From Actinomycetota bacterium (GTDB lineage Bacteria > Actinomycetota > Actinomycetes > Nanopelagicales > Nanopelagicaceae): 64,000 nucleotides of DNA. Within the stretch, counting starts at the first letter, position 1, and each line of letters opens with the position of its first letter. The notes beneath the pieces were generated by a model. It searched no databases, was not told the DNA's origin, and saw nothing but the letters and a program-made list of their open reading frames with translations. The stretch covers positions 1-64,000 of the forward strand of contig SYEK01000006.1 in assembly GCA_005800815.1 (NCBI GenBank), written 5' to 3'. The translations under genes were made by a program, and so were the position numbers. This document shows, piece by piece, positions 1-64,000 of this stretch.

Positions 1-38
1 ATCCCTCTACACGGGTTCAAATCCCGTCCCGACCTCCA
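1..38 (+). tRNA. tRNA, 3' part only, probably tRNA-Cys
   Basis: The window opens inside a tRNA. The T arm is complete (stem acggg/cccgt at 11-15 and 23-27 around a TTCAAAT loop), followed by the acceptor 3' strand CCCGACC (28-34), discriminator T (35) and an encoded CCA (36-38). The anticodon is outside the window. U73 and the variable-region pattern resemble bacterial tRNA-Cys, and a Cys/Val pairing is common in actinobacteria, so the identity is inferred. Confidence 0.8.
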
Positions 39-73
39 TCACTCGATAAAAAATCCATGAAAGAGTGGGCTCT

Positions 74-412
74 ATGACCGAATCGAGGCGGCCCTGGGGA
101 CACTATGAAGTTCTGCAGGCAAGTCACTCTCATAAGGTCAAGTGCATATGGGTTCTTCCGGGAAAACGCCTGTCCTATCAACGCCACTACAAGCGTGCAG
201 AGCATTGGTTTATCGTGACGGGAAGCGCCCTTGTCACTCTCAATGGAGTCGAATCGATGATGGGACCTGGCCAGAGTTTGGATATCGAGATTGGGGATTT
301 ACATCGCGTTGAAAACATTGGGGTCGTAGATCTTGTCTTTATAGAGGTTCAAAGCGGTAGCTACTTCGGTGAGGATGATATCGAGCGTATTGAGGATGAT
401 TTCGGGCGCTGA
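74..412 (+). CDS. Cupin protein, mannose-6-phosphate isomerase type II C-terminal-like
   Basis: A small cytoplasmic single-domain cupin of 112 residues. It matches the C-terminal isomerase cupin of bifunctional mannose-1-phosphate guanylyltransferase/mannose-6-phosphate isomerases: an N-terminal RPWGHYEVL, then the metal-binding stretch PGKRLSYQRHYKRAEHW, then SGSYFGEDDIERIEDDFGR near the end. By family it would interconvert mannose-6-phosphate and fructose-6-phosphate, which would feed GDP-mannose and the PimB-type glycosyltransferase further on; this link is inferred. ATG 74 is preferred over GTG 65 because GAAAGAG (59-65) lies 8 bases before it. The gene sits between two tRNAs. Confidence 0.8.
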   Translation: MTESRRPWGHYEVLQASHSHKVKCIWVLPGKRLSYQRHYKRAEHWFIVTGSALVTLNGVESMMGPGQSLDIEIGDLHRVENIGVVDLVFIEVQSGSYFGEDDIERIEDDFGR

Positions 413-432
413 GCCTTTAAAAAATCTTGGGG

Positions 433-438
433 TATGAT
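433..438 (+). promoter_or_regulatory. -10 element of tRNA-Val
   Basis: TATGAT ends 11 bases before the first base of the tRNA, a normal position for a stable-RNA promoter. Confidence 0.5.
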
Positions 439-449
439 TTTGCAGGCAA

Positions 450-521
450 GGATCGTTGGCTCAGCGGTAGAGCACCACATTGACATTGTGGGGGTCACTG
501 GTTCGATCCCAGTACGGTCCA
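450..521 (+). tRNA. tRNA-Val (anticodon GAC)
   Basis: A full cloverleaf can be folded. The acceptor GGATCGT (450-456) pairs with ACGGTCC (514-520), with discriminator A at 521. The D arm is ggctcagcggtagagc. The anticodon stem ccaca/tgtgg carries the loop TTGACAT, giving anticodon GAC. The T arm is actgg-TTCGATC-ccagt. The 3' CCA is not encoded (the next bases are CTT) and must be added after transcription, unlike the tRNA at the window start. Confidence 0.95.
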
Positions 522-560
522 CTTAAGAGTCAAGAGTTGTACATCGAGAGATTGGTTGTG

Positions 561-881
561 CTAACGCACTCCCCCAACATTCATAACCACAACACCCACG
601 ACAATGATTGTCATTCCTATGATGTTGAGTTTGGTGAGATCCTCATTAAAGATAAGTATGCCCCCGATGGCAGCGCCGATGATTCCAACCCCCGACCAGA
701 TCGCATAGGTTATTCCTACATCAATTGTTTTAAGCGATTTTGACATGAGCACGAAGGCGGCGCCATAACCTGCCACCACTCCAATCGATGGCCAAACTTT
801 TGAGAATCCATCACTTGCCTTCAACATGAGAGTCCCGGAAATCTCACAAACAATCGCTATGCCTAGCCAAAACCATGCCAT
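561..881 (-). CDS. Small multidrug resistance (SMR/EmrE-type) efflux protein
   Basis: A 106-residue inner-membrane protein with four predicted helices, the usual SMR length. The essential membrane-embedded glutamate is Glu13 (in AIVCEISGT), and the family motif YAIWSGVG is present in the third helix. SMR dimers exchange protons for cationic compounds or guanidinium; which substrate applies here cannot be read. ATG 881 is preferred over TTG 887 because a TANNNT hexamer lies 6 bases upstream. The upstream GNAT gene on the same strand ends only 9 bases before this start. Confidence 0.9.
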   Translation of the reverse strand: MAWFWLGIAIVCEISGTLMLKASDGFSKVWPSIGVVAGYGAAFVLMSKSLKTIDVGITYAIWSGVGIIGAAIGGILIFNEDLTKLNIIGMTIIVVGVVVMNVGGVR

Positions 882-887
882 GGCCAA

Positions 888-893
888 ACTCTA
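888..893 (-). promoter_or_regulatory. Leaderless -10 of the SMR gene
   Basis: TAGAGT on the minus strand ends 6 bases before ATG 881. Its first three bases are the TAG stop of the acetyltransferase gene. Confidence 0.6.
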
Positions 894-1478
894 GCCCCTT
901 GACGTGCGCTCCAATCCAATAAAGTCCTTGTACTTCTGGATACTTAACTCGTAAATCTGCTCTGGCCCATCGATCTCATCCATTTGCTGACCAACATGGT
1001 GAAATCCAAACTTGTTCACTAAGGCTATCGAAGCGGCATTATCTGCAGAAACGGTGTACCTGAGAGTTCTAACTTCAGGATATGTACACGCCCAACTCCA
1101 CATAGCGGCCAGGGCTTCAAATCCATAGCCCTGATTCTGAAAGTTCTGGTTGATACCCACTCCTATTTCAATCATTCCCTCGGCATCCGGGCTGGCATGA
1201 AAGCTGGTGCTTCCAATAATCTCTCTACGCGCTTTGAGCACTATCCACCTAACGAACCATTTATTGACACGTGAATCCAGTTTTACCTGTGGCACACGGA
1301 AGGCAAGGGGACCAGGGTGATCTACTAACTCTCGGTGCGGATTTGTAAAGATTTTGCCTTCGAATATCCAATCATCCTCGGGTGTTTCAAAGAGTGAAAT
1401 GAGTTCATGGACGCTGATGTGATGAAGTTCTAAACGCGCTGTTTCTATGACAGATTCACGATCAAGGAGTTGACTCAC
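891..1478 (-). CDS. GNAT family N-acetyltransferase
   Basis: A 195-residue cytoplasmic protein. The acetyl-CoA-binding motif A is seen as NQNFQNQGYGFEAL (about 110-124), followed by the motif B pattern SADNAASIALVNKFGF (about 144-159), typical of RimJ-like acetyltransferases that modify protein N-termini or small amines. The substrate cannot be told. The start is GTG 1478, with a GGAGG 12 bases upstream, rather far for a Shine-Dalgarno. It lies head-to-tail with the SMR gene and downstream of the esterase gene on the same strand. Confidence 0.85.
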   Translation of the reverse strand: MSQLLDRESVIETARLELHHISVHELISLFETPEDDWIFEGKIFTNPHRELVDHPGPLAFRVPQVKLDSRVNKWFVRWIVLKARREIIGSTSFHASPDAEGMIEIGVGINQNFQNQGYGFEALAAMWSWACTYPEVRTLRYTVSADNAASIALVNKFGFHHVGQQMDEIDGPEQIYELSIQKYKDFIGLERTSRG

Positions 1479-1515
1479 TATTTCTTAAGTCCTCCACATG
1501 AAAAGCAACGAGTTT

Positions 1516-2289
1516 TCACTCTCTGGAGTGTGACTGGATAAAGGTCAATGAGTTCTGAAAGATTAACTCCTGGTCATAATCAAGGGTTGCGACATGATAA
1601 CTATTGACCAATTCGATCCGTGACTTAACAGTAGAACCCAAGCCAGCCATGATTATCTCGGTGTTTGATACGGGAAGTGTGTGGTCTTCAACGCTATGAA
1701 ATAGTTGAACAGGAATAGTGATTCTTCCCAGGTTCTTGCGGGTTATCCCGAGCATAATCAATAATTGGTATATTCCCCGAGTCGGAAGGGCATCGTAGCC
1801 ATGCTCGGTAATTCCTGGTCGCTTGATGTCATTACCCACACTTGTACGTAGCTTTTGAAAACGCGAAACTAGATATGCCATCGGTGCAGAGACGCCTTTG
1901 ATATGAATCATCGGGTTGACAAGGATGATGCCACTCAAGCGATCGTTATTTTCCACGGCAATGTAAAGAGTCGTTGCACCGCCCATAGACAGTCCACAAA
2001 TAAATACCTGATCACACACTCTAAGGAGCTTGTCCAACTCACTTTGAACCTTGATTGGCCACTCTCGCCATTTGACCTTGTTGAGATCTTCAGGTTTGGT
2101 GCCATGTCCAGGTAGCAATGGCACTCGCACTGTGTAGCCCTTTGACAATAAAAACTCACCCCAAGGGCGCATTGAAGGGGGTGCGCCGGTAAATCCATGT
2201 ACTAACAAAACTCCTGTGCGAGCATTTTTTCCTGATCCAGATGCAGACCAATCCTGCATCCAACCCGGTGGTGCCGTTTCAACTGCCAT
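1516..2289 (-). CDS. Alpha/beta hydrolase, Est30/monoacylglycerol-lipase-like esterase
   Basis: A 257-residue cytoplasmic hydrolase. The nucleophile elbow is GLSMG with Ser101, the oxyanion region is HGF at 31-33, and the acid and base are Asp202 (in SVEDHTLP) and His232 (in SYHVATLDYD). The H-V-x-T-L-D context around the histidine is characteristic of carboxylesterase Est30 and monoglyceride lipases, so a short-chain ester or monoacylglycerol substrate is likely. It lies 9 bases after trpD but has its own predicted promoter. Confidence 0.88.
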   Translation of the reverse strand: MAVETAPPGWMQDWSASGSGKNARTGVLLVHGFTGAPPSMRPWGEFLLSKGYTVRVPLLPGHGTKPEDLNKVKWREWPIKVQSELDKLLRVCDQVFICGLSMGGATTLYIAVENNDRLSGIILVNPMIHIKGVSAPMAYLVSRFQKLRTSVGNDIKRPGITEHGYDALPTRGIYQLLIMLGITRKNLGRITIPVQLFHSVEDHTLPVSNTEIIMAGLGSTVKSRIELVNSYHVATLDYDQELIFQNSLTFIQSHSRE

Positions 2290-2295
2290 GAAGGA

Positions 2296-2301
2296 AGGTT
2301 A
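2296..2301 (-). promoter_or_regulatory. Leaderless -10 of the esterase gene
   Basis: TAACCT on the minus strand ends 6 bases before ATG 2289. The TAA is also the stop codon of trpD. Confidence 0.6.
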
Positions 2302-3339
2302 CGACAGAGCCTGGGAAAGTTTTGCCCAGCGCGCCAGTAAGACAGCTGCAGCCCCCGAGTCAATTGCTTGCACCGCTCTTTTGACTCCATCACTTATTCG
2401 TTCGTGCAGAGTTGACCCGAGCTTTGCCTCATAGGCTGCAATCGCTGCGGCGGCGTTGAGCACGACGGCATCACGTGGGGCACCAACTTCACCTGCAAAT
2501 ATGGCATGCGTGATCCGAGCGTTTTCTGCTGCATCTCCCCCGACGAGGGCGCTGATGGGAGCCCGTGAGATTGAAAAATCGAGAGGGTCGATTGAGCCTT
2601 TCGATATCTGCCCCTTACCGATACTTAAAACCGATGTAGTTGTGGCCAACGTGATCTCATCCAAACCATCATCGCCCCGAAAGACAAAGCCATCAACCCC
2701 ACGATCGCCCAAGACCTGAGCCATCACTACATGCATGCCCTCATCGGCAACTCCTATCGCTGCGGCCTGCGGTCGTGCTGGATTAGCAAGTGGTCCTAAG
2801 ATGTTAAAGACAGTTGCCACCCCTAGCTCTTTGCGGGCGGGGGCGGCAAAGCGCATCGCAGGGTGAAAAACCGGCGCAAAGCAGAATCCGATTCCAACCT
2901 CATTAAATGTGCGTGCAACTGCCAATCCATCCAGGGAGATTGCCACCCCTAGGGCTTCAAGAAGGTCTGCTGCCCCAGATTTCGAGGATGCTGCGCGGTT
3001 ACCATGCTTGATCACCCTGGCACCAGCTGCGGCGGCGATAATCGCAGCCGTTGTTGAAATGTTTATCGTGTTAGCACCATCTCCACCAGTGCCGACAGTA
3101 TCGACTGCCCGTTCGGTGATTGTGATAGGAGCACAATGCTCATACATCTGAGCGACAAGGGCTCCTACCTCATGTGCACTGACCCCTTTGGCTTTGAGTG
3201 CTATCAAAAACTCTTTGATGCGCTCTGTCTCGGCTCGATTCTCCAGGATTTCTCGCATACACCACGCAACATCCTGGCTACCAAGCTCTGCGCCATTTTT
3301 CAGTGTTGCTAGGTGAGCTCTCCAAAGCTGCTCCGACAT
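2299..3339 (-). CDS. trpD: Anthranilate phosphoribosyltransferase
   Basis: The second step of tryptophan synthesis: anthranilate + PRPP gives phosphoribosyl-anthranilate. The protein has 346 residues, normal for the family. The PRPP/glycine-rich signature GTGGDGANTINISTTAA lies at 83-99 and the KHGNRAASS anthranilate-site motif at about 111-119. It starts 11 bases after the receiver-like gene, suggesting co-transcription. No other trp genes are in the window; a trpD isolated from the trp operon and near the cytochrome oxidase genes is usual in actinobacteria. Confidence 0.96.
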   Translation of the reverse strand: MSEQLWRAHLATLKNGAELGSQDVAWCMREILENRAETERIKEFLIALKAKGVSAHEVGALVAQMYEHCAPITITERAVDTVGTGGDGANTINISTTAAIIAAAAGARVIKHGNRAASSKSGAADLLEALGVAISLDGLAVARTFNEVGIGFCFAPVFHPAMRFAAPARKELGVATVFNILGPLANPARPQAAAIGVADEGMHVVMAQVLGDRGVDGFVFRGDDGLDEITLATTTSVLSIGKGQISKGSIDPLDFSISRAPISALVGGDAAENARITHAIFAGEVGAPRDAVVLNAAAAIAAYEAKLGSTLHERISDGVKRAVQAIDSGAAAVLLARWAKLSQALS

Positions 3340-3350
3340 AAGAGTTTAAA

Positions 3351-3764
3351 TCAAGCCGAGGTGAGATTGTCTCCGCGCAGCAGTTGTGCTGCGCTATGAG
3401 CCAATGTGAATGGATCTATGGGATGGATCAGGGATGCCTCAGCAAGTGACCATGCCGCTAGCCAAGAATCCTGCACCCGACCTGTGATCACTAATACGGG
3501 AGGGCAGTTGAAAACCTCATCCTTTAACTGTCGAGCGATACCAAGGCCCCCTTCAGGAGCCGTCTCCCCATCCAGGATGAAAAGATCGATCTGTGATCGA
3601 TCATCGACAAAGGCGCGAAGGCCCGCACCCGTTGCAAACTCGTGAATGCAATGTTCGGGAAGATCTAGCGCAGTACGCCGGCCCAGGGCTGAAATTATTG
3701 TCGCCCGAACGGAGGAATCACCGGAGTAGATAACTATCTGCTTTTTAAGGACCTGTTCACTCAC
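3351..3764 (-). CDS. Receiver-like domain protein, possibly phosphorylation-independent
   Basis: A 137-residue single-domain protein resembling a response-regulator receiver. The beta3 aspartate is Asp65 (in LFILDGE) and the beta4 threonine is Thr94 (in VLVITG). The first acidic cluster has only one Asp (SGDSS), and the invariant beta5 lysine is replaced by His114 (in LIHPIDPF). No output domain is present. GTG 3764 is chosen because TAGAAT lies 7 bases upstream; GTG 3791 would add nine residues. It is divergent from ctaE and precedes trpD. A signalling role is uncertain. Confidence 0.7.
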   Translation of the reverse strand: MSEQVLKKQIVIYSGDSSVRATIISALGRRTALDLPEHCIHEFATGAGLRAFVDDRSQIDLFILDGETAPEGGLGIARQLKDEVFNCPPVLVITGRVQDSWLAAWSLAEASLIHPIDPFTLAHSAAQLLRGDNLTSA

Positions 3765-3771
3765 AACCCTG

Positions 3772-3777
3772 ATTCTA
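3772..3777 (-). promoter_or_regulatory. Leaderless -10 of the receiver-like gene
   Basis: TAGAAT on the minus strand ends 7 bases before GTG 3764. Confidence 0.5.
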
Positions 3778-3871
3778 TCTGCCACAAGCACCGGCAGAGT
3801 CAGCCCCTAAACTGCGAAGAAAAAGGTGATGTGTTTCATCTCAAAAGGGCACCCAACCCGCGCGCTAATAC

Positions 3872-3886
3872 GTCCTGGCGCAGGAC
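3872..3886. promoter_or_regulatory. Inverted repeat upstream of ctaE, candidate operator
   Basis: GTCCTG-GCG-CAGGAC is a perfect 6-bp dyad with a 3-bp centre. It covers about -46 to -32 relative to the ctaE start codon, which is also the expected transcription start. No T-run follows, so it is not an intrinsic terminator. The binding protein is unknown. Confidence 0.4.
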
Positions 3887-3904
3887 AGTGAGCCTGTTTT
3901 GAGG

Positions 3905-3910
3905 GATAAT
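3905..3910 (+). promoter_or_regulatory. Probable leaderless -10 of ctaE
   Basis: GATAAT ends 7 bases before ATG 3918. It has the A and final T of the consensus but not the first T. Confidence 0.45.
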
Positions 3911-3917
3911 TCAGGGT

Positions 3918-4547
3918 ATGTCCAGCGCAACCATCTCGGCTCACCACAGAATTACCCGCCCAAATGCGGTAGCCGTCGGCACCATCGTCTGGCTCTCGAG
4001 TGAGCTCATGTTCTTCGCCGCTCTCTTTGCCATTTATTTCACAATCCGTGCCGTCGAGGGTCCTGCGATTTGGCTCGAGTCTCACCAGATTCTCAACATC
4101 CCCTTTGCCGCATTCAATACGACGATTCTCGTCCTCTCATCTGTGACCTGTCAGTTTGGTGTATTTGCCGCCGAGCGTTTTCAAAACAAAAAGACTGGAA
4201 CGATGTTTCAGATCAGCAAGTGGGGAATGCGCGAGTGGTTCTCACTGACATTCTTGATGGGCGCCTTTTTCGTCGCCGGTCAGGTATATGAATATGCCGC
4301 ACTTGTGCATGAGGGCCTGACACTCTCATCCAATGCCTACGGCTCCATCTTTTATGTCGCAACAGGCTTTCATGGTTTACATGTGACGGGTGGTCTCATC
4401 GCATTTCTCATCGTTCTCGTGCGCGTTGCAAAGGCGCGCCGCTTCACCAGTGGTCAGGCCACCACTGCAATAGTCGTCTCCTACTATTGGCACTTCGTTG
4501 ATGTCGTGTGGATCGCTCTCTTCTCTGCGATCTATCTGATCAAGTGA
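3918..4547 (+). CDS. ctaE: Cytochrome c oxidase (aa3) subunit III
   Basis: A 209-residue, five-helix membrane subunit of the aa3 oxidase. Typical features are the conserved membrane glutamate in SSELMFF (Glu29), [10 protein letters not shown] (150-159) and [11 protein letters not shown] (189-199) in the last helix. It begins the ctaE-qcrC-qcrA-qcrB operon, placing an oxidase subunit in front of the bc1 genes as in other actinobacteria with a bcc-aa3 supercomplex. qcrC follows after 16 bases. Confidence 0.96.
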
Positions 4548-4563
4548 TGGTCTGAGAAAAGTT

Positions 4564-5355
4564 ATGAGACACATCTCGGGCTACCGCAATCATAAAGGCG
4601 TTGCTCCACTTCTTCTGGTCATCGCCCTTTTTGGAATCGGGACCACATTCAATGTTGCGAGTGCATCGATCAAAGAGCCCATGAACGCCTCTGCGCGTTC
4701 GGCACAGATCGAAGAGGGTAAGCAGATCTTTCTCAAGGGCTGCTCGACCTGTCATGGTCTCAATCTTGAGGGCAGTGCCATCGCCCCAGCCTTGATGGGT
4801 GTTGGCGCGGCCTCTGTAGATTTTCAGGTTGGGACCGGGCGCATGCCCGTTGCCGATATGAGTGTTCAGATTGCCAGAAAAGATCCGGTCTATAACGAGG
4901 AAGAGGTAGCGGCCCTTGCCGCCTATGTTGCATCACTTGCCCCTGGTCCGGCAATTCCAACTGCTGAGCAGTTAAATTATGAGCGTGATGGAAGTACTGC
5001 CGAGGGTGGCGAGCTCTTTAGAAACAACTGCGCGATGTGCCATAACTTTGCAGCTCAAGGCGGGGCCTTGACCCAAGGTAAATATGCACCGACGCTGATG
5101 GGTGTGCAGGTTCATCACATCTATGAGGCTCTGATCACCGGTCCACAATCAATGCCCGTCTTTAACGATAAGACATTGACCCCTGAAGAGAAACTTTCGG
5201 TGATCAAGTGGATCAAGGCGGCAGAGGCAGAGCCAAATCTTGGTGGAGCTTCATTGGGGCGCACCGGACCTGTGGCCGAGGGCCTTCTCGTCTGGGTCCT
5301 TGGGCTGGGAGCACTAATCGCTGTGGCTGTCTGGTTAACATCGAGAGCGAGATAA
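4564..5355 (+). CDS. qcrC: Cytochrome bc1 complex diheme cytochrome c subunit
   Basis: A 263-residue protein with an N-terminal membrane segment (about 13-34), two class I cytochrome c domains and a C-terminal helix (about 240-257). The heme attachment motifs are CSTCH (60-64) and CAMCH (156-160), with axial methionines likely Met94 (GRMPVAD) and Met197 (QSMPVF). In actinobacteria this diheme subunit replaces soluble cytochrome c and passes electrons directly from the bc1 complex to the aa3 oxidase. It acts on the outer face of the cytoplasmic membrane. Confidence 0.96.
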   Translation: MRHISGYRNHKGVAPLLLVIALFGIGTTFNVASASIKEPMNASARSAQIEEGKQIFLKGCSTCHGLNLEGSAIAPALMGVGAASVDFQVGTGRMPVADMSVQIARKDPVYNEEEVAALAAYVASLAPGPAIPTAEQLNYERDGSTAEGGELFRNNCAMCHNFAAQGGALTQGKYAPTLMGVQVHHIYEALITGPQSMPVFNDKTLTPEEKLSVIKWIKAAEAEPNLGGASLGRTGPVAEGLLVWVLGLGALIAVAVWLTSRAR

Positions 5356-5362
5356 GAGACCT

Positions 5363-6358
5363 ATGTCAAGTGAACTCGAGGCCTTTGCAGATCCAGGACT
5401 ACCTGTACATGCCCCTCGTGCTGCAGATGTAGATCCACGCGCTGAAAAGCGCGCAGAACAACAAGTGGCTCTGCTCTTCTGGCTCTCTGCATTTGGCTCT
5501 GCCCTTTTAATCTACTCATACATCTGGATTCCAGAGGATGCCTTTATCTTCATTCCAGTTATGGGCGATCAAAATGCGCATCAACTCTTTCTCGGTCTTG
5601 GAATGGCGATGTCACTATTTTTCCTGGGTATGGCCGCTGTTCTTTGGGCAAAAAAATTAATGCCAGATACTGAAATGGTCAATCATCGTCACGAGTTTCG
5701 CTCATCGGATGAGGACCGTGAGGCACTCATCAAGACCGTGAAAGAGGGAGTGGGCGGATTAAAGCTGGGTCGGCGAAGGTTGATCAAAGGCTCACTCCTA
5801 GCCTCCCTTGGCCTATTCGCTCTGCCTCCTGTCTTACTTCTGCGCGATCTTGGCCCTCTTCCTGGCAAGGATTTAGAGAAAACGAATTGGAAGGCTGGGA
5901 CTCAACTGGTGACCGACCCTGGAAACCGTCCCATCTTGGCCTCAGATTTAGAGGTGGGCTCGGTCGTTCAGGTGCTGCCAGCGGTCGCCGATTCTGCTCA
6001 TCGTCCGCTCAGTGATATCGCAAAGGATCCAGTTCTCTTGATACGTCTTCGCCCTGAAGAGTTCAAACTCACACCCGAGCGCTTAGCAATGACGCATGAT
6101 GGCATCATCGCCTTCTCCAAGATCTGTTCGCATATGGGCTGCGCCGTTGCCCTCTATGAACAACAGACGAAACATCTGCTCTGCCCATGTCATCAATCCA
6201 CCTTCGATGTCACCCAGGCGGCCAAGGTCATCTTTGGACCATCGGCCCGTCCACTCCCCCAGTTAGACATTACTGTGGATGAAAAGGGATATCTCATTGC
6301 ACGTGCACCATTTAATGAAGCCGTCGGACCTAGCTTTTGGGAGCGTAACTCACAATGA
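5363..6358 (+). CDS. qcrA: Cytochrome bc1 complex Rieske iron-sulfur subunit
   Basis: A 331-residue subunit with three predicted N-terminal helices (about 36-56, 72-96 and 143-161) instead of the single helix of mitochondrial Rieske proteins, as is usual in actinobacteria. The [2Fe-2S] ligands sit in CSHMGC (255-260) and CPCHQS (274-279): Cys255, His257, Cys274 and His277, with Cys260 and Cys276 forming the disulfide. An arginine-rich GRRRLIKG lies before the third helix. Its stop overlaps the qcrB start by 4 nt (ATGA). Confidence 0.96.
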   Translation: MSSELEAFADPGLPVHAPRAADVDPRAEKRAEQQVALLFWLSAFGSALLIYSYIWIPEDAFIFIPVMGDQNAHQLFLGLGMAMSLFFLGMAAVLWAKKLMPDTEMVNHRHEFRSSDEDREALIKTVKEGVGGLKLGRRRLIKGSLLASLGLFALPPVLLLRDLGPLPGKDLEKTNWKAGTQLVTDPGNRPILASDLEVGSVVQVLPAVADSAHRPLSDIAKDPVLLIRLRPEEFKLTPERLAMTHDGIIAFSKICSHMGCAVALYEQQTKHLLCPCHQSTFDVTQAAKVIFGPSARPLPQLDITVDEKGYLIARAPFNEAVGPSFWERNSQ

Positions 6359-7941
6359 CCATGATAGAGAAAAAAGTAGGATCAGCGGCCAATTTCGTTG
6401 ATGAGCGGTTAGGGGCTGCAGGTTGGGTCAAAAAATCACTCAACAAGGTCTTCCCCGATCACTGGACATTCATGTTCGGTGAGATCTGCATGTACTCATT
6501 CGTCATCCTGCTCCTATCGGGAACTTTCCTCACCTTTTGGTATGACCCATCTCAGCGGGACGTGGTCTATGAGGGTGTGTATCAGCCGCTCAAGGGGATC
6601 ACGATGTCAGCGGCCTATGCCTCGAGTTTGGATATCTCATTTGAGGTTCGTGGCGGGCTGTTGATGCGCCAGATACATCACTGGTCGGCAAATATATTCA
6701 TGGCCGCGATCGTTGCGCACTTGCTCCGCGTTTTCTTCACTGGGGCCTTTAGAAAGCCACGAGAGTTCAATTGGATTCTTGGAATTCTCTTGCTGACATT
6801 AGGGCTAGTTGAAGGCCTTTTGGGTTACTCGCTACCAGATGATCTCTTGTCCGGAACTGGTCTGCGCATCACCTCTGCCATCATCCAGGCCGTGCCTCTT
6901 GTTGGTACCTACCTCACCTTCTTCCTTTTCGGAGGAGCATTTCCTGGTGTGGGCTTCATCCCGCGTATTTTTACACTGCATATTCTTATCCTTCCGGGCA
7001 TCTTCTTGGCTCTCATCACAGTTCACGTGATGCTCGTGTGGTACCAAAAGCACACCCAGTTTCCTGGACCTGGAAAAACTGAGAAAAACGTCGTCGGGCA
7101 TCCCATCCTTCCGGTTTACATGGCCAAGGCCGGTGGATTCTTCTTCATCGTCTTTGGTGTGACTGCATTCTTGGCCGCCGTTGCATCGATCAACCCCATC
7201 TGGCTCTACGGTCCATACACCCCCGGACAGATCTCAGCAGGCTCCCAGCCCGATTGGTACATGGGTTGGCTAGATGGACTCGTACGAATGGCACCTCCAT
7301 GGGAGACCCATGCCTTCGGCCACACCATCTCATGGAATATTTTGATCCCAGCACTCATCGTCCCCGGAATAATCTTCACCGCAATGGCCTTCTACCCCTT
7401 CATTGAGAGCTGGATTACCGGCGATAAGCGCGAGCATCATCTTCTCGATCGCCCACGCAACGTTCCTAACCGTACCGCCCTGGGCGTCATGTCAATCACA
7501 TTCGTCCTGATATGTCTGATCAACGGCGGTAATGACATCCTTGCCACACACTTTGATCTATCCATCAATCAAATTATGTGGGCCTCGCGCATTTCGGTCT
7601 TTATTCTCCCTCCCATCGCCTTTGTGATCACCAAAAGACTCTGTCTGTCCCTACAACGCGCCGATCGCGACTTGGTACTTCATGGAATGGAGACTGGACG
7701 TCTTGTTCGAATGGGTAGTGGTGAGTTCGTGGAGGTTCATGAGCCAATCTCGGCAGAGAAACGCTTTATTCTCACATCCCATCAGCAAGCTGCAGCACTT
7801 GAGCTGCCGGCCTCCGATGCTCGTGGAGTAAGGCGGCCTGGAGCACTCAAGAACAAGCTACGACTTCGCCTGAGCAAGGCCCATGCTGTAGCCATTCCGA
7901 AAGTCTCTGCACAGGAATTCAAAGAGATCGAGCACCATTAA
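6355..7941 (+). CDS. qcrB: Cytochrome bc1 complex cytochrome b subunit
   Basis: A 528-residue b-type cytochrome fused into one chain, with menaquinol as the expected electron donor. The two heme-binding helices are recognised by RQIHHWSANIF (105-115) with AHLLRVFF, and by FTLHILILP with ITVHVMLVW. The Qo-site motif is PDWYMGWL (PEWY in mitochondria). A roughly 100-residue hydrophilic C-terminal tail is present, as usual for actinobacterial QcrB. The gene ends in a 4-nt tail-to-tail overlap (TTAA) with the opposing transporter gene. Confidence 0.97.
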   Translation: MTMIEKKVGSAANFVDERLGAAGWVKKSLNKVFPDHWTFMFGEICMYSFVILLLSGTFLTFWYDPSQRDVVYEGVYQPLKGITMSAAYASSLDISFEVRGGLLMRQIHHWSANIFMAAIVAHLLRVFFTGAFRKPREFNWILGILLLTLGLVEGLLGYSLPDDLLSGTGLRITSAIIQAVPLVGTYLTFFLFGGAFPGVGFIPRIFTLHILILPGIFLALITVHVMLVWYQKHTQFPGPGKTEKNVVGHPILPVYMAKAGGFFFIVFGVTAFLAAVASINPIWLYGPYTPGQISAGSQPDWYMGWLDGLVRMAPPWETHAFGHTISWNILIPALIVPGIIFTAMAFYPFIESWITGDKREHHLLDRPRNVPNRTALGVMSITFVLICLINGGNDILATHFDLSINQIMWASRISVFILPPIAFVITKRLCLSLQRADRDLVLHGMETGRLVRMGSGEFVEVHEPISAEKRFILTSHQQAAALELPASDARGVRRPGALKNKLRLRLSKAHAVAIPKVSAQEFKEIEHH

Positions 7942-8798
7942 TCCCCTGATTTAGTGACCAACCAAACGCCTATTGCAGTGATTGCGACCCCAAATACTCC
8001 TTGGGGACTCAACTGCTCACCGAAGAGAAAATATGCCTCAATCGCAGTTGCCGGAGGAACTAGGTAGAGCAAGGATGAAACCGAAGCGGTGCTTGAGGTG
8101 TTTAGGAGCCATAAAAGTAAAAGTATCGCCCCGACTGATAATCCAACAATCAACCAGATAAATGAAGAGATGAACTTCGCGCTCCACTGAATCGATGTCC
8201 CACCAGTTGCGATCGCAGCCACAGCCAAGACTGCCCCACTGGCCAAGTATTGGTAGGCAGTCCCGGCTAAGAGAGGAATGTCAGAACCGACTCTTTTCTG
8301 CAGCAATGTCGCACTGGTACTTCCAATAAGGGCAACACTGACGCCAATGAGTGCGGTAAGGGCGATCTCAAGTGAGAACGATGGAGCTAAAACTAAAATA
8401 ACCCCACCAAAACCAAGCCCTAATCCTAAAGCCTGACTCTTTTTCAGTTTTTCCCCAAGGAAGAGAAGAGCTAAGAGTGAAACAAGCACTGGTTGCAGGC
8501 TCGTGACAAGCGCGGCGATACCCGCCGATAATCCTTCGGAGATAGCAAAGAAGACTCCACCTAGATAGCAAGCATGAAGGAGGAAACCGATGAAAGCCGA
8601 GTTTTTAATTGCAGTACGGCCAATTGCAATAGGTGCATGCAGAGCTAGCGCGATAAAAAGTAGGATTATCGCTGCTATAAAGACTCGAATCGATAAGAAA
8701 ATGAATGGATCGGCATAAGGCAGGCCGTATTTAGCACCTACAAACCCAGTGCTCCAGAGAATAACAAAGACATATGGTGCTAAAGGCGCCACCTTCAT
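7938..8798 (-). CDS. EamA/DMT-family membrane transporter
   Basis: A 286-residue integral membrane protein with about ten hydrophobic helices arranged as two EamA repeats. The repeat signature ALLFLGEKLKKSQALGLGLGF lies near 111-131 and the second, AYFLFGEQLSPQGVFGVAI, near the C-terminus. Members export metabolites such as amino acids; the substrate is not predictable. It follows ctaF by 7 bases on the same strand and may be co-transcribed with ctaC-ctaD-ctaF, though this is not a usual partner of the oxidase. Confidence 0.85.
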   Translation of the reverse strand: MKVAPLAPYVFVILWSTGFVGAKYGLPYADPFIFLSIRVFIAAIILLFIALALHAPIAIGRTAIKNSAFIGFLLHACYLGGVFFAISEGLSAGIAALVTSLQPVLVSLLALLFLGEKLKKSQALGLGLGFGGVILVLAPSFSLEIALTALIGVSVALIGSTSATLLQKRVGSDIPLLAGTAYQYLASGAVLAVAAIATGGTSIQWSAKFISSFIWLIVGLSVGAILLLLWLLNTSSTASVSSLLYLVPPATAIEAYFLFGEQLSPQGVFGVAITAIGVWLVTKSGD

Positions 8799-8805
8799 TA
8801 GTTAC

Positions 8806-9210
8806 TCAGTGCGAAGTGCTCGAGATTGGTTTTTCATACTCGGTAACCATTCCGATAATACTGATCATAATTGCACCTATTCCGATGATGGTAAGCCACC
8901 AGCCCACAATCAAACCAAGCCCCATAATGCAGGCACTGAGGGCAACGGGTAGAGGCCACCACGAATGGGGGCTATAAAATCCAAGCTCCCCTGCTCCATC
9001 AATAATCTCACCCGTGAGATTATCTTCAGGCAAGGTGATACCGATCCTCTTCTGTGTGAACCAGACATAAAAACCAACCATCCCTGCAAGGCATGCCGCC
9101 AACAGCATTCCACCGATTCCAACTGGCTCCCCGCCCACTTGCCAATAGATGATGGTCATGAGAACGTAAAATCCGCCCAGCCCCCCAAACAACTGCCAAT
9201 TAACCTTCAT
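8806..9210 (-). CDS. ctaF: Cytochrome c oxidase subunit IV, actinobacterial type
   Basis: A 134-residue membrane subunit with about four helices, matching the actinobacterial CtaF family: an N-terminal MKVNWQLFGGLGGFYVL, a central GFYVWFTQKRIG, then the loop EIIDGAGELGFYSPHSWWP before the last two helices. ATG 9210 is chosen over the upstream in-frame ATG 9270 because it gives the family N-terminus and lies just after the ctaD stop. It is part of the aa3 oxidase and stabilises the complex. Confidence 0.93.
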   Translation of the reverse strand: MKVNWQLFGGLGGFYVLMTIIYWQVGGEPVGIGGMLLAACLAGMVGFYVWFTQKRIGITLPEDNLTGEIIDGAGELGFYSPHSWWPLPVALSACIMGLGLIVGWWLTIIGIGAIMISIIGMVTEYEKPISSTSH

Positions 9211-9214
9211 GTCT

Positions 9215-10867
9215 CTAGTGACTCTCTGTCTTGATATGGGGATGATGGTGATCAAAGGCTGGACGTTCACTTGAAATCCGAGGCATCGTCAGGAAGTTAT
9301 GACGTGGCGGTGGACAGGAGGTCGCCCATTCAAGGGATGATCCATAGCCCCAGGGATCATCGGATCCGACCAATGCAGATTTGCGAGTGATCCAAATATT
9401 GATCATGAAAGGAATCATGGAAAAAGCCAGCAAAAAGGAGCCGATGGTCGAGATAGTGTTCATGAAGGTGAAACCATCTGTCGCCAGATAATCGGCGTAT
9501 CGCCGTGGGAAGCCCTTAATCCCAAGCCAGTGCTGAATCAAGAAAGTTAGGTGAAAGCCTACAAACGTCGTCCAGAAGTGAATTTTGCCGAGACGCTCAT
9601 TGAGCATGTGCCCGGTCATCTTTGGCCACCAGAAGTAGAAGCCAGCGAACATCGCAAAGACGACTGTTCCAAAGAGAACATAGTGGAAATGTGCGACGAC
9701 AAAGTAGCTAGCAGAGACTGCAAAGTCCAAGGGAGGTGAGGCGAGAATGATTCCAGTCAAGCCACCAAATAAAAATGTGACTAAGAAGCCCATCGACCAG
9801 AGCATCGGCGTCTCAAATGTCACATGGCCCCGCCAGATCGTGCCTATCCAATTGAAGAACTTGACGCCTGTCGGAACACCGATCAAAAATGTCATGAAGG
9901 AGAAGAAGGGAAGCAAGACCTGACCCGAGGCAAACATGTGGTGTGCCCAGACAGAGACCGATAGCGCTGCAATCGCGATAGTCGCAGCAATCAATCCTTT
10001 GTAGCCAAAGATCGGTTTACGACTAAAAACCGGAAAGATCTCTGTGACGATGCCAAAGAAGGGAAGTGCCAAAATGTAGACCTCAGGGTGGCCAAAGAAC
10101 CAGAACAAGTGCTGGAACAACATTGCTCCACCATTTGCCGGATCAAAGAGATGTGTCCCGTATATACGATCGGATTCAAGGCCGAGCAGGGCGGCGGCCA
10201 AAGGAGGAAAGGCGAGCAGGACCAGAATCGATGTCAAAAGAACGTTCCAGGAGAAGATCGACATCCGAAACATCGTCATACCAGGAGCCCGCATCGTCAC
10301 AATCGTTGTAATGAAGTTGACCCCGCCAAGGATTGTTCCGACACCACTAATTGCCAGACCAACAAGCCAGAGATCTGCGCCGATGCCGGGTGAGTACGTT
10401 GCATTTGAGAGTGGGACATAGACGGTCCATCCAAAGGAGGCTGCTCCCCCGGGAGAGAGGAATCCGGCAAATGCCATCAAACCGCCGAAGAGGTAGAGCC
10501 AATATGAGAGCATGTTCAGGCGTGGGAAGGCCACATCGGCGGCGCCAATCTGCAGTGGCATGATCACATTTGCAAAGCCAACGAACAAAGGTGTGGCAAA
10601 CATCAAGAGCATAATCGTGCCATGCATGGTAAAGATCTGGTTGTACTGCTCGTAGCTTAAGAACTGCATCCCCGGTCGGGCGAGCTCGCTGCGAAGGGCC
10701 AAAGCTAAGATGCCACCGATTAAAAACCAGGCAAATGAGGTCATCAGATAGAGGTAGCCGATCGTCTTGTGATCAGTCGATCTCACCCACTTAAGGAAGT
10801 TTTTACCCTTGGGTGCTCGAACAGCGCTAGGTAGGCTGGTTAATGGACGCTGCGCATAGGTTGTCAT
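9215..10867 (-). CDS. ctaD: Cytochrome c oxidase subunit I (heme-copper catalytic subunit)
   Basis: The 550-residue catalytic subunit with twelve helices, which reduces O2 and pumps protons. Seen directly are heme a ligand His82 (MHGTIM), the CuB and cross-link motif [11 protein letters not shown] with His260 and Tyr264, CuB ligands His309-His310 (AHHMF), and the heme ligands in HFHYV (393 and 395). Glu262 of the motif corresponds to the D-channel glutamate of A-type oxidases. The start overlaps the ctaC stop by 4 nt. Confidence 0.97.
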
Positions 10868-11604
10868 GCCGCGCTGCCTCCAAGGGATTGAATGTAATCC
10901 TCATATTCAGAGGCAGTTACGACTTTTACCGTAAATCGCATCTGCGAATGGGAGCGGCCACAGTGCATGTTGCACCGGCCTGGATACTCACCTAGTTTAT
11001 TGGCCGTAAATTCTAGGTTATTGGTGACTCCTGGAATGTTCTGCATTTGAATCATAAAAGCTGGAATCCAGAAACCATGAATGACATCGTTGGCACGTAA
11101 TGTGTATCGCACGCGCTGGCCCAGAGGCAAGACCAAAACAGGTGGTTTGGATGGTGTGCCTGTCACCACTGCCTCTTTGCCTGCATCTGTGTAAGCAAAC
11201 TGCCATGACCACTGGAATCCAGTCACAGCGATCTCATGGATAGGGGTAGTGCTCTTGGCTGTGATCACGTTTTGCTTTTGAACCGTGAAGTAAAAGAGAG
11301 CGGCAACGATGATCAGGGGGATAACCGTGTAGGTGATCTCAACTGGGATGTTGTACTGAGTCTGCTTTGGAAACTCTGGCGCCCCAACCTTTGGGCGGTG
11401 AAATACTGCCGGCCATAAGATCAATACGAGGGTGATAACCCCAACAACTCCCGCGGCGATCCATGCGCCCTGCCACAAAGGCAGGGATTGATCGGTCACA
11501 CTTGTCACGCCCTGCGGAAAGCCGAGCTCTGAGACCTTGGAGCAGCCGGTCAGCAGAGCAAGGCAGACAAACATGCCGATTTTTCTCGCCCCGCTCATCC
11601 TCAT
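10864..11604 (-). CDS. ctaC: Cytochrome c oxidase subunit II (lipoprotein, CuA domain)
   Basis: A 246-residue subunit with a lipoprotein signal (LLTGC, Cys21), two helices (about 44-64 and 90-108) and a C-terminal cupredoxin domain holding CuA. The ligands are His176 (DVIHGFW), Cys211, Cys215, His219 and Met222. The loop reads CNMHC where the usual pattern is C-x-E-x-C, so the conserved glutamate is a methionine. First gene of ctaC-ctaD-ctaF. ATG 11604 is supported by its promoter; ATG 11598 is also possible. Confidence 0.95.
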
Positions 11605-11610
11605 GGCCTA

Positions 11611-11616
11611 AGGGTA
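11611..11616 (-). promoter_or_regulatory. Leaderless -10 of ctaC
   Basis: TACCCT on the minus strand ends 6 bases before ATG 11604. Confidence 0.55.
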
Positions 11617-11678
11617 TATGCCCTCCCGGGATATCTTCGTCTTGAAAACCTACGCCCGCCTGTGGTTGAGAGCACACT

Positions 11679-12656
11679 CTATTTTTTAAGATGGGGGGCT
11701 ATCTCGGCCGCAGCATCGGCTCCGTAAGCTTGGGCAAATCGATCAATGAACTCCTGGGACGTGAATCGATACTCCTGAGTGCCCACTGTTTCGATCACAT
11801 ACGTTGCGATGAGTGCCCCGATCTGGGCGCAGCGCTCGTGGGACAGACCCCATGCAAGTCCTGCGACAAATCCCGATCTAAATGAGTCGCCTACTCCTGT
11901 CGGGTCGGTTTTTGCATTTTCCTTGGGACATCCGACGTGGACAGATTCGCCAGTGGCAGTTTCGACCTTGGCACCATTAGCCCCTAACGTTATAACGCGG
12001 ACCTTTACTCGGCTCAAAATCTCAGCATCGCTCCAGCCAGTCTTTTGCATCGCTAAGGCGAGCTCATACTCATTCATAAAAAGGTAAGCAGCGCCATCGA
12101 TGAGAAGTTTGATCTCATCGCCACTCATGCGCGCCATCTGCTGAGAGGGATCTGCAGCAACTGCGATGCCTAACTGACGACAGACCTCGGTGTGGCGCAG
12201 CATCGCCTGCGGATCATCGGGAGAGATCACGAGCAGATCAAAGCGACCTGCCTTCTCCATGATGGGCCCCAGCTCTATATTGCGGGCCTCACTCATTGCT
12301 CCAGGGAAAAACGATGCGATTTGATTTAAATCGTCATCGGTTGTCACCATGAAGTGTGCGGTGTAGAGAGAGTCTGAAACTAGAGTATGTGAAGTATCAA
12401 CGCCATGGCGCGATAACCAGGCCTCATAATCCGGCCAGTCTTTTCCAACGGCTGCGATCAAGACTGGGTTCAAACCGAGTACACCCATGCCGAATGAGAT
12501 GTTGGCCGCGCATCCCCCGCGGCGTACATCCAGAGTATCGACAAGAAATGAGAGAGAGATTTTCTCCATGGAGCCGGCAACGAAGGAGTCGGTAAACTTG
12601 CCCGAAAAGCTCATCAAATGATCGAGGCCGACTGAACCTGCAACAGCGATCTTCAT
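11679..12656 (-). CDS. PfkB-family carbohydrate (ribokinase-like) kinase
   Basis: A 325-residue cytoplasmic kinase. The N-terminal PfkB motif RRGGCAANIS (45-54) and the C-terminal anion-hole motif DPTGVGDSFRSGF (251-263) with catalytic Asp257 are intact. A PfkB kinase next to ctaC is a common actinobacterial arrangement; the sequence is adenosine kinase- or sugar kinase-like, and the substrate is undetermined. It is transcribed toward ctaC, with 74 bases between them. Confidence 0.9.
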   Translation of the reverse strand: MKIAVAGSVGLDHLMSFSGKFTDSFVAGSMEKISLSFLVDTLDVRRGGCAANISFGMGVLGLNPVLIAAVGKDWPDYEAWLSRHGVDTSHTLVSDSLYTAHFMVTTDDDLNQIASFFPGAMSEARNIELGPIMEKAGRFDLLVISPDDPQAMLRHTEVCRQLGIAVAADPSQQMARMSGDEIKLLIDGAAYLFMNEYELALAMQKTGWSDAEILSRVKVRVITLGANGAKVETATGESVHVGCPKENAKTDPTGVGDSFRSGFVAGLAWGLSHERCAQIGALIATYVIETVGTQEYRFTSQEFIDRFAQAYGADAAAEIAPHLKK

Positions 12657-12662
12657 CCCACA

Positions 12663-12668
12663 ATCCTA
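12663..12668 (-). promoter_or_regulatory. Leaderless -10 of the PfkB kinase gene
   Basis: TAGGAT on the minus strand ends 6 bases before ATG 12656. Confidence 0.55.
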
Positions 12669-12687
12669 GAGCGGATTGGGCTGCCGA

Positions 12688-13044
12688 TTAGTTAAATGAA
12701 TCCCCACAAGCACACGAGCCGCCAGCATTGGGGTTATCTATCGTAAAGCCCTGCTTCTCGATCGTATCTACGAAATCTATCGATGCGCCCATCAGATAGG
12801 GATCACTCATCTTGTCGATAATTACCTTAACCCCACCAAACTCGTGGATGACATCTCCATCTTGGTTTCGATCATCGAAATAAAGCTGATAGCGCAGCCC
12901 AGAACAACCTCCTGGTTGAACGGCTACACGCAACATCAGGTCATCACGACCCTCCTGGGCCAACAAAGCAGCCACCTTTACCGCAGCCACATCGGTAAGT
13001 CGGATGGCCGTGGTGAGTGAATCAGTAGGTGTATCTATAGACAT
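12688..13044 (-). CDS. erpA: Iron-sulfur cluster insertion protein, ErpA/HesB (A-type carrier)
   Basis: A 118-residue A-type carrier that accepts Fe-S clusters and delivers them to target enzymes. The three conserved cysteines are seen in GGCSGLRYQL and the C-terminal CACGDSF. ATG 13044 is chosen over GTG 13071 because GAGGAGA lies at the right distance upstream, one of the clearest Shine-Dalgarno sites in the window. Likely clients nearby are the Rieske protein, LipA and aconitase; that link is inferred. Confidence 0.93.
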   Translation of the reverse strand: MSIDTPTDSLTTAIRLTDVAAVKVAALLAQEGRDDLMLRVAVQPGGCSGLRYQLYFDDRNQDGDVIHEFGGVKVIIDKMSDPYLMGASIDFVDTIEKQGFTIDNPNAGGSCACGDSFN

Positions 13045-13122
13045 AAGTGATCTCCTCGGATGTAGTGACATATTCTACCTGCTCCCCCTGATCAGTGCGA
13101 GTGCAACGTGGCGCAAGACTTA

Positions 13123-13128
13123 TATAGT
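13123..13128 (+). promoter_or_regulatory. Leaderless -10 of the DUF3043 gene
   Basis: TATAGT ends 7 bases before ATG 13136. Confidence 0.6.
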
Positions 13129-13135
13129 GGGTCAC

Positions 13136-13666
13136 ATGAAAAATGAACCGACCGGCAAAGGACGCCCAACCCCTAAACGCAAGATCTCAGAGGCGAAGCG
13201 CATTACCTCCTCCCTCGCCCCTGTGGTGACCAAGGAGCAAAAACGTGAGGCTAAATTGGCCTCCCGCCAAGACCGTATGGCAAGTCGAGCAGCCTATCTG
13301 CGCGGAGAGGAGAGTGCTCTTCCTCTACGAGATAGAGGACCGGCGCGGCGCTTCGTTCGTAACTATGTGGATGCCCGTCGATCTATCGGCGAATATTTTC
13401 TCCCCATCATCTTCGTTGTCCTTATCCTCACTCTCATTCCCACTCCATCGGTCCAGTTAGGAGCGATCGCCATTATGTATGGGGTGTTGATCATGGCAGT
13501 CATTGATGGAATCTTCTTAGGACGAAAAATCCGCACACTCATGGCCCAGAAATTCCCAAACGTGCCTACAAAGGGGCTTGGAATGTATGCCTGGTTGCGC
13601 TCTACGCAGATGCGCAGACTACGCGCACCACACCCTCAAACTAAAGTGGGAGACAAGGTTAATTAA
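13136..13666 (+). CDS. DUF3043 membrane protein
   Basis: A 176-residue actinobacterial protein of unknown function. The basic N-terminus contains GRPTPKRKISEA, then the family stretch LPLRDRGPARRFVRNYVDARR (62-82), followed by two helices (about 88-103 and 107-128) and a basic tail. The layout suggests a cytoplasmic, nucleic-acid- or lipid-facing basic domain anchored in the membrane, but no function is established. ATG 13136 is chosen because of its -10. It ends in a 4-nt convergent overlap (TTAA). Confidence 0.9.
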   Translation: MKNEPTGKGRPTPKRKISEAKRITSSLAPVVTKEQKREAKLASRQDRMASRAAYLRGEESALPLRDRGPARRFVRNYVDARRSIGEYFLPIIFVVLILTLIPTPSVQLGAIAIMYGVLIMAVIDGIFLGRKIRTLMAQKFPNVPTKGLGMYAWLRSTQMRRLRAPHPQTKVGDKVN

Positions 13667-14664
13667 GGGCGCGGATTTGGGCTAGCGTTTTTGCTTGGAT
13701 CAGTTTCAGGAAGTTTCCCAAGAACCTTATCTATCGCCTTCATCGTATCTACATCCAGTTTCACACCTGAGGCTTTTGCATTTTCCTTGACTTGAGACGG
13801 CTTTGTCGCTCCCATAATCGCCGATGAGACATTTGGATTTTGCAATACCCAAGCAATGGCCAGTTGAGACATCGTCAAACCCGCCTCTTTGGCCACAGGC
13901 GCTAAGTTTTGAACTGCACTCAATACTTCCTCACGCAGCCAGCCCTTAATCATGTTAGCCCCACTCTTCTTATCGGTAGCACGCGAGCCTGCAGGAACTT
14001 TTTTCCCTGGTAGATACTTACCCGTCAAGACTCCCTGCGCGATAGGTGACCAGACAATCTGACCAATACCCTCTTTAACAGATAGTGGTAGGACTTCGGC
14101 CTCAATCACACGCCAAAGTGCTGAGTATTGCGGCTGACTTGAGACAAATCGGTTGTAACCACGTGCATCTTGTATGGCAAGGGCCGATGAAATTTGCGAA
14201 GCATTCCACTCAGAAAAGCCGATGTAATGGACCTTTCCGGCGCGAATCAGATCATCAAAAGCGCTGAGTGATTCCTCGAGCGGTGTTTCAAAGTCAAAAC
14301 GATGCATCTGGTAAAGATCGAGGTAATCGGTCTTTAGGCGCTTGAGCGATGCGTTGCATGATTCGATGATGTGTTTGCGCGATAGGCCACGGTCATTTTT
14401 ACCAACACCGGTGGGCCAGTAAACCTTCGTAAAGAGCTCATAAGACTCACGACGCACGCCTTTGAGTGCTTTGCCCAAAACGACTTCGGCACGAGTGCCG
14501 GCATACACATCGGCGGTGTCATAGGTAGTAATGCCCACATCAAGGGCTTTTTTGACACATTTGATGGCAGCTTCGGCCTCAACTTGTGAGCCATGTGTAA
14601 TCCAATTGCCGTAAGAGATCTCAGAGACATACATTCCTGTGCTACCGAGGCGACGAAATTCCAC
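13663..14664 (-). CDS. Aldo/keto reductase, Kv-beta-like family
   Basis: A 333-residue NADPH-dependent oxidoreductase with the full tetrad: Asp49 and Tyr54 (YDTADVY), Lys80 (LFTKVYWP) and His121 (LYQMHRFD). The N-terminal MEFRRLGSTGMYVSEISYG and overall length place it with the Kv-channel beta-subunit/YghZ-like reductases, which reduce aldehydes such as methylglyoxal. The start is GTG 14664, supported by its -10. It ends tail-to-tail with the DUF3043 gene. Confidence 0.9.
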   Translation of the reverse strand: MEFRRLGSTGMYVSEISYGNWITHGSQVEAEAAIKCVKKALDVGITTYDTADVYAGTRAEVVLGKALKGVRRESYELFTKVYWPTGVGKNDRGLSRKHIIESCNASLKRLKTDYLDLYQMHRFDFETPLEESLSAFDDLIRAGKVHYIGFSEWNASQISSALAIQDARGYNRFVSSQPQYSALWRVIEAEVLPLSVKEGIGQIVWSPIAQGVLTGKYLPGKKVPAGSRATDKKSGANMIKGWLREEVLSAVQNLAPVAKEAGLTMSQLAIAWVLQNPNVSSAIMGATKPSQVKENAKASGVKLDVDTMKAIDKVLGKLPETDPSKNASPNPRP

Positions 14665-14670
14665 GCCACA

Positions 14671-14676
14671 ACCTTA
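14671..14676 (-). promoter_or_regulatory. Leaderless -10 of the aldo/keto reductase gene
   Basis: TAAGGT on the minus strand ends 6 bases before GTG 14664. Confidence 0.55.
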
Positions 14677-14735
14677 TGACTTGAGGGCTCGGTTGCCAAG
14701 TCCTGTGATTGCAGATTTATAGGTCATAAGTAAAT

Positions 14736-15824
14736 CTAGCGAACGTGCGATGTAACAAAGGGAGATTTAACTACCTCAACGAGAGATTCACGCCCGCGAA
14801 CATCAATGACCAATGTATCGCCCAGCTTGACACCAGGTGCAAGAAGTGCCAGACCAATACCGATTTTGAGAGTAGGTGAGAAAGTCCCGCTTGTAATCTC
14901 CCCCAAAAGCTCTCCGGCCAAATTCTTAACCTGCATGTGTGCTCGTGGAATCCCACGATCGCATGATTTCAGAGCCAGGCTGCGCACCATGGATTTATCT
15001 AATTTCTGAAGGCGTAAGACTTCACTTCCTTGAAAATCACCCTTTTCCCACGCAATCGCCCATGATGCACTTGCCTGGACGGGAGAGATTTCAAGTGAGA
15101 GTTCATTGCCATGAAGTGGGTATCCCATCTCAGTTCGCAATGTGTCCCGGGCTCCGAGTCCACAGACCAATCCACCAAGAGGTTTGATCACAGCCTCCAG
15201 GGCATCCCACACACGATACGCATCGTCCACTCCAGGTAAGAGTTCATATCCAACTTCGCCCGTATAGCCAGTTCGGCAGATGATGACATCTGCCCCAGCG
15301 ACCACCACTCGCGCAAAGGCCATGTAATCGATACTGGTATTGACTCCAAGGAGTTGCATCACCTGTGGCGCGAGAGGTCCTTGTACGGCTATGACCGCAT
15401 ACTCCTGATGAAGGTTGCGCACGGTGATGGATTTGGGGGCCTTATTTGCCAACTCTGCAACTACCCTCTCAGTATTTGCCGCATTGGGAACCAAGAAAAA
15501 ATCATCCTTTGAATTTCGATATGCAATCAAATCATCGATTACACCACCCTCTGGAGTGCACAAAAGGGTGTACTGGGCTGAAGCATCTGCAATCCGATTG
15601 AGATCATTCGTGAACATTCCATTGAGGAAATCCAGTGTGCCAACGCCTGTGACCGAAGCCTTTCCCAGGTGTGACACATCAAAGATGCCCACCCGCTCTC
15701 GAACGGAGGTGTGCTCAGCCAGAACTCCGCCCCCTGGATACTCGATCGGCATCATCCACCCACCAAAATCAGCCATCTTCGCCTTACGGACTACATGTCG
15801 CTCATTGAGTGGAGATAACTTCAT
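14736..15824 (-). CDS. gcvT: Glycine cleavage system aminomethyltransferase (T protein)
   Basis: A 362-residue enzyme that releases ammonia from aminomethyl-lipoyl-H protein and forms methylene-tetrahydrofolate. Family features are the N-terminal HVVRKAKMADFGGW, the catalytic aspartate in GVIDDLIAY (about 98), and RTGYTGEVGYE (184-194) in the folate domain. The other gcv genes are absent from the window. No glycine riboswitch precedes it: the start lies only 38 bases from the divergent pepA start, and a leaderless promoter fits. Confidence 0.96.
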   Translation of the reverse strand: MKLSPLNERHVVRKAKMADFGGWMMPIEYPGGGVLAEHTSVRERVGIFDVSHLGKASVTGVGTLDFLNGMFTNDLNRIADASAQYTLLCTPEGGVIDDLIAYRNSKDDFFLVPNAANTERVVAELANKAPKSITVRNLHQEYAVIAVQGPLAPQVMQLLGVNTSIDYMAFARVVVAGADVIICRTGYTGEVGYELLPGVDDAYRVWDALEAVIKPLGGLVCGLGARDTLRTEMGYPLHGNELSLEISPVQASASWAIAWEKGDFQGSEVLRLQKLDKSMVRSLALKSCDRGIPRAHMQVKNLAGELLGEITSGTFSPTLKIGIGLALLAPGVKLGDTLVIDVRGRESLVEVVKSPFVTSHVR

Positions 15825-15830
15825 AGTACA

Positions 15831-15836
15831 AACTTA
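15831..15836 (-). promoter_or_regulatory. Leaderless -10 of gcvT
   Basis: TAAGTT on the minus strand ends 6 bases before ATG 15824. Confidence 0.55.
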
Positions 15837-15849
15837 CCAAGACATCTAT

Positions 15850-15855
15850 TACGAT
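15850..15855 (+). promoter_or_regulatory. Leaderless -10 of pepA
   Basis: TACGAT ends 7 bases before ATG 15863. The alternative start ATG 15854 lies inside it and has no promoter or ribosome site. Confidence 0.5.
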
Positions 15856-15862
15856 GAAGCCT

Positions 15863-17353
15863 ATGACTACATTGAAAATCTCCGATGGGCCTCTCAAAGA
15901 TGAGGTCCTTGTAGTTGGATTGGCAAGCACGAACTCCAAAGGCGGCATTTCAATCGAATCAGGTGAATTAGCGATCGACACTCAGGCGATTCTGGCATCT
16001 TTGATTGAAATGGGCGCAACGGGTGCCCCTGATGAAGTAGTCAAAGCCCCTGGCACTGCAGTTCGCATGATGGTCTTTACCGGTCTTGGGAAGAAATCTA
16101 ATCACTATCCGCATGAGGTTCTGCGCCGAGCAGCGGGTGCAGCATCACGTGCACTCACTGGTACGAGTAGTGCGACCTTTGCACTATCGAATAATCGCCC
16201 TGAAAGTATCGCAGCTGTCGCAGAGGGAGCAGCACTTGGTGCCTACGTCTTTAGTGAGTTCAAAGGATCATCCAAGCCCGATCTCAAGGCCGCTCTCAAA
16301 ACAATCACTATCTACAGCAAATCGGCGTCCAAGGCCGATGCTAAAGCAGCGCTGGCTCGCGCAAAGATTATTGCCGACTACACATTCTTGGTCCGCGATT
16401 TAATCAACACGCCACCAAGTCATCTGACCCCTATCTCATTTTGTAAGAAACTATCCGATTCGATCAAATCCCTGGGTGGTGCTAAGGCTGGCCTGAAGGT
16501 AAGCATCTGGGATGAGAAGCAACTCAAATCTGGTGGCTTCGGTGGAATCATCGGGGTAGGTCAAGGCTCAGCGAATCCCCCTCGCCTGCTTCATATCTCA
16601 TACACACCCTCTGGCGGTGCAAAGAAGCGATATGCATTTGTAGGAAAAGGGATCACCTTTGATACAGGCGGTTTGGCTCTCAAACCAGCGCTAGGAATGG
16701 AGGCGATGAAATCAGATATGAGTGGGGCGGCCGCGGTCTGTGCTGCAACACTTGCGATTGCTGCGCTCAAACTCCCCATCGCAATCGAAACATGGGCGCC
16801 ACTGGCTGAGAATATGCCAAGTGATACTGCGACACGTCCCAGTGACATCATCACAATTTTAGGTGGCAAAACCATCGAGGTTTTAAATCCAGATGCAGAA
16901 GGGCGTTTAGTTCTAGCCGATGGACTTGTCAAAGCCCAAGCTAGTAAGAACAAACTCGATGGCATCATCGATGTGGCTACTTTGACTGGTGCCCAAGTGA
17001 TCGCTCTCGGTACTCGAACCAGTGCGGTTATGACAAATAATGAGGAGTTCTCAACACGCTTCCTTGCCGCGGCAGATCGCAGTGGCGAACAATTCTGGCC
17101 TATGCCTCTTCCAGTTGAGCTACGCGCATCCCTTGACTCCCCTGTTGCAGATATGGCAAATATCGGAGATAAAAGTGGTGGCATGTTGGTGGCAGGTTTA
17201 TTCCTCAAGGAGTTTGTTCATCCAGATCTGCCCTGGCTTCACTTAGATATTGCTGGCCCAGCCTTTAACACAGCCAGTGCTCATGGATACACCCCAGTTG
17301 GTGGTACTGGAATCGCACTTCGCGCACTCGTCACCCTAGTTGAGGGGGCTTAA
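15863..17353 (+). CDS. pepA: Leucyl aminopeptidase (M17 family)
   Basis: A 496-residue cytosolic metallopeptidase that removes N-terminal residues from peptides. The two-metal site is seen as VGKGITFDTGGLALKP (about 260), DMSGAAAV, and the M17 signature NPDAEGRLVLADG (about 342). Length and two-domain layout are normal. The start is placed at ATG 15863 rather than 15854 from promoter spacing. It lies upstream of lpdA on the same strand, the usual actinobacterial neighbour. Confidence 0.95.
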   Translation: MTTLKISDGPLKDEVLVVGLASTNSKGGISIESGELAIDTQAILASLIEMGATGAPDEVVKAPGTAVRMMVFTGLGKKSNHYPHEVLRRAAGAASRALTGTSSATFALSNNRPESIAAVAEGAALGAYVFSEFKGSSKPDLKAALKTITIYSKSASKADAKAALARAKIIADYTFLVRDLINTPPSHLTPISFCKKLSDSIKSLGGAKAGLKVSIWDEKQLKSGGFGGIIGVGQGSANPPRLLHISYTPSGGAKKRYAFVGKGITFDTGGLALKPALGMEAMKSDMSGAAAVCAATLAIAALKLPIAIETWAPLAENMPSDTATRPSDIITILGGKTIEVLNPDAEGRLVLADGLVKAQASKNKLDGIIDVATLTGAQVIALGTRTSAVMTNNEEFSTRFLAAADRSGEQFWPMPLPVELRASLDSPVADMANIGDKSGGMLVAGLFLKEFVHPDLPWLHLDIAGPAFNTASAHGYTPVGGTGIALRALVTLVEGA

Positions 17354-17433
17354 ATCCAGGCATTGTGCGCTTTCCTCCCTTGTACGGCAAGATAGACCTT
17401 GACGAGTTGCAGATTACGAATGGAGCTACACGC

Positions 17434-18801
17434 GTGCCAGAGTTTGATTTAGTCATCATCGGTGGGGGTAGCGGTGGATATGCCTGCGCACTACGAAGTG
17501 CACAGTTGGGCAAGAGCGTTGCTCTCATCGAGGCCGACAAGGTTGGTGGTACCTGCCTCCATAGAGGTTGCATCCCCACAAAGGCTCTTCTTCATAGCGC
17601 TGAGATCGCCGATGGAGCACGAGAGGGCGGCAAATTCGGGGTGAAATCAAGTTTCGATGGTATTGACATGGCAGGGGTGAATTCCTACAAAGATGGGGTC
17701 ATCTCTCGGTTGCATAAGGGATTACAAGGCTTGATCAAATCTCGTGCGATCACATACATTGAAGGATATGGAAAGCTGGTCTCAAAAAACTCAGTAGAGG
17801 TGAATGGTCAGATCTACACCGGTAAAAATATCGTTCTTGCAACCGGCTCATACGCTAAGACTTTGCCGGGTATTGAGATCGATGGTAAGAAGATCATCAC
17901 ATCCGATCATGGGACCAAGATGGAATATGTCCCAAAGAGTGTCATTATTTTAGGTGGAGGCGTGATTGGATGTGAGTTCGCATCTGTCTGGAAGTCATTT
18001 GGCTCAGATGTAACAATCATCGAGGGCCTATCACACCTAGTCGCCCTTGAGGATGAGTCATCAAGTAAACAGTTAGAACGCGCCTTTAGAAAGCGTGGAA
18101 TTAAATTTGAACTCGGAGTATTCTCTAAATCTGTCACCACAAACAAAAAAGGTGTTGAAGTAACCTTAGAAAATGGTAAGACATTCTCTGCCGAAATCCT
18201 TCTGGTCTCTGTAGGTCGTGGGCCTGTGTCTGCGAACTTGGGCTATGAGGCGACAGGTATCACCATGGATCATGGCTATGTTCTAGTTGATGACAAGTGC
18301 CGCACCAACGTTCCAGGCATTTGGGCAGTGGGTGATCTGATCCCTACCCAACAGTTGGCCCATGTTGGCTTTGCCGAGGGTGTACTGGTCGCCGAGGAGA
18401 TTGCAGGATTAAATCCAAGCCCAATCAATTACGATGGAGTCCCACGTGTGACTTACTCGGACCCTGAAGTTGCTTCAGTTGGCTTGACAACAGCAGAGGC
18501 AAAAAGACGAGGTCATGATGTAGTCGAACTTACCTATGACCTAGCTGGTAATGGTAAGGCCCAGATTCTTGGTACTGCTGGCTCCATTAAATTAATCGCC
18601 GAAAAAGACGGAGCCATACTCGGAGTTCATATGGTGGGTGCGCGGGTCGGTGAACTTCTGGCCGAAGCAGAACTTATCTTCAATTGGGAGGCTCGAGCAG
18701 TAGATGTAGCATCCTTGCTTCACGCACATCCGACCCTGTCAGAGGCGATGGGTGAGGCACACATGGCACTTGCGGGTAAAGCGCTCCACGCGCACGGATA
18801 A
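17434..18801 (+). CDS. lpdA: Dihydrolipoyl dehydrogenase (E3)
   Basis: A 455-residue FAD enzyme that re-oxidises lipoyl groups of 2-oxo acid dehydrogenases and the glycine cleavage system. FAD-binding GGGSGG lies near 10-15, the redox disulfide is Cys41-Cys46 (GGTCLHRGC), NAD-binding GGGVIG is central, and the C-terminal base pair is His432/Glu437 (HAHPTLSEAMGE). GTG 17434 is chosen over GTG 17365 because GGAG lies 8 bases before it and the N-terminus then matches the family. The E2 gene follows 17 bases later. Confidence 0.95.
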   Translation: MPEFDLVIIGGGSGGYACALRSAQLGKSVALIEADKVGGTCLHRGCIPTKALLHSAEIADGAREGGKFGVKSSFDGIDMAGVNSYKDGVISRLHKGLQGLIKSRAITYIEGYGKLVSKNSVEVNGQIYTGKNIVLATGSYAKTLPGIEIDGKKIITSDHGTKMEYVPKSVIILGGGVIGCEFASVWKSFGSDVTIIEGLSHLVALEDESSSKQLERAFRKRGIKFELGVFSKSVTTNKKGVEVTLENGKTFSAEILLVSVGRGPVSANLGYEATGITMDHGYVLVDDKCRTNVPGIWAVGDLIPTQQLAHVGFAEGVLVAEEIAGLNPSPINYDGVPRVTYSDPEVASVGLTTAEAKRRGHDVVELTYDLAGNGKAQILGTAGSIKLIAEKDGAILGVHMVGARVGELLAEAELIFNWEARAVDVASLLHAHPTLSEAMGEAHMALAGKALHAHG

Positions 18802-18818
18802 TCAGGGAGAATATAGAT

Positions 18819-20111
18819 ATGACTCATTTAGTGACCATGCCCGCACTTGGGGAGAGCGTCAGCGAAGGAACCGTTACACGTTGGCTGAAAAATGTTGGTG
18901 ACTCGGTGGCAGTTGATGAGGCACTCCTTGAAGTCTCAACGGACAAGGTAGATACAGAGATCCCATCCCCCGTTGCAGGTGTCCTTCTATCAATTGATGT
19001 ACCAGTCGATACCACCGTTGCAGTCGGTGCATGTCTTGCCGTCATCGGAGATAGCACAGAGAGCACCGCACCCGTTACCCCCGTAGTTGCAGCCCCCGTA
19101 GTTGCAGCACCCGTAGTTGCAGCACCCGTAGTTGCAGCACCCGTAGTTGCAGCCCCCGTAGCATCCATAGTTCAACCTACCGATGCCTACGTCACTCCCC
19201 TGGTACGAAAATTAGCCAATGATCTTGGTGTGGATCTCTCTCAGATTAAAGGTACAGGCATTGGCGGTCGCATCCGCCGAGAGGACGTTGAGTCCTTATC
19301 AAGACCAGCAGTATCGGCAGTGAGTGCAGCGACAAATGTCTCATCTGCCCGCCCAACCACCGTGCGAGCTGCCCCGGCGGTTGCAGCATCGCCTCTTCGT
19401 GGGACTACCGTCACGATGTCACGGCTTCGCAAGGTCATTGCAGCTCGGATGGTCGAGTCCTTACAGATCAGTGCCCAGTTAACCACCGTCATTGAAGTTG
19501 ATGTGACGAAGATTGCGCGCCTGCGCGAGCGATCAAAGGAGAACTTCGAGGCACGAGAGGGCGTGAAACTCTCATTTCTACCTTTCTTCGCAGTTGCGGT
19601 GTGTGAGGCTCTAAAACAACATCCCGTCCTGAACTCTTCAGTTGAGGCAGATCAGATCACATATCACGGCACAGAACACCTAGGCATCGCAGTCGATACT
19701 GAGCGTGGATTATTGGTACCTGTAATTTCAAATGCGGGAGATTTAAATATGGGGGGCATCGCACGAAAGATTGCCGACCTCGCTGCTCGTACCCGCGATA
19801 ACAAGGTCACTCCCGATGAACTAGGTGGCGGTACGTTCACCCTGACCAACACAGGCAGTCGCGGAGCTCTCTTTGATACTCCAATCATCAATCAACCACA
19901 GGTAGCCATACTCGGCCTTGGCGCAGTAGTTAAGCGCCCCATGGTTGTGCGTGGAGAGGATGGAGGAGAGACAATCGCTATTCGCTCGATGGTTTATTTG
20001 GGACTCTCCTATGATCATCGTGTTGTAGATGGCGCAGATGCTGCTCGATTCTTGGTAACTCTCAAAGAGCGTCTTGAAGGTGGAGCTTTCGAATCTGATT
20101 TGGGACTCTAA
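18819..20111 (+). CDS. sucB: 2-oxo acid dehydrogenase E2 (dihydrolipoamide succinyl/acyltransferase)
   Basis: A 430-residue E2 with one lipoyl domain (lipoyl-lysine Lys43 in STDKVDTEI), a flexible Ala/Pro/Val linker holding five PVVAA repeats (88-112), a peripheral-subunit-binding domain (about 121-156) and a catalytic domain ending with His400 and Asp404 in SYDHRVVDG. In actinobacteria this gene lies between lpd and lipB and serves the 2-oxoglutarate or pyruvate complex; sucB versus dlaT cannot be decided. GGGAGA precedes ATG 18819. Confidence 0.93.
   Translation: MTHLVTMPALGESVSEGTVTRWLKNVGDSVAVDEALLEVSTDKVDTEIPSPVAGVLLSIDVPVDTTVAVGACLAVIGDSTESTAPVTPVVAAPVVAAPVVAAPVVAAPVVAAPVASIVQPTDAYVTPLVRKLANDLGVDLSQIKGTGIGGRIRREDVESLSRPAVSAVSAATNVSSARPTTVRAAPAVAASPLRGTTVTMSRLRKVIAARMVESLQISAQLTTVIEVDVTKIARLRERSKENFEAREGVKLSFLPFFAVAVCEALKQHPVLNSSVEADQITYHGTEHLGIAVDTERGLLVPVISNAGDLNMGGIARKIADLAARTRDNKVTPDELGGGTFTLTNTGSRGALFDTPIINQPQVAILGLGAVVKRPMVVRGEDGGETIAIRSMVYLGLSYDHRVVDGADAARFLVTLKERLEGGAFESDLGL
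19080..19154 (+). repeat. Five tandem 15-bp units in the E2 linker
   Basis: Five head-to-tail copies of CCCGTAGTTGCAGC(A/C) at 19080, 19095, 19110, 19125 and 19140 encode PVVAA each time. Units differ only at the third base of the last codon, and a partial sixth copy follows. The near-identity at the DNA level points to recent slippage or expansion. Confidence 0.95.
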
Positions 20112-20116
20112 TAACT

Positions 20117-21007
20117 ATGGGAATCCCTGAACGTATCGCTATTACAGGCAGTTCAGGATTGATTGGGACCGCCCTCGTTGGTCATTTAAAATCAGAGGGA
20201 CACACTGTCCAAAGGCTGGTGCGCAGAGCACCTGTCGCCGTTGATGAGATTACTTGGGATCCTCAGACGGGCTATGTGGATGTAGCTGCCCTTGAGGGTG
20301 TAGATGCGATTATCCATCTGGCGGGAACTCCCGTTGCCGACAAGCGCTGGAGTAAAAAATATAAAGCTCAGATTCTCAACTCTCGATTGCTGGGAACAAG
20401 CACCATCGCAAAGGCAGTTTCACAAGTCAGACCCGATGTCTTTATATCAGCCAGCGCTATCGGCTGGTATGGCGAGAGCGGTAATCGCGCTGTCACTGAA
20501 TCAGATCGAGTCGGTGATGATTTTCTGGCTGCAGTCTGTCACGAATGGGAGGCGGCCGCTGACTTAGCTGGGAGTGTTCGCACTGTGAAACTGCGCACGG
20601 GTCTTGTCTTAGATCCAACCGGTGGTGCTCTCGGAAAAATGCTCCCCCTCTTTCGATTTGGTCTTGGTGGAAGACTTGGTAATGGCAGACAGTGGTGGTC
20701 GTGGATCACACTCCATGATGTAGTTCGAGCAATCGACTTTGCTCTCGTTGAAAGCATCTCAGGTCCTGTAAATCTGACCTCACCAAATCCAGTGACAAAT
20801 CAGGAGTTCACCTCTTCCCTAGCCCGCGCACTGCATAAACCTGCGGTTTTTCCTGCACCGGCCTTTGCGCTCAAACTCGCCCTTGGAGGTTTTTCAAGTG
20901 AGGTACTTGGATCAAAACGCGTGGTGCCACATATTCTCACGCAATCGGGGTTCACGTGGGACTATGCCCACATCTCGCAGGCTCTCAATGCCTTAGTGGA
21001 AAGCTAA
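20117..21007 (+). CDS. TIGR01777-family SDR epimerase (YfcH/SulA-like)
   Basis: A 296-residue NAD(P)-binding protein of the extended SDR type. The nucleotide motif GSSGLIGTALVGHL is at the N-terminus, ISASAIGWYGESG at mid-protein carries the YG of the family, and WSWITLHDVVRAIDF precedes the C-terminal DUF1731 region. Its biochemical role is unknown. It starts 5 bases after the E2 stop and is a routine neighbour of sucB and lipB in actinobacteria. Its end overlaps the opposing FAD-oxidoreductase gene by 15 nt. Confidence 0.9.
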   Translation: MGIPERIAITGSSGLIGTALVGHLKSEGHTVQRLVRRAPVAVDEITWDPQTGYVDVAALEGVDAIIHLAGTPVADKRWSKKYKAQILNSRLLGTSTIAKAVSQVRPDVFISASAIGWYGESGNRAVTESDRVGDDFLAAVCHEWEAAADLAGSVRTVKLRTGLVLDPTGGALGKMLPLFRFGLGGRLGNGRQWWSWITLHDVVRAIDFALVESISGPVNLTSPNPVTNQEFTSSLARALHKPAVFPAPAFALKLALGGFSSEVLGSKRVVPHILTQSGFTWDYAHISQALNALVES

Positions 21008-22156
21008 CTCGGCGGCTAATCTTCCGGTAAATAGGGCTCCTTGCTGTGATGGAACGGCCCGATAATCTCCTGCGACAAATATTCGCTCGCTGATCTTGAG
21101 AGGTTGTGAAAGGGGCTTACCTACGTAGTGCAAAGGCAGCGCCGATGCAATCTCATACTTTGCAATCAACGGCCAATCACGAGTATCAATCGACCATAAG
21201 AGAGCCAAATGTCGCCTGACTTCAGATTCAGTTGTATTTAGACCCGACGTAGATGAGATCAGGTGGGCACCGGGCGGAGCATACGATGGTGAGATATCTG
21301 AGATGACAACGCTATTTATTACCGGTCCTCGTCGTTGCCCATCCACGATCAAATACCCCGTGCCCGACGGGTTGATTTCTGATGTGTGATACCAGGTGAT
21401 ACAGCCAGCCATAGGTATTCCATTACCTGAATCTATCAACTGTGCTGCAGTTGCTGTATCGGTTGCGATGATGATTTTCTTCGCTAAAAAATCCCCTTGT
21501 GATGTCTCGATGAGCGAATGGGAGAATCGCTCCACACGGGTATGCAGTTTCAGATTGTGAACTCGCTTTGCTAAGGCCATAGGTAGTTGACCAACTCCCT
21601 CTCGAGGCAACCCCGGTGACCCGTTGATAAATGAGCGAATAGTGGAGATGCCATAAGTGGCATCGACTTCATGCGGGTCGGTGAGGAAAACCCCTTCTAA
21701 AAAGGGGCGAAGAGTGCGCTCGTATGTCCTTCCCACGCCCTTAAGGAGTTGACCCAGTGATTCCTCTTTTGTGGGCTTAGTAAAAATGAGCCGGAGTAAG
21801 TTGATTTTTTCAAGAATTGTTCCTGTCGCCGAATCAAAGACAGAGAACGGAGCAGTGCGAGGATCTCCGATTACATGTCGTTTATTCCCTACTGCAACCT
21901 CGATGATCCGGCGAGCAGGGATAAATTCGATCTCTCTGACCACATCAAGGGCAACTAATGATGGGTACTTCGAATTGATCAGTTGGAATCCACGATCACA
22001 GAGGAATCCTGAGATCTCATCAGTTGCGACCCGTCCCCCTACACGATCACTTGCCTCTAACAGGACTACATCAGCGCCCTTCTCCTGCAGAGTAAGGGCC
22101 GCACTCAAACCCGCTAAACCCCCGCCGATGATCGCATAATCATATGAATGAGCCAT
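20993..22156 (-). CDS. FAD-dependent amine-oxidase/phytoene-desaturase-like oxidoreductase
   Basis: A 387-residue flavoprotein. The dinucleotide motif IIGGGLAGLSAALTLQEKGA is at the N-terminus, DRVGGRVATDEI follows, and a C-terminal FAD motif, FVAGDYRAVPSQQGALFTGR, is seen. This is the NAD(P)-binding Rossmann/amine oxidase group that includes protoporphyrinogen oxidase and carotenoid desaturases; the substrate is unknown. ATG 22156 is chosen because upstream starts lie within the neighbouring gene and the Rossmann fold begins soon after. It follows the Gfo/Idh gene by 4 bases. Confidence 0.85.
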   Translation of the reverse strand: MAHSYDYAIIGGGLAGLSAALTLQEKGADVVLLEASDRVGGRVATDEISGFLCDRGFQLINSKYPSLVALDVVREIEFIPARRIIEVAVGNKRHVIGDPRTAPFSVFDSATGTILEKINLLRLIFTKPTKEESLGQLLKGVGRTYERTLRPFLEGVFLTDPHEVDATYGISTIRSFINGSPGLPREGVGQLPMALAKRVHNLKLHTRVERFSHSLIETSQGDFLAKKIIIATDTATAAQLIDSGNGIPMAGCITWYHTSEINPSGTGYLIVDGQRRGPVINSVVISDISPSYAPPGAHLISSTSGLNTTESEVRRHLALLWSIDTRDWPLIAKYEIASALPLHYVGKPLSQPLKISERIFVAGDYRAVPSQQGALFTGRLAAELAFH

Positions 22157-22160
22157 GTGG

Positions 22161-23165
22161 TTAGCTCTGGCCTGCTTTATCGATGATGCGCGCCACCAGA
22201 AGGGCATCTTGGTTATCGATTGGCCAAGGATTCTTGTTTTCTAGTGCACCGGCAACGGCCTGATAGAAAAGCCCATAATTACCATGCTCACCCGCAATCT
22301 CTTCAACATCATCACCACGATGAATAAATGCCCTTGATGCAGTTGGGATCTGCCAACTGCCCCCTCTGGGATACAGGCCCTCTCGCAGGAGCCCCTCCTG
22401 GGGATCCAATTCGTTGATGATGAGAGCCCCGTTTGTGCCCAGAATCCGTATCCGAGGCCCTGGTGCTCCCACGATTGCGCTTGCCGATAAATAAGAGATA
22501 ACTCCGCTGGAATGTTTGAGTGTTAATACAGAATCATCGTCGGCGCCACCACGCAAAGCCCTTACCGATGCACTCACTAGATCGGCAGTGCCAAACCAAT
22601 CAATCGCAGTTGAGATCAGATGTGGTTGAAGATCAAGGAGGAGTCCTCCACCTTGCGCAACACTCATATTTTCACGCCATGATTGCGGATTTCGATTTGG
22701 GCGAAAACGTTCAAAACGTGACTCAAGGCGGTGAATCGATCCAAGTTCTCCGGAGGCAAGGACTCTCTTGATGGTGAGTGCATCGCTATCCCAGCGTCGA
22801 TTAAAAAATGTGCACACCGGTATACCAGCGGCAACTCCAGCATCGATGATGGACTTGGTCTCGAAAAATGTTCGACCCATGGGTTTATCCACGACTACTG
22901 GAATACCTGAGTTAATCGAGGCAATCGCCTGTTCGGCGTGAACAATATTGGCCGATGCCACGACGATGAGATCCAAAGAAATCTGGACTAACTCGTCAAT
23001 GGAGTTAACGATTTTTACATCTGGAAAATCATCATGTGCGTGTTGGGCACGCTCGGAATTAGTTGTTACAACTGCTGCGACCTGAAAACCACAACCTTTC
23101 AGAAGGGGCGCGTGGAAATATCTCCCGGCTAATCCATAGCCGGCTATTCCAACGCGCAAGGCCAC
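22161..23165 (-). CDS. Gfo/Idh/MocA-family oxidoreductase
   Basis: A 334-residue NAD(P)-dependent dehydrogenase-like protein. It has an N-terminal Rossmann motif GIAGYGLAGRYFHAPLL (7-23), the family EKP-type motif here read as VDKPMG, and a beta-sheet C-terminal domain with GGGLLLDLQPHLI. Such enzymes oxidise sugars or related alcohols; the substrate is not identified. The start is GTG 23165, directly after the MMPL stop, so the MMPL, Gfo/Idh and FAD-oxidoreductase genes look like one operon. Confidence 0.87.
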   Translation of the reverse strand: MALRVGIAGYGLAGRYFHAPLLKGCGFQVAAVVTTNSERAQHAHDDFPDVKIVNSIDELVQISLDLIVVASANIVHAEQAIASINSGIPVVVDKPMGRTFFETKSIIDAGVAAGIPVCTFFNRRWDSDALTIKRVLASGELGSIHRLESRFERFRPNRNPQSWRENMSVAQGGGLLLDLQPHLISTAIDWFGTADLVSASVRALRGGADDDSVLTLKHSSGVISYLSASAIVGAPGPRIRILGTNGALIINELDPQEGLLREGLYPRGGSWQIPTASRAFIHRGDDVEEIAGEHGNYGLFYQAVAGALENKNPWPIDNQDALLVARIIDKAGQS

Positions 23166-25319
23166 CTACTTGCTCGCCAGCTTTGATGGCCACCAGATCT
23201 TGCCACCAATATCGTAGGCAAGGGCCGGGACCAAGATTGTGCGCACAATCAAAGTATCGAGCAGAACTCCAAATGCCACCGCGAAGCCGAGCTCTGCTAA
23301 AAAGACCAGAGGCAAGATGCCAAGAACGGCGAATGTAGCAGCCAAAACGACCCCAGCTGAGGTGATCACTCCTCCGGTCACGGTCAGACCTTTGATGACG
23401 CCTGCGTGAGTTCCAATTTTTGCACTCTCCTCACGCACTCGAGTCATCAAGAAGATGTTGTAATCAATTCCTAGGGCCACCAGAAAGATGAAGGCAAAGA
23501 GAGGAAATGAAGTATCTGCACCTTTGAAGCCAAAAATGTTCTCAAATACAAGTTGACATGCACCTAAAGTTGCGAAAAAGGACAGGACCACTGTTCCAAG
23601 AAGTAGCGTCGCCGATAATATGCTTCGAAGAAGCAGGCCAAGGATGATTGTGATGATCACGAGCACAATAGGGATAATGGTGCGATTGTCATGATTGGCA
23701 GCAACATCGGTGTCAAAGGCGACAGCAGTCGAGCCTCCAACGAGAATTGAGGGATCGATTGCCCGAACGGCATCTCGAATCTTTGGGATCATATCGCGAG
23801 CCGCGACAGAGTCAGGATTCAGGTTCAGTATCACGTTCAAAATTAGGGTGCCATCTATGATTTTGATTGGCGCATCTGGTTGACCTGGAATCGCCGGAGC
23901 AGTGCGTAGAGGTTCCACAGATGCGATACCTTGGATTGAAAGTATGGCCGCCGATACCTCCTCGGCTAAACCTTGACTCACGACAACCTCTGTCGGTTGA
24001 CCTGATCCGCCCGGAAAATGTTGGCCTAACAACTCTAAGCCAACGACTGAATCAGTGCGCTGAGTAAAGGCATCGACGGTAGATAAGCCGCGAGCATTCA
24101 GAGTTGTGGAAAATCCAGCTAGTACAACTAAAACAACTGAGGTACCAATCCAGAGTTTGCGTGGACGTTTTTGAACACTCGATCCGATCTTGGCCCATAC
24201 TCCGGTGAGTTGAGAGTTGAGATCATCATGGCGTGGAATGCGGGGCCAAAATACCCAGCGACCACAAGCCACTAACAAGGCTGGTAACAGAGTCAAAATT
24301 GTCAACATCGATACTGCGATGCCGATTGCACCTACTGGACCTAAACCTCGGTTACCGGAGAGATCGCTCAGAAGCAGGACAAGCAGTGCAGCGATCACCG
24401 TTGAGCCAGAGGCGAGAATGGGTTCAAAGACACCCTTAATCGCTGCCTTCATCGCAACAAATGGATCATCGAAATGATGCAACTCTTCCCGATAGCGCGC
24501 GATAAGAAGAAGGGCATAGTCAGTGGCCGCACCCAATACGAGTACGGATAAAATCCCCTGAGACTGGCCGTTCAAATCGATGACATCACTCTTGGTCAAA
24601 AGATAGACCAGACCTCCGGCAGTTGATAAGGCGATGATTGCCGAAAATAGGGGAAGAATCCAAAGGACAGGAGAGCGATAGACGACTATCAAGATGAGGG
24701 CAACGACTATTAAGGTCGTGAACAGAAGCGATGAGTCGATTCCCTCAAAGGCCCCAAAGAGATCACCCAGCAGAGCGCCGATACCGGTGACATTTGAGGT
24801 GAGATCCACACTTGCTGCATATTCAGATGCATCTTCGCGCAGCGTCTCGATCACTTGAGGCAAGGCCGGGAGTTCATTAGGCAACAGGTCGGTGGCAATC
24901 TCTGATTTGAATGGAAGATTAACCAACAGAGCCTTTCCGTCCTGTGATGGAAAGGCAAAAATCTCTTCACCTTGGATCAGATACTTTGAGATTGGTACAT
25001 CGGTCTCACCGATTTTCTTATCTGCCAATCCTGACAAACGTTCATTCAGGGCTGCAATCTTCTCCTGATTGATCTCTCCTATATACAAGACCAAGGTTGG
25101 CAGGCTCTGATTTTGATCGGCAGTGAATGTCGCAGTGATCTTGGAGGCCTGGGTAGATTCGGCACTGTCAGGTAGAAAGGCAGAGTTATCGTTCTCTTGC
25201 ACCGTTGAAAGGGCTCCAAAGAGTGGACCAAAAACCCCGCTGGCACCCAACCAGATGAAGATCACTATAAGAGAGCTCACAAAAGGACGTCGGCTCTTCT
25301 TAACGATTGTCTGCGACAC
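23166..25319 (-). CDS. MMPL/RND-family transporter
   Basis: A 717-residue membrane protein with the RND duplication: a helix near the N-terminus, an extracytoplasmic domain (about 50-190), a block of helices containing GAATDYALLLIARYREEL, a central helix, a second extracytoplasmic domain and a second block containing ALGIDYNIFLMTRVREE. Actinobacterial MMPL proteins export lipids or other hydrophobic compounds; the cargo is unknown. The start GTG 25319 has GAAAGG 8 bases upstream. It is divergent from lipB. Confidence 0.9.
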   Translation of the reverse strand: MSQTIVKKSRRPFVSSLIVIFIWLGASGVFGPLFGALSTVQENDNSAFLPDSAESTQASKITATFTADQNQSLPTLVLYIGEINQEKIAALNERLSGLADKKIGETDVPISKYLIQGEEIFAFPSQDGKALLVNLPFKSEIATDLLPNELPALPQVIETLREDASEYAASVDLTSNVTGIGALLGDLFGAFEGIDSSLLFTTLIVVALILIVVYRSPVLWILPLFSAIIALSTAGGLVYLLTKSDVIDLNGQSQGILSVLVLGAATDYALLLIARYREELHHFDDPFVAMKAAIKGVFEPILASGSTVIAALLVLLLSDLSGNRGLGPVGAIGIAVSMLTILTLLPALLVACGRWVFWPRIPRHDDLNSQLTGVWAKIGSSVQKRPRKLWIGTSVVLVVLAGFSTTLNARGLSTVDAFTQRTDSVVGLELLGQHFPGGSGQPTEVVVSQGLAEEVSAAILSIQGIASVEPLRTAPAIPGQPDAPIKIIDGTLILNVILNLNPDSVAARDMIPKIRDAVRAIDPSILVGGSTAVAFDTDVAANHDNRTIIPIVLVIITIILGLLLRSILSATLLLGTVVLSFFATLGACQLVFENIFGFKGADTSFPLFAFIFLVALGIDYNIFLMTRVREESAKIGTHAGVIKGLTVTGGVITSAGVVLAATFAVLGILPLVFLAELGFAVAFGVLLDTLIVRTILVPALAYDIGGKIWWPSKLASK

Positions 25320-25350
25320 GGTAACTACCTTTCAAATTGGTAAGGATGAA

Positions 25351-25366
25351 AGCCTACCTTTAGGCT
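25351..25366. promoter_or_regulatory. Palindromic divergent -10 pair for lipB and the MMPL gene
   Basis: AGCCTA-CCTT-TAGGCT is a perfect 6-bp dyad. Its right arm (25361-25366) is a TAGGCT ending 6 bases before lipB ATG 25373. Its left arm is TAGGCT on the minus strand, placing an MMPL transcription start near 25344, ahead of its Shine-Dalgarno GAAAGG. Both -10 elements are therefore the same sequence. Confidence 0.55.
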
Positions 25367-25372
25367 ATCTGC

Positions 25373-26029
25373 ATGTCCGACCGGGTGAGTACATATGAGA
25401 CAACCATCGCCCTTATTCGCCATGGTCTCATTGACTACTCAGAGGCTTGGCAAGAACAACGAAGAATTCATGGTGAGGTCGCGCAGATGAAACGAGCCAA
25501 TACGCTTGTGTTGTTACAGCACCCCTCCGTCTACACCGCAGGAAGGCGCTATGACGTCTCAGAGCGTCCCCAAAATGGAGCACCTGTCATAGATGTAGAT
25601 CGTGGAGGGCGGATTACCTGGCATGGTCCAGGACAACTCGTTGGCTACCCGATTGTCCGCCTTGCCAAGCCGACCGAGCTCGTTGGTTTTGTTCGAGAGA
25701 TTGAGGCCGGACTTACTCTCGTGTGTGCTGAGTTCGGAATAAAGGCACATTGCATCAAAGGCCGATCAGGCGTTTGGATACGTGATGACAAAGGTGATCG
25801 TAAAATCGCCGCGATTGGAATCAGGGTCGCACAAGGTGTCACCATGCACGGCTTCGCGCTCAATGTCAGCCCCGATCTCTCTGCATTCGAGCAGATCATC
25901 CCATGTGGGATCAACGATGCCGATGTGACCTCGATGCAAAAAGAGTTAGCTCACCCCATCACTATCGAGGAAGTATCACCAGTTCTCGAGCGGCATATAT
26001 TTGAATCCCTCAAGCGGGTGTGCAGATGA
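25373..26029 (+). CDS. lipB: Octanoyl-[acyl carrier protein] transferase (lipoate synthesis)
   Basis: A 218-residue enzyme that moves octanoate from ACP to the lipoyl domains. The signature [12 protein letters not shown] lies at 77-88, the catalytic Lys144 is in [10 protein letters not shown], and the nucleophile Cys178 is in [13 protein letters not shown]. It works directly before LipA, whose start overlaps by 4 nt (ATGA). With lpdA and the E2 gene it forms a local lipoylation module. Confidence 0.97.
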
Positions 26030-26958
26030 GCACTGCACCTGAGGGCCGAAAGATGATTCGGATAGAGGCACGTAATGCCAAGACTCCCATCGAACGCAAA
26101 CCTGAGTGGATCAAAACTCGAGCGAATATGGGCCCTGAGTACACACGTCTACGCTCTTTAGTACAAAGTGAGGGTCTTCATACTGTCTGCCAAGAAGCGG
26201 CCTGTCCAAATATTTTTGAATGTTGGGAGGATAAAGAGGCAACATTTTTGATCGGTGGGGATAAGTGCACCCGACGATGTGATTTCTGCAATATCGACAC
26301 GGGAAAGCCAGATCCATTAGATCGCACCGAACCACTCAAGGTTGCTCAATCAGTAAAGGCGATGGGATTGGCCTATGCCACGATCACAGGAGTAACACGC
26401 GATGACCTTGCTGATGAGGGTGCATGGTTGTACGCCGAAACGATCCGACAGGTGCATCAACTCAATCCTGGCTGTGGGGTAGAGATGCTTGCTCCTGATT
26501 TTCATGCAAAGAGCGATCTCTTAAATGAGATTTTTCAAACATGGCCGCAGGTATTTGCCCACAACCTAGAGACAGTGCCTCGAATATTCAAAGAGATTCG
26601 TCCTGCCTTCACATATGAAAAATCCCTGCGTGTGATTGGCATGGCCCGCGATTTTGGATTGATAACAAAATCAAATCTGATTCTCGGTTTGGGTGAGACG
26701 CGCGAAGAGGTCTCGCAGGCACTTGTGGATCTTCGCAGCGCAGGTTGCGACCTCATCACGATCACCCAGTATCTGCGTCCGACAAATCGCCATCACCCAG
26801 TAGAGCGTTGGGTTAAACCACAGGAGTTTGTTGAGCTAGCCGCACAGGCCTCTGAAATCGGTTTTCTCGGTGTGATGAGCGGTCCATTAGTTCGCTCAAG
26901 TTATCGGGCTGGACGTCTGTACAGACAGGCAATGGCCGCTAAGGCAGCTCATGGTTGA
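26026..26958 (+). CDS. lipA: Lipoyl synthase (radical SAM)
   Basis: A 310-residue radical-SAM enzyme that inserts two sulfurs into the octanoyl chain. The auxiliary cluster cysteines are Cys55, Cys60 and Cys66 ([12 protein letters not shown]), the SAM cluster cysteines Cys81, Cys85 and Cys88 (CTRRCDFC), and the C-terminal RSSY motif that ligates the auxiliary cluster is present. ATG 26026 gives the ATGA overlap with lipB and is preferred over the ATG six bases upstream. Confidence 0.97.
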
Positions 26959-27649
26959 TCTGGTCTATCCCCCGGTGATTGTGTTGGTGAAATCACTGTG
27001 GAGGTATTTGGGTCTTAAATTTGATTTCCAAGGTGATGAGAATGTTCCTCGCAAGGGTGGTGCCATCCTTGCAATCAATCACGTGGGATATTTTGATTTT
27101 GCACTCGCTGGAACTGCGGCTCTACCTGCTGGGCGCTACGTTCGCTTTATGGCCAAAAAAGAGATCTTTGCAAACAAGGTAGCTGGGCCCCTAATGCGTG
27201 GAATGCACCATATCAATGTGGATCGAGAGAATGGGGCGGCATCCTTTGTCGCAGCTCTGCGTGCTCTCAAATCTGGTGAGATCATTGGAATCTTTCCCGA
27301 AGGAACTATCTCGACTAGCTTTGAAATCAAAGCCTTGAAATCTGGGGCAGTGCGGCTAGCGATGGGGGCAGGTGTTCCCGTAATCCCGACAGTCATCTGG
27401 GGTAGCCAGCGTGTATGGACAAAGGGCGTAAAGAGAAATCTGCGCCGTGAACACATTCCAATCAGTGTTGTATTTGGTGAGCCAATCACCTATGCCAGGG
27501 GCGATGATCTTGAGATTGCAGAACGTGAACTTCGAGAAAGACTTGTTGCGATGCTTCGTCAAGTTCAAGATAACTACCCTGATAGCCATGTTGGGCAGCG
27601 ATGGGCCCCAACTCGTCTTGGTGGAAGTGCCCCGGCTCCCCTAAACTAA
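26951..27649 (+). CDS. PlsC-type lysophospholipid acyltransferase (first copy)
   Basis: A 232-residue membrane-associated acyltransferase. The HX4D catalytic motif is NHVGYFD (about 38-44), and the acceptor-binding motif is FPEGTIS (about 115-121), giving a 1-acyl-glycerol-3-phosphate acyltransferase-like activity in phospholipid synthesis. It overlaps lipA by 8 nt and so is translated with it, although an acyltransferase is not needed for lipoate. A second copy lies at 37678-38379. Confidence 0.9.
27642..27647 (+). promoter_or_regulatory. Leaderless -10 of the DUF4191 gene
   Basis: TAAACT ends 7 bases before ATG 27655 and lies at the very end of the acyltransferase gene. Confidence 0.55.
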
Positions 27650-27654
27650 GGGAT

Positions 27655-28329
27655 ATGTTCAAGAGAAAAGCAAAGGAAAAGAAGGGCAAATCTGCCCGCC
27701 TGCAGACATTTAGGGATGCTTATAAGGTGACAAGGGCACAAAAGCCTTGGATCCCCTTCGCCCTGATCGCAATCTTTCTCTTGACTTGGATTATTGGAAT
27801 AGCAATCGGAGTATTAATCGATCACCCAGTTTATTTTGGTTTCATCTTTGCCCCCCTCGCCCTTCTTGTGGCCTTACTGTTTTTCACTCGTCAAGCCGGA
27901 GCGGCCGCTTACTCCTCCATTGAGGGTCAGATGGGTGCAGGGGCAAGCGTTCTCATGGCGATCCGGAAAGGATGGACAACAACTCCTGCTGTGGCAGTGA
28001 CTCGCAATCAGGATATGGTTCATAGAAGCGTTGGCCGCGCCGGAATTGTTCTAACTGGAGAGGGCTCCAATCAGATTACCCAACTACTCAATGATGAACG
28101 AAAGAAGACAGAGCGCTTTGCACCTGGTGTGCCTATCGCACTTGTAATGGTCGGTGAGCAGACCGGTCAAGTCCCAATCCGCAAACTTCAGAAGCACTTG
28201 AGAAAATTGCCAAAGAGATTAACTGCGCGTCAGATGCGCGAAGTTCGAGCAAGGCTCAAGGCCGTGGGCGGTTTATCCATGCCGATTCCAAAAGGGCCGA
28301 TGCCCACCCGTGCGCCTAGGATGCGCTAA
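27655..28329 (+). CDS. DUF4191 membrane protein
   Basis: A 224-residue actinobacterial protein of unknown function, usually encoded after lipA. It has a lysine-rich N-terminus, two helices (about 35-58 and 63-82), then a soluble C-terminal domain beginning QAGAAAYSSIEGQMGAG with the conserved PVAVTRNQDMVHRSVGRAGIVL region. The start ATG 27655 is fixed by its -10 and lies 5 bases after the acyltransferase stop. It ends in a 4-nt convergent overlap (CTAA) with the RDD gene. Confidence 0.9.
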   Translation: MFKRKAKEKKGKSARLQTFRDAYKVTRAQKPWIPFALIAIFLLTWIIGIAIGVLIDHPVYFGFIFAPLALLVALLFFTRQAGAAAYSSIEGQMGAGASVLMAIRKGWTTTPAVAVTRNQDMVHRSVGRAGIVLTGEGSNQITQLLNDERKKTERFAPGVPIALVMVGEQTGQVPIRKLQKHLRKLPKRLTARQMREVRARLKAVGGLSMPIPKGPMPTRAPRMR

Positions 28330-28694
28330 GCCCTCACCAAGATAGTTCCACTCAAACGTTCGTGGATTCCACGCCCATTATCATCATAAGTGACGGCGGT
28401 GAAGACTAGAACTAAGAAAAACGTTCGGATGAAGGCCTGCATCGGGGAAATGGGGCCACCATCAACAAATGAGACGACACGAAGACCAAAGATCCTCTGC
28501 CCCAGAGATGCACCACTCAGGGTGGTAAGAATTAAGACCTCACCAAAGAAGAGAAAAAAGATTTCGGGCTTAAATCCAGACATCTGGCCAACTCCTCCAG
28601 AGAGTGCGGCCACGATTGCATAACAGGCCAGCCAGTCCAGGGTGATTGCCACCAAGCGTCGCCCGAAGCGCACCGGCCCGCCTGTTTGATCCAC
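28326..28694 (-). CDS. RDD-family membrane protein
   Basis: A 122-residue protein with three helices and the family's Arg/Asp pattern: GRRLVAITLDWLACY in the first helix and SLGQRIFGLRVVSFVDGGP before the third. The function is not established; RDD proteins have been linked to ion exchange or small-molecule transport. The start is GTG 28694, supported by its -10. An RDD gene divergent from glnA is normal in actinobacteria. Confidence 0.88.
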   Translation of the reverse strand: MDQTGGPVRFGRRLVAITLDWLACYAIVAALSGGVGQMSGFKPEIFFLFFGEVLILTTLSGASLGQRIFGLRVVSFVDGGPISPMQAFIRTFFLVLVFTAVTYDDNGRGIHERLSGTILVRA

Positions 28695-28700
28695 GTGCTT

Positions 28701-28706
28701 AGCCTA
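28701..28706 (-). promoter_or_regulatory. Leaderless -10 of the RDD gene
   Basis: TAGGCT on the minus strand ends 6 bases before GTG 28694. Confidence 0.6.
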
Positions 28707-28720
28707 GAGGGTGCGAATTC

Positions 28721-28747
28721 TTAACATGGCTGTAACAGGGCGGTTAT
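28721..28747 (+). promoter_or_regulatory. Candidate GlnR-type nitrogen-control box
   Basis: Three half-sites with exact 6-base spacers are seen: TTAAC, then GTAAC at 28732, then GTTAT at 28743. This resembles the gTnAC-n6-GaAAC repeats bound by GlnR upstream of glnA in other actinobacteria. A fourth half-site at 28754 (TTGGC) is poor. It lies about 90-120 bases before the predicted glnA transcription start. Confidence 0.4.
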
Positions 28748-28826
28748 GGGCTTTTGGCGGCAAAGACTTACGCTTACCCCATCAGGCAGGGGCTCAACGG
28801 TGAGGACTCTGCAAAGAATACGCACG

Positions 28827-28832
28827 TAGTAT
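28827..28832 (+). promoter_or_regulatory. -10 element of glnA
   Basis: TAGTAT would start transcription near 28839, leaving a short leader that carries AGGAG (28844-28848). Confidence 0.45.
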
Positions 28833-28852
28833 TCATGTCAACTAGGAGATAC

Positions 28853-30283
28853 ATGTTTAAAAGTTCAGCAGAGATCTTTGCCTACATCAAAAAGGAAGAC
28901 GTAAAGCTGATTGATGTTCGATTCACCGACTTACCAGGAATTCAGCACCATTTCAACGTTCCGATTGAATCCTTTAATGAGGCCGTCTTCACCGAAGGTC
29001 TGATGTTTGATGGTTCATCAATCCGTGGCTTCCAATCTATTCATGAATCAGATATGAAGCTCCTACCAATTCCGGAGTCTGCATTTCTCGATCCTTATCG
29101 CAAAGAAAAGACATTGGTGATCCTTTTCTCCGTTCATAATCCGAGTGATGACTCGCCATATAGCCGGGATCCTCGTGGAGTAGTGGCTAAGGCCGTCGAT
29201 TTTATGCGCGCACAAGGCTTTGCCGATACCGCCTTCTTTGCACCCGAGGCTGAGTTCTATGTCTTTGATCGAGTTCGTTTCAAGACAGATATCAACACCG
29301 CTTATCACGAGATTGATTCATATGAGGGCGCATGGAACACCGGAATCAAAGAGGATGCCGATGGAACCCCAAACCGTGGCTATCGCACGCGGGTCAAGGG
29401 TGGATATTTTCCAGTATCACCCACCGATCAATTCGCCGACCTGCGCGATGAGATGGTGATGCAACTCGGGAAAGTTGGCCTCCTTGTCGAGCGCTCACAC
29501 CATGAAGTCGGTACTGCAGGTCAGATGGAGATCAACTACCGCTTTACAGATATTTTGAATGCCGGTGATGACATCATGAAGTTTAAATATGTGGTCCGCA
29601 ATACTGCCTGGCAGGGTGGTAAGACGGCGACATTTATGCCAAAACCACTCTTTGGTGATAATGGTTCAGGAATGCACGTTCATCAATCTCTGTGGAAAGA
29701 TGGTAAGCCTCTCTTCTTCGGAGATGGCTACGGTGACTTATCGGATATGGCCCGTTACTACATCGGCGGACTTCTCAAGCACGCACCATCACTTCTTGCC
29801 TTCACCAATCCAACGGTCAACTCCTACCGTCGCTTGGTCCCAGGCTATGAGGCGCCAGTTAACCTTGTGTATTCAGCGCGCAACCGCTCGGCCTGCATCC
29901 GAATCCCCGTCACAGGATCTAATCCCAAGGCGAAGCGAATAGAGTTCCGCTGCCCTGATCCATCATCCAATCCCTATCTAGCATTTGCGGCGATGTTAAT
30001 GGCAGGTCTAGATGGAATTATCAATAAGATCGAACCACCTGCCCCCGTTGATAAGGATCTCTACGAGTTGACTGGTGATGAGGCCGCAGCCATTGCACAG
30101 GTTCCAGGCTCACTCGATGAAGTGCTCAAGAACCTTGAGCGCGATCATGAATTCCTGCTCAAAGGCGGGGTATTCACAAGGGACCTCATCGATACATGGA
30201 TCGAGTTCAAGCGCAGGCAAGAGGTTGATTATGTTCGTCTGCGCCCGCATCCAGCAGAGTTCGAGCTCTACTTCGACATTTAA
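28853..30283 (+). CDS. glnA: Glutamine synthetase type I
   Basis: A 476-residue ATP-dependent enzyme making glutamine from glutamate and ammonia, expected to form a dodecamer. The ATP-site region is [12 protein letters not shown], glutamate-binding residues lie in NRSACIRIP, and the adenylylation tyrosine is Tyr404 in DKDLYEL, marking the regulated I-beta class. ATG 28853 is chosen over 28754 because AGGAG lies just before it and the N-terminus [12 protein letters not shown] fits the family. An intrinsic terminator follows. Confidence 0.97.
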
Positions 30284-30295
30284 GATTCTCTGCGC

Positions 30296-30327
30296 AAAAA
30301 CCCCGTCATCAAAATGGCGGGGTTTTT
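30296..30327 (+). terminator. Intrinsic terminator after glnA
   Basis: A 14-bp stem (AAAAACCCCGTCAT with ATGGCGGGGTTTTT, one T-G pair) around the loop CAAA ends in five T's. It is the only convincing intrinsic terminator noticed in the window. The nhaA start codon lies 28 bases after it. Confidence 0.9.
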
Positions 30328-30342
30328 CCATTACTCACCAAG

Positions 30343-30348
30343 TAGATT
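30343..30348 (+). promoter_or_regulatory. Leaderless -10 of the nhaA-like gene
   Basis: TAGATT ends 6 bases before ATG 30355. Its TAG is also an in-frame stop, so the coding region cannot extend upstream. Confidence 0.6.
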
Positions 30349-30354
30349 GGGGCT

Positions 30355-31152
30355 ATGTTCCTCAATCTACTCATCGCCATCTTCTTCTTCCTGATTGGAC
30401 TAGAGATCAGAGCAGGTCTGCGCGATGTGCGAAGCGCCATTGTTCCAATCGTTGCAGCGGTGGGTGGGATGCTCGCACCGGCCGCTATCTTTCTGGCCAT
30501 TAATCCAACTTCGCAGATCTGGGCTACATCAATGCCGACCGATATCGCCCTGGCTCTTGGAGTCCTATCACTTCTGGGTAGGCGTGTGAGCCTGAATGTT
30601 CGCCTTTTTTTATTGACACTTGCAATAGCCGATGACCTCTTCTCACTCATCGTGCTTGGACTCTTCTACGGCAATGACTTGCACCCGGCCAAGGCTCTCT
30701 CCACATTGGGCGCAGCGGCGTTCGGCTTAATTCTTCCCTTAAGTAGAGATCACATAAGTAAGATCATTAAGATTTTGACTCCTCTGTCGACCTATTTCAT
30801 CGTACCTGTCATTATTATCAGTAACATTCCATTGAATTTTGACCTCAGTGATTTTGGCTCAAGGACCACACTTTCAATAGTCATCGCACGATTCTTGGGC
30901 AAAGTCATCGGAATCACTCTATTTGCCTGGTTGTGTATTAAATGGGGGGGCCAAACAGAGATCACCATGCGAGAGATTGCTGGTATCGCAATGCTTGCCG
31001 GTATGGGATTGACTGTGGCCCTGGTCATCGCCGATATCGTTGCCACAACCGCTCTCGAACTCAATCAAATTCGACTTGGTTTGTTTTTCTGCGCAATCAT
31101 CTCTGGAATGAGCGGATATATCTGGCTCAGAAGGACTCCTGTTGGGCGATAG
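30355..31152 (+). CDS. nhaA: Compact NhaA-type Na+/H+ antiporter
   Basis: Only 265 residues, against 388 in E. coli NhaA. The core is kept: Asp63 (MPTDIALALG), Asp93-Asp94 (AIADDLFSL) and Lys183 (LGKVIGI), matching E. coli Asp133, Asp163-Asp164 and Lys300. The spacing from the first to the second aspartate site is 30 residues, as in E. coli. About 70 N-terminal residues (helix I and part of II) are missing, and about 47 residues, roughly helices VII-VIII, are lost internally. The reading frame is intact and has its own promoter, so this looks like a stable short form. Confidence 0.85.
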   Translation: MFLNLLIAIFFFLIGLEIRAGLRDVRSAIVPIVAAVGGMLAPAAIFLAINPTSQIWATSMPTDIALALGVLSLLGRRVSLNVRLFLLTLAIADDLFSLIVLGLFYGNDLHPAKALSTLGAAAFGLILPLSRDHISKIIKILTPLSTYFIVPVIIISNIPLNFDLSDFGSRTTLSIVIARFLGKVIGITLFAWLCIKWGGQTEITMREIAGIAMLAGMGLTVALVIADIVATTALELNQIRLGLFFCAIISGMSGYIWLRRTPVGR

Positions 31153-32548
31153 CTTTTCTTGCAAGGAGTATGTGTCCAAAGAATCCAATAATCAGAGCGA
31201 ATATAACCCCAATATTAGAAAATGCCCATGGACCCTCTCTACCCCCGATGAAAGCTAAGAAATAGCCCTGCCATGAGAGCCATGGGGCAAAGCTATTTGT
31301 GACAAAGCCCCAACCGATGATTGTCCCAACAAGCATTATTATCAGCGAGCCCATATTGGTACTGCCATATGCTCCAGAGGCGTTATAAAGAGAGATCTCA
31401 TCGTAAGCTTTATTACGCATGATGACATCTGCAACAAATATTGCCGACCACACCGCAATTGGAACACCTAAGGTAATGAGGAAACCTTGGAATGGATAGA
31501 AGAAATTATCGGCAAACCACACAATATAAATGCTTCCGGCAAGCATGATGAGGGCATCTATGATGGCGGCTTGATGGCGTTTGATCGGAACCCCGATTGA
31601 AACGAGGGCCAATCCAGAAGAGTAAAGATCTAGAATCGCTCCACCTATCAGACCAAAGATGGCAACCAGGGCAAATGGGATCAGGAACCATGTCGGCAAC
31701 AAGGTTGTCAACGCACCAATTGGATCTAAGGAGATAGCATCACTTAACTCCTTACTGCTACCCGAGAGAGCTGCACCGTAAATTACCAGGATGATGGGAA
31801 CGATTGAGGCCCCTAATACGGTCCAGCCAACTACAGACTTGCCTGAAACTGATCGAGGCAAATATCGTGAATAGTCAGCTGCGCAGTTGACCCAACCTAG
31901 ACCGATTCCCGTGATAGCAAAAATCACAGCGCCGGTGAAACTCTGGAGGGATCCATCGGGAATGGATGTGATGGAGCTCCATTGCAGGTTTTTCAGCGTT
32001 AGGGCGATATAGACCAGGGTCATAGTAACTATTGTGATCGTCAGCAGCTTTTGGAGCCTCATAATTATCTTGAACCCAAGAACACCGCCAATGACAGTAA
32101 GACAGACGGCGAGTAAGAAACCCGCACCAAGGGCCACATCGCGATCGACTCCCCCGATGCGTGAAAAGACTGTTCCAGTTGCAAGAGTTGCAAGTGAGAC
32201 AAGTACCGTCTCCCAGCCAAGGAAAACTAGGTAGGAGAGAGCGCCAGGGATAACACTTCCTCGAACCCCAAAGGCGGCTCGAGACAAGACAATCGTTGGG
32301 GCATTTGAGCGCTTGCCTGCAAGTGAACTGACTCCGACCAACAAAAAAGAGCCAATCGTTCCAATCAATGCCGCAATCGTTGCCTGGCGAAATGAGATCC
32401 CAAATCCTAAGAAAAATGCGCCGTAAGAGAGCGCTAGCAGAGAGACATTTGCCGCACACCATGGCCAGAACAGGGATCTGGCCCGGCCTCCTCTCTCTGA
32501 TTCAGAGATTACATTGGGACCATTGTGTTCAAGTTCAAATATTGGCAT
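31127..32548 (-). CDS. NCS1-family cytosine/purine permease (CodB-like)
   Basis: A 473-residue membrane transporter with about twelve helices. The NCS1 N-terminal region reads LFWPWCAANVSLLALSYGAF, and the central GWVNCAADYSRYLPRSVSG (about 218-236) is the family's substrate- and cation-binding segment. Likely substrates are cytosine, hypoxanthine or a related base, imported with Na+ or H+. No nucleobase catabolic genes are next to it. Its end overlaps the nhaA-like gene by 26 nt on the opposite strand. Confidence 0.88.
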   Translation of the reverse strand: MPIFELEHNGPNVISESERGGRARSLFWPWCAANVSLLALSYGAFFLGFGISFRQATIAALIGTIGSFLLVGVSSLAGKRSNAPTIVLSRAAFGVRGSVIPGALSYLVFLGWETVLVSLATLATGTVFSRIGGVDRDVALGAGFLLAVCLTVIGGVLGFKIIMRLQKLLTITIVTMTLVYIALTLKNLQWSSITSIPDGSLQSFTGAVIFAITGIGLGWVNCAADYSRYLPRSVSGKSVVGWTVLGASIVPIILVIYGAALSGSSKELSDAISLDPIGALTTLLPTWFLIPFALVAIFGLIGGAILDLYSSGLALVSIGVPIKRHQAAIIDALIMLAGSIYIVWFADNFFYPFQGFLITLGVPIAVWSAIFVADVIMRNKAYDEISLYNASGAYGSTNMGSLIIMLVGTIIGWGFVTNSFAPWLSWQGYFLAFIGGREGPWAFSNIGVIFALIIGFFGHILLARKAIAQQESF

Positions 32549-32592
32549 CAGATGTCTTCTCTCTCGTCCGACCTTGAAAACTAAAAAAGTAT

Positions 32593-33423
32593 CTAATCGA
32601 GGAAGAAATCAAGGAGAAACTCTTTTGTGCCCGGCACCACCGAGTATTTCTCCAGATCTGTGACTCCCTCCGAGGCCAAAACCTCATCATCGACAAAGAA
32701 ATTACCGGAGCACTCCCTGGCAACACGATTGAGGATGATGTGAGCGGCATCGGCCATGATCTCTGGGGTACGACCTGCGCTGGCATCTACTCCAGGGATC
32801 ATCTGCAGCGCTGCAGTATCTATGACAGTGCGCGGCCATAATGCGTTCACACCGATTCCATCACGCTTGAACTCCTCTGCCATACCGAGCACACACATGC
32901 TCATTCCATATTTTGCCATTGTGTAGGCGACATGGTTCTTAAACCAGATCGGTTTCATGGAAAGTGGCGGTGAGAGGTTCAAGATATGAGGATTACGCCC
33001 TTGACTTCCAGATTGACGCAGAAATGGGATTGCCGCCTGGGAGGCAAGAAAAGTCCCTCGCACATTGACATCAAACATCAGATCAAAACGCTTTGCAGGG
33101 GTGGCCTCAGTCTTGGTCAGATTGATCGCACTTGCATTATTTATCAAGATGTCTAACCCACCAAACTCCTGCCCTGCCTGCGCAATGGCCGCTTGAACCT
33201 GGAGTTCATCCCGAAGATCACATTGGATCGCAAGGGCACGTCCGCCCGCTGCCTCTATCTCGGAAGCTGCCGTATGGATGGTCCCAGGGAGTTTTGGATT
33301 GGGTTCAGAGGTCTTTGCTGCAATAGCGATGGATGCACCATCGGCGGCAGCTCGCAGAGCGATAGCCAATCCGATACCCCGAGATCCGCCGGTGATAAAT
33401 ATCTTTTTTCCACTTAATGTCAT
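32593..33423 (-). CDS. Short-chain dehydrogenase, HSDL2-like
   Basis: A 276-residue SDR enzyme. The cofactor motif GGSRGIG lies at 12-18, NNAS at about 96-99, and the catalytic YTMAK gives Tyr167 and Lys171. The stretch GTIHTAASEIEAAGGRALAI is typical of hydroxysteroid dehydrogenase-like protein 2, which is linked to fatty-acid or lipid metabolism. It overlaps the enoyl-CoA hydratase gene by one base (TAATG), so the two are co-translated; a joint role in acyl-CoA breakdown is likely but not proven. Confidence 0.88.
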   Translation of the reverse strand: MTLSGKKIFITGGSRGIGLAIALRAAADGASIAIAAKTSEPNPKLPGTIHTAASEIEAAGGRALAIQCDLRDELQVQAAIAQAGQEFGGLDILINNASAINLTKTEATPAKRFDLMFDVNVRGTFLASQAAIPFLRQSGSQGRNPHILNLSPPLSMKPIWFKNHVAYTMAKYGMSMCVLGMAEEFKRDGIGVNALWPRTVIDTAALQMIPGVDASAGRTPEIMADAAHIILNRVARECSGNFFVDDEVLASEGVTDLEKYSVVPGTKEFLLDFFLD

Positions 33424-34166
33424 TATCGGCCCTTCTTCGCCATGAACTTCATAAAGGCCTGCGCCGCCTCATCGGATTGTAGCGCCAGTGCGAAGAGCTC
33501 AAACTCAGCCTTCATCACTGCACTGAGAGAGTCATGATTACGCGCCTTCAAGAGAGCTTTTGTATTCATTATCGCGTGGGGTGGTTGCTCGGCGATCTGG
33601 TGCGCAATTGTGGTGGCAGCATCTAATGCATCGACATCAATTGCAGCGATCAATCCCATTTCAAAGGCCTGCTTTGCATCAAATGATTCACCCGTCATAA
33701 AAATCTTTGCAGCCCTTTGATATCCCACCAAAGCTGGAAAGAGAAAAGATGAGCCGGCCTCTGGTACTAATCCCAGTGAGGCAAATGGCATAGAAAACTT
33801 TGCTGTTGGGCTTGCTACGACAACATCACAGTGCAGCAACATTGTTGTTCCGATACCCACTGCATTACCTTTGACTGCAGCCAGAAGAGGCTTGGGGAAC
33901 TCAAGAATCGCACCCAAGAATTTGGCCACCTCACTTGATTCATCCGTTGGTGGGTTGTCCATAAAATCTGTGATGTCGTTGCCGGCTGTAAAGTGCTCTC
34001 CCTCACTTGTGAGAACAACTGCCTTTATCTCTGCCTCTGTTGCCGCACTATTAAGGCTCTGTGCAAGGTGCCCATACATCGCCCGGGTCAGGGCATTCAT
34101 CTTTTTAGGGCGGTTAAGGCTGAGGGTTAGCACTCCCTCGGTGGTTATTGAAGTTATTTCGCTCAT
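33423..34166 (-). CDS. Enoyl-CoA hydratase/isomerase family protein
   Basis: A 247-residue crotonase-fold protein. The oxyanion-hole motifs are FTAGNDITDFMD (about 56-67) and KGNAVGIGTTMLLHCD (about 99-114), and PEAGSSFLFPALVG marks the catalytic-loop region with a glutamate. The sequence is closest in style to delta3,delta2-enoyl-CoA isomerases (ECI/PECI). It is the first gene of a two-gene unit with the SDR gene and has its own -10. Confidence 0.88.
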   Translation of the reverse strand: MSEITSITTEGVLTLSLNRPKKMNALTRAMYGHLAQSLNSAATEAEIKAVVLTSEGEHFTAGNDITDFMDNPPTDESSEVAKFLGAILEFPKPLLAAVKGNAVGIGTTMLLHCDVVVASPTAKFSMPFASLGLVPEAGSSFLFPALVGYQRAAKIFMTGESFDAKQAFEMGLIAAIDVDALDAATTIAHQIAEQPPHAIMNTKALLKARNHDSLSAVMKAEFELFALALQSDEAAQAFMKFMAKKGR

Positions 34167-34172
34167 GGGCGT

Positions 34173-34178
34173 ATCTTA
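34173..34178 (-). promoter_or_regulatory. Leaderless -10 of the enoyl-CoA hydratase gene
   Basis: TAAGAT on the minus strand ends 6 bases before ATG 34166. Confidence 0.55.
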
Positions 34179-34239
34179 GGGCCAGACTCTGTGAGAGGCT
34201 TTCTAGACAGGTTTTTCACCTCAGAGAGGTCCGCTGCTC

Positions 34240-34557
34240 ATGTTTAGAAATATCACAACTACAACGCGAGAGCTCACGCCCTATGAGCGGTTAGTTTTAC
34301 AGTTGCTGTGTGAGGGTAAGTCAAATGCGGCCATAGCCAAGCAAACCTCTCATAGTGAAAAAACTATCGAAAACACCGTGAGCAGAAGCGCGCACGTATT
34401 TGGAATCAAATCAGATGCAGATACAAACCTTAGAGTTTTATTGGCTCTTGCATTTCGTGCCCATTATGGCGATGACGCATTTGATCGACTCAAAGTAGAG
34501 TGTTCTGGGCTGTTGCTCGGAGACCATGGAGAATCTCTTTGCAATCTTCATTCCTAG
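34240..34557 (+). CDS. Stand-alone LuxR-type HTH protein
   Basis: A 105-residue protein that is little more than a LuxR/GerE DNA-binding domain: ELTPYERLVLQLLCEGKSNAAIAKQ, then SEKTIENTVSRSAHVFGI (recognition helix region), then a 40-residue tail without a known fold. No receiver or ligand-binding domain is present, so its activity may depend on its amount or on a partner. Its target is unknown. AGAGAGG lies 11 bases before ATG 34240. It is divergent from the enoyl-CoA hydratase gene. Confidence 0.85.
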   Translation: MFRNITTTTRELTPYERLVLQLLCEGKSNAAIAKQTSHSEKTIENTVSRSAHVFGIKSDADTNLRVLLALAFRAHYGDDAFDRLKVECSGLLLGDHGESLCNLHS

Positions 34558-34563
34558 TATTTT

Positions 34564-35661
34564 TTAGCGCTCAAGCTTTCCTGAAATAAAGTCTTCGACC
34601 TTGTTGTGGGCCACCTCATCGCTGTACTGCACCGGTGGGGTCTTCATAAAGTAACTCGAGGGAGACAGAAGTGCTCCACCAATCTTGCGATCGAGTGCAA
34701 TCTTGGCACAGCGCAGTGCATCGATGATGACACCTGCTGAATTAGGTGAATCCCATACCTCTAACTTGTACTCCAAGTTTAACGGAACATCGCCAAACGC
34801 ACGGCCCTCCAAGCGGACATAGGCCCATTTGCGATCATCTAGCCATGGGATGTAGTCAGAGGGGCCGATATGAACGTTCTTATCCCCTAAGTCATGATCG
34901 AGTTGTGAGGTGACCGAATTAGTCTTGGAAATCTTCTTGGATTCAAGACGATCACGTTCGAGCATATTCTTGAAGTCCATATTTCCACCCACATTTAACT
35001 GATAAGTACGATCTAAGTGCACTCCACGATCCTGGAACAACTTGGCCATAATGCGGTGTGTAATCGTCGCACCAACCTGGCTCTTAATATCATCACCAAC
35101 AATCGGTAGGCCGGCATCGGCAAACTTCTTTTCCCACTCTGGATCTGATGCGATAAAGACCGGGAGGGCGTTGACGAAGGCACATCCAGCATCGATTGCA
35201 CACTGTGCATAAAACTTTGTAGCTACCTCTGAGCCAACAGGCAGATAGCAGATCAGGACATCTACCGCTTCATCCCTGAGGGTTTTGACCACATCGACTG
35301 CGGGAGCATCAGATTCAATGATTGTCTGCTTGTAATACTTTCCAAGTCCATCATTTGTCACTCCACGTGAAACTACGACACCAGTTTGTGCAACGTTACT
35401 AAATTTAATAGTGTTGTTCTCACTGGCCCAGATCGCATCGCTTAGATCCAAGCCAACTTTCTTAGCATCGACATCAAAGGCTGCTACGAACTTGATACTA
35501 GAGATGTGATATCCCCCAACAACGGCGTGCATGAGCCCAGGAATATCCTGATCAACGGCGGCGTTCTGGTAGTAAGTCACTCCCTGGACCAGGGAGTTGG
35601 CGCAGTTTCCAACGCCTACTATTGCAACGCGAATGTCACCTTTACCCGTTGTGATCTTCAT
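34564..35661 (-). CDS. ino1: Inositol-3-phosphate synthase
   Basis: A 365-residue NAD-dependent enzyme converting glucose-6-phosphate to inositol-3-phosphate, the first step toward phosphatidylinositol and mycothiol-type compounds. Seen are the NAD motif [16 protein letters not shown] (13-28), [15 protein letters not shown] in the active-site region, and the conserved [12 protein letters not shown]. It follows padR on the same strand with AGAGGAAG just before ATG 35661. It supplies the lipid acceptor for the PimB-type enzyme at 44-45 kb. Confidence 0.96.
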
Positions 35662-36192
35662 TTACTTCCTCTCGGTTTTGATCATGTCCTCAAGCCAGCT
35701 AATCTCGCGATCTGCCGACTCCAGTGAGTGGCGTCGCCACTCCTCTAGATATTTATCGATCCCAACAGGTGACTTTTCAAGTTCACCACGCAAAATCTCT
35801 GCCTTCTCCTTGAGGCGGCGGTGGCGCCCCTCGAGGATTCTTACTCTGTTCTTTGAGGACGTTGGTGAGAAAAAAGCGAAGCGAATCTCAAAGCCCTCGT
35901 CCTCCCATGTATCAGGGCTGACGGTTTCAGTGAGTTCAGAAAATCTTGCTAAACCTCTCTCGCTGATTGCATAGACGATGCGCGAGCGCCGAGACGAACT
36001 CTCATCTGCGCTCTGTGCAATTACACCGGAGTCGACCATGCGGCGAAGTTGCGGATAAAGGACGGAGAAGGAGAGAGCGCGGAAAGGACCAAAGATTGTG
36101 CCCATTCTCTTGCGCAGTTCATAGCCGTGAAGAGGGCTCTGCGTGAGCAGGCCTAGGAGAGCGAACTCCAGAGAGTCACTACGAGAGCGCAT
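35662..36192 (-). CDS. PadR-family transcriptional regulator
   Basis: A 176-residue regulator with an N-terminal winged helix (LEFALLGLLTQSPLHGYELRKRM, about 8-30, then SVLYPQLRRMVDSG) and a C-terminal helical dimerisation domain. It is directly upstream of ino1 and shares its operon, an arrangement common in actinobacteria, suggesting it controls inositol synthesis. GGAGG lies 7 bases before ATG 36192. A dyad upstream may be its operator. Confidence 0.92.
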   Translation of the reverse strand: MRSRSDSLEFALLGLLTQSPLHGYELRKRMGTIFGPFRALSFSVLYPQLRRMVDSGVIAQSADESSSRRSRIVYAISERGLARFSELTETVSPDTWEDEGFEIRFAFFSPTSSKNRVRILEGRHRRLKEKAEILRGELEKSPVGIDKYLEEWRRHSLESADREISWLEDMIKTERK

Positions 36193-36225
36193 GACTCCGC
36201 CTCCATCGTGGGCTATCGGGGGATA

Positions 36226-36238
36226 TATCGATGCGATA
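36226..36238. promoter_or_regulatory. Dyad in the padR/lysE divergent region, candidate PadR operator
   Basis: TATCG-ATG-CGATA is a perfect 5-bp dyad, next to an AT-rich stretch containing ATACATTACACATAAT (36235-36250). On the minus strand a TAATGT at 36238-36243 could be the padR -10, so a protein bound here would block padR-ino1 transcription. Confidence 0.4.
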
Positions 36239-36325
36239 CATTACACATAATCTATTCCGATACCCCTACCCCTGCAACTGCTCCTGCTGTGGCTTCAGGC
36301 ACATGGCAACTGCCGGCGGGGGAGT

Positions 36326-36331
36326 TAAAGT
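36326..36331 (+). promoter_or_regulatory. Leaderless -10 of the lysE-type gene
   Basis: TAAAGT ends 6 bases before ATG 36338. Confidence 0.55.
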
Positions 36332-36337
36332 GGGGCC

Positions 36338-36985
36338 ATGCCTATACCCTCTCGCCTCACCGAGTACATCGTGGCGGCGATGGTGATTATCTTAGCGCCA
36401 GGCCCGAGCGTTCTCTTCGTCATCGCCCGGGCTATCGCTTGGGGGCGAAAAACGGCGATCTTCACCGTCGCTGGAAATGTGACGGGGGCATTTAGCCTCT
36501 CAGTCGTGGTCGCAGTGGGTTTAGGACCGATCCTCTCCAGATCCGAGCTGGCCTATCACGCCGTCCAATTTGGGGGTGGGGGTTATCTCATCTATCTCGG
36601 AGTCGATGCCCTGCGCCATCGCCGTGTGTATGCCAGCGATGTCACTGCGCAGGGTGATGTGATCCCAGGGGCCTTTCGCTCGATGCGCGATGGCTTCTGG
36701 GTGGGAGCCCTAAACCCCAAGGGACTTGTTTTTTTTGCAGCAGTTGTGCCTGCATTCATCGATCGCGAGCGCGGAGAGGTAACGGCTCAACTCATTCTCC
36801 TCGGTGGGATCTTTGCCTTCCTGGCCTTCTTCTGCGATGGTGCATGGGGTCTCCTGGCTGGAACTGCACGTACATGGCTGGCAACTGATTCATCACGGAT
36901 TGAAAAACTGCGCGCTACGGGCGGGATAGTGATGCTGATTTTGGGTGGCTCGGTGATTGTGGGGGCAGTTGTCGGTGGCACATGA
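36338..36985 (+). CDS. LysE-family exporter (RhtB-like)
   Basis: A 215-residue inner-membrane protein with about six helices. The family signature MVIILAPGPSVLFVIARAIAWGRK lies near the N-terminus (15-38), and SMRDGFWVGALNPKGLVFFAA (about 110-130) is the second conserved region. LysE/RhtB proteins export amino acids or related compounds; the cargo is unknown. It is followed 12 bases later by the PD-(D/E)XK gene and may be co-transcribed with it. Confidence 0.9.
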   Translation: MPIPSRLTEYIVAAMVIILAPGPSVLFVIARAIAWGRKTAIFTVAGNVTGAFSLSVVVAVGLGPILSRSELAYHAVQFGGGGYLIYLGVDALRHRRVYASDVTAQGDVIPGAFRSMRDGFWVGALNPKGLVFFAAVVPAFIDRERGEVTAQLILLGGIFAFLAFFCDGAWGLLAGTARTWLATDSSRIEKLRATGGIVMLILGGSVIVGAVVGGT

Positions 36986-36997
36986 GAGGTTTGGCAC

Positions 36998-37681
36998 GTG
37001 AAGAAGCCCTCGAAGCCAGCCCGAGAGAATATCTCCCCATCTGATCTGACCTTTGCCCTGTCTACATGCAAGCGCTGCCTGTGGATTAAGTATTGGTACA
37101 AAGTCATCATGCCTGGAGCCTTTCCTTTAGTAGGCACATTCGCATCGATGCAGGAGGAGCATTTTCACAACGCAGATATGCCAACGATCGATCCATCACT
37201 GCGCCCAGGAAGGATTACCAAGTGGGGAGAGTGGGTTAAGAGCAAACCTATTGTGATCAATGGTCTTGAAACCCGCTGGCGAATCTTAGGAAAATACGAT
37301 CTTGTTGCGACAAATGAGGATGGAACGATTGGTCTGATTGATTGCAAAGTATCAGATAGTGCGCGAGATAACGGGGCTTTCTACTCTCCACAGTTAGAGG
37401 CCTATGCCTACTCCCTTGAAAACCCAGCTGCAGGTAAGTCCCAAATCGTTGCCTCTATCGGCCTGCTGGTCTGGAACCCAGTCTCAGCAACTGGAGATTC
37501 TCAGGATTCATACGCCTTTGGTGTGCATCAGAGATATCTTCCTGTGGCTAGAGATGAGGCAAATTTTCTCACCACGATTGAGAGTCTTATCGATCTTTTG
37601 GAGTCGCAATTACCTGATGCAGGTCCAGAGTGCCCCACCTGCTGCTATCTCAGCGCGCGTAACGCCTTAGATAATCTCTAA
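36998..37681 (+). CDS. PD-(D/E)XK nuclease-superfamily protein with cysteine clusters (Cas4/RecB-like fold)
   Basis: A 227-residue protein. The nuclease core reads GKYDLVAT (Asp101), then LIDCKVSD (Asp115, Lys117), then QLEAYAY (Gln132, Tyr136), which fits the D...DxK...QxxxY pattern of RecB/Cas4 nucleases. Cysteines lie at both ends: Cys24 and Cys27 (CKRC), and Cys212, Cys215 and Cys216 (CPTCC), as in Fe-S-locked nucleases of this group. No CRISPR array or recombination genes are nearby. The cellular role is unknown. GTG 36998 follows a GAGAGG. Confidence 0.75.
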   Translation: MKKPSKPARENISPSDLTFALSTCKRCLWIKYWYKVIMPGAFPLVGTFASMQEEHFHNADMPTIDPSLRPGRITKWGEWVKSKPIVINGLETRWRILGKYDLVATNEDGTIGLIDCKVSDSARDNGAFYSPQLEAYAYSLENPAAGKSQIVASIGLLVWNPVSATGDSQDSYAFGVHQRYLPVARDEANFLTTIESLIDLLESQLPDAGPECPTCCYLSARNALDNL

Positions 37682-38379
37682 TCCTCCTCACCGGCGACAT
37701 TGATATCCCCAGCCCTACTTTTTTTTGGTGAATAGATATCGACATAAACCTGGCCTGACATCTCTTGAATCGTATTCATCACCTGATCGGTCACGTTGCG
37801 CAAGTGCTGCAAATCTCTTGAATCACCACTAAAAAACATTGGCTCTGAGAACTTCATTCCGACTCGATATAGATTTGGGATGAGCTTACCTGTTGGTTGA
37901 ATCTTGTCGGTATTAGACATAGCAACAGCGATAATCGGTGCCCCTGATTCAATTGCAAGACGTGCGATTCCAGTGCGACCTTTATAGAGACGACCATCGG
38001 GTGATCTTGTGCCCTCGGGATAAATCCCTAAACAGCCGCCCTCACCTAGAACCTTGAGCCCTGTGAGCAATGCCGCCTCACTGCGCCGTCCGCCCGCTCT
38101 ATCTACCGGCACCTGACCCAGTGCGATGAAGGTCAACTTCTTAATGAAGCCCTTGATACCCGGGGATGTGAAGTACTCGCTCTTTGCCAAAAAAGTAACT
38201 TTGCGCGGAACAACCAGTGGCATAAATATCGAGTCGCTAAAGGAGAGATGGTTGGAGGCGATGATCACACCTCCCTTACTCGGAACATTTCGAAGTCCTT
38301 TGACCTTGGGACGAAAGGCTCCTACAAGGAATGGTGTTAAGAAGGCCCGCAAAGTTGCATAGGGAAGTTTCTTGATCAC
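37678..38379 (-). CDS. 1-acyl-sn-glycerol-3-phosphate acyltransferase (second PlsC-type copy)
   Basis: A 233-residue membrane-associated enzyme of phosphatidic acid synthesis. The HX4D motif is NHLSFSD (42-48), and YPEGTRSPDGRLYKGRTG carries the glycerol-phosphate-binding region. The start is GTG 38379, fixed by a -10. It ends tail-to-tail (CTAA) with the PD-(D/E)XK gene. Two paralogous acyltransferases within 11 kb suggest distinct acyl or acceptor preferences. Confidence 0.92.
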   Translation of the reverse strand: MIKKLPYATLRAFLTPFLVGAFRPKVKGLRNVPSKGGVIIASNHLSFSDSIFMPLVVPRKVTFLAKSEYFTSPGIKGFIKKLTFIALGQVPVDRAGGRRSEAALLTGLKVLGEGGCLGIYPEGTRSPDGRLYKGRTGIARLAIESGAPIIAVAMSNTDKIQPTGKLIPNLYRVGMKFSEPMFFSGDSRDLQHLRNVTDQVMNTIQEMSGQVYVDIYSPKKSRAGDINVAGEED

Positions 38380-38385
38380 CCTGCC

Positions 38386-38391
38386 AATTTA
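38386..38391 (-). promoter_or_regulatory. Leaderless -10 of the second acyltransferase gene
   Basis: TAAATT on the minus strand ends 6 bases before GTG 38379. Confidence 0.55.
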
Positions 38392-38411
38392 CTCGCTCGA
38401 ACCCCCTATGA

Positions 38412-38417
38412 CACTAT
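38412..38417 (+). promoter_or_regulatory. Possible leaderless -10 of the 90-residue protein gene
   Basis: CACTAT ends 6 bases before GTG 38424. It keeps the A and the last T of the consensus but lacks the first T. Confidence 0.3.
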
Positions 38418-38423
38418 CTGAGG

Positions 38424-38696
38424 GTGAACAAAGAGCCAGGTGGCGGATTACACGATGATTCGGATGAAGAGGAACTCATCCGTAGTGAGTTTGATGCGAT
38501 CATCTCTGGTCTGGCCCTTGATGAATCCTCACCCTCGACCTATCTTGATGAGATTGAGATTAAAGATCTCAGCGATGGATTCATCGCACCCGATCCAACT
38601 GCGCAGACTCCTCGCGCTTTCTTGTCCTCAGCACGACGCGCAATCAAGAAATGGTTCAATCAAGGCGCACACGATGATGATGGAGTACACCTATGA
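38424..38696 (+). CDS. Small acidic hypothetical protein
   Basis: A 90-residue protein with no recognised family. It is strongly acidic over the first two thirds (DDSDEEELIRSEFDAIISG near 12-30) and ends with a short basic, possibly amphipathic segment, SARRAIKKWFNQ (about 69-80). The stop overlaps the next start by 4 nt (ATGA), which supports translation of both and makes the gene real. A role as a partner of the downstream oxidoreductase is possible but unsupported. Confidence 0.65.
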   Translation: MNKEPGGGLHDDSDEEELIRSEFDAIISGLALDESSPSTYLDEIEIKDLSDGFIAPDPTAQTPRAFLSSARRAIKKWFNQGAHDDDGVHL

Positions 38697-39673
38697 GCAG
38701 TTTTCGTTGGGGTATTTTGGGTACTGGAGGTATCGCTACCGTCTTTGCGCAAGATTTGAAGTTAGCCCAGGGCCATCGCGTCGTAGCCGTCGGCTCGCGT
38801 ACATTGAGTAAGGCCCAAACCTTCGTCAAAGAAATCCCTGATGCCAATGCATATGGGAGCTATGAAGAACTTGTCAATGACAGACAAGTCGATGCGATTT
38901 ATGTCACCTCACCACATTCTCTACATGAGGCACACACTCTGATGGCACTGGAGGCTAGAAAGCCAGTCCTATGCGAGAAACCATTTGCTATCTCGGCTAC
39001 ACAGGTACAGTCGATGTCCGATGCTGCCAAGAGAAATAATTCGGCCTTACTTGAGGCGATGTGGACACGCTACCTACCTCACATGAAAGTAGTGCGAGAG
39101 ATTCTATCTAGTGGCGTACTTGGGCAGATTCATACTCTTGAGGCAGATCACGGACAACGCTTAGCTGATCAGAATATTCAACGCTTGATAGATCCTGGCC
39201 TAGGTGGCGGAGCATTATTGGACCTTGGTATCTATCCCCTCTCCTTTGCTCATCTCATTCTTGGTGCTCCTACATCGATCACCGCACGCGCAGTGATGAC
39301 AGATGCGGGTGTAGATGCGCAGACGAGTGCCATCTTAGATTACGCCAACGGTGCACAGGCAATCTTGAATACAACAATGGTTGCTCAGACTCCTTGTAGG
39401 GCTGTAGTGAGCGGGTTGCTGGGCCGACTCGAAATCGATCGCACTTTTTATGCTCCCACTTCAATGCGCGTTGTCCTCTTTGATGGCTCTGTCAGCGAAT
39501 ATCCCAATACATATCTTGGCCATGGATTGCGCGAACAGGCTATTGAAATGGCCCGCATTGTGCGCACTGGATTACTGGAATCACCCCTGATGCCCTGGCA
39601 TGAGAGTCTCGCCGTGATGAGATCTATGGATGAGGTGAGAGAGCAGATAGGCCTTGTCTATCCCTTCGAATAA
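38693..39673 (+). CDS. Gfo/Idh/MocA oxidoreductase, dihydrodiol-dehydrogenase-like
   Basis: A 326-residue NAD(P)-dependent enzyme. The Rossmann motif is WGILGTGGIATVFAQDL (6-22), the catalytic EKPFAIS is EKP with Lys (about 99-105), and GGGALLDLGIYPLSFAHLILG marks the C-terminal domain. The spacing resembles trans-1,2-dihydrobenzene-1,2-diol dehydrogenases and glucose-fructose oxidoreductase relatives; the substrate is unknown. It is translationally coupled to the small acidic protein. The opposing glucokinase gene ends 9 bases away. Confidence 0.9.
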   Translation: MSSFRWGILGTGGIATVFAQDLKLAQGHRVVAVGSRTLSKAQTFVKEIPDANAYGSYEELVNDRQVDAIYVTSPHSLHEAHTLMALEARKPVLCEKPFAISATQVQSMSDAAKRNNSALLEAMWTRYLPHMKVVREILSSGVLGQIHTLEADHGQRLADQNIQRLIDPGLGGGALLDLGIYPLSFAHLILGAPTSITARAVMTDAGVDAQTSAILDYANGAQAILNTTMVAQTPCRAVVSGLLGRLEIDRTFYAPTSMRVVLFDGSVSEYPNTYLGHGLREQAIEMARIVRTGLLESPLMPWHESLAVMRSMDEVREQIGLVYPFE

Positions 39674-39682
39674 TCAAAACTC

Positions 39683-40627
39683 TTAAAGCCGCGCCAAATC
39701 AGAGACGCCGATCAGGCCTGCCTCATTACCTAATTCGGCGGCGATAACCTGTGGATAGGTGTGCTTGCCTGCAAAGGGCATTGTGCGCTCAAGGGCCTCA
39801 CGAGTTGGAGCTAACAAAATCTCACCGGCCTGGACCACTCCTCCACCGATAATGACGCAAGCTGGATCCAAAAGCACAGATAAGGTTGCAACTCCTGCGC
39901 CTAACCATTGACCTGTTGTGTTGAATGCGGCCAACGCCACCGAGTCACCATCACGTGCGGCCTCCATGATGATTGCTCCAGTTAAACCCGAGACAGTGCC
40001 ATCACCGCGCGATAACAAATTACGTGCGATTTGTGGACTCGCGTTGATCGCCTCGCGCGCATGTCGAAGAAGGGCATTTCCAGATGCATACTGCTCGAAA
40101 CATCCACGCCCTCCACAGCCACACAGATGGCCATCAGGTACAACGCGCATATGGCCAAACTCTGCAGCGATACCAAATGCTCCCCGATAGAGCGAACCAT
40201 TGACAACTATTCCCCCACCGATTCCTGTGCCAACAGTTAGCATCATGATGTGCTCGTAGTTTCGACCTGCGCCAAACTTTGCCTCACCCCAGGCTGCAGA
40301 ATTCGCATCATTTTCAATAATGACAGGAAGACCTATCAAATCAGTCAACTCTTTATCTAAGTCAACTCCATTCCAATCTGTGATATTGGGCGTTGCCAAC
40401 ATCGTCTTACGATCAGATGAGACAAAGCCTGCAGCCGAGACTCCAACGCAGGAAACATCATGGTGGGACATGAGCTCTTGGGCCATATCGGCGATCGTCT
40501 GCGTCAAGGCCTGCCCGCCCTGGCGTGGGGTATCTCTTCTTGCGCTAGCTAAGACTGTCCCACTCTCATCAACGACACCACCTAGAACTTTGCTGCCACC
40601 AACATCGATACCAATCGTGTGTGCCAT
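39683..40627 (-). CDS. glk: ROK-family glucokinase
   Basis: A 314-residue sugar kinase. The phosphate motif is IGIDVGGSKVLGG (5-17), the catalytic aspartate is Asp107 (ENDAN), and the structural zinc site is His159 with Cys169, Cys171 and Cys176 (LCGCGGRGC). ROK kinases of this form in actinobacteria phosphorylate glucose with ATP or polyphosphate. It lies 9 bases after the SRPBCC gene but has its own -10. Confidence 0.93.
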   Translation of the reverse strand: MAHTIGIDVGGSKVLGGVVDESGTVLASARRDTPRQGGQALTQTIADMAQELMSHHDVSCVGVSAAGFVSSDRKTMLATPNITDWNGVDLDKELTDLIGLPVIIENDANSAAWGEAKFGAGRNYEHIMMLTVGTGIGGGIVVNGSLYRGAFGIAAEFGHMRVVPDGHLCGCGGRGCFEQYASGNALLRHAREAINASPQIARNLLSRGDGTVSGLTGAIIMEAARDGDSVALAAFNTTGQWLGAGVATLSVLLDPACVIIGGGVVQAGEILLAPTREALERTMPFAGKHTYPQVIAAELGNEAGLIGVSDLARL

Positions 40628-40633
40628 AGGAGC

Positions 40634-40639
40634 AACCTA
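40634..40639 (-). promoter_or_regulatory. Leaderless -10 of glk
   Basis: TAGGTT on the minus strand ends 6 bases before ATG 40627. Its TAG is the stop codon of the SRPBCC gene. Confidence 0.6.
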
Positions 40640-41074
40640 CGCTTCGAGGGCCGCTTTAAGTTGTGCAAGAGAGGCCTCAATCGTGGCCTTCTCAGCCTTT
40701 TCTCGCATCATCGCCGGGATCTTCATGGAAAGTGAGACAGTGAGCTCGTATGTAACCTCGGTAGTATCCCCATCGATACTCATGATGCTGTAAGAACCAT
40801 CCATGCTAGTCAATAGATCGGCATCATCGAGTGAAAAACTCAAACGTGCCGGAGCCCCTGACCAGTCATAATCCAAAATCACTCGATCTTTCATCATTCC
40901 GGCATCAATCGACATCTTGACCTTGGTGATACGTCCCTGCTCGTCGCGGGCCACTGCCTCCACTGACTTTATCGAGCTCGACCACTCGGGGTACTTTTCC
41001 AGGGCAAAGAGAGCCTCTGAAACTGCCGAAAGTGGGGCATCGATCGAGATAGTTGAACTACTCAAATCGCTCAT
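40637..41074 (-). CDS. SRPBCC (START/polyketide-cyclase-like) protein
   Basis: A 145-residue single-domain protein with the helix-grip fold pattern: SSTISIDAPLSAVSEALFALEKYPEWSSSIKSVEAV at the N-terminus, a run of beta strands and a long C-terminal helix. Such proteins bind hydrophobic ligands; actinobacterial members stand next to fadD, as here, which hints at a lipid or acyl ligand. It is divergent from fadD, with 55 bases between the two starts. Confidence 0.88.
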   Translation of the reverse strand: MSDLSSSTISIDAPLSAVSEALFALEKYPEWSSSIKSVEAVARDEQGRITKVKMSIDAGMMKDRVILDYDWSGAPARLSFSLDDADLLTSMDGSYSIMSIDGDTTEVTYELTVSLSMKIPAMMREKAEKATIEASLAQLKAALEA

Positions 41075-41080
41075 AGAGCA

Positions 41081-41086
41081 AGGCTA
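41081..41086 (-). promoter_or_regulatory. Leaderless -10 of the SRPBCC gene
   Basis: TAGCCT on the minus strand ends 6 bases before ATG 41074. Confidence 0.55.
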
Positions 41087-41116
41087 CCCCCCTTCCCTAA
41101 ATAATAATTCAGGCAC

Positions 41117-41122
41117 TAGCGT
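41117..41122 (+). promoter_or_regulatory. Leaderless -10 of fadD
   Basis: TAGCGT ends 7 bases before ATG 41130. Confidence 0.55.
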
Positions 41123-41129
41123 AGGGGCT

Positions 41130-42923
41130 ATGAATCAGATCACTGAACCAGCCCTTGTACCTGCGGCAACTGCAGGAAATCTCACAAATCTCATCGCTGA
41201 ACGCGCCTGGTTCGAGCCAGAGCGCATCGTCATGTCCCGTCCACTCGGGGATGGCTGGCAAGGTGTCAGCGCCAAAGAGGTCGAACTCCACGTTCGCGAA
41301 ACTGCAAAGGGATTGATCGCAGCCGGTATTCAGATAGGTGAGCGCGTAGCAATTATGTCGCGCACTCGCTATGAATGGACGATCTTGGACTTTGCGATCT
41401 GGTATGCAGGCGCAGTAGTTGTCCCTGTCTATGACACATCCTCAGCCGAGCAGATTGACTGGATCCTCAATGACTCCGCATCAGTCGGGATTATTGTCGA
41501 GACGCCTGCATTACGCGAACTCGTCCAGAGTGTTCTGCCATCTCATACTAAGCATGTGTGGACGATGACTGAGGATGTATTGAGTATTCTCAAATCTGCT
41601 GGTGAAAAGATCAGTGATGATGAGATCGATCGCCGCCGAAACTCCCTTGTTCCCGACTCTCTTGCCACGCTGATCTACACATCTGGAACCACGGGTAAGC
41701 CAAAAGGAGTCTCCCTAACTCACAGCAACTTCTTAGCCGAGTGCGGCAATGTCGTACAGGCGCATAAGGACTTGTTTCTAAAACCAGGTGGATCAACACT
41801 CCTATTTCTGCCAGTTGCCCATGTTTTTGGTCGCATGGTTCAGATCGGAGCAGTTGCAGCCGGTCTTCACTTAGCTCACTGTAGTGATCCGGTAGGGCGT
41901 CTTCCTATCGATCTTGCATCCTTTAAGCCCACTTTTGTTCTTGCCGTTCCAAGAATCTTCGAGAAGATTTATAATGGGTCTGAGGCACGTGCTGAGGCTG
42001 CAGGTAAAGGCAAGATATTTAAAAAAGCGGCCGACGTTGCGATTGCATACTCTCAAAGCCTAGATAAAAAGCACATGTCTCCACTGCTCTCCTTCAAACA
42101 TAAACTCTTTGACAAACTGGTCTTCTCAAAGATCCGTGCTGGAATGGGAGGCCGTGTTGAGGCTGCAATTTCAGGTGGTGCGCCCCTGGGTGTGCGCTTA
42201 GGACACTTCTACCGTGGAGCTGGAGTGACGATTCTTGAGGGCTACGGTCTCACCGAGACAACTGCTGGAGCCACGATCAATACGATTGGGGCACACCGGG
42301 TTGGATCTGTCGGCCGACCAGTACCGGGGACCTCGATAAAGATCGCCGATGACGGTGAAGTTCTAATCAAAGGTCCGATTGTCATGACTGGATATTGGCA
42401 AAATGAGGCAGCCAACTCAGAGGTCTTTACCGGTGATGATCACTGGTTCCAGTCAGGAGATCTTGGAAAGTTAGATGATGATGGCTATCTCTACATTGTC
42501 GGGCGAAAGAAAGAACTCATCGTGACATCGGGTGGAAAGAACGTAGCTCCTGCAGTGCTTGAAGATCGATTGCGTGCTCATCCCTTGGTCAGCCAGTGCA
42601 TGGTTGTGGGAGATAACCAGCCATTTATCGCAGCCCTTGTCACAATCGATCAAGATGCCCTCAAAGTATGGGTCACAAACAATAAAAAAGAGGGTGCATC
42701 TATGGCAGATCTAGCCCATGATCCAGATCTTATTTCGATCATCCAAACCGCCGTTGATGAGGCTAACAAGGCTGTGAGCCAGGCCGAGTCAATCCGCAAA
42801 TTTACAATCCTGCCAACAGATTTCACAATCGCTGGCGGCCATCTCACTGCAAAGCTTTCAATGAAGCGTGCTGTGATCTCAAAAGAGTTTGCCAAGGAGA
42901 TTGAGCAACTCTTCACAAAGTAA
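41130..42923 (+). CDS. fadD: Long-chain fatty acid-CoA ligase
   Basis: A 597-residue adenylate-forming enzyme that activates fatty acids with ATP and CoA. The P-loop motif YTSGTTGKPKGV lies at about 182-193, the adenylation motif GYGLTET is central, and the hinge region GDLGKLDDDGYLYIVGRKKELI is near 450. Length and order match the actinobacterial FadD15 type. ATG 41130 is set by its -10; the long upstream frame covers the opposite-strand SRPBCC gene. It feeds the beta-oxidation genes at 50-54 kb. Confidence 0.95.
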   Translation: MNQITEPALVPAATAGNLTNLIAERAWFEPERIVMSRPLGDGWQGVSAKEVELHVRETAKGLIAAGIQIGERVAIMSRTRYEWTILDFAIWYAGAVVVPVYDTSSAEQIDWILNDSASVGIIVETPALRELVQSVLPSHTKHVWTMTEDVLSILKSAGEKISDDEIDRRRNSLVPDSLATLIYTSGTTGKPKGVSLTHSNFLAECGNVVQAHKDLFLKPGGSTLLFLPVAHVFGRMVQIGAVAAGLHLAHCSDPVGRLPIDLASFKPTFVLAVPRIFEKIYNGSEARAEAAGKGKIFKKAADVAIAYSQSLDKKHMSPLLSFKHKLFDKLVFSKIRAGMGGRVEAAISGGAPLGVRLGHFYRGAGVTILEGYGLTETTAGATINTIGAHRVGSVGRPVPGTSIKIADDGEVLIKGPIVMTGYWQNEAANSEVFTGDDHWFQSGDLGKLDDDGYLYIVGRKKELIVTSGGKNVAPAVLEDRLRAHPLVSQCMVVGDNQPFIAALVTIDQDALKVWVTNNKKEGASMADLAHDPDLISIIQTAVDEANKAVSQAESIRKFTILPTDFTIAGGHLTAKLSMKRAVISKEFAKEIEQLFTK

Positions 42924-42928
42924 GCGAT

Positions 42929-43411
42929 GTGAGTGGCAATGAGCGGGTTAGGCTCGCACAAGAGTTACATGATGGGATTGCCCAAGATCTCGTTGGCCTG
43001 GGCTACTCCATCGATGCCCTTGTCGGTGCGAGCGATACCCCACATGAGATACGTGCGCGGCTTCGCGCTTTGAGATTTGCAACGACAGATCTCGTCCAGA
43101 AAGTGCGCTCTGAGATCTTTGCTCTACGCGATGGCAGCCAACCCTTAGCGCCTCAGTTTGAGGCCTCGAGACCCTTCGAGTTGCAGAGAATCTTCGCCGA
43201 GCTCTTGCGCAACATCACAGAGCACTCTGGAGCAACCTGTCTGACCATGAGCATTACCGACAACGGTGTTGGAGGCGTGAGATTAAAGAGCGGACACCAT
43301 GGAATTGTTGGTATCAGCGAACGAGTGCGTAGTCTAGATGGTGAGCTAGATATTAAATCAACAAAAGAGGGGACGCAGATATCCATCACGGTTCCTCTTG
43401 GCAAGCCATGA
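42929..43411 (+). CDS. Minimal NarL-type sensor histidine kinase without sensor domain
   Basis: A 160-residue cytoplasmic kinase that begins almost directly at the HisKA_3 phospho-acceptor helix: RVRLAQELHDGIAQDLVG, with His14. The ATPase part keeps an N-box (ELLRNITEH), a G1 box (TDNGVGG) and a G2 box (HGIVGISERV), but the stretch between N-box and G1 is shortened. There is no membrane helix, PAS or GAF domain. The start GTG 42929 is 5 bases after fadD. Its stop overlaps the response-regulator start by 4 nt. Confidence 0.85.
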   Translation: MSGNERVRLAQELHDGIAQDLVGLGYSIDALVGASDTPHEIRARLRALRFATTDLVQKVRSEIFALRDGSQPLAPQFEASRPFELQRIFAELLRNITEHSGATCLTMSITDNGVGGVRLKSGHHGIVGISERVRSLDGELDIKSTKEGTQISITVPLGKP

Positions 43412-44022
43412 TACGTATTGTCATCATTGATGATCATGCAGTTGTGCGTGAAGGTCTCAAAGCTGCTCTGATAAAGCATGGCTACGAGATTGTCGCAGAG
43501 GCGGCCACTATCACCGAGGCTCGTGCACAGATTGCTCATGTCAATCCAGATGTCATCGTCGTCGACTTGAACATGCCAGATGGCAGTGGATTCGATCTGA
43601 TTTCATGGGCACGTGGAGTCTCCAGATCACTGGGCATCGTAGTCTTGACTCTGGGCGATACCGATGCCCACCTGATTGCAGCGATGAATGCAGGAGCGAG
43701 TTCCTTCATACTTAAGAGTGCACCGATGAGTGAATTAATTGCAGCGATTGATTACTCTACTCACTCACCGATGAGTTTTAGTGCGCAGGGATTATCTGTG
43801 GCGATCAAGGCGTCAAGGCGGGGCTTTGAATTGACGGCCCGTGAGTTTGATGTCTTGGCCCTTTTACCCAGTGGTGCATCAACCAAGGCGATTGCCTGCG
43901 CTCTGTTCTTAAGTCAGGCAACTATCAAGACGCATCTTGCCTCGATTTTTCGCAAATTAGAGGTCTCAAACCGCACGGCAGCGGTCACAAAGGCAAGAAA
44001 ACACGACTTACTTGTTGATTAA
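43408..44022 (+). CDS. NarL/FixJ-family response regulator
   Basis: A 204-residue regulator. The receiver has the acidic pair at IIDDHAVV (8-9), the phospho-acceptor Asp53 (VVDLNMPD) and Lys103 (FILKSAP). The LuxR-type HTH spans about 143-190, with SQATIKTHLASIFRKLEV as the recognition region. It pairs with the upstream kinase through a 4-nt ATGA overlap. The targets are unknown; its place behind fadD suggests, weakly, a link with lipid metabolism. The end overlaps the PimB-like gene by 15 nt. Confidence 0.93.
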   Translation: MIRIVIIDDHAVVREGLKAALIKHGYEIVAEAATITEARAQIAHVNPDVIVVDLNMPDGSGFDLISWARGVSRSLGIVVLTLGDTDAHLIAAMNAGASSFILKSAPMSELIAAIDYSTHSPMSFSAQGLSVAIKASRRGFELTAREFDVLALLPSGASTKAIACALFLSQATIKTHLASIFRKLEVSNRTAAVTKARKHDLLVD

Positions 44023-45156
44023 CTTTTCAAACCTGCCTGCCCAAATCTGCCAACTCCATTTCTCAAGGATCCAACTACGTCCGGCTTGACCCATCTGCTG
44101 TGATCTCTGCGGATGTGAGAGCAGATCAATCACAGCCTCTGCGATCGCCGTGCTATCTGTGCCATCGATAACAAGGCCCGTAGTTCCATCAATGACGGCA
44201 TCTGGAGCACCGCCTGATCGGCCTGCAATGACAGGTAATCCACATGCACTGGCCTCAAGATAGACGATGCCCAGACCCTCAACCTCTAATCCAAAAAATC
44301 GAGAGCGAGCTGGCATAGCAAATATCTCTCCAACACAAATATAGGAGGGTAGGTCGGCGTAGTGGATGCGCCCAATGAATGTGATGTGATCATTGAGTGA
44401 GAATTTTCCCACCAGATTCCGTAGATGTGCCTCGTATGGACCTTCACCAATCAAGAGCAGATGCACCTGGGGTATCTCTTTGACAATCGCAGCCATTGCT
44501 TGGATGAGTCGATCTTGGCCTTTTCGATGCACAAGACGTCCCACACAGACGATTACTCTCTTATCAGTAAGGCCCAGGGACTCTCGCAGCATTGAGGAGT
44601 CCATGGGAGCAAAGTGTTCGATATCGATACCTGGGGCAAGTTTGACCATTGCATCAGCTGCCTTCGGAGCAAGGACAGAGGCGATGGCACTGCGTGTGTA
44701 CTCACCTAGATAGGTCAATGCATCGGTCTCTGAACCGATGCGGCGCAACGCCAATGTGAATGGGAAGAGCTTTGCCCACCAGACTTCATGGCCATGGGTC
44801 AGTGCCACGATGCGGCGCGCTCCAGCGCGGCGCAGAGAGTGCGCCATGAGTCCAAGTGGTGCGGCAGCTCCAAAGACCACAATCTTGCTCTGCTCACGCT
44901 CAAGAAGGCGCACAATCCTGTGTGTTGTGCCTGGCGAGGGAAGCAGAACTCTGGCACGATCTCGAATCACCCGGACCCCGTAGTTTAAGAGCCAGGTGGC
45001 ATCATAATCGCGTGTATCCCCTTGAGATGATGTATAGACAGTCGTGGATGAGTGCGGGAGATGCTCAATCAAACCAATAATGAAGCTTTCGATTCCCCCT
45101 GCGCGAGGACCAAAGTCATTGGTGACAAATAAGATTTTCTCAGAAACGTCTGGCAC
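44008..45156 (-). CDS. pimB: GT4 glycosyltransferase, PimB-like mannosyltransferase
   Basis: A 382-residue GT-B-fold enzyme. The acceptor-side N-terminus FVTNDFGPRAGGIESFI (10-26) and ALTHGHEVWWAKL are characteristic of PimB, which adds the second mannose to phosphatidylinositol monomannoside from GDP-mannose at the cytoplasmic face. Donor-site features are VGRLVHRKGQDRLI and the E-x7-E type motif YLEASACGLPVIAG. The start is GTG 45156, overlapping the NlpC/P60 gene by 17 nt. PimB rather than a related GT4 enzyme is inferred. Confidence 0.82.
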   Translation of the reverse strand: MPDVSEKILFVTNDFGPRAGGIESFIIGLIEHLPHSSTTVYTSSQGDTRDYDATWLLNYGVRVIRDRARVLLPSPGTTHRIVRLLEREQSKIVVFGAAAPLGLMAHSLRRAGARRIVALTHGHEVWWAKLFPFTLALRRIGSETDALTYLGEYTRSAIASVLAPKAADAMVKLAPGIDIEHFAPMDSSMLRESLGLTDKRVIVCVGRLVHRKGQDRLIQAMAAIVKEIPQVHLLLIGEGPYEAHLRNLVGKFSLNDHITFIGRIHYADLPSYICVGEIFAMPARSRFFGLEVEGLGIVYLEASACGLPVIAGRSGGAPDAVIDGTTGLVIDGTDSTAIAEAVIDLLSHPQRSQQMGQAGRSWILEKWSWQIWAGRFEKLINK

Positions 45157-46153
45157 CGACGAAGGCCTTCCGGCCCATATTCAAGCTCGTGGTCACCTTC
45201 ACACGCGAGCCAGAGCGGGGTGCATGCACCATCCGGTTTCCTCCAAGATAGATCCCCACGTGAGAGACGGGGCGACCAAAGAATAGTAGATCCCCTGGCT
45301 TTAACGCCTTGAGTGCAATTGGCTTGCCCATTCGTGATTGCGCCGCGGATGAGTGAGGAAGTGAGACACCGGCGGCTTGATAGGCACGCATAGTCAGACC
45401 CGAGCAATCCCAATTCACAAGCCCTGCAGCTCCAAAGACATATCTATCGCCAATCTGTTTGAGGGCATATTTGAGAGCGATCCCTGCCCGGCCTGAGACT
45501 CCATCGGCATCCTTGGCCGCAGCGCGTGATGATACGAGATCTGCATCCTCTTCGGCAGCGGCTAGCTCTGCTAACCGTTTGCGATCTGCCTTCTTTAACT
45601 TTGATAAGAGAGCCTCTGCCTCGGCTAATTTTGCAAGGGCTAAGGCAGACTGCGCCGCATATTTTTTCGATGCAGCATTTACCAGAGCTAACTTGTCATT
45701 CACTGTTAATTTTGTTGCAGATAGACGTTGCGTAGCCGCCTCATACTTGCGTAACTGCACTGACTTGCCCCTTGTTATCGCATCTAGCGTGCCGGCAGAT
45801 GAGAGATAGAGAGTGGGATCACTTGAAAAGAGAAGCTCCACCGCCTGACCCATCGTCCCAGATTTATACTGGGCCACTGCAATCACACCAAGAGATCTCT
45901 GAAGTTTTAAGAGCGACTCCTGCTGTGCTTCGGCCTTGGCTTTTATTCCATTGAGTGTCTTCGTTAAAATCGCCAATTTCACTTTTGCCTCTTGGGCACC
46001 CTCTGCCGCACTTGTTGCATCCTCCTCCAACTGGCGCACCTTTGCTTGAACCTCGGCCAAGGTGGGTGCGGCCTCGGCAGGGTTTGCGATAAGAATCGGG
46101 GCCAGCACCGCAAGGCCGACAAGGCAGACGCGCGCGGGCTTGAGAGAAAACAT
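45140..46153 (-). CDS. NlpC/P60 peptidoglycan hydrolase with coiled coil (RipA-like)
   Basis: A 337-residue secreted protein: signal peptide (1-28, cleavage after AEA), a long coiled coil (about 30-210), and an NlpC/P60 domain (about 222-337). The catalytic residues are Cys250 (WDCSGL), His298 (SHVGIYLG) and His310 (MVHAP). Such endopeptidases cut stem peptides during cell separation, and the coiled coil usually controls activity. It has its own -10 and is likely transcribed with the PimB-like gene. Confidence 0.93.
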   Translation of the reverse strand: MFSLKPARVCLVGLAVLAPILIANPAEAAPTLAEVQAKVRQLEEDATSAAEGAQEAKVKLAILTKTLNGIKAKAEAQQESLLKLQRSLGVIAVAQYKSGTMGQAVELLFSSDPTLYLSSAGTLDAITRGKSVQLRKYEAATQRLSATKLTVNDKLALVNAASKKYAAQSALALAKLAEAEALLSKLKKADRKRLAELAAAEEDADLVSSRAAAKDADGVSGRAGIALKYALKQIGDRYVFGAAGLVNWDCSGLTMRAYQAAGVSLPHSSAAQSRMGKPIALKALKPGDLLFFGRPVSHVGIYLGGNRMVHAPRSGSRVKVTTSLNMGRKAFVGARRF

Positions 46154-46160
46154 AGTCCTC

Positions 46161-46166
46161 AGGCTA
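46161..46166 (-). promoter_or_regulatory. Leaderless -10 of the NlpC/P60 gene
   Basis: TAGCCT on the minus strand ends 7 bases before ATG 46153. Confidence 0.55.
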
Positions 46167-46244
46167 ACTGCCCAAAGGGGGCATTCTCAACCTGTGAGCC
46201 GAGAAAACCATGTGATTTGCCGCCAAAACTGCGATGCTAGTGCG

Positions 46245-46736
46245 ATGAGTACCTGCGCCTCTCTCGTTGTAGGCGCAGATGGATCAACGACAAAAAATCA
46301 ACGCTCCCATGGTGTGAGCTCCAAGGCCGACCGCACCATCTTTCTGGCTCGTCGGCGCGAATTTGATGTAATCATCATTGGAGGCAACACTGCGCGTAAC
46401 GAGCCATATCAGATGACACCGGTACCCCTAGTTGTCATCTCACGATCAAAGATAAATCCGATTCCAGCCAACCCCAAGGCACAGCTGTGGAATACGGCCC
46501 CAGCGGAGGCGATCATTGATGCTCGAAAAATCTTTGGTCCCCGAATCTTGATTGAGGGTGGTGCACTTTTACTCCATGAACTTCTTGAGCAAGGACTCAT
46601 CGATGATTTCTACCTAACTGTTACGCCTGACCGCCATGGTGAAAATATCATCGATTGGCAGGCAATACTCAACGGCTTCACAACATTTACCGAAAGCCAG
46701 ATTGATCAAACACTCTTTTTCCACGCACATAATTAG
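46245..46736 (+). CDS. RibD C-terminal/dihydrofolate reductase-like reductase
   Basis: A 163-residue protein with the reductase fold of the RibD C-terminal domain: an N-terminal CASLVVGADGSTT, the central FDVIIIGGNTARNE, and the NADPH-site stretch GPRILIEGGALLLHELLEQGLIDDFYLTVTP (108-138). It lacks the deaminase half of RibD, and no riboflavin genes are nearby, so the substrate is uncertain. It is shorter than most members. ATG 46245 has a near-consensus GATGCT 6 bases upstream. It ends in a TTAG convergent overlap. Confidence 0.82.
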   Translation: MSTCASLVVGADGSTTKNQRSHGVSSKADRTIFLARRREFDVIIIGGNTARNEPYQMTPVPLVVISRSKINPIPANPKAQLWNTAPAEAIIDARKIFGPRILIEGGALLLHELLEQGLIDDFYLTVTPDRHGENIIDWQAILNGFTTFTESQIDQTLFFHAHN

Positions 46737-47572
46737 AATGCCGAGATGAGTGCGACACCACCAACGGCCAAAGCAATCCCCACGTACTGAACTTTGTGCA
46801 GGCGCTCATGTAAGAATTTGAATGCCAGTAGCGCCGTAGCAATGGGATACATCGAGCCAAGGACCATGGCTACCGAGACTGATCCCTTGCTACAAGCAAC
46901 ACCCAGCAGAAGATTCGCCAAGAAATCGGCGACTCCCATGAAGAGCAGGCTTGGATATTCTCTCCTTGTGAATCCACCGAGAGAGCGATATCGCAGAGCG
47001 ATACCAAGAGTGAGAACAAGAGTTGCCATGCGCATCGTGACCATTGTCATGAGAGCACTTGATTGCGAACCAATGGAGATGAAAGTCAGCGCCGTTCCGA
47101 ATCCACATGCTGCACCGATTGCAAGTAAGAGTGGACGTAGCGGTAGGCCTTGGGAGAGCTCAGGGCCGCTTGCACAAAAGGCCCCAGCCAGAGCTAGCAC
47201 AATACCGATCGATGTGATTAGTGAGAGTGATTCACCATTGATCAAGGCATAACTCAAAGGTATCACTGCACTCAATGCACTGATTGGTGAAACGACTCCC
47301 ATACTTCCTGATGCAAGGCCTGCATAGAGACATATAAGCCCAAAATATCCGAGAAAGCCGGCACAGATTCCTGGGATGAGATACCCACCATCACCAAAGG
47401 CCTGTGCACCGCTATCGCCCAAAAAAATAACGAGCGTGATTCCAAAGAACAGACCCAACACTTGTGAAAAACCAAGAACTGCAATTGGCGCACGGTGCTT
47501 GCTCAAACGCCCACCTTCAAAATCGGCGGTACCCCAGAGAAGACTAGAGAGCAGAGCCAATAGTGATGCCAT
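46733..47572 (-). CDS. EamA/DMT-family membrane transporter (second copy)
   Basis: A 279-residue membrane protein with about ten helices in two EamA repeats: LLWGTADFEGGRLSKHRAPI in the first helix region, SALSAVIPLSYALINGESLS at the first repeat end and SMYPIATALLAFKFLHERL at the second. It is distinct in sequence from the copy at 7938-8798. The cargo is unknown. It has its own -10 and is divergent from the DUF3000 gene. Confidence 0.87.
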   Translation of the reverse strand: MASLLALLSSLLWGTADFEGGRLSKHRAPIAVLGFSQVLGLFFGITLVIFLGDSGAQAFGDGGYLIPGICAGFLGYFGLICLYAGLASGSMGVVSPISALSAVIPLSYALINGESLSLITSIGIVLALAGAFCASGPELSQGLPLRPLLLAIGAACGFGTALTFISIGSQSSALMTMVTMRMATLVLTLGIALRYRSLGGFTRREYPSLLFMGVADFLANLLLGVACSKGSVSVAMVLGSMYPIATALLAFKFLHERLHKVQYVGIALAVGGVALISAF

Positions 47573-47579
47573 GTATCCA

Positions 47580-47585
47580 AGGTTA
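47580..47585 (-). promoter_or_regulatory. Leaderless -10 of the second EamA gene
   Basis: TAACCT on the minus strand ends 7 bases before ATG 47572. Confidence 0.55.
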
Positions 47586-47614
47586 CCGCCCTGCCTCCCG
47601 AAAAACTCCTCTGC

Positions 47615-47620
47615 AATAAT
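47615..47620 (+). promoter_or_regulatory. Possible leaderless -10 of the DUF3000 gene
   Basis: AATAAT ends 6 bases before ATG 47627; only the first base departs from TANNNT. Confidence 0.35.
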
Positions 47621-47626
47621 TACGCT

Positions 47627-48211
47627 ATGACAGTGGATTCCTCGGGATTTGAGCGGTTAGTCAATCAACTGCGCGCATTCACGCCCCGTCATGAAATTAT
47701 TCTTGAGGAGGTTCCTGCGCCGCAAAAATTAGCGATGTATTCATTTGCATTCTCTGTTGATGTGAGTAATGGGAAAACCGGAGATGAAGAGGATGAGTTA
47801 GCATCAGGGCGTTTTGTCCTCTTGCATGAGCCAGGAGGGCAAGATACCTGGGAGGGTGAATTTCGTTGCGTGAGCTTTGTGCGCGCCGATGTAGATACGG
47901 CGATGCAGGAGGATCCATCACTGCCTGAGTTTGGATGGGGCTGGTTTTTATCCGCACTGAATGGAGCTGATTGCACGATCACGGCTACAAGTGGAACAGT
48001 GACACGGGTCTCGAGTGCCTCCTTTGGTAGGCTCTCACCTCGCAACAATGAATCAGAGATTGAGATCCGCGCATCATGGACACCGCTCATCTCAGATCCT
48101 TTAGAGATCATCAAGCACATCTCTGGCTGGTGCACCTTGATCGCAGAGGTTGCAGGTCTTCAGGAGATACCTGAGGGTGTTGCAGCTCTTAATACATCAA
48201 GGGCCCGGTAA
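47627..48211 (+). CDS. DUF3000 protein
   Basis: A 194-residue actinobacterial protein of unknown function. Conserved stretches are RHEIILEEVPAPQKLAMYSFA (24-44), SGRFVLLHEPGGQDTWEG (about 61-78), the tryptophan-rich FGWGWFLSAL and GWCTLIAEVAGL near the end. No signal or membrane segment is seen. It directly precedes the RNase D gene, as in most actinobacteria, suggesting a functional link with RNA processing that has not been shown. Confidence 0.9.
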   Translation: MTVDSSGFERLVNQLRAFTPRHEIILEEVPAPQKLAMYSFAFSVDVSNGKTGDEEDELASGRFVLLHEPGGQDTWEGEFRCVSFVRADVDTAMQEDPSLPEFGWGWFLSALNGADCTITATSGTVTRVSSASFGRLSPRNNESEIEIRASWTPLISDPLEIIKHISGWCTLIAEVAGLQEIPEGVAALNTSRAR

Positions 48212-48220
48212 AAAATTTAA

Positions 48221-49528
48221 ATGGAGCAAGAGGTACAACCAGTGCCTTTACTGGTGCCCCAGGGTGGCACCCCTCCAGTCATCGATAGCGATGAGGCTTT
48301 AAAGAGAGCTCTCCAGGAGTTATCTGCAGGAACCGGTCCGTTCGCAGTCGATGCCGAGCGTGCCTCTGGATTTCGCTACAGTGCCAGGGCGTATCTCATA
48401 CAGATAAAACGCCATGGTGGAGGTCTTCATCTCATCGATCCGATCCCCTTCGGTCTCAACAATGTGCTCATGGCATCTCTTAATGATCTTCTCAATAGCG
48501 ATGAGATCATCCTGCATGCAAGCACCCAAGATCTTGCCTGTCTTCGTGAGCTTGGATTGGAGCCACTGCATCTTTTTGATACCGAGCTGGCAGGGCGTAT
48601 CGCAGGCCTACCCAGAGTTGGACTTGGGCCTCTCCTTGAGTCAGTGATGGGAGTCAGCCTTGCCAAGGAGCATAGCGCTGCCGATTGGTCAACGCGCCCT
48701 CTCCCCCAAGAGTGGCTCACCTATGCGGCTTTAGATGTCGAACTCCTTATCGAACTTCGTGATGCCATGTATGCACTCTTGAGCGCTGGGGGGAAATTGG
48801 AGTGGGCCAAGCAGGAGTTCGCAGCAATTCTGAGCGCACCAGCGCCACCACCGCGAGTAGATCCATGGCGGCGCACATCTGGAATGCACAAGATTAAACG
48901 CCGTGATCAGCTGGCCATCATCCGTGAACTATGGATGACACGTGATGGCCTTGCCTCAGGGCTCGATATTGCGCCAGGGAGACTTCTGAATGATTCGGCG
49001 ATTATTGGGCTCTGCTTGGCTGCGCCTACAACTAAAAAAGAGTTCGAGAAGGCTCTTCGACCTATCGGCCTGCGCCCCCGCTGGTTAGAGCACCATACGA
49101 TTTGGCTCGAGGCCATCGCTCGCGCCGTTGCAATTCCTGAGCAAGAGTGGCCGCCTACTCGCAGCACCACGGATTCACTCCCTGCGATGAAACTGTGGCG
49201 CGAGAAGTTTCCAGAAAAGTTCGCACCCTTTTCCCATGCCCGCGCCCTTATCGAAGTGATCGCCACTGAAAACTCGATTCCAGTAGAAAATCTCATCTCT
49301 CCTGAATACATACGTCGCATCTGCTGGTCACCACCCGTGGGCTCAACGCAGGAGCATGATGAACCGGGCGTGCGTGCCATGCTGCAGGGCCTTGGTGCTC
49401 GCCCGTGGCAGATAGAGCTGGTAGCCCCGGCAGTGGCCAAGGCCCTGCTCAAGCATGAGCCCTTGCAGATGCCCAAGACCCCAGAGGGGGCTGAAGCTGT
49501 GAGCAAAGAGATAGGAGAGCAGGGCTGA
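48221..49528 (+). CDS. rnd: Ribonuclease D-like 3'-5' exonuclease with HRDC domain
   Basis: A 435-residue DEDD-type exoribonuclease. The N-terminal nuclease domain starts with FAVDAERASGFRY (Asp44, Glu46), continues with LHASTQDLACL and ends with the YAALDVELL motif; an HRDC domain follows (about 225-300, HKIKRRDQLAIIRELW). By family it trims tRNA and other small RNA 3' ends. It begins 9 bases after DUF3000, so they share an operon. Its stop touches the inverted repeat before efeU. Confidence 0.92.
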   Translation: MEQEVQPVPLLVPQGGTPPVIDSDEALKRALQELSAGTGPFAVDAERASGFRYSARAYLIQIKRHGGGLHLIDPIPFGLNNVLMASLNDLLNSDEIILHASTQDLACLRELGLEPLHLFDTELAGRIAGLPRVGLGPLLESVMGVSLAKEHSAADWSTRPLPQEWLTYAALDVELLIELRDAMYALLSAGGKLEWAKQEFAAILSAPAPPPRVDPWRRTSGMHKIKRRDQLAIIRELWMTRDGLASGLDIAPGRLLNDSAIIGLCLAAPTTKKEFEKALRPIGLRPRWLEHHTIWLEAIARAVAIPEQEWPPTRSTTDSLPAMKLWREKFPEKFAPFSHARALIEVIATENSIPVENLISPEYIRRICWSPPVGSTQEHDEPGVRAMLQGLGARPWQIELVAPAVAKALLKHEPLQMPKTPEGAEAVSKEIGEQG

Positions 49529-49555
49529 TTTACGCAACGAAAGAGTTGCGTAAAT
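49528..49555. promoter_or_regulatory. Perfect 11-bp inverted repeat at the efeU promoter, candidate operator
   Basis: The arms are ATTTACGCAAC (49528-49538) and GTTGCGTAAAT (49545-49555), with GAAAGA between. Relative to the predicted efeU start they cover about -53 to -26, across the -35. No T-run follows the right arm, so it is unlikely to be a terminator. It does not resemble Fur or DtxR/IdeR boxes. Confidence 0.6.
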
Positions 49556-49568
49556 AGGAGGCCGGGAT

Positions 49569-49574
49569 TAGGCT
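49569..49574 (+). promoter_or_regulatory. Leaderless -10 of efeU
   Basis: TAGGCT ends 6 bases before ATG 49581. A AGGAGG at 49556-49561 is 19 bases from the start, too far to be its ribosome site. Confidence 0.55.
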
Positions 49575-49580
49575 TCAAAC

Positions 49581-50411
49581 ATGCTGAGCACTTTCATCAT
49601 CGCCCTTCGAGAGGGGCTAGAGGCCTCTCTCATCGTTGGAATTCTTGTCGCCTATATCTACAAGACCCAGCGCACCAGCTATTTAAGGCCTTTGTGGGTG
49701 GGTGTGGCCGCTGCGATAGTTGCAAGTCTGGGCCTTGGCGCATTCCTCTCCTTCACCTCGGTCTCATTGAGTGATCGGGGCCAAGAGTTGTTCGCAGGTA
49801 TCACCTCTTTCGTTGCAGTAGGACTTGTCACGTGGATGGTTTTTTGGATGAAGCGAACAGCTCGAACCCTGCGCAGTAATCTGCATGGCAAGGTAGATGC
49901 TGCGGCAGGCACTGGACCGATAGCGATTGCCGCAGCAGCCTTTGTCGCTGTCATCCGAGAGGGTCTTGAAACCTCCCTCTTCGTCTATTCGAACTTTCAA
50001 AGCGTTGCAGACACTACGAGCTCTGCCGTTGGGCTTATTTTAGGTTTTTCCCTCTCCATCACCCTTGGCTATTTAATCTATAAGAGCGCCGTAAAGTTAG
50101 ATCTCTCCAAGTTCTTCACCTACACAGGAGTTGCACTCATCATCGTTGCAGCCGGAGTTCTCTCCTATGGAGTCCATGAGTTCCAGGAGCTCGGCTTCTT
50201 ACCCGGGCCTGATGCCTTTGTCTGGGATGTGACCTCATTTATCGCCAAAGATTCGATCTTGGGCGCATCTCTCTCTGGAACAATCGGTTTTGATACAACA
50301 ACCTCATGGTTACAACTTGGCATCTATGTCGCATACTTGAGTGCCGTCTTGACTCCGTATCTATCAAAATCCTCGCAGAAAGCCCCCACCAAGGCCCCTG
50401 TTTCAGCCTAG
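49581..50411 (+). CDS. efeU: FTR1-family iron permease (EfeU-like)
   Basis: A 276-residue membrane protein with seven predicted helices and two copies of the iron-binding REXXE motif: REGLE at 10-14 and again at about 123-127, both within helices. It takes up iron, usually ferrous iron after oxidation or with partner EfeO and EfeB. Neither partner is nearby, so it may act alone or with distant genes. It is inserted between rnd and the thiolase gene, which normally lie closer together. Confidence 0.92.
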   Translation: MLSTFIIALREGLEASLIVGILVAYIYKTQRTSYLRPLWVGVAAAIVASLGLGAFLSFTSVSLSDRGQELFAGITSFVAVGLVTWMVFWMKRTARTLRSNLHGKVDAAAGTGPIAIAAAAFVAVIREGLETSLFVYSNFQSVADTTSSAVGLILGFSLSITLGYLIYKSAVKLDLSKFFTYTGVALIIVAAGVLSYGVHEFQELGFLPGPDAFVWDVTSFIAKDSILGASLSGTIGFDTTTSWLQLGIYVAYLSAVLTPYLSKSSQKAPTKAPVSA

Positions 50412-50480
50412 GTACTGGTGTTAGAAGTCTTAACTGAAGGCTATCCTTATGTGCACCAGCGTGAGTAGAGGGGAGTTCTG

Positions 50481-51671
50481 ATGACGCGCAGAGTTGTATT
50501 GGTCGATGCAGTTCGTACCCCATTTGGTAAAGCCGGCGGAATGTATGCAGGAACCCGCGCCGATGATCTTATGGTCCGTGCAATCCGAGGTTTGCTCGAG
50601 CGCAATCCCAGCATAGATCCAGCGGCAATAGAAGAAGTTGCGATAGCTGCAACCACTCAGACCGGTGATCAGGGAATGAACATCGGCCGAAGCGCGGCTC
50701 TTCTCTCAGGTCTTCCAAACACAGTACCTGGCTATTCGATTGATCGCTGGTGCGCAGGTGCCTTAACTGCCGTCACAACCATCGCTGGGGCGATCGCAAT
50801 GGGCATAAATGAGATTGCAATCGCAGGTGGCGTAGAACATATGGGTAACCATCCAATGGGTGAGGGTCTAGATCCAAATCCACGTTACTTATCTGAGCGT
50901 ATCGTCGACCAGGATGCACTGGCCATGGGTGCAACGGCCGAGCGTCTCCATGATCGCTTCCCGCAGTTGACGAAGGAGCGCAGCGATCGATATGCCATGA
51001 ACTCCCAGCTTAAAACTGCCAAGGCATATTCGCAGGGAAAGATTCAAAGAGATTTGATCCCTACTGCGGCGCGAAGCGCCGAACTGGGCTGGACCGTTGC
51101 CACTATGGATGAGGCCCCTCGCCCACAGACAACCATGGAGGGCTTATCTGGTCTTAAGACACCCTTTCGTACCGCAGGCCGCGTCACACCAGGCAACTCC
51201 TCTGGATTAAACGATGGCGCAACAGCTGCACTCCTTGCAAGTGAGGAGAGGGCAAACGAGCTTGGCTTAACTATCAAAGCCAAGATGGTCACCTTCGCAT
51301 TTGCCGGCGTTGAGCCTGAGATTATGGGATACGGACCAGTTCCATCGACACTCAAAGCACTCAAGCAATCTGGATTGAAAATTGAAGATATCGGCGCATT
51401 TGAGATTAATGAGGCCTTCGCTGTTCAAGTACTTGCCTTCCTCGATTACTTTTCCATTCCCGATGATGACGCTCGTGTTAATCCTTACGGTGGAGCCATC
51501 GCCGTTGGACATCCACTTGCATCCTCAGGTGTACGTTTGATGCTCAACTTAGCACGCACCTTCGAGGCCCAACCTGAGGTTCGTTATGGGATCACAACCA
51601 TGTGCATCGGTCTTGGTATGGGTGGCACCGTCATCTGGGAGAACCCTCACTTTAAGGCAGGCTCCAAGTAA
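50481..51671 (+). CDS. fadA: Acetyl-CoA C-acyltransferase (thiolase)
   Basis: A 396-residue thiolase that cleaves 3-ketoacyl-CoA in the last step of beta-oxidation. The acyl-accepting cysteine is Cys91 (DRWCAGALTA), GHPLASSG carries the catalytic histidine, and CIGLGMGG the second cysteine. Length is normal. GGGGAG lies before ATG 50481. fadJ starts directly after its stop, so the two subunits of the complex are co-translated. Confidence 0.95.
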   Translation: MTRRVVLVDAVRTPFGKAGGMYAGTRADDLMVRAIRGLLERNPSIDPAAIEEVAIAATTQTGDQGMNIGRSAALLSGLPNTVPGYSIDRWCAGALTAVTTIAGAIAMGINEIAIAGGVEHMGNHPMGEGLDPNPRYLSERIVDQDALAMGATAERLHDRFPQLTKERSDRYAMNSQLKTAKAYSQGKIQRDLIPTAARSAELGWTVATMDEAPRPQTTMEGLSGLKTPFRTAGRVTPGNSSGLNDGATAALLASEERANELGLTIKAKMVTFAFAGVEPEIMGYGPVPSTLKALKQSGLKIEDIGAFEINEAFAVQVLAFLDYFSIPDDDARVNPYGGAIAVGHPLASSGVRLMLNLARTFEAQPEVRYGITTMCIGLGMGGTVIWENPHFKAGSK

Positions 51672-53780
51672 GTGAGTGCAGAGATAACTCTGCCAGCGGG
51701 TGCACCTGAAGAGGTGGTCACCAAGGCACTGGTGCGCGAGATTGACCTTGCTGCATTTGGTTTAAGCGGAGCGATGGCCTTGATCACATTGGATAATGGC
51801 CTCGATCACAACCGCCCTAATACCTTTGGACCGACATCGCTACAGGCTCTAGATGCCGCCCTTTCCGATGCGATTGCACGTAAGCCAGTTGCCATGGCAA
51901 TCACAGGTAAGCCATTCATCTTTGCCGCGGGCGCAGATTTATCGGCCTTGTCATTTCTGAGTGATCGCAGCCAATCACTTGCAATCGGCAAGTTAGGTCA
52001 TGATATTTTTCGTCGCTTCAATGAGTGCGGTATCCCAACATTTGCATTCATCAACGGCTTGGCACTCGGTGGCGGCCTAGAAGTCGCTCTGCACTGTAAG
52101 TACCGTAGCCTTGCAAGCACTGCCTTCACGGCATTACCCGAAGTATTTCTAGGTTTAGTCCCTGGCTGGGGCGGTGCAACGATCTTGCCTAAGCTCATCG
52201 GCCCAGAGCGAGCTATCCAAGTGATCATGCTCAATGCACTCAACAACAACACGATGATGAAGGCCAAGGATGCCCTCAAACTTGGTGTCGTCGATGCCGT
52301 TTTCGAGCCAGCTGATTTTCTCGAGCGCTCTATTGCATTTGCGGTCTCGGTTCTCGATGGCTCAATAACTATCGAGCGCGCAGATTACAGCTCAGATCCT
52401 GCATGGCAGAGCGCTCTTGCAACGGGCAAGGCCGCTGCCCTCAAAAAATACGGTGGTGCGCTGCTTGCCTCACCCATGAAGGCGCTTGAACTTATATCGG
52501 CATCAAGGAGCAACACCCTGGGTCAAGGCTTTGATGCAGAGGATCAAGTACTCGCAGATCTCATGATGAGTGATTCCTTACGCGCATCCCTCTACTCTTT
52601 CAATTTGATACAAAAGAAACGCAAAAAAGTAGAGGGAGCTCCTAAACCAGCCCTTGCACGTAAAGTTACCAAAGTCGGTGTGGTTGGGGCAGGACTGATG
52701 GCATCACAGCTGGCTCTCCTACTCCTAAAAAATCTCAAGTGTCCAGTAGTGATGACCGATATCGATCAAGAGCGCGCTGACAAAGGCGTTGCTTGGGTGA
52801 AGAATGAGTTGACCAAGGCCGTTGAAAAGAATCGGATGAATCCAGAGGCTGCGCTGCGCCTCTCACAATTGATCAGCGGATCTTCCGATCAAAATGTTTT
52901 TGGAGGTTGTGATTTTATTATTGAGGCTATATTTGAAGAGCTCTCACTCAAACAAGAGCTCTTCAAGAAGTTGGAGACAATCATCTCACCTGAGTGCGTC
53001 CTTGCGACGAATACCTCTTCCCTCTCCGTTGAAAGAATGAGTCAGGGTATGAAAAATCCAGAGCGAGTCGTTGGATTTCACTTCTTCAATCCAGTCGCAG
53101 TAATGCCTCTACTTGAGATTGCACGCACAAGTCATACCGATGATGCAACCACTGCCACTGCAGTAGCAGTGGGCAAAGAGCTCAAAAAGACCATGATCAT
53201 CTGTAAAGATGCACCAGGATTTGTTGTGAATCGTTTGTTAACTCGCTTCATGGGAGAGATTACAGATGCCGTTGATGAGGGCACTGCTCCTGCGGTGGCT
53301 GATAGCGCAATGAGTTCGATCGGCTTTCCAATGTCTCCGTTCCAGTTGCTCGACCTTGTTGGACCCGGTGTCGCCTTGCACGTATCAGAGACGCTCAACG
53401 AGAATCTGGGGCCCCGCTACCGGATCTCCCCCACTATGGCCGCCATGGTCAAAGCGGGGGTTCGAAACTTTTATATCAAGGCAGAGGATGGGGGCGTTGT
53501 TGCAAATCCAGCGGCGCTAGCCCTAATTCCTAAGGGTGATTCTGCATCAACGCCTGAACAGGTTCGTGCTCGCGCATTGAACGCCCTTGCCGTAGAGGCG
53601 CGCATGATGCTTGATGAGGGTGTCGTAGCAACGGCTGCAGAGATCGATTTATGTATGTTGATGGGCGCAGGTTGGCCGATGCACCTGGGGGGAATATTGC
53701 CGTATTTAGATCGTGAGGGTATCAGCGATTCTGTATGCGATTCGCGTTTTCATCCTGCTGGGGTTGCATCTCTTCCTTAA
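51672..53780 (+). CDS. fadJ: Enoyl-CoA hydratase/3-hydroxyacyl-CoA dehydrogenase (beta-oxidation alpha subunit)
   Basis: A 702-residue fusion. The N-terminal crotonase domain (about 1-230) shows FAAGADLSAL and NGLALGGGLEVALHC with VPGWGGATILPKLIG. The NAD-binding dehydrogenase part starts near 335 with KVGVVGAGLMASQLAL, and FHFFNPVAVMPLLEI carries the catalytic His. It performs hydration and oxidation before thiolysis by FadA. The start is GTG 51672. Its last 59 nt overlap the opposing dxs gene, the longest antiparallel overlap in the window. Confidence 0.95.
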   Translation: MSAEITLPAGAPEEVVTKALVREIDLAAFGLSGAMALITLDNGLDHNRPNTFGPTSLQALDAALSDAIARKPVAMAITGKPFIFAAGADLSALSFLSDRSQSLAIGKLGHDIFRRFNECGIPTFAFINGLALGGGLEVALHCKYRSLASTAFTALPEVFLGLVPGWGGATILPKLIGPERAIQVIMLNALNNNTMMKAKDALKLGVVDAVFEPADFLERSIAFAVSVLDGSITIERADYSSDPAWQSALATGKAAALKKYGGALLASPMKALELISASRSNTLGQGFDAEDQVLADLMMSDSLRASLYSFNLIQKKRKKVEGAPKPALARKVTKVGVVGAGLMASQLALLLLKNLKCPVVMTDIDQERADKGVAWVKNELTKAVEKNRMNPEAALRLSQLISGSSDQNVFGGCDFIIEAIFEELSLKQELFKKLETIISPECVLATNTSSLSVERMSQGMKNPERVVGFHFFNPVAVMPLLEIARTSHTDDATTATAVAVGKELKKTMIICKDAPGFVVNRLLTRFMGEITDAVDEGTAPAVADSAMSSIGFPMSPFQLLDLVGPGVALHVSETLNENLGPRYRISPTMAAMVKAGVRNFYIKAEDGGVVANPAALALIPKGDSASTPEQVRARALNALAVEARMMLDEGVVATAAEIDLCMLMGAGWPMHLGGILPYLDREGISDSVCDSRFHPAGVASLP

Positions 53781-55641
53781 AATCACTGCTCCATTCAACG
53801 ACACTGCGTGCGATATTTTGGGCAGTAATTCCGATGTCACTGAGTATCTCACTGCGCTTTGAGTGCTCAAGAAACTCTAGTGGCACACCAATTGAGTGAA
53901 GAGCAACATTGATCCCCGCATCCCTTAAAACTTCAGAGATCGTACTGGCTATTCCACCATGGCGAATTCCATCCTCTAAGACGACAACGGTGCGATAACG
54001 AGTGACCATGGCAATGAGAGATTGTGGAAGAGGCTTTACCCAACGCGGATCGATAACAGTGACACCAACTCCCTCACGAAAGGCCTGTGAGGCGGCCTCA
54101 ACGGCGATAGCGGCCATTGCACCGACACTAATCATCAATACATCGGCGCTCTCACCGCGATAGAGGATATCGATGCCATCACGACGCTCAAATGCCGGGA
54201 TATCTGCATGTACTGCGCCTTTGGGAAAGCGCACCATTGACGGGGCATGGGTGATACCAACTGCCTCACGCAAGAGCTCGCGCAAGCGTGCACCATCTCG
54301 AGGTGCGCCAATATGCATCGTTGGAACGATACCTGTGAGGGCTAGATCCCAAATACCATGATGGGATGGCCCATCATCCCCAGTAATTCCTGCGCGATCT
54401 AGAACAAAGGTGACTCCAGCCTTATGCAGTGCGACATCAAGCAATAGCTGGTCAAATGCCCGGTTCAGGAAGGTTGAGTAGACAACGACAACTGGATGTA
54501 AACCAGTAAAAGCCATTCCTGCAGCACTGGTTACGGCATGTTGCTCAGCGATTCCAACATCAATGGTGCGCTGCGGGAAGTGCTGTGCAAAATTATCAAG
54601 GCCAGTTGGACCTTGCATCGCTGCGGTAATGGCGATGATATCTTCTCGCTCCTGTCCAAGTTCGACTAAGGCCGCAGAGAAAACCTTTGTCCATGTTAGA
54701 CCACTCTTTGATAGAGGCTCCCCCGTCTCAGGATCAACGACTCCAACGGCATGAAACTTCTCTGCTTCATCCTTGACCGCCGGTTTATGACCACGCCCCT
54801 TCTCGGTGATGGCGTGAACCAGAATTGGGGCTCCATAGTCTTTTGCTTGCGTCAAAGCCCGCTCCATGGCTGCAATATCGTGCCCATCTATCGGTCCCAT
54901 ATATTTGAGTCCAAGATCTTCAAACATTCCCTGTGGAGCGATGATGTCTTTTATCCCTTTTTTCATGCCATGCAAAGTGTCATAAATTGGTCCTCCAACA
55001 ACCGGGGTCTTGTGCAGAACATCTTTGCCCCAATCAAGAAACCTCTCATATCCACGTGTCACACGAAGCGTCGATAGATAGGTGGCTACCCCACCGATAG
55101 TCGGTGAATAAGAACGCTCATTATCATTAATGACAATAATCAGATTTCTCATTTCAGCGGTCGAAATATTATTCAGGGCCTCCCAAGACATGCCTCCCGT
55201 CAGTGCGCCATCACCCACGACTACTACGACATGTCTATCATTCTCGCCTTGTAAGGCAAATCCACGTGAGATTCCATCACCCCATGAAAGCGCTGTCGAT
55301 GCATGCGAGTTTTCAATAACATCGTGCACACTTTCGTTGCGATTGGGGTAGCCAGAGATCCCATCACGCTGGCGCAGTTGCTCGAACATACCAGCGCGGC
55401 CAGTCAGGATCTTATGAACGTAGGCTTGATGCCCCGTATCGAAGAGAATGACATCCTTGGGTGATGTGAAGATTCGATGTATCGCGATGGTCAATTCGAC
55501 TACGCCCAAGTTCGGTCCTAAATGCCCGCCTGTCTTTGAGACTTTTTCAATCAGAAAGCTACGGATTTCCTCGCTGAGTTGGGATAACTCAGCAGGGGTT
55601 AGGGCCTCTAGATCTGAAGGTGAGTTGATCGCCTCTAACAT
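53722..55641 (-). CDS. dxs: 1-deoxy-D-xylulose-5-phosphate synthase
   Basis: A 639-residue thiamine-diphosphate enzyme that condenses pyruvate and glyceraldehyde-3-phosphate, opening the MEP isoprenoid pathway. Seen are GHQAYVHKILTGR near the N-terminus, the ThDP motif VVGDGALTGGMSWEALNN (about 141-158) and the pyrimidine-binding region DVGIAEQHAVTSAAGMA (about 362-378). Its position between fadJ and acnA is usual in actinobacteria. The C-terminal ~20 residues overlap fadJ on the other strand. Confidence 0.96.
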   Translation of the reverse strand: MLEAINSPSDLEALTPAELSQLSEEIRSFLIEKVSKTGGHLGPNLGVVELTIAIHRIFTSPKDVILFDTGHQAYVHKILTGRAGMFEQLRQRDGISGYPNRNESVHDVIENSHASTALSWGDGISRGFALQGENDRHVVVVVGDGALTGGMSWEALNNISTAEMRNLIIVINDNERSYSPTIGGVATYLSTLRVTRGYERFLDWGKDVLHKTPVVGGPIYDTLHGMKKGIKDIIAPQGMFEDLGLKYMGPIDGHDIAAMERALTQAKDYGAPILVHAITEKGRGHKPAVKDEAEKFHAVGVVDPETGEPLSKSGLTWTKVFSAALVELGQEREDIIAITAAMQGPTGLDNFAQHFPQRTIDVGIAEQHAVTSAAGMAFTGLHPVVVVYSTFLNRAFDQLLLDVALHKAGVTFVLDRAGITGDDGPSHHGIWDLALTGIVPTMHIGAPRDGARLRELLREAVGITHAPSMVRFPKGAVHADIPAFERRDGIDILYRGESADVLMISVGAMAAIAVEAASQAFREGVGVTVIDPRWVKPLPQSLIAMVTRYRTVVVLEDGIRHGGIASTISEVLRDAGINVALHSIGVPLEFLEHSKRSEILSDIGITAQNIARSVVEWSSDFKEEMQPQQDENANRIQNR

Positions 55642-55647
55642 GGAGAT

Positions 55648-55653
55648 ATTTTA
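55648..55653 (-). promoter_or_regulatory. Leaderless -10 of dxs
   Basis: TAAAAT on the minus strand ends 6 bases before ATG 55641. Confidence 0.55.
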
Positions 55654-55658
55654 GGTGC

Positions 55659-58307
55659 TCACGCCGATAAGAGCGAGCGCAGAACGTACTGCATAATCCC
55701 ACCATGTCGGTAGTAATCGGCCTCACCCGGCGTATCGATACGCACCTTCGTATGAAAAAGTTTGTCACCCGCGCTCACTGCCAGCTCACGTGGAATCCCA
55801 CCGGTATTGAGTGCGGTGATTCCCATAATTGAGAACACCTCCGTGCCATCTAATCCAAGGCTCTGTGCGCTCTCACCAGCTCGAAACTGAAGGGGCAATA
55901 CGCCCATGCCGATCAGATTTGAGCGGTGGATACGCTCGAAACTCTCTGCTATCACGGCTCGTACTCCAAGAAGCGCTGTTCCCTTTGCGGCCCAGTCACG
56001 GGATGAGCCCGACCCATACTCTTTACCTGCCAGAATCACCAAAGGCACTCCCGCGCCTTGATAGGCAGTTGATGCATCGAAAATGCTCTCTTGCTTACCA
56101 CCCTCGAGAAAGTTAGGTGTGAAGCCCCCCTCGATGCCCTCCAATAAAAGGTTTCTCAAGCGGATATTGGCAAATGTCCCACGAATCATCACCTCATGAT
56201 TTCCGCGCCGAGAGCCGTATGAGTTGAAGTCTTTTCGATCCACACCATGCTCAGCCAAATACTTCCCGGCTGGGGAATCGACTTTGATATTGCCGGCAGG
56301 AGAGATGTGATCTGTTGTTACTGAATCCCCCAAGATGGCCAGGACCCGCGCGTTTAGGATATCGGTAACAGGCTTTGGAAGCTTTGGCATGCCATCAAAA
56401 TATGGGGGTTTGCGAACATAGGTGGATTTCACATCCCAATCAAAAGTCTTCCCAGTGGGAGTGGCCAATGCCTTCCATCGATGATCTCCTTCAAAGACGC
56501 TCTCATAATCTTTTGTAAACATCTGCGATGAGATAGAAGAGTCAATTACTGCTTGAATCTCTTGAGGCGTTGGCCAGATATCCTTGAGATATACATCCAC
56601 TCCTGCCAAATCCTTACCCAATGAGTCCTTTTCAAAATCATGATCCATTGTGCCTGCGATTGCATAGGCAATGACCAAAGGCGGCGATGCTAGGTAATTC
56701 ATCTTCACATCGGGGCTGATACGGCCCTCAAAATTTCGATTGCCAGAGAGCACCGCGCTGACCGCCAAATCACTATCAGTCACAGCCTTACTGATGGCTA
56801 TGGGCAGTGGACCAGAGTTTCCTATACATGTGACACAGCCGTAGCCGACCAGATGAAAGCCAAGAGCCTGCATATATTTCGTCAGATCTGCGCGATCATA
56901 ATAATCGGTGACCACTTTTGATCCAGGCGCAAGGGTTGTCTTGACCCAAGGCTTGGATTTCAAACCCCTTTCAACCGCCTTTTTCGCAAGTAAGGCCGCC
57001 CCAATCATTACCGATGGATTTGATGTATTGGTACACGATGTAATTGAGGCGATGACAACATCGCCATTTTTAATCCGAGTCGCGCCGGCAACGACATCAC
57101 CCTTGACGGTCTTATCTGAGAAGTATGTCGGGAGAATCTTGGTGAATGCACTTTTTGAATCACTCAATGAGATGCGATCTTGAGGGCGCCTAGGTCCTGA
57201 GATGGAGGGGACAACCGTTGAAAGATCTAGCTCAACAATCTGTGAGAAGCGTGGAGGGCTCAGTGGATCGTGCCATAGCCCTTGAATCTTGGCATACTTT
57301 TCAACCAAAGCTATCTGATCTTGACTGCGTCCAGTGAGTTGCAAATATCGCAAAGTCTCTTGATCAATCGGGAAGATGGCACATGTCGAGCCATACTCAG
57401 GGCTCATGTTCCCAATAGTCGCGCGATTGGCCATCGGTACTGATACAACTCCTGGGCCAAAAAACTCCACAAACTTCCCAACGACACCCACTTTGCGCAA
57501 GATCTCAGTAATCGTAAGCGCCATATCGGTTGCCGTTGTGCCAGAAGGTAGCGCGCCCGTGAGTTTGAAACCGACAACTTGTGGGATCAGCATGGAGACA
57601 GGTTGTCCCAGTAAAGCGGCCTCGGCCTCGATGCCACCGACACCCCAACCCAAGACACCAAGACCATTAACCATTGTCGTGTGTGAGTCGGTGCCAACAA
57701 CGGTATCTGGATAGGCGCGAAGGACACCTTTTACTTCTCGTGTCATCACAACGCGCGCCAGATACTCGATATTTACCTGGTGGACGATCCCAGTTCCTGG
57801 TGGAACTACTTTGAACTCATCGAATGCGCTCTGTCCCCAACGCAGGAATCTATAACGCTCTTGATTACGCTGGTACTCAATATCAGCGTTTTTCTCGAGA
57901 GAGTCTGCGCTACCAAAGACATCGGCGATGACCGAGTGATCGATAACAAGCTCTGCAGGTGCCAAAGGGTTCACCTTTGATGCATCTCCGCCTAGCTCGA
58001 CAATGGCCTCTCGCATAGTCGCCAGATCCACAATGCAGGGCACTCCAGTGAAGTCTTGAAGAATAACGCGTGCTGGCGTGAACTGGATCTCAGTATCTGG
58101 CTCACTCTGTGGGTTCCACGAGGCCAAGGCTTTAATATGGGCCGCGGTTATATTTGCGCCATCTTCAGTGCGTAGGAGGTTTTCAAGGAGTATTTTCAAC
58201 GAGAATGGAAGATTATCTGCACCTTGGATACCGCAGATATCAAATATCTCAAAGCTCTTTCCCGCGACTTCAAGATTTCTCTTTGCGCCAAAAGAGTTTT
58301 TACTCAT
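55659..58307 (-). CDS. acnA: Aconitate hydratase
   Basis: An 882-residue TCA-cycle enzyme (AcnA/IRP1 type). The [4Fe-4S] cysteines are seen in [14 protein letters not shown] and in [12 protein letters not shown], and the C-terminal swivel domain contains [12 protein letters not shown]. Length is typical. It starts with GGAAGG 6 bases before ATG 58307 and overlaps the RNA methyltransferase stop by one base, so the two are likely co-transcribed. Cluster supply may come from the ErpA-type carrier at 12.7 kb. Confidence 0.97.
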
Positions 58308-59554
58308 TATCTACCTTCCACAATTTTACCCTTAGGCTCCAATATTACACTGGTGGGAGAGAACTGGGCAACACATTCAATGTGATGAGTCATCGGAAAT
58401 AGATCAAAGGCACGAAGAGCAGTGAGGGAGTAGCCTTTCTTGAAAAAGTAACTAGTATCACGTGCGAGTGCAGCTGGATCACATGCGACATAGACGACCG
58501 TTCGCGGTTTCAGACGCAGAATTTCACTTACTACGGTCTTACCCGCACCTTCACGTGGAGGATCTAGGACGACCACATCGGCGCTAGTGATACGAGGCAA
58601 ATGTTGGGCGACATCACCGCTGATTATCCTGATGTTTGGATTGTTCGCAAAATTTCGAGCCGCATCTGCACTCGCGCTCTTACTTGCTTCAATCAAATCC
58701 ACTCCTCCACCGGTGCCGATGATGTCGATTATGACTGAGGTGAAAAGACCGACTCCTGCATATAAATCGAGTACCTGATCCCCAAGTCGTAATTGAGCAA
58801 AATCTAAAACTACACTCGTTAATATCGCAGGAGCATTGGAATTACTCTGCCAGAAGGAGCTCTGACTAACTTCCAAAGATTTTTCACCTACTTTTTCATG
58901 TAAAATCTGACTGCCCTCACTCAAACGAGCCTTTCCCTGACCGCGAACTGGAGCAATGGCGACATTTCTCTCATTCGTAGTTGACGTTGCGATCTCAACA
59001 CGTATATCGGGCTTCCAAGTGCGTGAAGCAAGTTCGGGCATATTCATCTCTTTGAGCATTATGAGGCAATCATCCACCGGGATGACAGAGTGGCTACGGA
59101 CAGCGTAAAAGCCGAGTTGCCCTGTGCCATCTGTCGTTGCTATCGATCGTGTACGCCAGTAAAGAGGAGTACTCACCTCCTCTACTTCAACATGCACATC
59201 AATTTTAGTAATGCGAGCAAACTGCTCGGTAATGACATCGGATTTCAATTGGCGCTGGCGATTCACCGATATGTGTTGAAAGTCGCATCCTCCACACCCT
59301 AAGCGATGGGCAAACTTACAAGGTGGTTGGACGCGATCTGGAGATGGTTGTAACACCTCAACAACATCGGCGCGATTAAATGATGAGCCGGTTGAGCTGA
59401 CCACTACACGAGCACGTTCTCCTGGAATTGCATGACGAACGAAAAAAACTGCACCTTCATGACGGACGATGAAGTGACCACCATGGGCAACTTTCTCAAT
59501 TTCGGCCTCAAAACTATCGCCAATCCTCCAGCGCGCGCTATTGGTGGATACCAT
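58307..59554 (-). CDS. TrmA/RlmD-family 23S rRNA/tRNA uracil-5-methyltransferase with TRAM domain
   Basis: A 415-residue SAM-dependent enzyme. An N-terminal TRAM domain (about 8-65) is followed by Fe-S-type cysteines Cys79, Cys87 and Cys90 ([10 protein letters not shown]), a SAM motif [13 protein letters not shown], and the catalytic cysteine in [13 protein letters not shown] near the end, preceded by DPPREG. The exact target (rRNA or tRNA) cannot be read. It is divergent from trkA, with 32 bases between the starts. Confidence 0.9.
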
Positions 59555-59561
59555 GGATATA

Positions 59562-59567
59562 AGCCTA
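59562..59567 (-). promoter_or_regulatory. Leaderless -10 of the RNA methyltransferase gene
   Basis: TAGGCT on the minus strand ends 7 bases before ATG 59554. It is 6 bp from the opposing trkA -10. Confidence 0.6.
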
Positions 59568-59573
59568 TGGGTG

Positions 59574-59579
59574 TAAGTT
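59574..59579 (+). promoter_or_regulatory. Leaderless -10 of trkA (first copy)
   Basis: TAAGTT ends 7 bases before ATG 59587. Confidence 0.6.
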
Positions 59580-59586
59580 AGTACAT

Positions 59587-60255
59587 ATGCACGTAGTCAT
59601 CATGGGTTGCGGTCGAGTCGGATCTTCATTGGCTGCCGAACTTGAGGCCGCCGGACATAGTGTTGCAATAATCGATCAAACACGCGAGGCCTTTCGTCGC
59701 CTTGGTCCCGGTTTCAAAGGGATAACAGTCAATGGGGTGGGTTTTGATCGCGATATTTTACGTGAGGCAGGAATCGAACGTGCAGATGCATTTGCCGCTG
59801 TCAGTAATGGTGATAATTCAAATATCTTGGCAGCTCGAGTTGCACGTGAAGCCTTCGCAGTAGAGAAAGTCGTTGCACGTATTTATGACCCAGGCCGAGC
59901 TGAGATTTACCAACGCTTGGGCATCCCAACCGTTGCAACGGTACTCTGGACCACAGATCAGATCCTGCGTAACTTGATACCCGAGGGATCGAAATCTGAG
60001 TGGCGCGATGCCAGTGGGAGGGTCCTGCTGTGCGAGATGTATCCTCACAATAATTGGTACGGACGAGCAATCTTACTCATTGATGAACTCACACCCGCAC
60101 GCGTAGCATTCATCACGCGTCTAGGTGTTGGAATCATTCCCGATGAGCACACAGTATTGCAGGAGGGTGATCTGATTCATGTGATGGTCGCCGAAGAGGA
60201 CACCGCTCGTGTTGAGGCAATTCTCGCCCAATCACCGCAGGCAGAGCGCTCATGA
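59587..60255 (+). CDS. trkA: TrkA-family potassium uptake regulator (first copy, CeoB-like)
   Basis: A 222-residue cytoplasmic protein made of an NAD-binding RCK-N domain (MGCGRVGSSLAAELEAAGH at the start; IDQTREAFRRL follows) and an RCK-C domain (about 135-215). It gates a K+ transporter of the Trk/Ktr type in response to nucleotides; the channel subunit is not in the window. It overlaps the second copy by 4 nt, and the two probably form a heteromeric ring, as with mycobacterial CeoB/CeoC. Confidence 0.92.
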   Translation: MHVVIMGCGRVGSSLAAELEAAGHSVAIIDQTREAFRRLGPGFKGITVNGVGFDRDILREAGIERADAFAAVSNGDNSNILAARVAREAFAVEKVVARIYDPGRAEIYQRLGIPTVATVLWTTDQILRNLIPEGSKSEWRDASGRVLLCEMYPHNNWYGRAILLIDELTPARVAFITRLGVGIIPDEHTVLQEGDLIHVMVAEEDTARVEAILAQSPQAERS

Positions 60256-60908
60256 GAGTAGCCATCGCTGGAGCTGGAAATGTCGGTCGCGCAATAGCCA
60301 AAGAACTCCTAGATAATGGGCATCAAGTTCTTCTCATTGATAAAGATCCCAAAGCAATCAAGTTAGAGAGCGTGCCAGATGCAGAGTGGTTAATGGCCGA
60401 TGCCTGTGAGATCACATCTCTTGATAAGGCTCATCTTGATACATGCCAGGTGTTGGTGGCGGCAACCGGAGATGACAAGGCAAATTTAGTGACATCTCTT
60501 CTTGGAAAGACCGAATATGGGGTACCCCGTGTGGTTGCCCGCATTAATCACCCTAAGAATGAATGGTTATTCGACACTTCCTGGGGAGTTGATGTCGCAG
60601 TGTCGACTCCCCGCATCATCTCGGCCCTGGTTGAAGAGGCCGTCAGCATTGGTGATGTAGTTCGCTTGTTCTCATTCAAAAAAGGTCAGGCTAATCTCGT
60701 GGAGTTGACCCTTCCTGATGGCTCCTCCTGCGCTGGAAAGACCGTCGAGGAGATAGAACTTCCAGAAGGGGCGACCTTAGCTGCGATTGTGCGTGATGGC
60801 CGCGTCATTACTGCAAAGGCCCATGATGTCTTTGCCGCAGGTGATGAGCTCTTATTTATCGCATCAACGGTAGCTGAGGAGAAGATCAAAGCCTGCTTTA
60901 TCACCTAA
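60252..60908 (+). CDS. trkA: TrkA-family potassium uptake regulator (second copy, CeoC-like)
   Basis: A 218-residue paralogue of the gene just upstream. The RCK-N motif is IAGAGNVGRAIAKELLDNGH, followed by LLIDKDPKAI and the acidic LMADACEIT that binds the adenine nucleotide; the RCK-C domain is in the last 80 residues. Co-translation with the first copy argues for a complex of both. It ends in a CTAA convergent overlap with the DUF3159 gene. Confidence 0.92.
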   Translation: MRVAIAGAGNVGRAIAKELLDNGHQVLLIDKDPKAIKLESVPDAEWLMADACEITSLDKAHLDTCQVLVAATGDDKANLVTSLLGKTEYGVPRVVARINHPKNEWLFDTSWGVDVAVSTPRIISALVEEAVSIGDVVRLFSFKKGQANLVELTLPDGSSCAGKTVEEIELPEGATLAAIVRDGRVITAKAHDVFAAGDELLFIASTVAEEKIKACFIT

Positions 60909-61525
60909 TCCATGGATTTTTGGATGGGTGGAGCCATTTTAATGATTCGCCATGACAGATAAGCAGTAGCAAAGAAGAGTGGGTATCCCATGGCTAGATT
61001 CACTGTTCCCAGCAAATTGACATTTCCGGAGCGATAGATTGGGTACTGCACCGCGATACGCAGAAAGAACATAGCGACCCAAATCCAACTAGCGCGGATA
61101 TATGCCTGCTTTCGTGCTGGACTCTTTCGCCACTCGAAATTTTCCCCTAGGAGAGGGCCAAGAACAACACCTAGTAGTGGCCAACCAATCAAGTTAGCAA
61201 TCAAATATGCACTGCCGTATGCAAGATTAGTCAGCAGTTTTGGAAGATAAAAATCAGAGGCATTACCACTCTTATTGGCGAAGTAGGCACAGAGTAATAC
61301 GCCCAATAATCCAGAGATAGCGTGTTGTATGGTGCCTTTCTTTACAAGACGAGTGATTGCAAGCAGGATTGAAAGAATAATGGCGCCAGTTAAGGCCATC
61401 CTCAAGTCATTTTTTATATTGAAAACAACAAGAAATACAAGAGCAGGTAGACCCGAATCTATGAGCCCCTTTTTGCCACCCAGGGCCCCCATCACCTTGT
61501 CGCGATCTTGATTGTGCTCGCTCAT
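60905..61525 (-). CDS. DUF3159 membrane protein
   Basis: A 206-residue actinobacterial membrane protein of unknown function with about six helices. The N-terminus MSEHNQDRDKVMGALGGKKGLIDSGLPALVFLV is typical of the family, and NLIGWPLLGVVLGPLLGENFEWRKSPARKQAYIRASWIW lies between helices in the centre. It overlaps the dut gene by 4 nt, the usual neighbour, and is likely co-translated with it. Confidence 0.9.
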   Translation of the reverse strand: MSEHNQDRDKVMGALGGKKGLIDSGLPALVFLVVFNIKNDLRMALTGAIILSILLAITRLVKKGTIQHAISGLLGVLLCAYFANKSGNASDFYLPKLLTNLAYGSAYLIANLIGWPLLGVVLGPLLGENFEWRKSPARKQAYIRASWIWVAMFFLRIAVQYPIYRSGNVNLLGTVNLAMGYPLFFATAYLSWRIIKMAPPIQKSMD

Positions 61526-61965
61526 GTCTTTCCCGTAGAACCAAATCCACCCTGGCCACGCACTGAGCCAGGAAGATCAGTGAGTTCGATGAAATCTGCC
61601 CGTTCAACTCTTTGAATCAACAACTGTGCGATGCGATCACCTTTCTTGAAGGAGACAGATTGAGTAGGATCGTGATTGATCAGTAGGCACGAGATCTCAC
61701 CTCGAAAGCCTGCATCGATAGTTCCAGGGCTATTGACCAATGTGATGCCATCTTTGAGAGCCAAACCTGAGCGTGGATGAACCAGGGCAACATAGCCATT
61801 AGGTAGTGCGATAGAGATTCCAGTTGGGATGAGTCGGCGCTCACCTGGAGCTAGGGTGAAATCGACTCTTGTCGATATGTCAGCCCCGGCATCGCCACCT
61901 TTTGCATACGAGGGCATTGGTATCGATGAATCCACTCGTGTGATGAGGACTTGAACCACTGCCAT
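61522..61965 (-). CDS. dut: dUTP diphosphatase
   Basis: A 147-residue enzyme that hydrolyses dUTP to dUMP and keeps uracil out of DNA. The five trimeric dUTPase motifs are in order: GDAGADIST, PRSGLALK, GTIDAGFRGE with the catalytic Asp, RIAQLLIQ and the C-terminal RGQGGFGSTG. Standard length. It follows the thioesterase gene by 2 bases and leads into DUF3159. Confidence 0.97.
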   Translation of the reverse strand: MAVVQVLITRVDSSIPMPSYAKGGDAGADISTRVDFTLAPGERRLIPTGISIALPNGYVALVHPRSGLALKDGITLVNSPGTIDAGFRGEISCLLINHDPTQSVSFKKGDRIAQLLIQRVERADFIELTDLPGSVRGQGGFGSTGKT

Positions 61966-61967
61966 TG

Positions 61968-62552
61968 CTAGGGGTTTATCTCAAACTGGGGATCGACGAA
62001 GGCCAATAACTCGGGCGTCTTTGCCAGTTGTGCCAAATAGTCTTGAGGTGCATTATTTAAAAAATGATCCATTGTTACGATCACGAACAAAGCCGATGCG
62101 CGCACCACAATGGGACCAGTGAGGCTATCGAGTCGACCCTCTGCACTTGTGAATACCTTGCGTCTGACCTGTCCAGTTATTTTGGCGCTGATGTGCAGTG
62201 TGGAGCCAATTGGCACGGGCTTCAAGAAATCGGTTTCAAGGCGAGCGGTCACGGCAGGTGTACGGAGTAGCCACATCAACTTGCCGAGCGCCTCATCAAA
62301 TGCCAGTGATAACAAACCGCCGTGGGCCAATCCAGGGGCACCTTGATGATCCTGTGTCACAGTAAAGCGGGCAGTGATATCAACTCCCTGACCGGCATAG
62401 GCAACAAGATGCAGTCCCGTTGGGTGTTGATCGCCACAGCCGAAACAGTGGCCAAAATGAGATGGAATCTTTGAACCAATGGCCGGAGCCTTTGGGTGGC
62501 GCTCTGGAATCAGCGCTCCCTCTGGCGCAATGGTGCTGGCGATACGACTCAT
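61968..62552 (-). CDS. PaaI-like hotdog-fold thioesterase
   Basis: A 194-residue protein with the hotdog motif DHQGAPGLAHGGLLSLAFDEALG (about 90-112), where HGG precedes the catalytic acidic residue, and an N-terminal HFGHCFGCGDQHPTGL typical of the actinobacterial PaaI/YbgC group. It should hydrolyse an acyl-CoA; the substrate is unknown. ATG 62552 is chosen over TTG 62558 because of its -10. It heads an operon with dut and DUF3159. Confidence 0.87.
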   Translation of the reverse strand: MSRIASTIAPEGALIPERHPKAPAIGSKIPSHFGHCFGCGDQHPTGLHLVAYAGQGVDITARFTVTQDHQGAPGLAHGGLLSLAFDEALGKLMWLLRTPAVTARLETDFLKPVPIGSTLHISAKITGQVRRKVFTSAEGRLDSLTGPIVVRASALFVIVTMDHFLNNAPQDYLAQLAKTPELLAFVDPQFEINP

Positions 62553-62558
62553 GGGCAA

Positions 62559-62564
62559 AGAGTA
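62559..62564 (-). promoter_or_regulatory. Leaderless -10 of the PaaI-like gene
   Basis: TACTCT on the minus strand ends 6 bases before ATG 62552. It is 5 bp from the opposing DUF3093 -10. Confidence 0.6.
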
Positions 62565-62569
62565 TCCGA

Positions 62570-62575
62570 TACCGT
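62570..62575 (+). promoter_or_regulatory. Leaderless -10 of the DUF3093 gene
   Basis: TACCGT ends 7 bases before ATG 62583. Confidence 0.6.
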
Positions 62576-62582
62576 AACTCCT

Positions 62583-63017
62583 ATGCGTTATCGTGAAGTT
62601 ATTCGAATGCCCCTCTGGCTATTGGCGCTGATCTATCTCTTCCTCCTCTCACTTGTAATCTCCATCTGGGCGGCTCTTGGAAACAATGCCGCTCTAATAT
62701 CTTTGATCATCTGTACAGGGCTATTGATTGTAATTGCGATTAAGAGCGCCTTGGTCATTGAGATAGATGAGCAGGAGTTACGAGTAGGTCGAGCCCATAT
62801 CGCATTGAAGTTTTTAGGACAGTCACACGCTCTATCTAGTCAACAGGTTCGTGTCTTGCGCACCCGTGATGCAGATCCAGCGGCCTTTCTTGGAATACGA
62901 TTCTGGTCATCAACTGGTGTGCGCATTGAGATTAACGATGCCCGTGATAGGACACCGTACTGGTTAGTCACAACTAATAATGCGCAGAAATTCGTGAAAT
63001 ACTTAGGGCCGAGTTAG
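62583..63017 (+). CDS. DUF3093 membrane protein
   Basis: A 144-residue actinobacterial protein of unknown function with two N-terminal helices (about 9-33 and 36-55) and a soluble C-terminal domain. The end DARDRTPYWLVTTNNAQKFV is the family signature. It is usually found beside dut and DUF4193, as here. ATG 62583 is set by its -10; the longer upstream frame would run through the divergent promoter. It ends in a TTAG convergent overlap with DUF4193. Confidence 0.9.
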   Translation: MRYREVIRMPLWLLALIYLFLLSLVISIWAALGNNAALISLIICTGLLIVIAIKSALVIEIDEQELRVGRAHIALKFLGQSHALSSQQVRVLRTRDADPAAFLGIRFWSSTGVRIEINDARDRTPYWLVTTNNAQKFVKYLGPS

Positions 63018-63310
63018 GCACATTCGCTACAAACGGCCTTTGCACCCTCACCCTTAGCAAGTTGGGTAATGTGATGAACCAAGAAGCAGCGTGAACAAGT
63101 GAACTCGTCCTCTTGCTTGGGAACGACACGAACGGCCAACTGCTCACCCGACAAATCTGCCCCAGGAAGTTCGAGAGTCTCTGCCGCCTCTGCCTCATCG
63201 ACATCGATCTGACCGGATTGAGCATCAACACGCTGGGCCTTGAGCTCCTCTAACGACTCCTCGTGGAGCTCTTCATCTGTCTTTCTGGGGGTGTCGTAGT
63301 CTGTTGCCAC
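63014..63310 (-). CDS. DUF4193 zinc-ribbon-like protein
   Basis: A 98-residue actinobacterial protein. The acidic N-terminal half starts ATDYDTPRKTDEELHEESLEELK; the C-terminal half has two CxxC pairs, CSRC and CSEC, able to bind zinc, with LVHH between them. The function is unknown; a nucleic-acid or protein-binding role is a guess. GTG 63310 is preferred over GTG 63319 because it gives the family start and has GGGAG just upstream. Confidence 0.88.
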   Translation of the reverse strand: MATDYDTPRKTDEELHEESLEELKAQRVDAQSGQIDVDEAEAAETLELPGADLSGEQLAVRVVPKQEDEFTCSRCFLVHHITQLAKGEGAKAVCSECA

Positions 63311-63408
63311 TACTCCCACCCCGATTCTTATCTCAGATTTGCGACCTGCGGGCGCATCATGGCCTATTTTCGCTCTTCCTGGTTATTCCAACACGCCGCG
63401 TGGGGAGG

Positions 63409-64000
63409 TTATTCCAGACTCTCTCCAGCCTTTTCTATCGCCTGGGCCAATCCAGCGTCTACCCGAGCGTGAATCACAGTTCCAGCCTCGACATACTCCT
63501 GTGAAAAAATCTCCCCTTTTTCATGGATGGCATGAATGAGATCACCTCGGTTATAGGAGATTACAGTCTTGATTTCAACACTCGGATGCGGAAGTGAGCT
63601 TTCGATCGCATGCACCAGGGCCTGCACGCCAAAACCTGTGCGAACTGAGAATGCAAAGCTATTAGGCTCCCTGCGCAAAATTTCCATCACTACGGCAGAG
63701 TCGGCAATATCTACCTTGTTGATTGCGATGATCTCTGGGATCTTATCCCCGCCTATCTCTGCGATGACTTGACGCACTGCACGGATCTGCTCAAAGGGAT
63801 CTGCATGCGACCCATCGACAACATGCACGATGACATCTGCTCCTGATACCTCCTCCAGTGTTGATTTGAATGCATCGATTAGTTGGTGTGGAAGGTGACG
63901 AACAAAGCCAACGGTGTCACTGAGTGTGTAGATCCGACCCTCACTTGTCTGTGACTTTCGAACTGTTGGATCCAGTGTCGCAAAAAGAGCGTTTTCAACA
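63409..64000 (-). CDS. hflX: GTPase HflX, C-terminal part (runs off the window)
   Basis: The gene is read from its stop at 63409 to the window edge, about 197 codons; its N-terminal half lies beyond 64000. Seen are the switch I region NALFATLDPTVR, the G3 motif DTVGFV, HLPHQLIDAFKSTLEEV, HVVDGSH and the G4 motif NKVD, all typical of HflX, which binds and splits ribosomes under stress. The C-terminal region has the usual short tail. The bases between it and DUF4193 (63320-63408) show no other feature. Confidence 0.93.
   Translation of the reverse strand, partial: VENALFATLDPTVRKSQTSEGRIYTLSDTVGFVRHLPHQLIDAFKSTLEEVSGADVIVHVVDGSHADPFEQIRAVRQVIAEIGGDKIPEIIAINKVDIADSAVVMEILRREPNSFAFSVRTGFGVQALVHAIESSLPHPSVEIKTVISYNRGDLIHAIHEKGEIFSQEYVEAGTVIHARVDAGLAQAIEKAGESLE

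Follow-up and report, generated by a model that had tools for sequence, protein, structure and literature searches.

In the window (the whole 64,000-nucleotide stretch of DNA analyzed here), a gene for an rnd-like 3'-5' exonuclease is followed by a gene for an FTR1/EfeU iron permease, and between the two lies a perfect inverted repeat whose 11-bp arms flank a 6-nucleotide spacer, ATTTACGCAAC-GAAAGA-GTTGCGTAAAT (Table 1). The first base of the repeat also closes the rnd stop codon (TGA, 49526-49528), and a gap of 25 bp separates the end of the repeat from the ATG of FTR1, relative to which it occupies positions -53 to -26. The permease scores 320 bits against the NCBIfam EfeU model, for which the cut-off is 255. 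An earlier note, made from the sequence, had placed a perfect inverted repeat with 11-bp arms at about -53 to -26 of efeU, lying over the -35 element, followed by no T-run, and unlike Fur or DtxR boxes. All of these observations held: the repeat spans exactly 49528-49555, its right arm holds the predicted -35 element TTGCGT, a terminator scan was empty as well, and we agree that the sequence does not resemble a Fur or DtxR box.

Table 1. Positions of the features at the rnd-FTR1 locus, of the sufR gene in the same genome, and of exact core matches at iron genes of other Actinomycetia
Feature	Position	Strand	Remark
rnd-like 3'-5' exonuclease, upstream neighbour, outside the switch	48221..49528	+	DNA_pol_A_exo1 and HRDC domains
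Predicted SufR operator, whole inverted repeat	49528..49555	.	Conserved core 49530-49553, TTACGCAAC-N6-GTTGCGTAA
CAAC-N6-GTTG, published SufR recognition sequence	49535..49548	.	Sequence; PMC8593673, PMC11995493, PMC13421787
Predicted -35, TTGCGT	49546..49551	+	Inside the right arm of the predicted operator; 17 bp from the -10
Predicted -10, TAGGCT	49569..49574	+	6 nt before the ATG; TAnnnT conserved
FTR1/EfeU iron permease, proposed regulated gene	49581..50411	+	Pfam FTR1 PF03239, 8e-55; NCBIfam EfeU
SufR gene	G000:C35:51162-51788		sufB lies next downstream, then more genes ordered as in suf
Exact match, Arthrobacter	L162		Before an ABC ATPase gene
Exact match, Arthrobacter	L233		Before a binding-protein gene, then a FecCD-like permease (by sequence)
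Exact match, Promicromonosporaceae	L174		Before a Peripla_BP_2 protein gene
Exact match, Demequina	L201		Before FecCD
Exact match, Timonella	L229		Before FeoB

A window-wide search at up to 3 mismatches gave no further match to the repeat, and the genome (1.285 Mb in 37 contigs) contains a single full copy. By its length alone, the repeat is unusual, not extraordinary: first-order Markov sequences of the size of the window yielded four such repeats in 30 simulations, or approximately 0.13 per window, so that other evidence is needed, and one other place in the window holds a repeat of this length. It is conservation that marks the repeat as non-random. Half-arms are not enriched in the genome, with counts of 33 and 28 compared with 29 and 30 in controls, and hence the genome does not hide a large regulon built on this exact arm.

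Within the family, the core was found within 3 mismatches in all 67 distinct FTR1 promoters. Alignment was possible for 66 of them; the core hardly varies at any position and the 6-nucleotide spacer is variable, with the site ending 27 to 29 bp before the start codon in 64. Across the order, the motif (at most 2 mismatches) occurs in 278 of 296 genomes and in all 17 genera, while a reversed control pattern was found in only a few genomes of the order. The FTR1 promoter was missed by a scan for the generic sigma-70 consensus, and support for this promoter comes from conservation as well: in each of the 64 FTR1 promoters of standard spacing, a TAnnnT sequence is located 6 to 7 nucleotides before the start codon, and the right-arm TTGCGT (rare variants allowed) is located 17 to 18 bp upstream of it. 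With this conserved -10/-35 geometry, the FTR1 promoter is probably leaderless, in which case the repeat would lie outside the FTR1 mRNA and a protein bound to it would cover the -35 element.

In GTDB, the exact core is found mainly in records of Candidatus Planktophila, Nanopelagicales, and freshwater actinobacteria. Among the GTDB matches listed, 69 of the 80 exact matches belong to FTR1 or ferric ABC genes, five others, all from elsewhere in the Actinomycetia, stand before FeoB, FecCD, or binding-protein/ABC genes (Table 1), and one (L171) lies at a contig edge. A DtxR-like sequence with 4 to 6 mismatches to the consensus is found within approximately 50 bp of the site in four of the five matches from other Actinomycetia. 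The five listed exact matches whose record titles are nonactinobacterial or unspecified are at chance level, as approximately four are expected in 257 Gb by calculation, and were discarded. Also not counted as support were the sites of family f20 (L129-L144), which are less symmetric, follow a different consensus, and have a geranylgeranyl-reductase-like FAD gene downstream; at position 1501, these loci contain a conserved palindrome that is related but distinct, roughly TTACGCA(G/T)C-N6-GTTGCG(T/A)AA. Two further observations were made: nearly every genome of genus g35 (family f19, with large genomes) has exactly one SufR-like motif match at up to 2 mismatches, and a one-mismatch site at position 2999 of L070 (G074:C154) is located near a contig end, before no recognized iron gene, in a genome that also has the FTR1 site.

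The association of the site with iron uptake is not limited to FTR1. The rnd gene was located in genomes lacking FTR1, and its downstream neighbour was compared with the presence of the site. The site is absent in the seven genomes in which rnd is followed by a thiolase gene, and it is present at the seven loci where rnd is followed by a gene for a ferric-iron ABC binding protein, which matches solved ferric-iron-binding proteins at 1e-77. Without rnd, the site is found before a ferric ABC transporter (10 loci), before a divergent FTR1 gene (3 loci), and before an NRAMP gene (L105). The presence of the site thus varies with the iron genes, and the site is tied to iron uptake, no matter which transporter is used or which gene precedes it. 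The operator reading passed the comparison with relatives that the earlier note had named as a test: the repeat is retained at FTR1 promoters and is absent where rnd precedes a thiolase gene. The region upstream of the thiolase (fadA-like) gene has a conserved palindrome of its own, TTACTGGCGAGTAA, located 24 to 107 bp 5' of the gene at L089, L091, L095, L003, and other loci. This palindrome was found, with one mismatch allowed, in 48 of 73 upstream regions of relatives and was not found in the window; it resembles an operator for a regulator of fatty-acid degradation.

The centre of the repeat, CAAC-N6-GTTG, is the published operator sequence of SufR (PMC8593673, PMC13421787), and PMC11995493 reports the same sequence for Streptomyces avermitilis SufR. 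SufR, a winged-helix protein with a [4Fe-4S] cluster, represses the suf operon (PMC8593673, PMC13421787, PMC6034842). A second site, TTACGCAAC-N6-GTTGTGAAA, occurs in many relatives, and all eight of the second sites that were fetched are located between divergent ctaA and sufR-sufB genes, over the start of sufR. An additional sufR-promoter site was found at L101, and three more motif sites were found at sufR in another family of the class. According to PMC11995493, the SufR site of S. avermitilis overlaps the -10 sequence AACAAT and ends on the transcription start. The site at L062, CAACAATACTGTTG-TG, likewise carries AACAAT, placed six bases ahead of what may be a leaderless GTG start of sufR, which matches the leaderless start reported for Rv1460 (PMC6034842).

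A sufR gene heading the suf genes is also present in the genome under study. The encoded protein matches the NCBIfam model TIGR02702 (SufR_cyano) at 6e-22 and 78 bits, below the curated cut-off of 178.8; since this model was built on cyanobacteria, the failed cut-off weakens only the claim of a cyanobacterial equivalog. The SufR sequence had no match in the PDB. A helix-turn-helix is present. Across 12 SufR sequences, four cysteines never vary, and three of these have the spacing C-x12-C-x27-C, which is the spacing of residues C203, C216, and C244 that were mutated in a study of Rv1460 (PMC6034842). The site at sufR in this genome (TTACGACACACTAGTGTTGTGAAA; L081, position 2615) has 4 mismatches to the FTR1 core and no perfect CAAC-N6-GTTG, and this putative operator, weaker than those of the relatives, is a real weakness of the case for SufR in this species. 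From its usual start, the sufR frame reads through this site as R-(N/H)-T-S-V-V-K (L081, 2597-2640; G000:C35, about 51096-51139). The true sufR start is probably the downstream GTG, and the automatic annotation is therefore likely too long.

Two Fur-family proteins are encoded in the genome. One is closest to 3mwm/2o03 and is of the Zur type, with its gene adjoining znuBC-like genes, and the other is closest to 3eyy, which was deposited as a putative iron uptake regulatory protein and which we take to be Nur of S. coelicolor. The DtxR DNA-binding domain (PF01325) was absent from this genome in a search that does find it in C. glutamicum, and it scores above the cut-off in only 4 of the 121 genomes of the family, all of genus g6. 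In the one FTR1 promoter of this genus that was read (L077), a DtxR box, GTAGGTTAGGCATACCTAA, is present and the SufR site is shifted to -95. Near the site in L002, no match to a TTAGGTTAGSCTAACCTAA-like DtxR/IdeR box was found at up to 6 mismatches. In Corynebacterium, DtxR has been placed above sufR (PMC6701010).

Taken together, the data make it very probable that the repeat is an operator for SufR, from which SufR would repress FTR1. The site, its conservation, its motif shared with sufR, and its tracking of iron genes are seen directly in the sequences; SufR binding, repression as the direction of control, and cluster sensing are inferred. The earlier note had proposed the operator of an undescribed iron-linked regulator; the operator and its link to iron stand, and the regulator is most likely one that has been described, SufR, with an undescribed target. 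In the mechanism we propose, a holo-SufR dimer would sit across 49530-49553 when iron and Fe-S clusters are plentiful. As the right arm contains the -35 element, bound SufR would cover it and exclude RNA polymerase from the predicted leaderless FTR1 promoter. Upon iron shortage or cluster damage, SufR would lose its cluster and leave the operator, and FTR1 iron import and suf cluster assembly would then rise together.

The alternative that survives best, although it is improbable, is that another, undescribed iron-linked regulator, such as a Nur-like Fur protein, shares the motif. The genome does encode a Fur-family protein that is neither Zur-like nor a canonical Fe-Fur, and the difference at four positions between the sufR and FTR1 sites of this genome would also fit. 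However, the core published for SufR is part of the motif, which is found again at sufR-sufB in different genera. Furthermore, Fur proteins have short-gap palindromes as operators, and the site described here, 24 bp long with 9-bp arms and a 6-nucleotide gap, is unlike these. Slightly less probable still is that SufR acts at this promoter as an activator, from a class II position, rather than as a repressor. The centre of the site is approximately 39.5 bp upstream of the predicted transcription start and the -35 element TTGCGT is poor, both of which would suit activation, but SufR has been reported to be a repressor (PMC8593673, PMC13421787, PMC6034842), and if holo-SufR were to activate the gene at times of cluster plenty, iron uptake would respond in the wrong direction.

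That the repeat is instead an RNA hairpin or terminator shielding the 3' end of the rnd mRNA, a possibility also raised in the earlier note, is very unlikely. While the repeat starts at the rnd stop codon and its 11-bp stem folds at -13.8 kcal/mol, the site is missing behind rnd when no iron gene follows, is present at iron genes with no rnd nearby, and recurs at sufR. The scan for terminators found no GC-rich stem with a T-run and no terminator-like site at the repeat, and an Rfam search gave no match. In addition, many changes in the arms among the 64 promoters break pairs, giving A-A at one position nine times and C-T at another five times, and no compensatory change occurs in the 18-position core, the only one being in the flanking outermost-but-one pair (A-T to T-A in four promoters). 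Arm changes that break pairing without compensation indicate that the repeat is not an RNA hairpin. Finally, a chance palindrome, for which the simulated frequency of repeats of this length might speak, can be dismissed in view of the near-invariance across 17 genera and the fixed distance to the start codon.

Beyond the operator itself, we lean toward the view that DtxR/IdeR was lost in the Nanopelagicales and that SufR took over as the main regulator of iron uptake, with iron gauged mainly via the Fe-S supply. The change would have started from an ancestral dual control, a SufR site together with a DtxR box, which can still be seen in a single genus as well as at iron genes elsewhere in the Actinomycetia. 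That SufR is the sole or main iron regulator in these bacteria is plausible, and it is less certain than the operator assignment. SufR is a known regulator; the literature searched, which was incomplete, connected SufR with neither a bacterial FTR1 permease nor the Nanopelagicales, and neither the FTR1 target nor the apparent loss of DtxR was found in it, so that novelty is provisional. In lakes, the acI/Nanopelagicales actinobacteria belong to the most abundant bacteria, and no iron regulator for them was found in the same literature. SufR can now be named as a candidate, with a predicted regulon of two to three operons that ties iron import to Fe-S demand. This suggests that SufR control extends beyond cluster assembly to iron uptake, and it offers an example of the replacement of an iron sensor during genome reduction in which the intermediate state is still present.

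Among known systems, the sufBCDS/sufR operator of Synechocystis PCC 6803 has the same CAAC-N6-GTTG core and spacing, the same regulator family, and the same iron/Fe-S logic, but the arms described here are extended and conserved (TTACG...CGTAA). The known targets of cyanobacterial SufR are the suf genes and, in PCC 7942, ftrC, which encodes ferredoxin-thioredoxin reductase and not the FTR1 permease, whereas the target proposed here is an iron permease. In its working, the proposed switch is also similar to RirA, an Fe-S cluster regulator of the Rrf2 family that represses iron uptake in rhizobia; RirA belongs to an unrelated protein family with an unrelated operator, and the SufR switch is not a member of that system. 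S. avermitilis SufR, M. tuberculosis Rv1460, and C. glutamicum SufR head the suf operon as SufR does here. The site over the sufR -10 or start and the cysteine spacing are shared with these systems, and a leaderless sufR may be shared with M. tuberculosis. They differ in that their operator has been described for suf autoregulation and iron uptake is under DtxR/IdeR control. The other target genes of C. glutamicum SufR are stated to be not known (PMC11995493), and the Rv1460 ChIP-seq targets listed in PMC6034842 include no iron transporter. The DtxR/IdeR box, through which iron uptake genes of Actinomycetia are usually controlled, differs from the SufR site in sequence and answers to a sensor of ferrous iron; it is absent from the promoter described here and accompanies the SufR site in the single genus with DtxR retained.
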